A stretch of DNA of 40,160 bases from Desulfovibrio sp. OttesenSCG-928-A18 (GTDB taxonomy: Bacteria; Desulfobacterota; Desulfovibrionia; Desulfovibrionales; Desulfovibrionaceae), in assembly GCA_030267245.1 (NCBI GenBank), contig JAJDJN010000003.1, positions 1 through 40,160 on the forward strand, given 5' to 3'. This document shows positions 1 to 40,160 of the stretch, one piece after another (within the stretch, counting starts at the first letter, position 1; every line of letters starts with the position of its first letter). A program made the position numbers and the translations under genes. The notes below the pieces were generated by a model. That model was not told the DNA's origin. It searched no databases and saw nothing but the letters and a program-made list of their open reading frames with translations.

Positions 1-205
1 GCATGGTTGGCCCGCAAGTGTCGCTCACTAATACCAAGAGGCAAGAAAATTAAGAGAGAAAAAGGAAGGGAGGCCATTTTGATCAAATCGTTCAGCCCAC
101 CGGGGTTTATTTGTGGCGGATTTGCCATAATTGGCGGGTTGAAAGCCATGCGCCTGCGGCGCAGCCAATGAGAGGGAAGAATGATTCGAGTTCTTGCGCG
201 GTATC

Positions 206-240
206 TTGACTTTGTCAGAAACTAGTATATATTTCTGACA
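206..240 (+). promoter_or_regulatory. Promoter TTGACT-N16-TATATT with overlapping perfect 9-bp inverted repeat TGTCAGAAA-N10-TTTCTGACA (213-221/232-240)
   Basis: Direct reading; lies 14 bp upstream of the AbiEi-like start codon and covers the -10 hexamer. Confidence 0.7.
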
Positions 241-253
241 TAAGAGGTGTAAC

Positions 254-850
254 ATGACTTCGCTTGCCCAACATATACTGACCAAAGCCAACCAGTTACC
301 CGAAGGCGGAGTATTTTCGCCCAAAGAATTTTTGCACTTGGGGAGTCGGGACGCTGTTGATCAAACATTTACACGTCTGCTGAAGGAAAATAAGTTGCTG
401 CGCGTAGGGAGAGGACTGTATACGCTTCCCTTACAAGGGCGCTTCGGTTCTCGTCCGCCATCGCCGGAGCGGCTGCTTGCGGCCCTGACGGAAAAAACCG
501 GCGAAACTGTGGTGTCACATGGCGCGGCGGCTGCAAACCGCCTTGGCCTGACTACGCAAGTACCTGTTCGTGAGATTTTTTTGACTTCAGGCCGGAGTCG
601 CACTTTACGGCTAGGCTCTCGCGTTCTGGAAATCAAACATGCACCGCATTGGCAGTTGCTACTTGGAGAAAGTTCCGGGGGAGCATTGCTTCGGGCCTTG
701 GCTTGGCTTGGGCCGGAACAGGCAGAAGAAGTTATGCCGCAAGTACATGAAATGATCCCCGCCCAAGAATGGGAAGCGGTAGCCGCTGTACGCTCTGAGT
801 TGCCATCCTGGTTGGCCAAAACTGTGAGCCGAGTAGAACAACATGCTTGA
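254..850 (+). CDS. AbiEi-like antitoxin / DUF6088-type transcriptional regulator
   Basis: N-terminal wHTH-like region (FSPKEFLHLGSRDAVDQTFTRLLKENKLLRVGRGLYTLP) and C-terminal AbiEi-like region; followed by an AbiEii gene with 8-bp overlap. Confidence 0.8.
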   Translation: MTSLAQHILTKANQLPEGGVFSPKEFLHLGSRDAVDQTFTRLLKENKLLRVGRGLYTLPLQGRFGSRPPSPERLLAALTEKTGETVVSHGAAAANRLGLTTQVPVREIFLTSGRSRTLRLGSRVLEIKHAPHWQLLLGESSGGALLRALAWLGPEQAEEVMPQVHEMIPAQEWEAVAAVRSELPSWLAKTVSRVEQHA

Positions 851-1883
851 AACGTATTTCTCTCTCTCCATGGCAGATCAGGCCGAGCTTTTGGATACTG
901 CATCATCTCACTCCGGTCGCCCGGCCCATCTTCTTGAAAAAGACGTATGGGTTGTATGGACATTGTCCTGCCTTTTTTCTTCCGCCTTGGCGGATAGACT
1001 CACCTTCAAGGGGGGCACGTCACTTTCCAAGGCTTACAATGTCATTGACCGTTTTTCAGAAGATATTGACCTTACATGTGATATTCGTCGCCTACTGCCC
1101 GACATGGCCACGGAGCCGGAAGGTATTCCGCCTACTTCTAGCCAAGCCGCAAAATGGACGAAAGCTGTACGTTCCCGTTTGCCTCAATGGATTGAAGACA
1201 GCGTTATTCCAGTTATTCAGACGGCTTTGGCCGATAGCGACATGGTGGCCGCTCTCGATATAACCGGCAAAGATAGTGACAGTATTCTTGTAAAATATCC
1301 GCCGTTACGACAAGGAACAGGGTATGTCGCTCCGCATATCCGGTTGGAATTCGGAGCAAGGTCTACCGGAGAACCCTGCGAGGTTTTGCCGGTCGTTTGC
1401 GATCTTGCGCCGCTGATGCCTGAAATTATGTTTCCCGAGGCGCGGCCACGGGTCATGAAGATGGAGCGCACTTTTTGGGAAAAGGCTACCGCCATCCATG
1501 TTTTTTGCCGACAGGCCAAGATGCGCGGCAACCGTTTTGCCAGGCACTGGCACGATCTTTTGCGTCTGGCTGCAACCGAACGTATCCAGACCTCACTTGC
1601 GGATAAATCTTGGTTGGAACAAGTTGTTCGGCATAAAACAATGTTTTTTCAGGAAAAAGATCAATCCGGAGTACCCATTGACTACCAGGAATGCTTGACT
1701 GGACATTTATGCCTTGTGCCTGATGGGGTAGCGTGTGAAACTCTACGCGAAGACTATAACAGCATGATTCAGGATGGCATTTTACTGGCGCAGGCTCTAG
1801 AGTTTGACGTTGTTCTGGAGCAATGTACCCGCCTACAGACAATGATTAATTCTGACAACACCAATAGTGAGATTTTGCCGTGA
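843..1883 (+). CDS. AbiEii/AbiGii-family nucleotidyltransferase toxin
   Basis: Motif LTFKGGTSLSKAYNVIDRFSEDIDLT typical of AbiEii nucleotidyltransferases; ERTFWEKATAIH motif. Confidence 0.9.
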   Translation: MLETYFSLSMADQAELLDTASSHSGRPAHLLEKDVWVVWTLSCLFSSALADRLTFKGGTSLSKAYNVIDRFSEDIDLTCDIRRLLPDMATEPEGIPPTSSQAAKWTKAVRSRLPQWIEDSVIPVIQTALADSDMVAALDITGKDSDSILVKYPPLRQGTGYVAPHIRLEFGARSTGEPCEVLPVVCDLAPLMPEIMFPEARPRVMKMERTFWEKATAIHVFCRQAKMRGNRFARHWHDLLRLAATERIQTSLADKSWLEQVVRHKTMFFQEKDQSGVPIDYQECLTGHLCLVPDGVACETLREDYNSMIQDGILLAQALEFDVVLEQCTRLQTMINSDNTNSEILP

Positions 1884-3976
1884 GCTTGACTACAAACTTA
1901 GCAGGTAGATTGCGGAACACTCCCCTCCCAAGAACACATGCGCTGTTTCCGTTGTTTGAAGCGGTCGTAAACTCTATTCATGCGTGTGAAGATGGCACTG
2001 GAAAGTCTATTGAAGGTAGCTCAATAGCTGTCCATATTTTACGCGACTCCAAAGAGGCTTTTCAAGCCAACCTGCTTAATGATGAACCTCGAAAAACAGG
2101 GGTAGAGGCTTTGCCCGAAATAAAGGGCTTCAGAATTGTAGACAACGGAGTTGGCTTTAATGATGAAAATATGGAATCATTCAAGACTCTTGACAGCGAT
2201 TACAAAGAAGAAAAAGGCTGCCGGGGAGTAGGCAGGCTCCTATGGCTTAAAGCCTTTAAAACAGTTGAAGTATTGAGTCGCTATACAGAATATGATGGCA
2301 ACATACGGCAACGAAATTTTTCTTTTAGCAAAGAGGGGGTCATGCCTCCCTCCCCAGAGGGAAAATCAACTACGTCAGTCAATACACAAACAACGGTTAC
2401 TATGTCAGATTTTTACCCTGCATATAGAAAGTATGCGCCAAAAACAATTCATAAAATTTCCGAACTATTGCTTGAACATTGTCTTTGGTACTTTATCCGT
2501 GAAGGCGGAAGACCGCATATAAGGCTTATTGATGGTGATGAGAGCGTTGAGCTGGACGCTTTGTTTGATAGCTATACGCTTGGTAATGTTGAGTATGACA
2601 ATGCAGATATTGGTAGCTATAGATTTGAATTGACATATATAAAGGCTCGAAATCCTAGTTTAAGTAATCATGAGATTTGTTATTGCGCTGCAAGTCGCCT
2701 TGTGAAAAAGGTTAATATAACAAATAAAATTCCTGGATTATATAAACGCATCACAGATAGTCATGGCGCATTCGCTTATATGTGTTTTGTTACATCATCC
2801 TTTTTAGATGAACGTGTTCGTTCTGAACGAACAGGGTTTGATATAGAAGATAGTAGACAGGAGAATGAACATAGCCAATCTTCATTATTCAATACTGATG
2901 ACGGTGCTCTCGACGATGATGTGGTATTTGACGACATCGACAAAGTTGTTTTGGAGAAAATTTCCGAAAGAATTGGAGATACGCTTGAAGCAAGTCAGCA
3001 AACAGGGAGACAACGGGTAGAGCAGTTTGTTGATAATAATGCACCAAAATATAAATCGATAATGCGTCACTATCCGAATCTGTCTGTGGACCCAGATACA
3101 ACAGACAGGGAATTAGACATCCTATTGTATAAAAGACTTTCCGATCTTGAAGTAAAAGTAATATCAAAAGGACACGAACTGTCTATTCCTAAAGAAGGTG
3201 AGCCTTTTGAAGATTATAGCAAAAGATTACATGACTACCTCTCTATGGTCAGCGATATAAAAATGGCAGACCTAGCCAACTATGTATCTCATAGAAAAGT
3301 GGTATTAGATTTTTTTGAAGAGGTTATCCAACAGCATAGGGATGGAAAATATTCACAAGAGAATATTGTTCACAGGCTTATAATGCCAATGCAGGTTGAG
3401 TCGGATGAAATTAAACTTGAGAGTGCAAATCTATGGCTTATTGATGAGCGTCTAGCGTTTCATAATTATTTAGCATCCGACAAGACTTTAAAGTCGATGC
3501 CCATAACAGATTCTGAAGAAACTGTCAGGCCAGATATAGTTTCTCTCGGTGTGTACGACAATCCATTGTTAGTCAATAATGGCAAACAGCTTCCTTTGGC
3601 TAGTATCACCGTTGTCGAAATAAAACGACCTATGCGCAATGATTTTTCTGAAGGCGAGGCTGATAACCCCATCGAGCAAGCTTTGGCATATGTGAAAAAA
3701 ATCCGTGCAGGTGAAACAAAAACAAAAGATGGGCGGATAATTCCCCAGTCTGAATCTATCCCTGCTTTCTGCTATATTCTTGCAGACTTGACTCCTACCA
3801 TGGAAACTCGTGCGCAAAACGCAGGGTTGACGGTTACAAGCGATCATATGGGATATTTTGGTTATAACCCTGCTCGCAATGCCTATATTGAAGTTATTGG
3901 CTTCGACAGATTAATCACTGCGGCCAAGGAAAGAAACAAAGCATTTTTTGATAGGCTTGGACTGCCTTCAAATTAA
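1880..3976 (+). CDS. GHKL-type ATPase fused to a PD-(D/E)XK-like nuclease domain, putative defence effector
   Basis: N-box FEAVVNSIHAC, DNGVGF and GCRGVGRLLWLKAF (GHKL); C-terminal RPDIV...VVEIKRP; GTG start overlaps the AbiEii stop by 4 bp. Confidence 0.7.
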   Translation: MSLTTNLAGRLRNTPLPRTHALFPLFEAVVNSIHACEDGTGKSIEGSSIAVHILRDSKEAFQANLLNDEPRKTGVEALPEIKGFRIVDNGVGFNDENMESFKTLDSDYKEEKGCRGVGRLLWLKAFKTVEVLSRYTEYDGNIRQRNFSFSKEGVMPPSPEGKSTTSVNTQTTVTMSDFYPAYRKYAPKTIHKISELLLEHCLWYFIREGGRPHIRLIDGDESVELDALFDSYTLGNVEYDNADIGSYRFELTYIKARNPSLSNHEICYCAASRLVKKVNITNKIPGLYKRITDSHGAFAYMCFVTSSFLDERVRSERTGFDIEDSRQENEHSQSSLFNTDDGALDDDVVFDDIDKVVLEKISERIGDTLEASQQTGRQRVEQFVDNNAPKYKSIMRHYPNLSVDPDTTDRELDILLYKRLSDLEVKVISKGHELSIPKEGEPFEDYSKRLHDYLSMVSDIKMADLANYVSHRKVVLDFFEEVIQQHRDGKYSQENIVHRLIMPMQVESDEIKLESANLWLIDERLAFHNYLASDKTLKSMPITDSEETVRPDIVSLGVYDNPLLVNNGKQLPLASITVVEIKRPMRNDFSEGEADNPIEQALAYVKKIRAGETKTKDGRIIPQSESIPAFCYILADLTPTMETRAQNAGLTVTSDHMGYFGYNPARNAYIEVIGFDRLITAAKERNKAFFDRLGLPSN

Positions 3977-4034
3977 CTAGACGGTCTGCCCATCCAAAGG
4001 GTTATGCCATAAGCGTGACATTTGATTTTTACTA

Positions 4035-4063
4035 AAGGGCATCTATACGTATAGCACGCCCTT
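4035..4063. terminator. Hairpin AAGGGC-at-CTATACGTATAG-cac-GCCCTT after the AbiE/GHKL operon
   Basis: 6-bp stem enclosing a perfect 12-bp palindrome; no clear U-tract. Confidence 0.4.
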
Positions 4064-4230
4064 ATGTGTCAAACGTATCATGATTGTATTACAAGATTAT
4101 CTCTTTCATGTGCATCTTGTGTCGCACTCATGAATTGTCGCATGCTATCATAATAAAAATACAAAATAACGCATACTGCTATATGAATGTGTGTCTTAAT
4201 TTGCATTCATATGCTATAATTTTGCTGGCT

Positions 4231-4310
4231 TTCGAGGACAGGACAAGCGAGGTAGGCCCACCTGATTGGTGTTCCTACTCACGTCCTGCCCATGCGGGGC
4301 TGACTTATTC
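4231..4310 (+). promoter_or_regulatory. oriT: Candidate IncP/RP4-like oriT; nic predicted at ACGTCCTG^CCC (between 4288 and 4289)
   Basis: Nested inverted repeats CAGGAC (4239-4244)/GTCCTG (4283-4288) and TAGGnnCACC-TGATT-GGTGnnCCTA (4253-4277), followed by CCTGCCC and GGCTGAC; upstream of and same orientation as traJ-like and relaxase genes. Confidence 0.7.
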
Positions 4311-4347
4311 GCTTCGCTCAACGTAAATTCCAAGAGGTTTTGACTCC

Positions 4348-4926
4348 ATGAAAAGAAAGATTGCCCTGGCCCTGGCTTTACTCTTGTTTTCTGTTCCCAA
4401 CTTCGCCGAAGCGGAGGAACCGCCGCCAGCTCTGGTCAAAGCCATAGCCCGGCAGGAATCCGGGCTGAATCCCTTGGCCATCAATATCGCCGGGAAGTCA
4501 TACTATCCAGGCACACGAGAAGAGGCGGAACGGTTGATCCGGGAAGCCCTGGCAGCCGGGAAGTCATTTGATGTCGGCAAGATGCAGATAAACAGCTGGT
4601 GGATGAAGCGTTTTACTATTGATCCCATTTCCTTGCTCGATCCGGACGTGAACGAGGCCTGGGGCAAACACATATTGGCCGAAGAAATCACCCGACACGG
4701 CCTGAACTGGCAGGCTGTAGGAAAGTACCATTCACCTGATCCGGAGCGCGGCAGGCGGTACGCCTGGCTCGTTTATCGTCATTACGCAGGCCAAAGCGCC
4801 TCCCACAAGGAGGCTCCTCGTGCCCAGCAAAAAACAAGTCATCAAAATATATCTGACACCGGAGGAGTTTGGAGAAATCCGAGCATCAGCCGACCGGGCC
4901 GGATTATCACTCTCGACCTTCAGTAA
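4348..4926 (+). CDS. Lytic transglycosylase (VirB1/TrbN-like)
   Basis: Signal peptide; ALVKAIARQESGLNPLAIN and DVGKMQINSWW SLT motifs. Confidence 0.85.
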   Translation: MKRKIALALALLLFSVPNFAEAEEPPPALVKAIARQESGLNPLAINIAGKSYYPGTREEAERLIREALAAGKSFDVGKMQINSWWMKRFTIDPISLLDPDVNEAWGKHILAEEITRHGLNWQAVGKYHSPDPERGRRYAWLVYRHYAGQSASHKEAPRAQQKTSHQNISDTGGVWRNPSISRPGRIITLDLQ

Positions 4927-5137
4927 GCTCGTTTGTCTTGGCTTTGTCGTGCCCAGCCTGGAGCATCAGGAAGCCCGCCTGGAACTTCGCCGCCTCAAAG
5001 GCGATCTTGGCCGCTTGGGCGGCCTGGTCAAACAGGCGCTGGCCAACGGAGCTGACCGGCAGACCGTTCACCGGCTCCTGCATGAACTGGATGCCCGGCA
5101 GCGTGAAGTGCAGGCAGCTGTGGGACGGATACGATAA
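4820..5137 (+). CDS. TraJ/MobC-like relaxosome accessory protein (ribbon-helix-helix)
   Basis: GTG start with upstream AAGGAGG; KQVIKIYLTPEEFGEIRASADRAGLSLSTFSKLVCLG; immediately precedes relaxase. Confidence 0.8.
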   Translation: MPSKKQVIKIYLTPEEFGEIRASADRAGLSLSTFSKLVCLGFVVPSLEHQEARLELRRLKGDLGRLGGLVKQALANGADRQTVHRLLHELDARQREVQAAVGRIR

Positions 5138-6174
5138 TGATCAGCAAGCGCGTATTCATAAAAGCGAACAATGACAATTACACCCGCCTTGCCGCCTACA
5201 TAGCCGAAGTTGGGCCTGCCGGTGAAAAGTGCCTTGCGAACTGGTGCGAGGGGATGCTCGGCGGTGAGGATTACGCGGAGGGTATTGCCGAGGCCCAGGA
5301 TGTACAGACTCGGAATACCCGTGCAGCCAGCAAGACCTATCACCTGGTTGTCAGCTTCAGACCGGAGGACGAGGCGAAGCTGACGCCGGAGCTTTTCAAG
5401 GCCATTGAGGCGCGGTTCGCTTCCGCTCTCGGATACGCCGACCATCAGCGACATTGCGGCGTTCACAAAAATACGGCCAACCTGCACATGCACGTCGCCT
5501 ACAACATGATCCATCCCGAAAAATATACCTGTCACAAGGAGTTTCGCGATTTCTGGGTACGCGACAAGGTATGCCGGGCCATTGAGCGCGATTTCGGCTT
5601 GACGGTGGATAATGGCATTGAACTGAATTCTTCCGCCCAGGATTTGAACCACCAGCGTGACAACGAAAAAGCGCGGCTTGTGGAGGCCCACACCGGCCAG
5701 CAGTCCTTTGATTCCTACGCCAAGGAACACCGGGAAGAGAGACTGCGTTCTCTGGAGGCAGCTACATCCTGGCAGGATCTGCACACGACTCTGGCCGAAC
5801 ACGGCATGGAGATAAAACCCCACGGTAACGGCCTGGCCATCAAAGACCGGCACAGCAGAAAGGCGGCTCACGCCATCAAGGCCAGCGCCCTGGATAGAAG
5901 CCTCTCTATGAAGAAACTGGAGGCGCGATTCGGCGCATATCAGGCTCCGCAAAGCATGGAACAGATCCAGGAGCGGAATCGTTACAGCACCGCGCCGCTG
6001 CATCGCTCTCCGGAGCGCGGCCAACTCTTTGCCGAGTACCAAACCGGAATTGAGGCTCGCAAGACGACCCTACAAACCGTCAAGGAACAGGAAGAGGCCG
6101 CCCTTGCCGCCACCAGGGCAGACCACGGCAAAAGGCGCACCGAGCTCGCCACGGAAGAAAAACAGCCCGGTTGA
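5137..6174 (+). CDS. MOBP (TraI/VirD2-like) relaxase, C-terminally truncated
   Basis: HCGVHKNTANLHMHVAYNMIHPEKY (HxH relaxase motif III); last ~20 residues are encoded by DNA antisense to the neighbouring hydrolase. Confidence 0.85.
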   Translation: MISKRVFIKANNDNYTRLAAYIAEVGPAGEKCLANWCEGMLGGEDYAEGIAEAQDVQTRNTRAASKTYHLVVSFRPEDEAKLTPELFKAIEARFASALGYADHQRHCGVHKNTANLHMHVAYNMIHPEKYTCHKEFRDFWVRDKVCRAIERDFGLTVDNGIELNSSAQDLNHQRDNEKARLVEAHTGQQSFDSYAKEHREERLRSLEAATSWQDLHTTLAEHGMEIKPHGNGLAIKDRHSRKAAHAIKASALDRSLSMKKLEARFGAYQAPQSMEQIQERNRYSTAPLHRSPERGQLFAEYQTGIEARKTTLQTVKEQEEAALAATRADHGKRRTELATEEKQPG

Positions 6175-6558
6175 TGCTTTTGTCGGATCGGATCGCTTTT
6201 GCTGCTCCGAATAGAAATCATAAAAGATTGTTTTTCCTGCGGCGGCATCGTCAACCATATGATTGAGCCCGGCCAGAACCGTGTCTACATCCACAGAGCC
6301 ATGATAGGGCAACAGCGAATGAATACGGCTTATAGGCAGGCTCAGGTTGGAAACGTCACCATCTCGCGTCAGCAGATGTTGGCCGAATCCCTTGAACGCC
6401 GGATGCTCCATGAGTATCTGAATGGTGTCACCGGCTTTTATATGGGGATATTTATTCATGTCCTCCGCTGCCCGCGCCGAGTTCATTGAGAGCTGGAGCG
6501 CCAGTATGGCTGCCAGCAAGAAGGCAATCCGCCAGGAAAACAAACACGATCTCAGCAT
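6070..6558 (-). pseudogene. Truncated exported alpha/beta hydrolase (N-terminal fragment)
   Basis: Signal peptide, then GLFFFRGELGAPFAVVCPGGG, after which the frame enters DNA of the relaxase gene and stops. Confidence 0.75.
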
Positions 6559-6573
6559 TGCGCTTTCCCTTTC

Positions 6574-7713
6574 CTAGTCGTTTGTTGCAGAGTTTTCCTT
6601 CCACCACTGCGAGAATCGGTGTTCCTCCGCATCGAGCGGAACCGGCTCACCGATTTTGGGAGTGAGCAAGGGAATCGGGCTGTGCTCCATTGTCCGCGTA
6701 AGCCGGATAAAAGGATCGTCCCAGGAATGCCGGGCAATGGAGAATTTGCCCGCATGGGCGGGGAGGAGCGATCCGGCCTGGAGGTCTGCCGTGGCCTGCA
6801 CAGCGTCTTCCGGCATCATGTGAACATAACGCCAGCCTTCATTGTATTGGCCGCTGTCCAGCACGGCCAGGTCGAACCCGCCGAAAGTTTCACCAGCGGC
6901 ACGAAAATGGGAGCCATATCCGCTATCGCCGCTGATATAAATTTTGCGTTCCTGGCTGATCAGGGCGTAAGCGGCCCACAAAGTTTTGTTGCGGGTCAAC
7001 GTTCGGCCAGAGTAGTGCCGCGCAGGCAGCGCGTGTATGGCCAGCCCGCTGTCGAGTTGAAGGACTTCATTCCAATCCATTTCAACAACGGAGCTTTCTG
7101 GGAAGCCCCAGCGTTCAAAATGGGCTCCAACTCCAAGGGGGCATATGGTTTTCGCTATTTTGCTTTTGAGCGCCATAACGGTTGGATAATCAAGGTGATC
7201 CCAATGGTCATGGGTGATCAGAAGGATGTCTATGTCGGGCATATCTGCGGTCGTGTATATATTCGTACCCGGAAACGCTTTATTCGCAAACGGGATAGGA
7301 GCCGCGTTGTCGCTGAATACCGGGTCAATCAGGATTCTGCGCCCGGCTATCTGCATGTAAAACGAAGAGTGCCCCAGCCAGATGACCGTATCGTCATTTC
7401 TATCCAGCCCAGCTAGGTCGGTTTTGACCGTGGGAATGGGGACTTCCGGCCTGGGACGGTCTTTTTCGGCTGTCAGGGAATTGAGCAACCGCCGCACAAC
7501 CCCTTTCTTCTCGATAGTCATGGTCGGGATTGGCTCCAGGTTGCGGAATTCGCCATCGCGGTAGTTTGGTGAGGCTTCAATTTTTTGGAGCCTCACTCCT
7601 TCCGGGAACGCTCCGAATTTTGCCGTGTGCATGTAGCCATAACCACCGCTGAAAAGGACAGCCGCAAGCAGTACAAGCCCGGTAAGCATTTTGAGAAACC
7701 GCCTTTTTATCAT
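6574..7713 (-). CDS. MBL-fold metal-dependent hydrolase (UlaG/NAPE-PLD-like), membrane-anchored or exported
   Basis: WLGHSSFYMQIAGRRILIDPVFSD and LLITHDHWDHLD metallo-beta-lactamase motifs; N-terminal hydrophobic segment. Confidence 0.88.
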   Translation of the reverse strand: MIKRRFLKMLTGLVLLAAVLFSGGYGYMHTAKFGAFPEGVRLQKIEASPNYRDGEFRNLEPIPTMTIEKKGVVRRLLNSLTAEKDRPRPEVPIPTVKTDLAGLDRNDDTVIWLGHSSFYMQIAGRRILIDPVFSDNAAPIPFANKAFPGTNIYTTADMPDIDILLITHDHWDHLDYPTVMALKSKIAKTICPLGVGAHFERWGFPESSVVEMDWNEVLQLDSGLAIHALPARHYSGRTLTRNKTLWAAYALISQERKIYISGDSGYGSHFRAAGETFGGFDLAVLDSGQYNEGWRYVHMMPEDAVQATADLQAGSLLPAHAGKFSIARHSWDDPFIRLTRTMEHSPIPLLTPKIGEPVPLDAEEHRFSQWWKENSATND

Positions 7714-7745
7714 GCTGTTTCCTTACTGATTATTCTGAAAGCGGC

Positions 7746-8390
7746 TCATGAGCCGGGATGCCGGATGCCGTGAAAGTTGGTCAAAATCTGTTCCTCTTTT
7801 TCAGGGAGCGGCACTCCGGCGGCAATCCCGGCCTCCTTGCAGCGCAGGAACCAGGCCATATTGCGCCCAAGGTTCCGCATGATTTGCAAGCCTTCAAAAT
7901 CCTGCCGCACGTCTTCCGGGGTGAAACCATGCACCATGTTCCAGTAGGAAGATGAGATTATGGGCATCTGGCAGATGGTGAAATACTTGTTCAGTTGGTC
8001 GAATGTGGCGCTAGTTCCGGCCCGACGAGCGGAAACGACTGCCGCAGCGGGTTTCAGATGAAACATGCTCCTTTCCGGGCAGAAAAAAGCCCTGTCCATA
8101 AATGAGGTGATGCTTCCAGTTGCCGAAGAGAAGTACACGGGGGAGCCGAACACAAAACCGTCAGTTTCCCGCGCCAGTTCCACAAAGTCATTCACGATGT
8201 CGTTGATGGCACACCGGCCTGGCTTCTGTTGGCATTTGAAGCAGGCAATACAGCCGGAAATGGGCTTTTTTCCCAACTGGAATATTTGCGTTTCTATCCC
8301 TTCCCTGTTCAAGGTTTCCGCTACTTCGCTCAAAGCGGTAAACGTACAGCCTTGAGCGTTCGGACTGCCATTAACCAGTAATACTTTCAT
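7746..8390 (-). CDS. Flavodoxin family / NAD(P)H-dependent FMN reductase (cytoplasmic)
   Basis: MKVLLVNGSPNAQGCTFTALSEVAETL and FGSPVYFSSATGSITSFMDRAFF. Confidence 0.9.
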   Translation of the reverse strand: MKVLLVNGSPNAQGCTFTALSEVAETLNREGIETQIFQLGKKPISGCIACFKCQQKPGRCAINDIVNDFVELARETDGFVFGSPVYFSSATGSITSFMDRAFFCPERSMFHLKPAAAVVSARRAGTSATFDQLNKYFTICQMPIISSSYWNMVHGFTPEDVRQDFEGLQIMRNLGRNMAWFLRCKEAGIAAGVPLPEKEEQILTNFHGIRHPGS

Positions 8391-8403
8391 CGTATTCTCC
8401 TCA

Positions 8404-9564
8404 TTATTGGGGGGCTATCCATGTGACCGACCCGGATCTGCCGGGCCGGTCTCGAAAAGAGCATTGAGCTATCCTGGCATAACGCAAGATTACTTCAGAT
8501 TGTCGCGGAAAAATTTCCAGCTTGTCAAAGGGAATCAGGTCGATTTTGTCGTAGAGGTCAAAATGTCCGGCATTTGGAACAATTACGAGTTCTTTAGGTT
8601 CTGCCGCCCGGTTGTGGGCGTCTTCCGTAAACGGACGCGAATGGGCCTTTTCCCCCATGATGAAAAGCATCGGGCGCGGGGAAATTGTCTCGATGTCATT
8701 GAACGGATAAAAATTCATGAATTTCGCATTAGTAACTTTGTCAGAACGGGTATTTATTTCAAAGGGTTCCCCCGTGGGAATAAATTCACCCCTGCCATGA
8801 TAAAAAGCATGTGAGTGTTTACGGGTGGCTGGTGAATTTTCATCAACTTTGAAAGGAGCACCGCCGACGAAAACTTGCTCGCCGCCCAGGAAGTCCGAAT
8901 ACCGCTGGTCGGCGGCGTCGGCGATGGTTTTCCTGCGTTGTTCCAGGCTTATCGAACCGCGTATGCCGCTACGGCGCATCTCACCGATGTTGTACATGCT
9001 CACAGTTGCGACGGCCTTCATGCGCGGGTCAATCTTGGCCGCGCTGATAACAAAACTGCCGCTCCCGCAAATACCGATGATGCCGATTTTTTCACGATCC
9101 ACAAAATCGCGCGTTCCAAGGAAGTCTACAGCCGCATTGAAGGTTTCAGCATAGATGTCCGGATTGATGCCGTGACGTGGTATGCCGCCGCTTTCACCCC
9201 AGAACTGTTGATCGACAGCGAGGGTTACAAAGCCACGGGCTGCAAGCTCGGCCCCGTACACACTTGAGCCCTGTTCCTTGACCGCGCCCATGGGGTGGCC
9301 GATGACAATAGCAGCCGCTTTGCCCTTGAGCTCTTTGGGTACGAACAGATTGCCCACAACCTCCATGCCGTATTGGTTGCTGAAGCTGGCACGGTAAATC
9401 CGGACATTTTCACCAACCGTGAACGTCTTGAAATCACGGGTGGTAATTTCATCCATTGTTGGCGCGGGCTTTTTGATGGTTTCGGCACTTGCCGGGTGGG
9501 TTGCCACAAGGGCGATACCACAGCACAACAGAGAGCATAAAACTAGCTTCGTGAACCTTTTCAT
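8404..9564 (-). CDS. Exported alpha/beta hydrolase (dienelactone-hydrolase-like, GxCxG elbow)
   Basis: Signal peptide (MKRFTKLVLCSLLCCGIALVATHPASAE); GIIGICGSGSFVISAAKIDPRMKAVATVSMY. Confidence 0.85.
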   Translation of the reverse strand: MKRFTKLVLCSLLCCGIALVATHPASAETIKKPAPTMDEITTRDFKTFTVGENVRIYRASFSNQYGMEVVGNLFVPKELKGKAAAIVIGHPMGAVKEQGSSVYGAELAARGFVTLAVDQQFWGESGGIPRHGINPDIYAETFNAAVDFLGTRDFVDREKIGIIGICGSGSFVISAAKIDPRMKAVATVSMYNIGEMRRSGIRGSISLEQRRKTIADAADQRYSDFLGGEQVFVGGAPFKVDENSPATRKHSHAFYHGRGEFIPTGEPFEINTRSDKVTNAKFMNFYPFNDIETISPRPMLFIMGEKAHSRPFTEDAHNRAAEPKELVIVPNAGHFDLYDKIDLIPFDKLEIFPRQSEVILRYARIAQCSFRDRPGRSGSVTWIAPQ

Positions 9565-9588
9565 CTCTCTCTCCTTTTTTGCATGTTG

Positions 9589-10665
9589 CTAATCCAGCTT
9601 CTTTTCCCTGAACCATGCGGAGAGGTGGTCCGCGATTTCCACATTGTTCAGGTCGGAGAACGGAAAGTGAGTGTTGCCCTTGATTCCGACTTCCGGCAGA
9701 TGTACCACGGTCACATCACCACCGTGTTTGTTCACCGTTGCGGCCCATTGTCTGGCCATTTGCAGGCAGGCCCGCCAGTAATCCTGGGCGGGAATGTCGG
9801 CGGGTTGGCTCGGAATGAAATCGCCGTAGTAGATGATGATCGGAATTTGAGTCAGCTTTTTGAATTCAGCCACCGGGACGGCGTTCGCGCTCAGGGTGGC
9901 GAACTTGTTTTCAATCGGCGCGGGCACTTCGCCTTCCGGGAAGGTAAAATTGCTGCCGGGTTCATAAGCTACAATAGCCCGCACCTTCGGGCTTTTCATG
10001 CCCGTGTACCAGCCGGAGCCTCCACCCTGTGAGTGGGTGACCAGAATGCCGTTGCCTATCTTTTCGTAAAGCGCCGCGAGCGCATCGGAAATCACTCCGG
10101 CGTCAAAGGGGCCGGTATTTGGCGTCATTTGCCGAAAATACTGATTCAGAGTTTCCTTGTCCTTGGGGAACTGGACACCGGAGAAGAAGTCCGGCCACAC
10201 GCCCACGCGGAACTGCGTAAACCACATCTGCTCGTCCGGGGTCGGGGTGATGGTCTGTTCCACGGTGCTGCGTCCGGCGTCACCGCGCCGGGGCTGATCA
10301 ACCAGGTAGGTTCTGAAACCACGACGCAGGAAAATGTTCTGGAAGCCTTCACGTCCATCCGGAGTGCTTTCCCAGGTTTTGGAGAACTGCCCCGCACCGT
10401 GCAGGAATACCAGCGGATACTTGCGGGCGTTCACCGGCTTCTGGTAAAAAACATAAGCATGGTCGCCGTGATAGGTCTGCCCGGCGGGGTTGGCGGGCTG
10501 GCGCGGATTAAAGGCTCCGGGGTTTTGGGTAACAGTGCCGCCTACGGCGAAGCTGCCTTGCTCCTGGATCATCAAGGCCGTGTTTTGTGTCTTTTCGGCA
10601 GCTTGCCCTCCCGAAGGAACGAGCAATATCAAAAGTAGTATCAAGAAAAATCTATTCATATTCAT
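9589..10665 (-). CDS. Exported alpha/beta hydrolase/esterase
   Basis: Signal peptide; YPLVFLHGAGQFSKTWESTPDGREG and LVTHSQGGGSGWYTGM; paralogue of 24632-25804. Confidence 0.85.
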   Translation of the reverse strand: MNMNRFFLILLLILLVPSGGQAAEKTQNTALMIQEQGSFAVGGTVTQNPGAFNPRQPANPAGQTYHGDHAYVFYQKPVNARKYPLVFLHGAGQFSKTWESTPDGREGFQNIFLRRGFRTYLVDQPRRGDAGRSTVEQTITPTPDEQMWFTQFRVGVWPDFFSGVQFPKDKETLNQYFRQMTPNTGPFDAGVISDALAALYEKIGNGILVTHSQGGGSGWYTGMKSPKVRAIVAYEPGSNFTFPEGEVPAPIENKFATLSANAVPVAEFKKLTQIPIIIYYGDFIPSQPADIPAQDYWRACLQMARQWAATVNKHGGDVTVVHLPEVGIKGNTHFPFSDLNNVEIADHLSAWFREKKLD

Positions 10666-10709
10666 CTGTTATCTCCAAAGAAATCCATCTTCACAGTGGA
10701 GTCGTGCCT

Positions 10710-10734
10710 GGGCGACGCCTAAAAGACGCCGCCC
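10710..10734 (-). terminator. GC-rich imperfect hairpin between two hydrolase genes
   Basis: GGGCGACG...CGCCGCCC stem with one mismatch. Confidence 0.35.
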
Positions 10735-10746
10735 GGGGAATTTAAG

Positions 10747-11814
10747 CTACAGAGTCCTGCCGTAGAAATCCTTGAGCTTGGATACAGCCTGATCAACATA
10801 CTCCGGGACAAAATAGGTCTGGATATGTGTTGCGCCGGGAATCTTGAAAAGCTCCTTGTCCTTTGTTCCTGTTGCCTTCTGGAGAGCTTCTTCCGACATA
10901 TAGAGAGAATCAGCTTTTTCACCTGCCATCAGCAGCAGAGGGACATTAATCAGTTCGATGTTGTCCATAGCGTCCCAACGCATCAAATCCATGAGGCTGC
11001 TGGTCGTGTAACGGAAGGTGGAATTGGGATGCCGGTGCGTCTTCCCGTAGTACATCATGCCTTCGCGGTAGAGATCGGTGGGAATTTTGCTGATACTTTC
11101 GTCCGTCAGGGCATCAAAATCGACATTGCCGGAATAGACGACTTCCCCGGCGAGTTCTTTAACGCGTGCATCCGAGGCTTCTTTCAGGCGGGTCTGGATA
11201 GAATCCAGTTGGGTGTTCATGTAGCCGTTTCTTCTCACCTGGCCGGAATTGAACATGCTCAAGGTCGCAACAGCTTTGAATCGTTTGTCGGACTTGACGG
11301 CGTTCAACGTATACCCGCCGCCGCCACAAATACCGAGTGCGCCAAGTCTGTCGGCATCCACACCGGGATAGGCACTGATAAAGTCGGCCATACCCTGGAT
11401 GTCTAGCGTGCGGAAGTAGGGTTTATCGACGTTTCTGGGGGTACCTTCACTGGCTCCCTGATAGGAGGCGTCAGCCGTTATGGTTATATAACCCAGCTCC
11501 GCCAGACGTTGAGCATACAGACCGGCCACCTGTTCTTTGACGCCGCCATTGGGGTGAGCCACCACCACAGCGGGATATTTCTTGCTGGCGTCATACTCGG
11601 CAGGCGTGTAGACATTGGCCGCAATTTTGAGGCCGTTCAGCGTATAGGTCACGGGATGTATGTTGACCTTGCCTTTGACGTTTTCCATGATCGCTCCTCT
11701 ATAAACAAGACCAAATTGATTGTTTGTTGCCGCATGAGCTACACCCGCGAAAGCGAATCCCGATGCCGTAGCCACCATAGCCACCAATGCAAGCGCCGCT
11801 AATTTGATATTCAT
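10747..11814 (-). CDS. Exported alpha/beta hydrolase (dienelactone-hydrolase-like, GxCxG elbow)
   Basis: Signal peptide (MNIKLAALALVAMVATASGFAFAGVAHAAT); LGALGICGGGGYTLNAVKSDKRFKAVATLSMF. Confidence 0.85.
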   Translation of the reverse strand: MNIKLAALALVAMVATASGFAFAGVAHAATNNQFGLVYRGAIMENVKGKVNIHPVTYTLNGLKIAANVYTPAEYDASKKYPAVVVAHPNGGVKEQVAGLYAQRLAELGYITITADASYQGASEGTPRNVDKPYFRTLDIQGMADFISAYPGVDADRLGALGICGGGGYTLNAVKSDKRFKAVATLSMFNSGQVRRNGYMNTQLDSIQTRLKEASDARVKELAGEVVYSGNVDFDALTDESISKIPTDLYREGMMYYGKTHRHPNSTFRYTTSSLMDLMRWDAMDNIELINVPLLLMAGEKADSLYMSEEALQKATGTKDKELFKIPGATHIQTYFVPEYVDQAVSKLKDFYGRTL

Positions 11815-11843
11815 ATCTACTCCTGTGCTGTTATTGTTACGAT

Positions 11844-13448
11844 TTACTTTTTCTGGGCGTCCACAGCCTGCTGCAAGACCATCAGGGCGTTGTCGCCACG
11901 CTCACGGCCAAGGTAGGAACCCATGACCGTGAACAGGTCTTTCATCTGGTTTTCCGAAAAGCCCTGCGTCATTGCCAGGCCCGTATGGGAGCGGAACTGT
12001 GCGTTGGCTCCGGGGAGATTGAAAAGGACGCCCACGGTGGCAATTTCACGGCTGCGGTAATCCAGAACGTCACGAATGAAGATGTCCGCGAACAGGTGTC
12101 CCTTTAGGAAGACTTCTATAGTAGGAGCAAAGGTTTCATAACGGGGCCGCTGCGCCGGAAGTTTCAGCGAACCGGCGGGGCCGGGCTGGAACGAGGGATC
12201 GCGCAATTTGGCAAGGGTATCGTGACCGTATTCGTATTTGTTCTTGTCCGTAGTGACCGTTCTGGCTTCGGGGCCGACAACGTCTTTGATGCCCTGCTTC
12301 TCGCGTTCGTCCATGACGGCGATGAACGTATTGATGCCGTTCAGGGCGCGGGGAAACCCGGCGTAAGCATAGGTATGAATGAGGACTTCCTTGACTTCGT
12401 TGACAGTCAGTCCGGCCTCAAGAGCTTCCACCAACACGCCTTTCAGGCGGTCAGCATCCCCGTTGGCGGTAAAGGCGGAAATAAGAGCTATTTTCTGGTA
12501 TCGGACGGGCATTATGTTGGGATTCACAGCGCCATACTCCTTGTCTGTAACATTAGCGCCCCAGGTCACGGCTTTGCCCTGTACCCGCTCGGAAAGGGCA
12601 AGATGCGTCATAGCGGTTTCCGGTGCCGCGCCGTGCCAATGCACCACGTCAGCGGGCGTCCAGGCGATGTCGCCCTGCCGGATTTCATGCAGCGGGCCAC
12701 CCTGTCGCTGCACATAGCCACGCCCGGAGGTAACAATCAGAGTCTGCCCCATCGGATGGCTGTGCCAGTCGGTACGGGAGCACGGTTCAAAGGTGACGTA
12801 AGCGCCGTAGGTATCGGATTCCTTGGTGGCGCTGAAAAGCGAATCCACCCGTGCTTCACCTGTGAAGTTCTTGGGGTTGGCTTTGCCTGAGGCGAGGCTG
12901 CCGGAACGGTTGATGGCAAGGTGCCTGGACTGCTTGCCCCCGAAATTACCTGGGGCCGCAGTCGCGTATTGAGCATCGGTCACCTTTTCGCGCCAGTTCA
13001 CGCTCTTGCCGTCAATGGCCGTGGCCACGACCATCGCGGACATGCCTGTATTCGGAGCTGCGCCGAACCAGTGCCGAACCTTGGGCGGGAAGGTCACGAC
13101 ATCACCAGCGCTGGCGATCTCGATGGGGCCGTTTTCTTCCTGGAAATAGCCTCGCCCGGAAGTGATGATGACGGACTGTCCACCGGGGTTATCGTGCCAG
13201 GCCGTGCGTGCGCTAGGCTCAAAAGTGAGCGTTTCCCCGGCAAGCCGGGCGGGAGCTTCCGTTTTCCATTGTTCGTCAACACGCACGGAGCCTGTATAGT
13301 TTTGAGCGGAACCCTGTATGGAAGGCTGTTCCCCTCTGCGCCAGACGGTTATCTGCCCGTCTGATTCGGCGGCGTGCGCCAGCCCGGCCAGCACCGCCAT
13401 AAGTAGCAACAAGGCCAGGGGCATACTTTTGGATAACGTGTAGTGCAT
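11844..13448 (-). CDS. Exported cupin-cupin-carboxymuconolactone decarboxylase fusion
   Basis: Two cupin repeats (RTAWHDNPGGQ, RTDWHSHPMGQ) followed by CMD repeats (ALEAGLTVNEVKEVLIHTYAYAGFPRALNGINTF). Confidence 0.88.
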   Translation of the reverse strand: MHYTLSKSMPLALLLLMAVLAGLAHAAESDGQITVWRRGEQPSIQGSAQNYTGSVRVDEQWKTEAPARLAGETLTFEPSARTAWHDNPGGQSVIITSGRGYFQEENGPIEIASAGDVVTFPPKVRHWFGAAPNTGMSAMVVATAIDGKSVNWREKVTDAQYATAAPGNFGGKQSRHLAINRSGSLASGKANPKNFTGEARVDSLFSATKESDTYGAYVTFEPCSRTDWHSHPMGQTLIVTSGRGYVQRQGGPLHEIRQGDIAWTPADVVHWHGAAPETAMTHLALSERVQGKAVTWGANVTDKEYGAVNPNIMPVRYQKIALISAFTANGDADRLKGVLVEALEAGLTVNEVKEVLIHTYAYAGFPRALNGINTFIAVMDEREKQGIKDVVGPEARTVTTDKNKYEYGHDTLAKLRDPSFQPGPAGSLKLPAQRPRYETFAPTIEVFLKGHLFADIFIRDVLDYRSREIATVGVLFNLPGANAQFRSHTGLAMTQGFSENQMKDLFTVMGSYLGRERGDNALMVLQQAVDAQKK

Positions 13449-13493
13449 GAAATCTCCTTACGGTCGGATTGTTTTTGTTGCTGCAAACAGAAT

Positions 13494-14057
13494 TTAGTAG
13501 CCCAGCTTGGTGAGCCATTCCGCCGTAGGCTTTTGCGCTCCGGTGTCTGGGTTATTGCGGATTACATTTCTATGAATGGCCAGACTTTCCCGCATTTTCG
13601 CGTTGGGCTGAAGTTCCTGGATAACTTTCTCGGTTCCGGACATGCGGCTCCCGCCATGCGTGACAAAGGGGATGATTGTTTTGCCGGAAAGGTCGTAGGA
13701 CTCCAGGAAGGTGAAAAGAGCCTGCGGCAGCGTGTACCACCAGATGGGGTAGCCGAGAAAAATGACATCATAGGAATCCATGTTCTCCACGGTTCCTTTA
13801 AGCGCGGGCCTGGCATTGGTGTCCCGCTCTTTCTCCGCGACATCCAGCGTTTCCCGGTGTTTCGTGGGGTAGGCTTGCACTGTCTCAATCCTGAAAAGGT
13901 CGCCCCCGGTTCCTTTTTGAATTTCCAAGGCTACCTTTTCCGTTGTCTGGGTATGGGAGAAGTAGGCAATCAGAATCTTTTTTTCCTGTGCCTGGGCCGG
14001 AGAAGCCGCAAATACTGAAAGGGAAAGCCCGGCCAGCAAAAGGAGTAATTTGCTCAT
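13494..14057 (-). CDS. Sec-exported flavodoxin
   Basis: MSKLLLLLAGLSLSVFAASPAQAQEKKILIAYFSHTQTTEKVA; start set at 14057 rather than the 14210 ORF start. Confidence 0.85.
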   Translation of the reverse strand: MSKLLLLLAGLSLSVFAASPAQAQEKKILIAYFSHTQTTEKVALEIQKGTGGDLFRIETVQAYPTKHRETLDVAEKERDTNARPALKGTVENMDSYDVIFLGYPIWWYTLPQALFTFLESYDLSGKTIIPFVTHGGSRMSGTEKVIQELQPNAKMRESLAIHRNVIRNNPDTGAQKPTAEWLTKLGY

Positions 14058-14152
14058 TGTCATTCCTGTGATCGGTGTTGAGGTTTTGTCATTGAATCGT
14101 GAACGGAGAATACCGGGGCAACCTTTCGAGCGTTTGACCGGAGGCCAACAAA

Positions 14153-14186
14153 GACTCGCAAAGTCTGACGAAATGTGACGAAATTG
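14153..14186. promoter_or_regulatory. Candidate response-regulator operator: GACTCGCAAAGTCTGACGAAATGTGACGAAATTG
   Basis: Direct repeat TGACGAAA/TGACGAAA with 10-11 bp periodicity; near-identical sequence at 14931-14955. Confidence 0.55.
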
Positions 14187-14201
14187 CCCAAGTCCGCTGC
14201 A

Positions 14202-14241
14202 AAAGAACACGGCAAGCCTTTTTGAGCTTGCCGTGTTCTTT
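14202..14241 (-). terminator. 16-bp perfect hairpin AAAGAACACGGCAAGC-N8-GCTTGCCGTGTTCTTT
   Basis: Located between stop of 14284-14823 and the next promoter. Confidence 0.8.
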
Positions 14242-14283
14242 GATGCTGACCAGCTATGTGTGAAATTGGCTTGGGGGCTTGAT

Positions 14284-14823
14284 TCAGGAGTTCCGGCCCA
14301 TCAGATACGCTTCTTCCATTTCGGGCTTTGTTGTAATCTCGCCTTTTTCATAAACGCCCGCGCCGTAAATGATCCCTTTGAGAGTTGCGTCCGGAAGGCA
14401 TTCGATAAAGCCGCGCAGGCCATCCACCGTGCGTTCCATGGTGTGTTTTTCTTCGGCAGCGGTCACGATGAAGTAGAAATATTTGCCGCTGATTTTATTC
14501 ATATAGTAGCGGGGCAAAGTCCTGTCGATCAGCGTTTTTAGTTGCCCTGTCATTGAGTAGTAATAAACCGGGGTTGCCAGTACGATTACATCCGCGCTGG
14601 CCATTTTTTCCAAAATGGGAGCGACATCATCTTTTTGCACACAGACGCCGCCCTTTTTACAGCCATAACACGCCATGCAGAAGCCGATCTTCTGCCCCTG
14701 GAGGTAAATTTTATCCGTGGCATACCCGGCTTCGAGCGCACCTTTGGCAAACTCATCACAAAGAAGGTCGGAGTTGCCGCCCTTGCGTGGGCTGCTGGAA
14801 ATAATCAAGGTTGTCTTTTGCAT
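14284..14823 (-). CDS. Flavodoxin family / NAD(P)H-dependent FMN reductase (cytoplasmic)
   Basis: MQKTTLIISSSPRKGGNSDLLCDEFAKGALEAGY, VLATPVYYYSMTGQLKTLIDRTLPRY. Confidence 0.9.
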   Translation of the reverse strand: MQKTTLIISSSPRKGGNSDLLCDEFAKGALEAGYATDKIYLQGQKIGFCMACYGCKKGGVCVQKDDVAPILEKMASADVIVLATPVYYYSMTGQLKTLIDRTLPRYYMNKISGKYFYFIVTAAEEKHTMERTVDGLRGFIECLPDATLKGIIYGAGVYEKGEITTKPEMEEAYLMGRNS

Positions 14824-14910
14824 TGCGTGATCTCCTCAATTTGTTCTTGGCGTTCAATAGACAAGCAATTTTTCTTATAAAGTAACGAAGTAGTCTTTCC
14901 TGTGTGTGAC

Positions 14911-14955
14911 CGGAGCCCATCAAATACTGGCAAAGCCTGACGTAATGTTACGAGA
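14911..14955. promoter_or_regulatory. Second copy of candidate response-regulator operator (CAAAGCCTGACGTAATGTTACGAGA core)
   Basis: About 45-bp similarity to the region upstream of the 13494-14057 gene. Confidence 0.5.
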
Positions 14956-14968
14956 GAAGGGCAGAACG

Positions 14969-15005
14969 AAGGCAGCCCGGCATCGAAAGATTGCCGGGCT
15001 GCCTT
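14969..15005 (-). terminator. 14-bp hairpin AAGGCAGCCCGGCA-N9-TGCCGGGCTGCCTT after the histidine kinase
   Basis: Perfect stem. Confidence 0.8.
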
Positions 15006-15030
15006 TTGGGGGGAGAGAGCGTTACAGTAT

Positions 15031-16467
15031 TTATGAACGCTCAAGGAGAGGGAGGGTAATTTTCACCTGCAAACCGCCTTCCGGCCTGTTGGTAAGACTC
15101 AAGGAGCCGTTATTAAGGAGGATCATGTTGCGGGCAATGGAAAGCCCCAGCCCGGAGCCGCCGGATTCACGGTTGCGTGAGGTTTCCACCCGTAGATAAG
15201 GCTCAAATATTCGTTCCAGATACTCTTCCGGGATACCTGGGCCATTGTCGCAGATATGAACGATCACTTCGCCGCTGGAGGTAGTAATGCAAACCTCCGC
15301 GCTCCCCGCATAGGTCACGGCGTTGCGAAGAATGTTGTCCACGCAACGTTTCAGACTAAGCGGTTTTGCCATGACAGCCAATGCACTCCCACTGTTTTCA
15401 GGAAGATCGCGCAGGCTGACGCTGTGTCCCATATCGGAAAAATCGTCCACGCAACTCTGCATGAAAGCTACAATATCAAGGGGGGCAGACTTCTCCGAGT
15501 CTTTCAGGCTGCCTGACAGTTCAAGGCTTTGCTCGGCAATGCTGCGCACTTCTTTGATGCCCTGGGTCAACTTGTCGCGCAATTCCTCTGGCTCCACTTC
15601 TTCAATCCGCAGTTGGACGCGGGTGAGCGGGGTTCGGATGTCATGGGCCATCGCCGCAAGCATTCTGTTTCTTTCAGCCAGGTTATCCTGAATTCTGGTT
15701 TGCATGCGGTTGAAAGACTGTGCGGCTTCCCGTATTTCCCTGCATCCGTTTTCTGACAGGGGAGAAGCCACTTCCGGCTGTTTGCCGATACGGTCAGCGG
15801 CTTGCGTCATCTGCTGGAAAGGATGTATGAGCCTTCGCAATAAAAACAGGACAATGACCGCGAACACAACAAATTCAATGAGCAAAACTACCCGCTGCAT
15901 CCAGATCAGCCTGACAACACTCAAATATAGGGGCTGGGTAACATTGAGCCACGTCGTATCATCAAGTTGTACACCCATCTGCAAAAGCGGGTTGCCCAGC
16001 GTTACGGCGGATATGAAATGCCCCCAGGAGTCTTCGTGAATTGCATCGCCGTGGTTGAACACCCTGGCATGAATTTCCGGCAGCGGAGAAATACCATTCG
16101 CCGTCAGGACTTCCCTAAGCGTGGAAATCGCCTGGGCGGACTGTTCGGCTTGACGCGGTCTGCCTTCAGGCCAATCAGGCGCTTCCTGCATAAGATGCAA
16201 GGCCAGGGAGCTTTCCGTCGACCGGCTGAAACCCACGATATGCTCAACGGCATCAAGTCGTTGCGTTTGTTCCATGCCGCTGAGGAGCATGTAGAAAGAA
16301 GCGATGTTGGTGGCGCGTTCTTTTTCAATGGTCCCGAGGAAATGAATCTGGATAAGGCACACAATAGCGATATTAGCCGCAAAGAGCAGCCCGACGCTCG
16401 TTACCAGCGTCAGGCTGAATTGCCCGCTCAAAGAGTCCGGGAGGAATCGGCGCAGCCATGCTGTCAT
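15031..16467 (-). CDS. Sensor histidine kinase (HAMP, HisKA, HATPase; OmpR/EnvZ-type partner)
   Basis: AAMAHDIRTPLTRVQLRIEEVE, ICDNGPGIPEEYLERIFEPYLR, GGSGLGLSIARNMI; start overlaps regulator stop (ATGA). Confidence 0.95.
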   Translation of the reverse strand: MTAWLRRFLPDSLSGQFSLTLVTSVGLLFAANIAIVCLIQIHFLGTIEKERATNIASFYMLLSGMEQTQRLDAVEHIVGFSRSTESSLALHLMQEAPDWPEGRPRQAEQSAQAISTLREVLTANGISPLPEIHARVFNHGDAIHEDSWGHFISAVTLGNPLLQMGVQLDDTTWLNVTQPLYLSVVRLIWMQRVVLLIEFVVFAVIVLFLLRRLIHPFQQMTQAADRIGKQPEVASPLSENGCREIREAAQSFNRMQTRIQDNLAERNRMLAAMAHDIRTPLTRVQLRIEEVEPEELRDKLTQGIKEVRSIAEQSLELSGSLKDSEKSAPLDIVAFMQSCVDDFSDMGHSVSLRDLPENSGSALAVMAKPLSLKRCVDNILRNAVTYAGSAEVCITTSSGEVIVHICDNGPGIPEEYLERIFEPYLRVETSRNRESGGSGLGLSIARNMILLNNGSLSLTNRPEGGLQVKITLPLLERS

Positions 16468-17255
16468 ATGTCTTCCGCTCTTTCGTGGTAGACCGGCATC
16501 GCCAACATATAGCCGTCACCACGCATGGTCAGGATTATTTCCGGGTTCCTGGCGTTGTCACGCAATTTTGCCCGCAAACGGCTGATTTGGGCGTCGAGGC
16601 TGCGATCATAAATATCGGGACTGCGAAAAGCGATATGTTCCACAAGCTGATCACGGGTAAGCACCTGTTGCGGGTGTTCGGTAAAAAAGGTCAGCAGCCG
16701 ATATTCAGCCGCGCTGAGTGGAACAACCAAGCCGCTGGGATCAATAAGGTGGCGTGCAGCCAGATTGAGTTTCCATTCCCCAAAACGGAGGAGCGTCAAC
16801 GCATGGGGGGCACTGGGCTCTTCTCTTTCAGGGGGCATGCTGCCGGTTTCCAGGCCGGATTTTGCTTCATGCCCTTCGGAGCGCCGTAAAATAGCCTTGA
16901 TACGGGCAACCAGTTCACGGGTTTCAAACGGTTTCGGCAGGTAATCGTCGCCGCCCAGTTCAAGCCCCACAATTCTGTCGGCGGTTTCATTCAGGGCGCT
17001 GAGAAACAAAACAGGGATTCCCTTGTACGGGGAATTTGACGAGCGCACATCGCGACACAGTGACAATCCATCCTCACCGCGAAGCATAATATCCAGAATG
17101 ACCAGAGAGTATGCGCCGGAGTCCAGTTCTTCAGCCATGCGCTTGCCACAGTCAACGGCAACAGCGTCAAACCCATAGGTTTTCAGCCGTTTTACAAGCA
17201 GATCGCGTATTTCCAGATCGTCATCCACGATCAATATTTTCTGCGTGTCACTCAT
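16464..17255 (-). CDS. OmpR-family response regulator
   Basis: MSDTQKILIVDDDLEIRDLLVKRL, LVILDIMLRGEDGLSLCRDVR, C-terminal winged-helix; start at 17255 preferred over 17282. Confidence 0.95.
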   Translation of the reverse strand: MSDTQKILIVDDDLEIRDLLVKRLKTYGFDAVAVDCGKRMAEELDSGAYSLVILDIMLRGEDGLSLCRDVRSSNSPYKGIPVLFLSALNETADRIVGLELGGDDYLPKPFETRELVARIKAILRRSEGHEAKSGLETGSMPPEREEPSAPHALTLLRFGEWKLNLAARHLIDPSGLVVPLSAAEYRLLTFFTEHPQQVLTRDQLVEHIAFRSPDIYDRSLDAQISRLRAKLRDNARNPEIILTMRGDGYMLAMPVYHERAEDI

Positions 17256-17302
17256 ACTTTTTACCCTTTCCCATGAGAGCAATTAGCATGTTCGTGTTGG
17301 GG

Positions 17303-17345
17303 AGGCCAGTAACAAAGTCTGACGGCTGTAAGAGTTTGTCAGATA
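17303..17345. promoter_or_regulatory. Third, divergent copy of the response-regulator box upstream of the regulator gene (GGAGGCCAGTAACAAAGTCTGACGGCTGTAAGAG)
   Basis: Shares GGAGGCCA and CAAAGTCTGACG with the two flavodoxin promoters. Confidence 0.45.
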
Positions 17346-17387
17346 GACGGTTGGAAGAAGACGAACGGACTTACGGCTACACTTTTG

Positions 17388-17438
17388 TTCAGAACGCAGA
17401 TACCCCCCCATTTGAGCGGAGGGCATCTGCGTTCTGAA
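17388..17438. terminator. 14-bp perfect hairpin TTCAGAACGCAGAT-N23-ATCTGCGTTCTGAA
   Basis: Direct reading; between metallophosphoesterase stop and response-regulator promoter. Confidence 0.65.
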
Positions 17439-17516
17439 AGCTCCTATCGGATTTTTGTCTATAGTGTGATCAATTCTTATTGCATGTTGGCTATTCCGGT
17501 CTAAAGTTAATGCCCG

Positions 17517-18608
17517 TTACTCCGGAAGTAATGTGATATGCTGAATTTCGCTGAACGTTCCCAGCCGCATCCAGGGGCCGAAGGTACCTGCTCCCTGTGA
17601 AACCAGCAGAGTCATGCCTCCGACCTGATAGCGCCCCTTGTACATGGGAAAGCGTATATTGGTCAGTATGGTACCGGGAAAGACTTGCCCTCCATGCGTA
17701 TGCCCAGACAGCATCACGTCGATATTCCCTTGCGAAACATACTGCATTCCCACCGGGCTATGGTGGACAAGGACACTCGGCTTGCCGGGGTCGCGGCTGA
17801 TTTTGGGCAGTTCTTCCTCTATGGTCAGATCGTTCACCATATGACTGTCAAACGTCACCCGGTCGGCGTTCATGTATTCCATGCCGATGAGCTGAATGCC
17901 GTGCGTTTCCACCATTTCGGATCGCAAAATGCGTATGCCCGCATCGGCGATCAGCTCTAGAGCTTTCGGGGTGTCCAGATAGAATTCGTGGTTGCCGGTG
18001 GTGAAATACTGCTCGGCAACCACGTTTTTCAGTGGCGCAAATATCTCCTGGTGCAGAGCGATATTACTGTCAACCATATCGCCGTTAAAAAGAACAATGT
18101 CCGGTTTATGTTGTTCGATCGCGGCGACAACTGTTTTGAGATAACCTTCGCTCCGTTGCGCACCCAGATGCAGATCCGGGATGTGGAATATGCTGACAGG
18201 CGCGAGCAGGCCTTTGACCCTGATATCATGGTACGTCACCGTAAACGACTGGGCCTGGAAAAAGCCGAAGCCGATAAAGCCCAGGCAGGCCAGGATACCG
18301 ATCAGGGCGACTCTCTTGCCTGAAAACCGCTTCAGAACAGGGCTCAAAACATGAGTGGCAATCAGATACAGGAACAAATACACCTGGAATATGAAGGCCA
18401 GCCCCAGCACGTTATAGAGAAAGGCCGAGGCGGGATTGTCCAAAGTGTACATACCCGTTACCAGAATTCCGTAAAATCCGGCGACCAGTAAAAAGGCAAC
18501 AAGTTGCCAAGGCCAGGCCCGTTTAAGACCAAGCAGTCGTTTGAGTCTGAAAGGGACGTACCAGGCGGAAAATGCCAATGCCAGCAGGCTGATGATAGTT
18601 AAGACCAT
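17517..18608 (-). CDS. Membrane metallophosphoesterase
   Basis: FHIPDLHLG, VLFNGDMVDS, YFTTGNHEFY, LSGHTHGGQVFPG motifs; N-terminal TM helices. Confidence 0.93.
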   Translation of the reverse strand: MVLTIISLLALAFSAWYVPFRLKRLLGLKRAWPWQLVAFLLVAGFYGILVTGMYTLDNPASAFLYNVLGLAFIFQVYLFLYLIATHVLSPVLKRFSGKRVALIGILACLGFIGFGFFQAQSFTVTYHDIRVKGLLAPVSIFHIPDLHLGAQRSEGYLKTVVAAIEQHKPDIVLFNGDMVDSNIALHQEIFAPLKNVVAEQYFTTGNHEFYLDTPKALELIADAGIRILRSEMVETHGIQLIGMEYMNADRVTFDSHMVNDLTIEEELPKISRDPGKPSVLVHHSPVGMQYVSQGNIDVMLSGHTHGGQVFPGTILTNIRFPMYKGRYQVGGMTLLVSQGAGTFGPWMRLGTFSEIQHITLLPE

Positions 18609-18656
18609 AGGGTATTCAGTCTCCGATCAAAGAGTTTTTCACCTGGATGTGGCGTA

Positions 18657-19385
18657 CTACCGGCGGGCAGCCAGGACTTTTTCGAGCACGGAGGCGGCGA
18701 TCTGTCCTTCCTGCTTGCCTACTTTGTTTTCGATCACTGTGACAAAATGCTTCATCTGCCCTTCCGTAAGCCCTACATTCATGGACGCTCCAAGGTGGAA
18801 TTGGAGTTGACCGGCAGTTCCGGACATGGCGGCAAGAGCGGAAATGGTTGCAAGTTCACGGGTCTGAAAGTCCAGAACATCGCGGGCGAAAATATCCGCG
18901 AACAGGTGTTCCTTCAAAAACGTATCAATGGCGGGCGTAAAAACCTGATAGCCGCTGGTGGGCGGAATGGCAGCTTGTCCGGCAAGCTGTGCTCGCGTTT
19001 TCGCGCCGTATTCGTCTTTATTGATGTCTGCCGGAATGGGGCTGGCTTCCCTGCCAACCGTATCTTTGATGCCTTTAGCCTGCCGTTCGTCCATAACGGC
19101 CATAAAGGTATGGATGCCGTTCAGACTGCGTGGGAAACCTGTATAGGCGTAAAGCTGGATAAGCACTTCCTTGATTTCGTTGACGGTCAGCCCAGCTTCC
19201 AGTGCTTCCACAAGGGCGGGTTTCAGTTTGTCCAGGTCGCCGTTGGCCGTATAGGCAGAAATGGCGACGATACTCTGCTGTCTGGCATTCAGTTCGTTGT
19301 GCATGGTTTGCGCTCCCGCAATATGTGATAGACATAAAATGGAAATGAAAGCCGCCGACGCTATTATTGATATGTTTATGCGCAT
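18657..19385 (-). CDS. Exported carboxymuconolactone decarboxylase family protein
   Basis: Signal peptide (ILCLSHIAGAQ); ALEAGLTVNEIKEVLIQLYAYTGFPRSLNGIHTFMAV. Confidence 0.9.
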   Translation of the reverse strand: MRINISIIASAAFISILCLSHIAGAQTMHNELNARQQSIVAISAYTANGDLDKLKPALVEALEAGLTVNEIKEVLIQLYAYTGFPRSLNGIHTFMAVMDERQAKGIKDTVGREASPIPADINKDEYGAKTRAQLAGQAAIPPTSGYQVFTPAIDTFLKEHLFADIFARDVLDFQTRELATISALAAMSGTAGQLQFHLGASMNVGLTEGQMKHFVTVIENKVGKQEGQIAASVLEKVLAARR

Positions 19386-19420
19386 GATCTTCTCTCCAAC
19401 GCTTAAAAGCGGTCATTTAC

Positions 19421-19849
19421 TTACTTGTTCAAAAGTTCAAATGTGACATCCACATCGCCCGTCCGGGAGAACAGTTCGACTCCGGAATCAATGCGCCCGA
19501 TTTTTTGAAGATTGCTGATGACCTCGCCGTTTTGCTTATAAAAAATGACGAGGCTATGACGCGGCGTCCAATAGCCGATGTCGCCGACTTCATACCCGCT
19601 GCGGCTTGCTTCCTCCGCAGGCAGAGCTTCCGGGAAGTGGTAGCACATCTCTCTTGCGTACAAATCTTCCATGGGAACGGTCAGTGGAAAACGGCGGATC
19701 AGACTCCGGGTTGTGGCGTTGTCCAAAAAGGTCGCCGTAAGCGTCTCTTTGCCAACGGTAATTTTTACCTTGATGCCCGGCTCCGCAGCAGTGGCAGTTC
19801 CCGTTAGAGCTGTGACCAGCATGAGGCCGAGGAGTGCTGCTTTGATCAT
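19421..19849 (-). CDS. Exported cyclophilin-like fold protein
   Basis: MIKAALLGLMLVTALTGTATAAEPGIKVKITVGKETLTATFLDNATTRSLIRRFPLTVPMEDLYAREMCYHFPEALP; ATGA overlap with upstream MFS gene. Confidence 0.82.
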   Translation of the reverse strand: MIKAALLGLMLVTALTGTATAAEPGIKVKITVGKETLTATFLDNATTRSLIRRFPLTVPMEDLYAREMCYHFPEALPAEEASRSGYEVGDIGYWTPRHSLVIFYKQNGEVISNLQKIGRIDSGVELFSRTGDVDVTFELLNK

Positions 19850-21012
19850 AGTATTCCCCTTGTTGTTTGCCGGTTTTTCCAAAGATGAATGCCAAAGGCC
19901 GCAAGACTGACCACAACTCCTGTCATGGAGAGGGCCGTCCACCCGTGGCTGCTGTAGAGCCACGGCCCAAATGCCGAGCCCAGCGCACCGCCACTGAACA
20001 TGCAGGAGATATACAGCGCGTTAAGCCTGCTTCGTGCTTCCGCCCGCATGGATATAACCGTTTGTTGCGTAACGACGCTCGCGCCATGGGTGCCGGAATC
20101 CAACAGAAGCATCGCAACAGCGAATAGAGCCGCGTGAAAACCGAAAACCGGCGTAAGCAAAAAAGCTGTGCATGACAGCACAACCGCAACGGAGGCGGTA
20201 ATAAAGCCGAGGCCGCGATCCGTCAGTCTCCCGGCCATGATTGCGCATACCGGTGCGACAAGGCTGGCCATGGAAAACAGTGTGATGTCCTGCTGCGTGT
20301 AGCCCAATTCACTTTTCAAAAATGTCGGGGCAGCGGCCCAGAACATTCCGAATCCGAAAAACACCAGGGCCATGAACAACAAGCGGGAACGCAGTTCCGG
20401 CATATCCCGCAGCAGCAGCGGCATGGAGCGCAGTATGCCGATATACCCTGCGCTGGTGGATGAAGGATGTTTCGCCGGAAGGAAGCGGACAAAAATCAGT
20501 CCGACCGCCGCCATAAGCACGGCAAAGATCTGAAAATACGCTCGCCAGGAAAACATTCCGGCAACCATACTGGAAAGGGGCCGTGAAACGGCTATCCCAA
20601 GCACCGCTCCAGCGGCCAGGACGCCGAAAGTTCGTCCTCTGACTGCATCCTCGGCCAACCCTGTGCCGTATGGAATGAGCACCTGCACTACCGATGTGCA
20701 GAGTCCCAGGCCGAACATGGAGGCCAGAAATACGCTTTGTCCGTTTACGAGACCTGCCGCCAGCAGCACCAGAGCATCCCCGAAAAGCAGCACTGCCATG
20801 AGGCGTTTGTTCTCCAGCATGTCGCCCATGGGCGTGATAAAAAGAACGCCGCAGCAGTACCCGGCTTGCGCAAGCGTCACGATAAGCCCGCTGGCTGCCT
20901 GCTCAAGCCCGATATCCTGCGCTATTTCCGCCAGTAGCGGCTGCGTGGAGTACAGGTTCGTGAGGATCAGCCCGCAGGAGAGCGCAAGAAAAAGAGTCAA
21001 TCGGGATGACAT
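19846..21012 (-). CDS. MFS transporter
   Basis: About 12 hydrophobic segments; AGYCCGVLFITPMGDMLENKRLMAVLL motif region. Confidence 0.93.
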   Translation of the reverse strand: MSSRLTLFLALSCGLILTNLYSTQPLLAEIAQDIGLEQAASGLIVTLAQAGYCCGVLFITPMGDMLENKRLMAVLLFGDALVLLAAGLVNGQSVFLASMFGLGLCTSVVQVLIPYGTGLAEDAVRGRTFGVLAAGAVLGIAVSRPLSSMVAGMFSWRAYFQIFAVLMAAVGLIFVRFLPAKHPSSTSAGYIGILRSMPLLLRDMPELRSRLLFMALVFFGFGMFWAAAPTFLKSELGYTQQDITLFSMASLVAPVCAIMAGRLTDRGLGFITASVAVVLSCTAFLLTPVFGFHAALFAVAMLLLDSGTHGASVVTQQTVISMRAEARSRLNALYISCMFSGGALGSAFGPWLYSSHGWTALSMTGVVVSLAAFGIHLWKNRQTTRGIL

Positions 21013-21060
21013 GGCCTACAGAATCCCCTTATTCGGTATGGGTTTACGCTGCTCCAACAG

Positions 21061-21570
21061 TTATTTGCCGCCTTTGTACTGTTCATCCGTTACCGGTTCC
21101 ATCCAGTCCACATTCTTCCCATCGGGCAAAGCTCCGGTAAGAGCGATATGCGTCATGGACGAGGTGGGCAACGCTCCATGCCAGTGTTTGATATCCTTTG
21201 GACACCAAAGCGCATCCCCGGCTTTGAATTCTTCAATTTTTCCGTCTGCCGTGCCGGTAAGCCCCACGCCCTCCGTTACAATCAAATGCTGCCCCGTGGG
21301 GTGCGTATGCCAGTGAGATCGGGCTCCCGCTTCAAAGGTCACATAGGCCGCGCCGAAAGGAGCGTCCGGATGTTTGGGGCCGAACAGAGGGCGTATGGTG
21401 ACGTTGCCGGTAAACCATTCAGCCGGGCCTTTCATGGATGGTTGCGAACCAGCCCGGATAATTTCTTGCGACTGCTTTGTGTCTTTTACGTCTTGAGCGG
21501 CCATGGCTTCTCCTCCAAAAATGATTGATCCGACTACCAGAGCCGTAATTGTGAATAAAAACTGCCGCAT
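21061..21570 (-). CDS. Exported cupin protein
   Basis: Signal peptide (IIFGGEAMAAQ); GARSHWHTHPTGQHLIVTEGVG and KHWHGALP. Confidence 0.92.
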   Translation of the reverse strand: MRQFLFTITALVVGSIIFGGEAMAAQDVKDTKQSQEIIRAGSQPSMKGPAEWFTGNVTIRPLFGPKHPDAPFGAAYVTFEAGARSHWHTHPTGQHLIVTEGVGLTGTADGKIEEFKAGDALWCPKDIKHWHGALPTSSMTHIALTGALPDGKNVDWMEPVTDEQYKGGK

Positions 21571-21606
21571 ACTTACTCCTTATGAGAATAATACATTTTG
21601 ATACGT

Positions 21607-22368
21607 TCAGATAATCGTATAGCCGCCGTCCACAGCCAGCGACTGACCGATAACAAAAGTGGAAAGTGGACTGCACAGCCATAAAACCGTGTCAGCGATT
21701 TCACCGGCTGCTCCTAATCTGCCAATGGGCTGGGCTTTTACGGCATCTTCCTTTACTAGGTTTCCCGATGCGAACATGGCTTCGACCATCGGTGTCTCAA
21801 TAGTTCCGGGGCAGACCGCATTGATGCGGATGCCCTTTACGCCGTACTCCAGGGCCGCGCTTTTGGTCAGCCCGAGAACGCCGTGCTTGGCCGCGTGGTA
21901 GGCGGCGCGGCCCGGCAGCCCGACAAGGCCTCCCAGAGAAGAGCAGTTGACGATGCACCCGCTTCCCTGCTTACGCATCTGGAGCAGTTCATACTTCATG
22001 CAGAGCCATACCGCCCTGAGATTGACGGCCATTACCCTGTCCCATTCCTCCGCCTCCAGGTCAGCGGTATCCGTGACAGGGCTTTGTATCCCGGCGTTGT
22101 TATAGGCAGCGTCCAGCCGCCCGTAGGTATCAACGGCTTTCTCCACCATTTCCCTGACCTGCCGCTCGTCCGCCACGTCACAGCGGAAACCGTGAGCTTT
22201 CAGGCCGTTTCTGGTGAACTTGTCCGCCTCTTCTCTGACCAATGCTTCATTGACGTCTGTCATCACAACTGCGGCTCCGGCCTCTGCAAATTTTTTGGCG
22301 GTTTCGAGTCCCATGCCCGAAGCTGCGCCCGTCACCAGCGCCACTTGTCCTTCAAAAGATATGTTCAT
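21607..22368 (-). CDS. SDR family oxidoreductase
   Basis: ALVTGAASGMGLETAKKFAEAGA, YNNAGI, YHAAKHGVLGLTKSAA. Confidence 0.96.
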   Translation of the reverse strand: MNISFEGQVALVTGAASGMGLETAKKFAEAGAAVVMTDVNEALVREEADKFTRNGLKAHGFRCDVADERQVREMVEKAVDTYGRLDAAYNNAGIQSPVTDTADLEAEEWDRVMAVNLRAVWLCMKYELLQMRKQGSGCIVNCSSLGGLVGLPGRAAYHAAKHGVLGLTKSAALEYGVKGIRINAVCPGTIETPMVEAMFASGNLVKEDAVKAQPIGRLGAAGEIADTVLWLCSPLSTFVIGQSLAVDGGYTII

Positions 22369-23113
22369 GCTCTTCTCCTTGCTGTAATGGGCTGGACACT
22401 GACTCTTTACCGGTAGTCAGCGACTGTCTCCTTGATAATTGTTGTAAAATTTTCAGGGCATAATGGGCGACAAAAGCATACATTCCCATAATTGCCAGAT
22501 TACAGGCGTAAAAGAATACGAGCGGCCAGTCCGGGTTCCAGAAATCGAATGAAAACCCCAGGAACAGCTTTGAGGCCATGTCGCGTTCATAGGATGCCCA
22601 CATGCCAAGCCCGGCAATGACTATGGCGAGAACCCGAAGCGGGAGCGCGGCGGATTTGCGTGTACCATTCCCGCCGAACGCTTTTCTGGCGGCAACCATG
22701 ATTATGTCCCAATGCAGCCCGGCATGGATACCAACGAGTATCAGACCCCAATATGCGGCAAGGCTGTGAATCTGCCTGACGCCATCGCCATCAATGAACC
22801 GGGAAAAGCCAAAAATATGGCGGGAATTCAGAACGCCGCATACGCATAACGCTGCCATTACCGCCACGAGGGCAAGGTTGGTGATGGTGCCGACGGCTCG
22901 GCGGGCGCTGTACGTTCCCGCAAAGAGGTTTTTGTACCATCCCCAATTCCAGATGGTATGCAGGGCGAGCAGGACGCAGAACAGGACACCGATCCACTCG
23001 TGCGCTTCGCGCCCTGTTGCGCGGAAGCCCAGTGAGGAAACGAGCAACAAAACCATTGCGCCGTCTATGGTGAATCGTGCTGCCAACCGGGGCGTCCTGA
23101 GCAGGCGTCTCAT
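22352..23113 (-). CDS. Cytochrome b561-like / DUF4405 membrane protein
   Basis: Multiple TM helices with conserved His residues (HEWIGVLFCVLLALHTIWNW, HSLAAYWGLILVGIHAGLHWD). Confidence 0.75.
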   Translation of the reverse strand: MRRLLRTPRLAARFTIDGAMVLLLVSSLGFRATGREAHEWIGVLFCVLLALHTIWNWGWYKNLFAGTYSARRAVGTITNLALVAVMAALCVCGVLNSRHIFGFSRFIDGDGVRQIHSLAAYWGLILVGIHAGLHWDIIMVAARKAFGGNGTRKSAALPLRVLAIVIAGLGMWASYERDMASKLFLGFSFDFWNPDWPLVFFYACNLAIMGMYAFVAHYALKILQQLSRRQSLTTGKESVSSPLQQGEEHEHIF

Positions 23114-23709
23114 GCGCCCAGCCCGTTTTTCTGGAACCAGTTGTCGATGTCGCGCGACAACGAACTTCCGCCGCTATAGTGAACCGAGAGGCCTTCCGTG
23201 ATTTTCGCTCCAGGGGCGAGCTTGGCGATATCCGTGACACTCTGGCCGAGGCGTCCGCCGCCATGGCTGCAAAACGGCGCGATAATTTTCCCGGAAAAAT
23301 CGTATGACTCCAACAAGGTCGCTATGGGCATGGGTATGGTGGCCCACCAGTTGGGGTAGCCCAGATAGACCACGTCATATTGGCTGATATCCGCTATTTT
23401 CGTTTTCAGCTCTGGTCTGGCCTCCTGCCGCTGATCCCGCTGGGCTTCGTCAAGGCAGGTGTTATAATTGGTGGAGTAAGGCTTTACGAGTTCAAGTTCG
23501 ATCAGGTCGCCGCCGACTTTTTTATGAATCTCTGTGGCAACGCCTCTGGTGTTTCCCGACCATGAATAGAAGATGACCAAGGCTTTTTTTCCTCCTGCTT
23601 CTGCCGCTATGGCGTTTTGGGGAAAGGCTCCGCCTATAAGAAGCGAGCCGGTGACAGCCGCTCCGGCTGCGAGTATTGTAAAAACAAAATTGCGACGATT
23701 CATTTTCAT
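23110..23709 (-). CDS. Flavodoxin with Tat-type signal
   Basis: MNRRNFVFTILAAGAAVTGSLLIGGAFPQNAIAAEA then ALVIFYSWSGNTRGVATEI; ATGA overlap with next gene. Confidence 0.88.
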   Translation of the reverse strand: MKMNRRNFVFTILAAGAAVTGSLLIGGAFPQNAIAAEAGGKKALVIFYSWSGNTRGVATEIHKKVGGDLIELELVKPYSTNYNTCLDEAQRDQRQEARPELKTKIADISQYDVVYLGYPNWWATIPMPIATLLESYDFSGKIIAPFCSHGGGRLGQSVTDIAKLAPGAKITEGLSVHYSGGSSLSRDIDNWFQKNGLGA

Positions 23710-23739
23710 AGTGTTACTCCGTATGGATGTGGCGCACGG

Positions 23740-24618
23740 CTATTCCGCGTTACGGGCAAGCCGGAACCCTATGTTGAATGCTTTATTGAACGGCGAAAAC
23801 GCGGCCCTGTACGCGGAGCGGAGATGCTTGGCAAAATCATTCCAGCCGCCCCCACGGTTGACGCGAAAGGTTCCTTCCCCCGGCCCTGCCGGATTGGTCT
23901 GCGCTTCTGTGGGATAGGAGCCGTAATAATCCCATACCCATTCGCCGACATTGCCGTGCATGTCATAAAGCCCGAACTTGTTAGGCGAAAAACTGCCAAC
24001 GGCAACGGTGGTTTCTCTGTACCGCCCCGGCTTGGTGTCCAGTTTTCCCTGTGAGAAATAATTGCCCTCGATCATATAGGGATAGTGCCCGTAGTAATTT
24101 GCCTCTTCGGGGCTTATGGAGTTTTCGGTATTGAACGGCGTGGTCGTTCCCGCACGGGCTGCATACTCCCACTCCGCCTCGGTCGGCAGCCGGTATCCGT
24201 TTGCGCTCCGCTCCCATGCGACAGTCATTGCCTCGCCGGAACCGCTGACTGTGTATGCGGGCGTCAACCCGTCTTTGTTGCTGAGTGCGTTGCAATACAG
24301 CACCGCTTCAAACCAGGTGACGTTTTCCACCGGCAGGTTGGAACCTTTGAACATTCCCGGCTCGCTTCCCATCAGGTCTTTGTACTGTTCCTGCGTGACT
24401 TCATACCTGCCGATATAAAAATCCCGGAGCGTGACCTGATGCTGCGTTTCATCCTTTTTGCGCCACGATTCATCAGCAGGACTGCCCATAGTGAAGGTGC
24501 CGCCCTTTATGAGTACGATCTCCGTCTTGCTGGTGCGCACAAGTTCCGCCGCCTGGCAAAGTGCTGGAACAAAAAATACAGCCGCCGCTATGATGGTTGG
24601 TATGAGTATGGTTTTCAT
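23740..24618 (-). CDS. Exported FGE-sulfatase (SUMF1)-fold protein, without the FGE active-site cysteines
   Basis: IKGGTFTMGSP, YEVTQEQY, YRLPTEAEWEYAARAG, GLYDMHGNVGEWVWD, RVNRGGGWNDFAKHLRSAYR. Confidence 0.9.
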   Translation of the reverse strand: MKTILIPTIIAAAVFFVPALCQAAELVRTSKTEIVLIKGGTFTMGSPADESWRKKDETQHQVTLRDFYIGRYEVTQEQYKDLMGSEPGMFKGSNLPVENVTWFEAVLYCNALSNKDGLTPAYTVSGSGEAMTVAWERSANGYRLPTEAEWEYAARAGTTTPFNTENSISPEEANYYGHYPYMIEGNYFSQGKLDTKPGRYRETTVAVGSFSPNKFGLYDMHGNVGEWVWDYYGSYPTEAQTNPAGPGEGTFRVNRGGGWNDFAKHLRSAYRAAFSPFNKAFNIGFRLARNAE

Positions 24619-24631
24619 GGACTTCTCCAGA

Positions 24632-25804
24632 TTACTTTTCCAACGGTATGGTCAGTTCCATGGATTTTTGCTGCGGCCCCTGATGCGGAGCGTCCCTATC
24701 GTCCAAATTTTTTTCTTTCAGCCATGCTTCCAACTGATCCGCCACCTGTAGGTTGTTCAGGTCGGCGAACGGGATATGCGTGTTGCCCTTCATGCCGAGG
24801 TCAGGAAGGAAGATCACCTGGGCATCGCCGCCGTGACGGTTCACCGCTTCCACGAATTGACGGGCTCTGAGACTGGATGAGCGCCAGACTTCCGAATTGA
24901 AGACATCGCTGGGAGCTGTGGCGATGTTATCGCCGAAAACAATCAGAATGGGCATCCGGGTCAGTTTTTTAAACTCTTTCAAGGGAATCCTGGGCGGGTC
25001 CATGGTTTCCACATGAAGTTCGCCCCGTGGAATGTCTTCAAAATTTTCTCCTTCAGGAAAAACATAGTGTCCGGGCTCATAAGCAACGATCCCTTTCACG
25101 AGTTCCGGCTGAACCATGGCGGTAGCCCAACCATACTTGCCGCTGTTGGAGTGGGTGACAAGCACCGCAGGTCCGGTCTTCCGGAACAGTTCTCCCACGG
25201 TCTGCCCCATGGCGCGGACGTATTCCGGCGTTCTGGGCTCTTCACCGGTATCCGGCGTCTGCTGGCGGAAAAACTGGTCAATGGTGTACCCGTCCATGGG
25301 CATCTGGACGTTGGGGAAAACGGTCGGACCTTTGGGCGGAATCCAAAGGCCGAAGCGAAAGGCGTCCCATGCCTGACTTTCCAGCATGGTTGTGGGGGAA
25401 GTATTTATAGCGGGCGGGGCTTGGGTGCGCCCAGCCCGGCCACGCCTGGGCTGATCGATAATATATACCGGCCAGTCACGCCGGGTGAGGATGGCTTGGT
25501 ATCCCTCGCGCCCGTCTGGAGTGGATTCATATGTTTTGCCGGACTGGCCGATGCCGTGCCACATCACCAGCGGATAATTCCGTGAATTTTGCGGAATGTA
25601 GTATTGGGCGTAGCCGTGATCGCCGTGGAAGGTCACGCCATTGTCGGCCTTGGTGACATTTCCACCGAAAAAGAGACTCCCCATGGTTTTTAGGATTATG
25701 GGCTTTTGCTCAGCCTGCTGTGCGGCAAAGGCGACAGCCGCCCCCGTAAACACCATCCATAGCGCCAGGGGGAAACTCCAGGTCAAAAGCATTTTTCTCT
25801 TCAT
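24632..25804 (-). CDS. Exported alpha/beta hydrolase
   Basis: Signal peptide; YPLVMWHGIGQSGKTYESTPDGREGYQ; paralogue of 9589-10665. Confidence 0.85.
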   Translation of the reverse strand: MKRKMLLTWSFPLALWMVFTGAAVAFAAQQAEQKPIILKTMGSLFFGGNVTKADNGVTFHGDHGYAQYYIPQNSRNYPLVMWHGIGQSGKTYESTPDGREGYQAILTRRDWPVYIIDQPRRGRAGRTQAPPAINTSPTTMLESQAWDAFRFGLWIPPKGPTVFPNVQMPMDGYTIDQFFRQQTPDTGEEPRTPEYVRAMGQTVGELFRKTGPAVLVTHSNSGKYGWATAMVQPELVKGIVAYEPGHYVFPEGENFEDIPRGELHVETMDPPRIPLKEFKKLTRMPILIVFGDNIATAPSDVFNSEVWRSSSLRARQFVEAVNRHGGDAQVIFLPDLGMKGNTHIPFADLNNLQVADQLEAWLKEKNLDDRDAPHQGPQQKSMELTIPLEK

Positions 25805-25884
25805 GACACATCTCCAGGTTTGTTCATCTTGCGTGTTTTATAGCGGTCTAATCGTGCCGGGAGAAAGCCACATTCCTCTATTCT

Positions 25885-25972
25885 TCCTGCCTGATTCTCT
25901 ACGGATGGGGATTTTGCATATTGTGGCCTTCGCACAGGCCGTTTTGCGGAATGCCAGGAGAATCAGGCAGGA
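25885..25972. promoter_or_regulatory. Perfect 15-bp inverted repeat TCCTGCCTGATTCTC / GAGAATCAGGCAGGA (25885-25899/25958-25972) in the divergent promoter region
   Basis: Direct reading; a 14/16 match to the left arm occurs upstream of the AraC gene at 27784-27799. Confidence 0.7.
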
Positions 25973-26098
25973 TTTAGAGAGAATCGTATCTTTATGCGGC
26001 TACGCCTTGCCGTTACACAATATGACAAGAAGCAGGAGTCGCGTCCGACCGGAAAAAATCCCAGGCGGCACGGAAAAGCTCATAGTATGGAGGTGGGT

Positions 26099-27079
26099 AT
26101 GACCATTTCACGGCGGAAATTTTTGCAAGGAAGCGCTCTGACGTTAGGCGCTGTGGCTTTGGCGAATACAGCGGGGAGCCTTGAAACCGCTTTCGGCGCT
26201 TCTCAGGGCGATGCTGGAAGGAAGGCAAAGGTGTATTTTACAAAAGATCTTAGCGTGGAAGGTTTGCGCAAGGTCTATACACAGGTACGCCAGAACATGA
26301 CCGGAAAAATAGCCGTAAAACTGCATACAGGAGAGCCGAACGGGCCGTACATTATTCCACAGGCGTGGGTTAAAGCGTTCATGCCGGAAGTGCCGGGTGG
26401 CACTATCGTTGAGTGTAATGTGCTGTATTCAAGTCCGAGGCAAACCACCGAAGGGCACAGGAAAACCTTGGAAACAAATGGCTGGACCTTCAGCCCCGTG
26501 GATATCATGGACGCGGACGGCGACGTGAACCTGCCTGTTGTCGGCGGTAAATGGTTCAATGAAGTGGCGTTCGGCAAGAATATCCTGAACTACGACTCCA
26601 TGCTGGTGCTCACGCATTTCAAAGGGCATACCATGGGCGGCTTCGGCGGTTCGCTGAAAAATATTGCCATCGGTTGCGCTTCCGGGCGAAGGGGAAAAGA
26701 GCAACTTCACCGCGAAGGTTCGCAGGTATGGTCAGGCGGGCCTAATTTTATGGAACGTATGGTCGAGGGCGGCAAGGCCGTTACCGATCATTTCGGCCCG
26801 CGCATCGCCTATATCAACGTGCTCAGAAGCATGTCCGTAGACTGCGATTGCGTCGGAACAAGCGCCGCGCCACCCACCGCTCCCGACATTGGCATCCTGG
26901 CTTCCACCGACATTCTTGCCATTGATCAGGCCTCTGTGGATATGGTCTATGCGCTGCCGGACGCGCAAAAGCGCGATATGGTGGAGCGGATCGAAAGCCG
27001 TAGCGGCCTGCGTCAGTTGACCTACATGAAGGAACTCGCCATGGGCGCCAATGCGTATGAAATAGTGCCTGTATCATAG
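26099..27079 (+). CDS. DUF362 domain-containing protein with Tat signal
   Basis: MTISRRKFLQGSALTLGAVALANTAGS; LTHFKGHTMGGFGGSLKNIAIGCASGRRGKEQLH. Confidence 0.88.
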   Translation: MTISRRKFLQGSALTLGAVALANTAGSLETAFGASQGDAGRKAKVYFTKDLSVEGLRKVYTQVRQNMTGKIAVKLHTGEPNGPYIIPQAWVKAFMPEVPGGTIVECNVLYSSPRQTTEGHRKTLETNGWTFSPVDIMDADGDVNLPVVGGKWFNEVAFGKNILNYDSMLVLTHFKGHTMGGFGGSLKNIAIGCASGRRGKEQLHREGSQVWSGGPNFMERMVEGGKAVTDHFGPRIAYINVLRSMSVDCDCVGTSAAPPTAPDIGILASTDILAIDQASVDMVYALPDAQKRDMVERIESRSGLRQLTYMKELAMGANAYEIVPVS

Positions 27080-27105
27080 AAACCGAAGGCGTGGAGCAGA
27101 CAGCC

Positions 27106-27684
27106 ATGTTGCGCGGGTATATCGCACAAAGTCGCGCAATGCTGCGGGACACTCTGTTGGAGCTTTTGCCGAACGAGGGGAGCTATCCAACCCGCATACC
27201 AGGGTTCGCGCTCCACAGATTCGATCATGCCGCTCCCCCCAGGCCCATGACCTATACTCCCATGCTGGTAGTGGTTGTGCAGGGCAAAAAATGGGTAAAA
27301 ATCGGGACGGAGGAGTTCATTTACGGGGACCACACCTGTTTCGTGGCCGGGGTCAATGCGCCGGTGTTTTGCTGCGTGCAAGAAGCCTCCCCGGAGAAAC
27401 CGTACCTCGCTCTGACAATAGATCTGGACAGCTTTTTATTTTCCAAATTTCTGATGCTGGAACGATCCTGTCCGGTGTTTGGCCCGAAGTCTGGCCCGGT
27501 GTTTGGCCCGGAGTCCGGCAGACGCTTCCTGTCGGGCGCTCAAGTTAAAGAGATCAGCGACGAATTACTGGATGCCTGCTTGCGGTTGTTACGACTCCAG
27601 GCCAAGCCCGCACAGATTCCTTTTCTTGCTCCGCTGTTCCGCCAGGAGATACATTACCGGCTGCTGCTTGGCGGGGCAGTCTAA
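27106..27684 (+). CDS. AraC_N (cupin-like) sensor domain protein lacking the HTH domain
   Basis: Aligns by eye to residues ~8-190 of the AraC paralogue at 27879; stops at QEIHYRLLLGGAV before any HTH. Confidence 0.8.
   Translation: MLRGYIAQSRAMLRDTLLELLPNEGSYPTRIPGFALHRFDHAAPPRPMTYTPMLVVVVQGKKWVKIGTEEFIYGDHTCFVAGVNAPVFCCVQEASPEKPYLALTIDLDSFLFSKFLMLERSCPVFGPKSGPVFGPESGRRFLSGAQVKEISDELLDACLRLLRLQAKPAQIPFLAPLFRQEIHYRLLLGGAV
27472..27519 (+). repeat. 24-bp tandem repeat, 2 copies, encoding PVFGPKSG-PVFGPESG
   Basis: Direct reading within the HTH-less AraC_N gene; absent from the paralogue. Confidence 0.85.
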
Positions 27685-27708
27685 TCCTGTGTATGGCAAG
27701 TAAAACAA

Positions 27709-27735
27709 GGCATCAAAAAATGTGTTTTTGATGCC
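27709..27735 (+). terminator. 11-bp hairpin GGCATCAAAAA-N5-TTTTTGATGCC
   Basis: Perfect stem after the 27684 stop. Confidence 0.8.
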
Positions 27736-27799
27736 TGATATGGCTATGTGCCAGGCAATACTGCCAAGTTTTTAAATTTTGTATTCCTGCCTTATCCTC
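27732..27799. promoter_or_regulatory. Cluster of TGCCTG-like half sites upstream of the AraC gene (TGCCTGAT 27732, inverted CAGGCA 27752-27757, TTCCTGCCTTATCCTC 27784-27799)
   Basis: Similarity to the 25885-25972 inverted repeat. Confidence 0.5.
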
Positions 27800-27878
27800 C
27801 ACCAGGTAGAGATTTATCGCTTCTTATGGTAGCGTGACTGCTCCGTAGCCTGAGATGGTTGTAAGCCGGGAGTTACCT

Positions 27879-28817
27879 ATGGCAGAAAATTATCGCGTCG
27901 ATTTTGAGAAAAGCCGTGCGGCGCTCAAGGAAGTTTTGCTCCAGCGTCTGCCGGAAACCGGCGATTACCCCACATCCGTCAATGGCCTTGTGCTACACCG
28001 GTATGATAGCGGAGACGCGCCGAAGCCGCGTTTCTACGACCCGGTGATTATTGTGGTTGTGCAGGGGAAAAAGCGGGTTCGCATCGGTGCGGAAGATATT
28101 CCTTACGGCGAGCACAGCTGTTTTGTCGCCGGGGTAAACATGCCGGTGTCAAGCTGCGTTCTGGAGGCGAGTGAAGATGTGCCGTACCTTTCCATGTCGT
28201 TGAATCTGGATAAAGGTATCATCGCCAACCTGGCGGCGAAAGTTCCGCCTTCCACGGAATACGGCGCTCATCTTTCAACCGGTGCGACCGTGCAGGAAGT
28301 TGGCCCGGAATTGCTCGACGCCTTTTTACGTTTATTGGAATTGGCAGACAAATCTGAGCAAGCGCCAATATTGAGCGATCTGGTGTATCAGGAAATTCAT
28401 TACAGGCTGCTGACAAGCCCGTTCGGCAACCAGTTGCGGACGCTCAACACGCTTGGCTCACAGGGCAACCAAATTGCTCAGGCGATCACCTGGTTGCAGG
28501 AAAATTACGACAAACCCCTGCATGTGGAAGAGCTCGCCGCCCGCCTGAATATGGCCCCATCGACATTCCACAAGCATTTCAAAGAAATTACAACCATAAG
28601 CCCGCTTCAGTTCCAGAAACGACTTCGGCTGACAGAAGCGCAACGCCTGATGCTGTCTGCCGATTATGACGTCACGCAGGCAGCCTTTGCCGTTGGGTAT
28701 GAAAGCTCAACGCAGTTCAACCGTGAATACAAACGGCTGTTCGGCGAATCGCCACGCAAGGATGTCATGAAAATGAAAGGCATCACGGGCGACCAACAAA
28801 GCGTGGCGATGGCATAA
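27879..28817 (+). CDS. AraC family transcriptional regulator (AraC_N + HTH_18, YqhC-like architecture)
   Basis: VQGKKRVRIGAEDIPYGEHSCFVAGVNMPV sensor; LAARLNMAPSTFHKHFKEITTISPLQFQKRLRLTEAQRL HTH. Confidence 0.95.
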   Translation: MAENYRVDFEKSRAALKEVLLQRLPETGDYPTSVNGLVLHRYDSGDAPKPRFYDPVIIVVVQGKKRVRIGAEDIPYGEHSCFVAGVNMPVSSCVLEASEDVPYLSMSLNLDKGIIANLAAKVPPSTEYGAHLSTGATVQEVGPELLDAFLRLLELADKSEQAPILSDLVYQEIHYRLLTSPFGNQLRTLNTLGSQGNQIAQAITWLQENYDKPLHVEELAARLNMAPSTFHKHFKEITTISPLQFQKRLRLTEAQRLMLSADYDVTQAAFAVGYESSTQFNREYKRLFGESPRKDVMKMKGITGDQQSVAMA

Positions 28818-28822
28818 AATGA

Positions 28823-28844
28823 GGCGCGGCCATGTGACCGCGCC
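28823..28844 (+). terminator. 7-bp GC hairpin GGCGCGG-N8-CCGCGCC followed by T-rich tract
   Basis: Direct reading, between convergent AraC and topoisomerase genes. Confidence 0.85.
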
Positions 28845-28857
28845 TTCTCTATTTTTA

Positions 28858-30654
28858 TCATTTTTTCCCAGTACACTCCGGCCAGCCGGTGCAGCCCCAA
28901 AAATCATAGCCGCCCTTGCCGTCCTTGCCGGGCTTTTTCACCCGGCGCACCATAGGCTTTCCGCACTTTTCGCAGATTTTCCCCGTGGCCTTGGCAAAGG
29001 CCTGGAGTTCCTGCTCCAACCGGGCATGGGCTTCACTGATCACGGTGCAGTAATCTGCCTTGCCTGCGGCGATGTCATCCAGCGCCTGTTCCATCGTCCG
29101 GGTGAATTCGTATTCCACAAAACTGAAATTGCCGCGCAGCCCATCCACCACCATGACACCCAGCGGCGTGGGAACCAGAAAGCGCTTTTCCGTTTTGACG
29201 TAGCCCCGGTTCATGATGGTATCCAAGATGGCCGCGTAGGTGGACGGACGGCCAATGCCGCGTTTTTCCAGTTCGCGGATAAGACTGGCTTCTGTGAACC
29301 GAGCGGCGGGTTTCGTCTTTTTCGTCAGCACCGTGCCGGACAGGGCTGTGGGGCTGGTGCCCGGCTTCATGGCCGGAGCCGGGTTTTCCGGCTCCACAGA
29401 GTTGCCGGAATCTTCAATCGCCGCATCTTCCGCTGTCAGAACTTTCCAGCCCTGCGAAAGCAGCGTCCGGCCCTTGGCTTCAAAAAGCGCCTGTTTGCCG
29501 TCCATGTTGGCGGCGAGCTGTAGCACCCGCACCGCGTACACGGCATCTTCCAATTGGCTGGCCAGGGAGCGCAGCCGGATCAGCCGGTACAGGGCTTTTT
29601 CATCGGCGGTTTCCCCGGCGTCCTCTACCTCTATATGGGTGGGCCGAATGGCTTCATGCGCTTCCTGTGCCCCTTCCTTCGACTTCCAGGAGCGCGGGGT
29701 TTCCACCAGCGGCCAGTTCTGACCTTCACAAAAGGCGCGGATCGCATCCACTGCCTCTTGCGAGAGATTGGGGGAATCCGTACGCATATAGGTGATATGC
29801 CCGCTCTCATAGAGTTTTTGCGCCAGTTGCATGGTCTGTTTGGGCGTGAATTTCAGAGCGTTGGAGGCTGCCTGTTGCAAGCTGGATGTGGTGAAGGGAG
29901 CCGGAGGCGCGGAGCGGCTTTCCGTTTCCTTGCAATCAATGACTTCCAGGGAGCGGAGCGCCGCCGCCTTTTCGGCCAGGGTTTTATCAAGCAAGTATTC
30001 CTGGCCGTCTTCAAGCCAGGGCTTAACCTGCCAGGCGGCTTTCCAACCGTCCGTGATGTTGTCCACATTTTCAAAGGTCAGTTCCGCACCGTAGTGGGTT
30101 GTGCTGCGAAAATCCTGTATTTCCCGTTCGCGCTCCACAACCAAACGCACAGCCGGGCTCTGCACCCGGCCAGCGGAGAGTTTTTCACCGGCAACATTGG
30201 AGAGCGGCCCACTGACCATATAGCCGCAGAAGCGATCCAGCACCCTCCGACCTTCCTGCGCGGCAACCAGGGCCATGTCGATGGAACGCGGCGCATCGAG
30301 CGCAGCCTTGATGGCTTTTTCAGTAATTTCCGCATAGGTAACGCGCTTGGCGTCCTTGAGCTTCAGGGCATCTTGCAGGTGCCAGGCGATTGCCTCACCC
30401 TCACGATCCGGGTCTGTAGCGAGGTAGACGGCTTCGGCATTTTTGACGAGCCCGGCCAGGCGGGAGAGCACATCTTTTCCCCTATCCGTGGGAATGTATT
30501 GCGGTTTGAAATCCGGCGCGGCCACGCCCATTTCCTTGACGGGCAAATCGCGCACATGGCCGACCGAGGCGGCAATCTTCCAGTCGGAGCCCAGGAACTC
30601 CTGCACTTTTTTCACTTTGCCGGGGGATTCGAGAATAAGCAGTTTCGCGCACAT
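28858..30654 (-). CDS. topA-like: Type IA DNA topoisomerase
   Basis: LLILESPGKVKKVQEFLG, YLATDPDREGEAIAWHL, ITYMRTDSPNLS, EKRGIGRPSTYA, C4 zinc-finger CEKCGKPM...CTGWPEC. Confidence 0.97.
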   Translation of the reverse strand: MCAKLLILESPGKVKKVQEFLGSDWKIAASVGHVRDLPVKEMGVAAPDFKPQYIPTDRGKDVLSRLAGLVKNAEAVYLATDPDREGEAIAWHLQDALKLKDAKRVTYAEITEKAIKAALDAPRSIDMALVAAQEGRRVLDRFCGYMVSGPLSNVAGEKLSAGRVQSPAVRLVVEREREIQDFRSTTHYGAELTFENVDNITDGWKAAWQVKPWLEDGQEYLLDKTLAEKAAALRSLEVIDCKETESRSAPPAPFTTSSLQQAASNALKFTPKQTMQLAQKLYESGHITYMRTDSPNLSQEAVDAIRAFCEGQNWPLVETPRSWKSKEGAQEAHEAIRPTHIEVEDAGETADEKALYRLIRLRSLASQLEDAVYAVRVLQLAANMDGKQALFEAKGRTLLSQGWKVLTAEDAAIEDSGNSVEPENPAPAMKPGTSPTALSGTVLTKKTKPAARFTEASLIRELEKRGIGRPSTYAAILDTIMNRGYVKTEKRFLVPTPLGVMVVDGLRGNFSFVEYEFTRTMEQALDDIAAGKADYCTVISEAHARLEQELQAFAKATGKICEKCGKPMVRRVKKPGKDGKGGYDFWGCTGWPECTGKK

Positions 30655-30670
30655 GACTTTTCCTTAAAAA

Positions 30671-30713
30671 GGCCGTCATGCGGCGCTGGGTTGGGGCGCG
30701 AGGCCCGCAGAAG
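30671..30713. repeat. ~43-bp direct repeat copy 1 (GGCCGTCATGCGGCGCTGGGTTGGGGCGCGAGGCCCGCAGAAG)
   Basis: Near-identical copy at 31190-31232. Confidence 0.85.
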
Positions 30714-30732
30714 GAACCGGAAGAGGAAAATT

Positions 30733-31170
30733 TTATCCGAATACAACAATGGCGCTGGGGAACGGCGCGGCATGTTCCGCACCTTCAAAGCGAACCCTCC
30801 CGCGCAGGAAATGAATATCACCATAGGGAATGACAAGGTCATGCCACCATGTGGTATCAGTCCGGGCCGGAAGAAGGCATACTACGCGCTCCGCATGGCC
30901 TTTATGCACTTCCCCCACTGCCTTGGCGATCCAGCGGCCTATTTCCCGGCCATACGGTGGGTTCATCCAGCAGGTGCCATCCCATTTTTGCCAAAGGCCA
31001 TTGATGGCGGGCGTGAAGAAGGAGCTGCACTTGGAGTTTTCCGATGTGGCACAAACATCCAGAGTAAAGGGGCCATGTGAAATATCCCAGGCGCGGAACA
31101 GTTCCCAAGGCGTTGCCCAATCCATTTTTTTGCTGGAGAAATGCACATTACCAAACGACTTTTCCGACAT
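30733..31170 (-). CDS. Phage/plasmid DNA N-6-adenine methyltransferase (Dam-like)
   Basis: DWATPWELFRAWD...FTLDVCAT...GTCWMNPPYGREIGRWIAKA. Confidence 0.9.
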   Translation of the reverse strand: MSEKSFGNVHFSSKKMDWATPWELFRAWDISHGPFTLDVCATSENSKCSSFFTPAINGLWQKWDGTCWMNPPYGREIGRWIAKAVGEVHKGHAERVVCLLPARTDTTWWHDLVIPYGDIHFLRGRVRFEGAEHAAPFPSAIVVFG

Positions 31171-31189
31171 GACGATTCCTTATTGTGGA

Positions 31190-31232
31190 GGCCGTCATGC
31201 GGCGCTGGGCTGGGGCACGAGGCCCGCAGAGG
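31190..31232. repeat. ~43-bp direct repeat copy 2
   Basis: Matches 30671-30713 with a few substitutions. Confidence 0.85.
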
Positions 31233-31246
31233 TGTTGAGGGGACAG

Positions 31247-31666
31247 TCAGTCGAAGATAACAATGGCACTGGGGAGAGGCGTCACATACTCTATCCCTTC
31301 AAGCATCACCAAGCCACGCAGGAAGTGTATTTCCCCATAAGGAATTACGAGATCATGCCACCATGCCGTATCAATTCGTGCAGGGAGAAGGCTTACAACA
31401 CGATCTGCACGCCCATCGTGCAACTCGCCCATCGCTTTGGCGATCCAGGGGCCAATGCTGGCATCATACATTGGATTCAGCCAGCAAGTGCCAAACCACG
31501 GCTCTGCAAGGCTTTCAGCCCAGGTAATGTAGTTTTCGCACTTGGCACTCTCCGGTGTGGCACATACATCCATATCGAAATTTCCATGTGTCATATCCCA
31601 AGCGCGGAACACTTCCCACGGAGTAGTCCAAGCTACGGATTCGCTTGACAGTCTTACATCTTTCAT
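31247..31666 (-). CDS. Dam-like methyltransferase paralogue with altered catalytic motif NPMY
   Basis: WTTPWEVFRAWD...GTCWLNPMYDASIGPWIAKA; paralogue of 30733-31170. Confidence 0.85.
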   Translation of the reverse strand: MKDVRLSSESVAWTTPWEVFRAWDMTHGNFDMDVCATPESAKCENYITWAESLAEPWFGTCWLNPMYDASIGPWIAKAMGELHDGRADRVVSLLPARIDTAWWHDLVIPYGEIHFLRGLVMLEGIEYVTPLPSAIVIFD

Positions 31667-33417
31667 AAGGATAGCTCCCTTGTTTTGCCCTGCTGACGGG
31701 CTTTTTCTTGTTGTATATCTTGCCGTAGAACCAGGCCGACCTGATTCTGTACTTCTTTCAGGCCGCGTAGCTCTTTATCCACTGTCATCACCGGAACAAG
31801 GAGAGTGCCGTCCACATCCTCACGCACTCCAAAAGCCGGAACGCCCTTGGCCTGTAAGTAGGGATTATCGTCAGCTGCCCAATCATGGGCGATCCATTCC
31901 GTATGGGCCTCACGCGCCGTTTTTTGCTGCTGTTCCAGAACCAACCGCTGCCGTTCTTCTCGTTTTCTGGCGATCTCAGCGCGTTGGGCTTCTATCTGCT
32001 CTTTTGTCAGAGTATGGCCTGTGGCAACCCAAGTTGTTTTTTCGCCAGCACTAAAATTCTGCATCCAACCAGCAGGACGCTCATCGAGAAAGCCGCAGTA
32101 TGCGCCGTCAAGTTCTCCGCCATTTCTGCCAATGAGCGGTACTCGATGTATTTGCCCATCCATGATCGGTGATTTGCCGCGCAGATCCAGCCCGGCCTGT
32201 TCCAGGGCTTGCGCGAATTCTTCCTGCGGCGGCAAGGTGCGCACCGGTTCCGGCGTTTTGGTCTTTTCCGGCAGCCAGGCGGAGAGCTGGTTCAAGTCCG
32301 TGCCTTCCGGCGCGTACCAGAGCTTGTTTTCCTTGTCCCACTTCGCTCCCAGCTTTTTGGCCTGTTCCTTCTCTTTATACGGAACGGCCAGGAAGGTTTT
32401 TTCCTTGGCCGGGTCTGCCGGAACTCCCATAGCGGCAATATCCTCCTTACGCTCCAGCACCTTTTCCGGCTCCGGCGCTTTCACGGTCTGTTCCTGGCCA
32501 AGCTCTTTTTGTTTTTCCATACCCAAAACGTATTCCTTGATCTGTTCCGCATCCCGGCAGGCACGGACGATTTCATAGGGATCTTCCTCCAGCACCTTGA
32601 CCCAGGACTGCACATAAGCCGCATGTTGTTCCGGATTGTGCGATATGCCGATGTCCTGGCCGAGCATCCAGGACGCGATCTCCGCCCGGAGCTCTTCCCG
32701 TGCATACTTCTCCGAGCCAAAAGGGCCGAACTCCCGTTCCATGCGGCTGCCATGCCCTGTCCAGTGCCCCAACTCGTGCAGGGCCGTGCCGTAATACAAG
32801 CCGGGCTCTTCAAAGTTTTCACGCGGCGGCAGATGGATGGAATCCGTCATGGGCCGGTAAAAAGCCCGGTTACTCTGGTCGTGCTTGATGGTCGCGCCGG
32901 AGGCGGAGAGGATGTTTTCCGCCTTTTCTATGGGTTCCCACTCAAAAGATTGGCCCGTAAGCTCCAGCGGCGGCATGCCGTCAATCTGCTCCGCGTTGAA
33001 AACATGGGCCAGACGCATGAGCGGTTTATCCAGTTCCACTGTTTCCTTTTGCGGCTTGCCGTCTTCTCCGAGAACGGGCTTTCCGTCTTCACCCAGGCGA
33101 TCCTGATCTTTGGTGAACTGGAAATAGACCACAGGCGTGGCCTTGCTGCCGGGCAGGATGCGCAAGCCGTTGTCGTTGGCCTGGCGCAGGGTCATCCAGC
33201 GCGGATCGTCGTATCCGGAAAGCGCCAGATGCACCCGGTTCATGCCCCGGTACACCGTGCCGGAAGCCGGGTTGTGCGGCGCGGAAACAGCGTCACCCGG
33301 ATGCCAGGGCCGCTGCCAGGGAGCGGTGCCCGCCTTCAGGTGGCCAATGATCTTTTCCGCGAACTCTTCATGGAAGGGGCGGCGTTTGGCTTTTTCGGGC
33401 TTTTTATCGTCCTTCAT
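31663..33417 (-). CDS. ArdC-like antirestriction/zincin metallopeptidase with C-terminal primase-derived segment
   Basis: APWQRPW...PHNPASGTVYRGMNRVHL (ArdC N), TALHELGHWTGH zincin motif, AKKLGAKWDKENKLWYAPEG, then DDNPYLQAKGVPAFGVR. Confidence 0.88.
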   Translation of the reverse strand: MKDDKKPEKAKRRPFHEEFAEKIIGHLKAGTAPWQRPWHPGDAVSAPHNPASGTVYRGMNRVHLALSGYDDPRWMTLRQANDNGLRILPGSKATPVVYFQFTKDQDRLGEDGKPVLGEDGKPQKETVELDKPLMRLAHVFNAEQIDGMPPLELTGQSFEWEPIEKAENILSASGATIKHDQSNRAFYRPMTDSIHLPPRENFEEPGLYYGTALHELGHWTGHGSRMEREFGPFGSEKYAREELRAEIASWMLGQDIGISHNPEQHAAYVQSWVKVLEEDPYEIVRACRDAEQIKEYVLGMEKQKELGQEQTVKAPEPEKVLERKEDIAAMGVPADPAKEKTFLAVPYKEKEQAKKLGAKWDKENKLWYAPEGTDLNQLSAWLPEKTKTPEPVRTLPPQEEFAQALEQAGLDLRGKSPIMDGQIHRVPLIGRNGGELDGAYCGFLDERPAGWMQNFSAGEKTTWVATGHTLTKEQIEAQRAEIARKREERQRLVLEQQQKTAREAHTEWIAHDWAADDNPYLQAKGVPAFGVREDVDGTLLVPVMTVDKELRGLKEVQNQVGLVLRQDIQQEKARQQGKTRELSL

Positions 33418-33616
33418 AGACCGCCTCCCCCTGGCCGTTGATGGTGAGCAGCGCGTCTTCAATCAAGTCGGCCAGTATAATGGAGTCTTCGCTGAACGCG
33501 CCCATGTAGTCGGCCACGTCCGGATCGAGCGGAACGTACAGCGCCGGATCAGCGGCAATCTGTTCCGCTGCCGACCGTGCGGCGGCGGCAAGGTATTCTT
33601 TGTGTTTCATGATCAT
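33404..33616 (-). CDS. Small conserved-looking conjugation-region protein
   Basis: 70-aa ORF between traF-like and ardC-like genes, overlapping the ArdC start by 14 bp. Confidence 0.6.
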   Translation of the reverse strand: MIMKHKEYLAAAARSAAEQIAADPALYVPLDPDVADYMGAFSEDSIILADLIEDALLTINGQGEAVYEGR

Positions 33617-34122
33617 TCTCCTTTGGGGTTGAACAAAAAAAGAGGCTCGACCCGCTGGAGGCTATCCAAGGGAACGAGCCCGAAATACCGGCTGTCGAAA
33701 CTGCCTTCATGATCGGCCAGCACCAGCGCCATGCCGGAGGGAATGACGCCGGACGCGAGGACGGAAGGCATGGGTCGCCCCTGACTGTCCATGGAGCGGA
33801 CGGCCAAGGAATCAGCCTCTATGTAGTCGCCGGGCAGACCTGCCAGGCGTTTGAGTAGCGGACGCAAGCCATTGGGGCAGGAACCGGCCTGAAGATAGCC
33901 ACGTTCTTTCGCCAAATCGGCAAACTCGCCTTGTAGGCAGAAGCTGACGAAATCTCCCTTGGTCACATCCTGACCAGGGGCGATCCTGTAGACTCCCTTG
34001 GGCAAGGACGGTGTGGGATTGAAACGCAGACCGGAGCCATGCGCCAGAATACCGGCCAGCAGCAGCCACAGAACGGCAAAGAGCCAGCATCGCACCCGGC
34101 TATTCCATAAAATAGCGTTCAC
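33613..34122 (-). CDS. traF-like: TraF-like conjugative transfer signal peptidase (S26)
   Basis: NPTPSLPKGVYRI, LKRLAGLPGDYIEADSLAVRSMDSQGRPMP, YFGLVPLDSLQRVEPL. Confidence 0.92.
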   Translation of the reverse strand: MNAILWNSRVRCWLFAVLWLLLAGILAHGSGLRFNPTPSLPKGVYRIAPGQDVTKGDFVSFCLQGEFADLAKERGYLQAGSCPNGLRPLLKRLAGLPGDYIEADSLAVRSMDSQGRPMPSVLASGVIPSGMALVLADHEGSFDSRYFGLVPLDSLQRVEPLFLFNPKGE

Positions 34123-35056
34123 TGGAGTTCTCCTGTGTGGGCGCAGGCGCGGCGTCCGCAGTTTTTGGGGCGGCGGAAGAGGACGGCCTGGCCGAGTACC
34201 AGGACGCCGGGCGCGGCTGATACAGTGAATCGCTGATGCCGCTGGGATAAACGGCGTTCAGGCCGGGCACCGGAATTTTGGCGCGGGCCGAGAAGACGGG
34301 ATCGAAGAAATAGAGAATCTGCCGACCGTAGATGGGCGATTGCCCGGCTGTGAAAACCAGCATGTCGCCCGGCTTGAGCACGCGCCCCTGGCTGTCCTTT
34401 TCCGGGCCGGGCAACCTCATGCACTCGTCAGGCGTGAGCAGGGGCCGGGCCGTTTCCGTCACGTTGACCGAGGCGTTTTTCATGTGCCCGGTACGTGAAC
34501 CGGAAAGGGACACTTTTTCTTCCACGACAGTGGTTTTCCCCGTCATGTCGGAAAGCGTCTTGGCCGTTTCAATTGTGTTCGGCGCGTAGGCAATCCGCAC
34601 ATGGCAGTTGGCCATGAGCGCGTTATCCTTGCCGTACACCGCATTAAGCTGAGTAATGTCCTGAACGATAATGTAAACTTTGCCGCCGTAGCCCGCGATG
34701 TAGGCCAAGGCTTTTTCCATAATCGGGAGCTTGCCCAAGCTGGTGAACTCGTCCAGCAGCAGTAAAAGCCTGTGCTTGTAACCCGCCTTGCTGGAACCGT
34801 CCGCAAACTCCATTTTGGAGCAGATCCGGCGCACGATCATATCCACCATGAGCCGGAGCAAAGGCCGCATACGGTCAATGTCAGCCGGGGAAATCACCAG
34901 ATAGAGATTCACCGGCTTTTCGTGGTTCATCAGGTCATGGATGCGGAAATCACAATGCGCGGTATTCAGCGCCACCACCGGATCGCGGTATAGCGCCAGA
35001 TTGGTCAAGGCTGTGGAAACGACCCCGGAGGCCTCATTTTCCGCCTTGTTCGTCAA
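34100..35056 (-). pseudogene. traG-like: TraG/VirD4 coupling protein, N-terminally truncated (Walker A missing)
   Basis: LLLLLDEFTSLGKLPIMEKALAYIAGYGGKVYIIVQD (Walker B region) retained; frame begins internally at LTNKAENEASGVVSTA with only a TTG as possible start. Confidence 0.85.
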
Positions 35057-35141
35057 GCTTTTATATCTAGCTGAAAAATATTAGAAAAATAAAAGCAGAG
35101 AGGTTTTGTACCAGCAATCATACCAGCAGCTTTTGAGGGCG

Positions 35142-35354
35142 CTATGAGACTTGCCGGGACAACTTTGGTCTTTCTATGGTAGGCTTTTGCGCAGTTTGCT
35201 TTTTCTGAAGGCGCGAATATGCACTTCCTGCCCTGTCCGCCGGGGTAAAGAAACTTCTCTGCGGCTTTCGACCACTCAACGCATCAAGAAGAGCGCCAAC
35301 ATTTCTGCGGGCGCTCTGTTGAATATTATTTGCAGAGACGTTCAGCCGCCACAA
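35142..35354 (-). CDS. Hypothetical small protein
   Basis: 70-aa ORF overlapping the 3' end of 35326-35526 in another frame; no recognised family. Confidence 0.3.
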   Translation of the reverse strand: MWRLNVSANNIQQSARRNVGALLDALSGRKPQRSFFTPADRAGSAYSRLQKKQTAQKPTIERPKLSRQVS

Positions 35355-35526
35355 GGACGGCGACCACCTTTTCCAATGACAGCGCGGCGGCGGAGAGAAG
35401 TTTCAATTCTGGCGTCACATCCCCTTTGTTTGCATGTATTCTGCTTTCGCAAAGCTCAAAAGCCAGTGCAACTGTTCTTATCGCCTGTTCTTCAAACTCC
35501 GCCGAACAAACAGTGGTTTGTTTTCT
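35326..35526 (-). CDS. Hypothetical small helical protein
   Basis: MRKQTTVCSAEFEEQAIRTVALAFELCESRIHANKGD...; internal start preferred to 35589. Confidence 0.4.
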   Translation of the reverse strand, partial: RKQTTVCSAEFEEQAIRTVALAFELCESRIHANKGDVTPELKLLSAAALSLEKVVAVLVAAERLCK

Positions 35527-35787
35527 CATAATAACTCCGCTGGTAAAGGCAGCCGCAAGCGGTGAACATGCTCCCAGAACAAAAGCCACGCCTCCTCATA
35601 AAGTGGCCTGTAACACGCCGCAAGAGAGGAACAGCCAATCTGTTCCTCAAAATTGAGCAACGCACAATGGCATCTCAGACATGCACCAGCGGCATGCAAT
35701 GTTGAACGCCTTGCTGTGCGCAGCAGCTTGGACGGTATTTTGCTACACAATCAGTTACGTTTAGGGTTCTAGGGGGTGTTCCGCTAT

Positions 35788-36696
35788 CTATGCTAACGGT
35801 TTGAGGGGAATGAAAATTTCTGAAAGTAGTTCTTCCGGGGGCGTATTTGTCGGGTCATTATAATAGGCTTCAAATCCTACGCTGTCTCCCGGCTCCCTGC
35901 CGCTTTGTGGCAGCCATTCGCCAAATAGTGAGCGGTAAGCCGGATGCAGCAGGCTGTACGGGCCTTTGATCAGCACGCAGGCGTATTCACCGCCGTTGCC
36001 TATATGTTTGGTAAGCAGTTCGGTAGTTTGTAACAGCTTGGCGAGCGCGGGCGTGTTCTCATCAACGCCTTCGGGGAGAGTAATGCAGACATCCATGCGG
36101 CACTTTTCAACAGGAGTCGAGTCGGGGTCGTCATAAGAAACAGCGTATGCCGGGGAGTTTTGTGCAATAAGGCCCGCAGGCCCCAACAGGCCACACAAGC
36201 GCCCCCAAGCGGGACCGCAAGCATCATAAGGGCCGGTGTGGCGTAATGCGGCAACCAAAACCGGCTTGCATACTTTCACTTTCACATCCACTGGAAAAAC
36301 CTCCGGGTTAGTATGGTAAAAAGGGTATTGCGCAACATCCGCCTTCATCGAGAACGCATGGGAACCGCCATTTTTGCGATATTGCGATGGAGAGACGCCA
36401 AAAGCGGAACGAAAAGCGCGAGTAAAGGCTTCCGGGCTTTCATAGCCAGCATCCAAGGCAATAGCGGTAATGGAGTTCCGCGAGTAAGACACATCTTGCG
36501 CTGCCTTTTGCAACGCCAACCTGCGAATGTAAGCCGCCACACTTTCGCCAACCAGACTTTTGAATATCCGGTGAAAATGGAAGGGGGAAAAGTGAGCGAT
36601 GGCCGCCAATTCATCAAGTGTTTGCAAAGCGTCAAGGTGCTTTTCAATGTGCAGTAATACCCGCTGTATTCTTCTTGAGTATGTGTTGTTGCTCAT
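35788..36696 (-). CDS. AraC family regulator with GyrI-like effector-binding domain
   Basis: N-terminal HTH (LDELAAIAHFSPFHFHRIFKSLVGESVAAYIRRLALQKAA) and C-terminal GyrI-like domain (VAALRHTGPYDACGPAWGRL). Confidence 0.95.
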   Translation of the reverse strand: MSNNTYSRRIQRVLLHIEKHLDALQTLDELAAIAHFSPFHFHRIFKSLVGESVAAYIRRLALQKAAQDVSYSRNSITAIALDAGYESPEAFTRAFRSAFGVSPSQYRKNGGSHAFSMKADVAQYPFYHTNPEVFPVDVKVKVCKPVLVAALRHTGPYDACGPAWGRLCGLLGPAGLIAQNSPAYAVSYDDPDSTPVEKCRMDVCITLPEGVDENTPALAKLLQTTELLTKHIGNGGEYACVLIKGPYSLLHPAYRSLFGEWLPQSGREPGDSVGFEAYYNDPTNTPPEELLSEIFIPLKPLA

Positions 36697-36941
36697 GTTT
36701 CCCTTTTACAGCTTGTCGTTTGAAGTTTCCTGACTTTTTTTGCTAAATTTGAACGATGGCGTTCAGGTTTGTGGCGTACCGTGTATGAACTGACAAGTGA
36801 TGATACCGGCACAGCCAGTACAGCGCTTGAACATTTGCCGCACGCAACCTGTCGATACCATTCTGGCTTGACCCGACAAGAAATGTTGCTTACGGCATCT
36901 TTCGGGAAAATGGCAATTGCTTACAAGGTTATAGGGGCTAA

Positions 36942-37466
36942 ATGAACAATCATCCGCTAATATCGTCACTCCATGGTGGCAAGCGTTGGTCAACGGATCG
37001 GGCGCAGTTGGTTGCGGAGACGGTTCTGCACGATCCCGGTCTGTTTGAGGTTTTGTTCAACGGACTGACGATTGACGAACCACTGGCCCGCATGCGTGCC
37101 GCTTATGCCGTTTCCAAAGTGGCGTCCGAACGCCCGGATTTGTTGCAGCCATATAAGGAACAATTCCTTGACCGCCTGCTCGATCCGGACAACAGCCACC
37201 TTGCTCGTGCTTGCATGCTTCAGGCGTTGCGTACCTTGACTCTCGACAAAGAAGGTATCGAGTTGCTGGTTGATACACTCAAAGATTTCTTGTTCAGTGA
37301 AAGCAGTATTGTGAAGACCTTTTCCCTCCAATTATTGGCTGATTTTGCCGCTGAAGACGAAGGCCTGCGCAACGATGTGCTGCCGCTGCTTTGGGCTGCC
37401 AGAGAAAGGGGTACTCCAGCCATGCGCGCCAGGGCGAGGAAGCTGCTCAAACGATATCATTTGTGA
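36942..37466 (+). CDS. HEAT-repeat-like protein
   Basis: Helical repeats (EPLARMRAAYAVSKVASERPDLL...HLARACMLQALRTL...). Confidence 0.7.
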   Translation: MNNHPLISSLHGGKRWSTDRAQLVAETVLHDPGLFEVLFNGLTIDEPLARMRAAYAVSKVASERPDLLQPYKEQFLDRLLDPDNSHLARACMLQALRTLTLDKEGIELLVDTLKDFLFSESSIVKTFSLQLLADFAAEDEGLRNDVLPLLWAARERGTPAMRARARKLLKRYHL

Positions 37467-37559
37467 TTGTGCCGTATATCGATTCCACTCTGAGGTCGTT
37501 GGTTACCATATCCGGCGATCTGTTTTCAGATGATGCCTATCAAATAAAAAGGGGTGTCC

Positions 37560-38069
37560 ATGCTCATAATTTTTAGCGGCTTACCCGGCACAGGAAAAAC
37601 CGCCATTGCGTCCATTGCAGCTCGTGAACTTGGTGCGGTATACCTGCGCATTGACAGCCTGGAGATGGGCATCATTCGTTCCGGGCTCGTGGCTGATCAA
37701 TGGAATCTCGGCCCTGCCGGATACTGCGCGGCCTATGCCGTGGCCCTGGACAATCTCAAGAACGGTATGACAGTGGTCGCGGATTCGGTGAATCCCCTAA
37801 AAATTACGCGAGACGCTTGGCGAGATGTGGCTATCCAGGCGGCCGCGCCGTACCTGGAAATCGAGGTGGTCTGTTCAGACGAAGCGGAACACAAAAGACG
37901 CGTTGAATCCCGAAAAAGTGATGTGGAGGGCCTTTGCCTGCCAAACTGGCAGCAAGTTATGGACAGGGAATACGAGCCGTGGAACCGGGAACGGTTGGTG
38001 TTGGATACAGCTGGACTCTCCGTAACCGAGTCGGCGCGCAGCGTTGTGGCAGCACGCCCGCCAGCATGA
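37560..38069 (+). CDS. P-loop AAA/zeta-like kinase
   Basis: MLIIFSGLPGTGKTAIASIAARELGAVYLRIDSLE Walker A; ATG at 37560 preferred. Confidence 0.88.
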   Translation: MLIIFSGLPGTGKTAIASIAARELGAVYLRIDSLEMGIIRSGLVADQWNLGPAGYCAAYAVALDNLKNGMTVVADSVNPLKITRDAWRDVAIQAAAPYLEIEVVCSDEAEHKRRVESRKSDVEGLCLPNWQQVMDREYEPWNRERLVLDTAGLSVTESARSVVAARPPA

Positions 38070-38350
38070 TACTCTCCAAAGGTCCAAATAGTCAGAACAT
38101 ATTTTTCTCCACTACCGCGAAAGACTTTGTTTACGCCCTGGCAAACTCGGTTCTCGCAGTTGGTGTTTCTGCTCTGGCTGTGTCTGTGTAAAGCCCCTTC
38201 ATCAGTGCAGACCTAAATCAGACACTTCCGCATGCTTGAGGACAAGTTCCTCTGGGGTCAAACACCCTCATTGTGTGGGCACTCACTTGAACCGAATATC
38301 GCAAGATGTTCTGGGGCAACGGGGAGTGCGTTGTTTCATTTATTTTTGGA

Positions 38351-39865
38351 TTATTCCACAGCGTCTTCCTCTCCACTGGAAGAATTAATAAGACTGGAGT
38401 GCTCATCCCAATGATGCGAAGAACTTAGGCACTCTAAAATTTTGTCTGGTACTTGCCCGGCGGTCATCTGCTCAACATCCTTCACGTCCTGAAAGTTAGT
38501 TCTTCGCAACATCAATTCCCAAAGCATTTTGACCCGCTCAGGATCGTACGTTGTATAACCAATAGGTATTCTGGCGTCCCTTAGGCCATATGCAGGAGCG
38601 ATTCGGGCATGATACTGCACCATAGCCCAGCAAGGGGAACCTGGAACAATTAGGATCTCCATTTCATCTAGAGGGGGTGCATTTTGAAATGATAAAAGGT
38701 TATCTGCGATTCCACCATATCGTTGACGGCATTCATGTGCTTCTTGTTTAGAACTTGCTTTGGGAAAAACCAATGACAGTGAACTCTGCTTTTTAGTAAG
38801 TAATTCAGCCACCTGCTCGTAGAAGGCTCTCGAGTACGCGCTTGCACCCCAATATGATGCCGAAGAGGGAAGCCACAGTATGGGCTGAATGCTTGGCGTT
38901 CTGCTCAGCCAATTGATAAAGCCTCCTTTATTCTGTGGCAAATATATAGAGCCAATGATTCCAGTTGTTTTTGGCGAACCATAGCCTGTTCTCCGTTTGT
39001 CACGTTCCCGGAGGTATTTTTCAATGTCAAAAGTGCCTCCAGCGCCTTCAAAATTTAGTAAGACATTATCCTGGACTCTGAGACAAAAATCTTGCACGGA
39101 AAGAGAGTCATTTTGGGTGGTTTGATTATTGAATATGGTGTTGATGTATCTAAGAATTCCGCTATTCACGACAAGATCCAGGTTGTCACCTGAAAAACCG
39201 GACAAAGAAGAAGATATTTTTAAATGTCCATCGGATTGCCATTCTGAGTGGATATCCACAGACACTGGGAAAGAAACTAGCTTCTCATAAAAGCAGCTGT
39301 TAATTCTATAGAGCCGCGTTTTGGATTTTTTAATATTTTCTATGGTCGTGCAGAGCTTGAATCTGTTAAAGTCTTCTTGAAATATAGATTCTGCACTGAA
39401 CTCATTGTATAATGTCTCTTCAGAAACTAATTCATAAAATCCAGCCAGACTTGGATTTGATGCACGAGGTTGGATATGCTCTGAAGCTAAATCAATATAA
39501 AATGATGCTGTATATCTTTCAATGCCTTCCAGTTGTATTGTTCCGTCACTTTGTTTTAATTCGTTAAGTCCACTTGTTACCTCAATATCACCATTTTCAT
39601 TCAAAAATGCCAGATTTGTGCTGATAATTTGTTGCAGGAGTTCTTCTCTTTCATTGTCATTAATGCCAAGAAAAGACTGCAATTCATACGGACTTATTCT
39701 ATTTAATGTATCAAGTAGCTGGATTGATATCTCTAAAAAAGCTGGAAGAGGATTTCTTGCAGTAACATCAAAGTCAGCAGTATATTTTTTTGCCGGTATC
39801 AAAAAAGAATAGCTTGCAATCAGTCGCTTTTTAACTTGCTTAATAGCGTTTGCTGACTCAGACAT
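38351..39865 (-). CDS. Uncharacterised 504-aa protein, partner of SF1 helicase
   Basis: Complete ORF, start 3 bp after the stop of the helicase ORF; no family recognised by eye. Confidence 0.85.
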   Translation of the reverse strand: MSESANAIKQVKKRLIASYSFLIPAKKYTADFDVTARNPLPAFLEISIQLLDTLNRISPYELQSFLGINDNEREELLQQIISTNLAFLNENGDIEVTSGLNELKQSDGTIQLEGIERYTASFYIDLASEHIQPRASNPSLAGFYELVSEETLYNEFSAESIFQEDFNRFKLCTTIENIKKSKTRLYRINSCFYEKLVSFPVSVDIHSEWQSDGHLKISSSLSGFSGDNLDLVVNSGILRYINTIFNNQTTQNDSLSVQDFCLRVQDNVLLNFEGAGGTFDIEKYLRERDKRRTGYGSPKTTGIIGSIYLPQNKGGFINWLSRTPSIQPILWLPSSASYWGASAYSRAFYEQVAELLTKKQSSLSLVFPKASSKQEAHECRQRYGGIADNLLSFQNAPPLDEMEILIVPGSPCWAMVQYHARIAPAYGLRDARIPIGYTTYDPERVKMLWELMLRRTNFQDVKDVEQMTAGQVPDKILECLSSSHHWDEHSSLINSSSGEEDAVE

Positions 39866-39868
39866 GAT

Positions 39869-40160
39869 TTACTCACTTTTGGGATTGGAAAGAGGAATAA
39901 CTTGATACTCTCCGCTGGCAACCAAAGACTTCTCCTTGATAAACCTAAAGACTCTCCCCAATGGGCTATTCTGAGACGACCACATCTGCGATGCACCCAC
40001 AATAACCAAATGGTTTTTCGCTCTGGAAAGAGCAACATTTATCCGCGCCTGATCATTCATAAATCCAGCTTTTTGCGCCATATTGTGCCGCACCAGACTG
40101 AGAATAATAATTCTGTTTTCGCCGCCTTGGTAGCTATCAATCGTGTCTACTTTTACCATC
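39869..40160 (-). CDS. SF1 (Upf1/Dna2-like) helicase C-terminus, truncated by window edge
   Basis: VDTIDSYQGGENRIIILSLVR (motif V) and ARINVALSRAKNHLVIVG (motif VI). Confidence 0.92.
   Translation of the reverse strand, partial: MVKVDTIDSYQGGENRIIILSLVRHNMAQKAGFMNDQARINVALSRAKNHLVIVGASQMWSSQNSPLGRVFRFIKEKSLVASGEYQVIPLSNPKSE

Follow-up and report, generated by a model that had tools for sequence, protein, structure and literature searches.

A common breakpoint truncates a relaxase and a hydrolase gene in a degraded RP4-like conjugative element and is probably the scar of a deletion

The DNA that we analyzed, hereafter called the window, is the whole of contig C223 (40,160 bases), which belongs to a draft genome of 2.37 Mb in 318 contigs (66% complete, with a reported contamination of 0.11%). 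At its left lie core genes of a conjugative element, namely those for an SLT transglycosylase (4348-4926, + strand; PF01464), in a gene order kept in relatives, a NikA-like mobilisation protein (4820-5137, +; PF21983) and a relaxase. These are followed by about 22.7 kb of composite cargo (6107-28857), the ORFs of which include hydrolases, flavodoxins, a two-component system and AraC regulators. The cargo reaches a full-length gene for type I topoisomerase, topA (28858-30654, -; TIGR01051), the product of which is 82% identical to that of contig C112 in the same genome. Beyond topA follow two further core genes in a position and order also kept in relatives, for an ArdC-like protein named by eye (31663-33462, -) and the conjugative transfer peptidase TraF (33613-34122, -; TIGR02771), and then a C-terminal fragment of the coupling protein TraG (34100-35056, -). 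At the opposite edge, positions 1-84 match a stretch that in G068 precedes the SLT gene (L042 4155-4238), about 350 bases from the end of the main match. The ORFs at 254-3976, by eye two AbiE-like genes and one for a large ATPase-like protein, would thus seem to occupy another cargo slot, the second of the element.

The relaxase ORF (5137-6174, +) encodes 345 amino acids, of which residues 1-325 (5137-6111) are of the TraI/MobA(P) family (347 bits with model NF041893, cut-off 250). They comprise the MobA/VirD2 nuclease domain at residues 34-155 (PF03432, E 6e-27) and TraI_middle at 177-270 (PF22863), with the HUH or three-His motif III, HKNTANLHMH, at 110-119 and candidate catalytic tyrosines at 15 and 21. 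The protein therefore has the nuclease domain of MOBP relaxases but not their full length, since it retains 325 of about 541 residues. Besides this fragment, the genome holds three relaxases, on contigs C267 (locus L007, 541 aa, uninterrupted), C112 (562 aa) and C13 (558 aa). The intact C267 copy is the closest homologue; its DNA is collinear with the window at 83% identity over 4234-6112, where the match ends. The match with G068 likewise ends at 6112 and that with the second element of genome G008 at 6118. In protein alignments with 10 intact relaxases (541-563 aa), similarity stops at window residue 325 (...EEAALAA), after which the ORF continues for 20 residues unrelated to the homologues plus a stop codon (6112-6174), antisense to the hydrolase gene described below. 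The break falls between TraI_middle, which extends to about residue 270, and a weakly scoring LPD7 region (470-530 in C267); the LPD7-type C-terminus, a domain matched in all 3 intact copies scanned, is gone from the window protein. We found no paper on LPD7 in relaxases and no solved structure resembling the intact relaxase by sequence.

A naturally short relaxase ending at this point, next to a hydrolase truncated independently, seems very improbable. Two relaxase ORFs of only 325-331 aa do occur in G248, and the matches to the relaxases of G048 and G052 extend no further than about residues 321 and 299, each gene lying beside an IS-type transposase ORF; however, a frameshift accounts for the short G248 ORFs, the C-terminal part being present downstream, the aligned relatives are of full length with LPD7 in the scanned copies, and the two window genes stop at the same five bases. 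A natural short form was rejected, and no homologue was found to end here by nature. The two G248 loci (L113 6594-8232 and L114 5574-7219) are near-identical; in both, the relaxase is divided at about residue 325-331 into an N-terminal and a C-terminal ORF. The two parts lie in different frames in L114, which is a frameshift, possibly a programmed one. With the 3'-truncated genes of G052 (L115 9347-10290) and G048 (L125 2673-5027), relaxase decay recurs in these related genomes.

On the complementary strand, the hydrolase ORF (6070-6558, -) encodes 162 amino acids. The intact homologue is an uninterrupted 331-aa protein of the BD-FAE type in the related genome G008, to which residues 1-151 of the window protein (6106-6558) are about 88-89% identical. 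Among 149 related genomes searched, G008 showed 90% DNA identity to window positions 6107-6698, and its full match spans 6107-8977 at 86% identity, beginning exactly at 6107. The G008 protein reads CPGGG-FSYVGSVHEG..., whereas in the window CPGGG is followed by 11 residues, KGGLFLFLDGL, and a stop codon (6070-6105) that derive from the relaxase strand. The fragment thus lacks the GxSxG serine (GSSAG in the intact homologue) and the C-terminal histidine regions required for BD-FAE catalysis; the intact protein matches PF20434 and PF00326, and the fragment matches no Pfam family. Across all 288 genomes of the family, the search gave no further close copy of this hydrolase (the next best were 41-56% identical), viral contigs contained no relatives, and plasmids gave only matches below 60% identity. 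Further along the same block, in a metallo-beta-lactamase-like gene, identity to G008 drops to 64-77% over positions 6857-7600, with flanks near or above 88%, a mosaic that suggests recombination with another copy.

The two truncations meet at one point. In base-by-base comparison the window tracks the C267 relaxase through CTTGCCGCCA and the G008 hydrolase from CCGCC on, the word CCGCC (6107-6111) being common to all three sequences, and base 6112 (A) agrees with the relaxase parent only. The end points of the relaxase and hydrolase homologies, 6112 and 6107 respectively, are no more than 6 bases apart, which would place the breakpoint within CCGCC or at its edge. Because random joins of these two genes give an overlap of at least 5 bases in only 0.6% of cases, the shared word probably belongs to the mechanism of joining, even if the overlap is read from diverged stand-in parents (10-18% different), which leaves its exact ancestral length uncertain. 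There is no terminator near the junction, no exact match to it in viral contigs and no Rfam family in the window. The initial annotation had described a relaxase reading normally to EEAALAA and then through DNA antisense to the hydrolase, a hydrolase reading to CPGGG and then into the relaxase for 11 residues, and the loss of both C-termini at one point with short microhomology; alignment with the homologues bears out all of this and pins the position. Intact versions exist for each gene separately (in C267 and other contigs for the relaxase, in G008 for the hydrolase), but an intact relaxase beside an intact version of this hydrolase was found neither in the 288 family genomes nor in the genome_contigs collection.

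As all the junction evidence comes from a single draft contig, an assembly or library chimera, that is, a join present in no cell, has to be weighed. The incomplete and fragmented draft and the several related relaxases within it speak for such an artefact; yet the parents have only 5 bases in common at the join, far below the usual word length of assemblers, so that a shared-word graph error is not expected. Moreover, the sequences on either side come from the same type of element and are ordered and oriented as expected, and the reported contamination is very low. We thus regard a chimera as unlikely.

Both truncations look recent, because the ORFs are uninterrupted up to the break, the relaxase fragment shows a dN/dS of 0.13 against C267 with symmetrical rates, and the hydrolase has a dS of only 0.23 to its intact G008 copy. 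With 7 outgroups, no relaxed selection on the relaxase fragment was detected, relative rates being symmetrical without lineage-specific excess. Given the intact state of the G008 hydrolase, the junction is younger than the split of the window and G008 copies, a split that bounds the age of the junction and not the time at which the island arrived.

The arrangement of related elements clarifies what is missing. A relaxase gene convergent with topA, with variable cargo between the two, is present in 7 of them (C112, two in G008, and one each in G166, G156, G056 and G160); their cargo includes, by eye, a transporter, efflux genes, metal-related genes and others. We found no paper on this relaxase-topA slot. 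A small convergent HTH gene lies directly 3' of the relaxase stop in C112, one G008 element, G156, G114, G056, G019 and G160, hence in 5 of the 7 slot elements, and about 0.6 kb past the relaxase in C267. In the window, the HTH gene was not found at E values up to 1, nor was the relaxase C-terminus found at the topA side of the island (the best tblastn hit in the window, with E 0.08, lies elsewhere); together with the hydrolase C-terminus, all three pieces are missing from the window, the topA end included. Insertion of the whole island into the relaxase as a unit, by transposition or site-specific insertion, is therefore scarcely credible: the island does adjoin the relaxase fragment directly, but its other end abuts an intact topA without relaxase C-terminus or HTH gene. 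A simple insertion would have left the C-terminal part at the topA end, where there is none, and was thus rejected; the same absences favor an interstitial deletion. The proposal that the island had broken the relaxase by inserting into it accordingly fails for want of a relaxase remnant on the far side. A reciprocal inversion or translocation is also disfavored, in that the hydrolase C-terminus was not found elsewhere in the draft genome, itself only 66% complete.

A conserved repeat of about 115 nt, found in the window at 35608-35740 (+), ends in the invariant 3' sequence GTGCGCAGCAGCTT. Other copies lie at L103 3842-3956 and 13713-13828, L105 16057-16171, L101 14848-14962, L008 10270-10388 and L127 3685-3805, and of 149 family genomes, 8 contain an exact 18-base core. 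The arms of its 5' hairpin vary between copies and yet still pair by eye; the repeat has no match in Rfam, and RNAalifold gave only 2 pairs changed on both sides. In intact elements the repeat is located where the cargo slot borders on the relaxase, and a 9.8-kb cargo module in G114 has a copy on either side.

The two ends of the cargo seem to have different histories. Contig C17 of G160 carries, between the HTH gene and topA, homologues of the window genes for CMD2, cupin, cytochrome b, flavodoxin, SDR and the topA-adjacent AraC regulator, all oriented as in the window and in nearly the same order (SDR is displaced), with 39-60% protein identity; the core genes of this element are 53-74% identical to those of the window. 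The G160 relaxase has its 3' end, although its reading frame is broken separately, at about residue 196. The topA-side cargo has likely been long resident in the slot, the alternative being independent acquisition. Since G160 combines homologous cargo with a relaxase 3' end and the HTH gene, the junction does not date the arrival of the island of about 22 kb, as was initially proposed; the slot is recurrently occupied next to relaxases with an intact 3' end. By comparison, the block at 6107-8977 on the hydrolase side also occurs in a differently placed G008 copy, at a dS of about 0.23-0.26 outside the mosaic stretch, whereas the relaxases of the window and G008 differ by a dS of about 2, near saturation; by these distances the block has moved recently. 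The G008 copy of the hydrolase block (L040 8188-12775, equivalent to C1:540188-544774) is itself cut inside a DLH1 homologue, where it adjoins a gene that by eye is phage-capsid-like, near a tyrosine-integrase-like ORF.

We consider it probable that the junction at 6107-6111 was left by an interstitial deletion within the cargo slot of a conjugative element that is RP4-like and degraded. Illegitimate, microhomology-associated deletions that truncate genes are a known kind of event in bacterial mobile elements. What we observed directly is one breakpoint at which both genes are truncated, a window that lacks the missing pieces, and the layout of the slot in relatives; the state before the deletion is a reconstruction from relatives. 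In that state, the relaxase (+) would have been followed by the small convergent HTH gene (-) and the hydrolase module (-) of a cargo reaching topA (-). After the hydrolase module had arrived, an illegitimate event would have joined a CCGCC word of the relaxase to one of the hydrolase, by either replication slippage or microhomology joining. Lost with it would have been both C-termini, the HTH gene and whatever DNA lay between them. Judged by the relatives, the minimum loss comes to about 1.5 kb, made up of 651 bases from the relaxase, about 300 from the HTH gene and 543 from the hydrolase. The short common word and the lost intervening DNA, in this case three absent pieces, are what such a deletion leaves.

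The hydrolase could, however, already have been a fragment on arrival. If a hydrolase fragment starting in mid-gene had been joined into the relaxase, displacing its 3' end and the HTH gene as the module arrived, the same join would result. This capture with replacement is possible but doubtful. The recent movement of the block, with its low dS and different placement in G008, fits it, as does the cut at the other end of the G008 block; but it needs two joins instead of one, besides a donor fragment that happens to start in mid-gene, and cargo elsewhere in the slot leaves the relaxase 3' end whole. Both readings fit the join itself, and deletion is preferred because it requires fewer events. 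Under a deletion the scar is of an ordinary kind, in a mobile element already decaying; what it corrects is the history, since a cargo island beside a broken relaxase is no proof that the island did the breaking. The recurrent slot in sister elements is of some use for annotating the conjugative elements of these relatives.

The initial annotation also held that the break probably disabled mobilisation. Loss of mobilisation through the relaxase truncation would be an inference, weakened by the retention of the nuclease and TraI_middle domains and by the lack of detectable relaxed selection. An N-terminal fragment of 270 residues of RP4 TraI cleaves oriT oligonucleotides in vitro (PMC4814116), and relaxase activity is reported to reside in the N-terminal domain alone (PMC3772185). 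By analogy, nicking of oriT by the window fragment may survive, transfer being a separate matter. Immobility is better supported elsewhere: TraG, expected complete in a self-transmissible RP4-like element, is truncated on its N-terminal side (residues 371-701 of 702 remain), with the DNA match to intact elements stopping at 35051 (blastn and tblastn), and no genes for a type IV secretion system (T4SS), integrase or replication were recognized among the ORFs of the window, at both sides of which the contig ends. The truncation of TraG and the lack of a recognized T4SS gene are stronger evidence of immobility than the relaxase break, and the element seems to have decayed in more than one place, TraG being the second. 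A broader proposal is that the relaxase-topA interval is a dedicated landing site marked by the repeat of about 115 nt, with junctions as by-products of module exchange rather than random decay, and that the truncated relaxase nicks oriT while sister elements in the same cell mobilise the element in trans; we judge this combination distinctly improbable.

Compared with the RP4-type (IncP) system, typified by a TraI of the MOBP class, the window shares the TraI/MobA(P) model, a NikA-like partner and homologues of TraF and TraG, but differs in having a relaxase without its C-terminal part, a fragmentary TraG and no T4SS gene recognized on the contig. Regarding the BD-FAE or alpha/beta hydrolase family (PF20434), the intact G008 homologue matches it, whereas only residues 1-151 survive in the window copy. 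The junction itself, with nothing distinctive about it, resembles the microhomology-associated deletions known elsewhere in its single join, 5-base word and lost intervening DNA.
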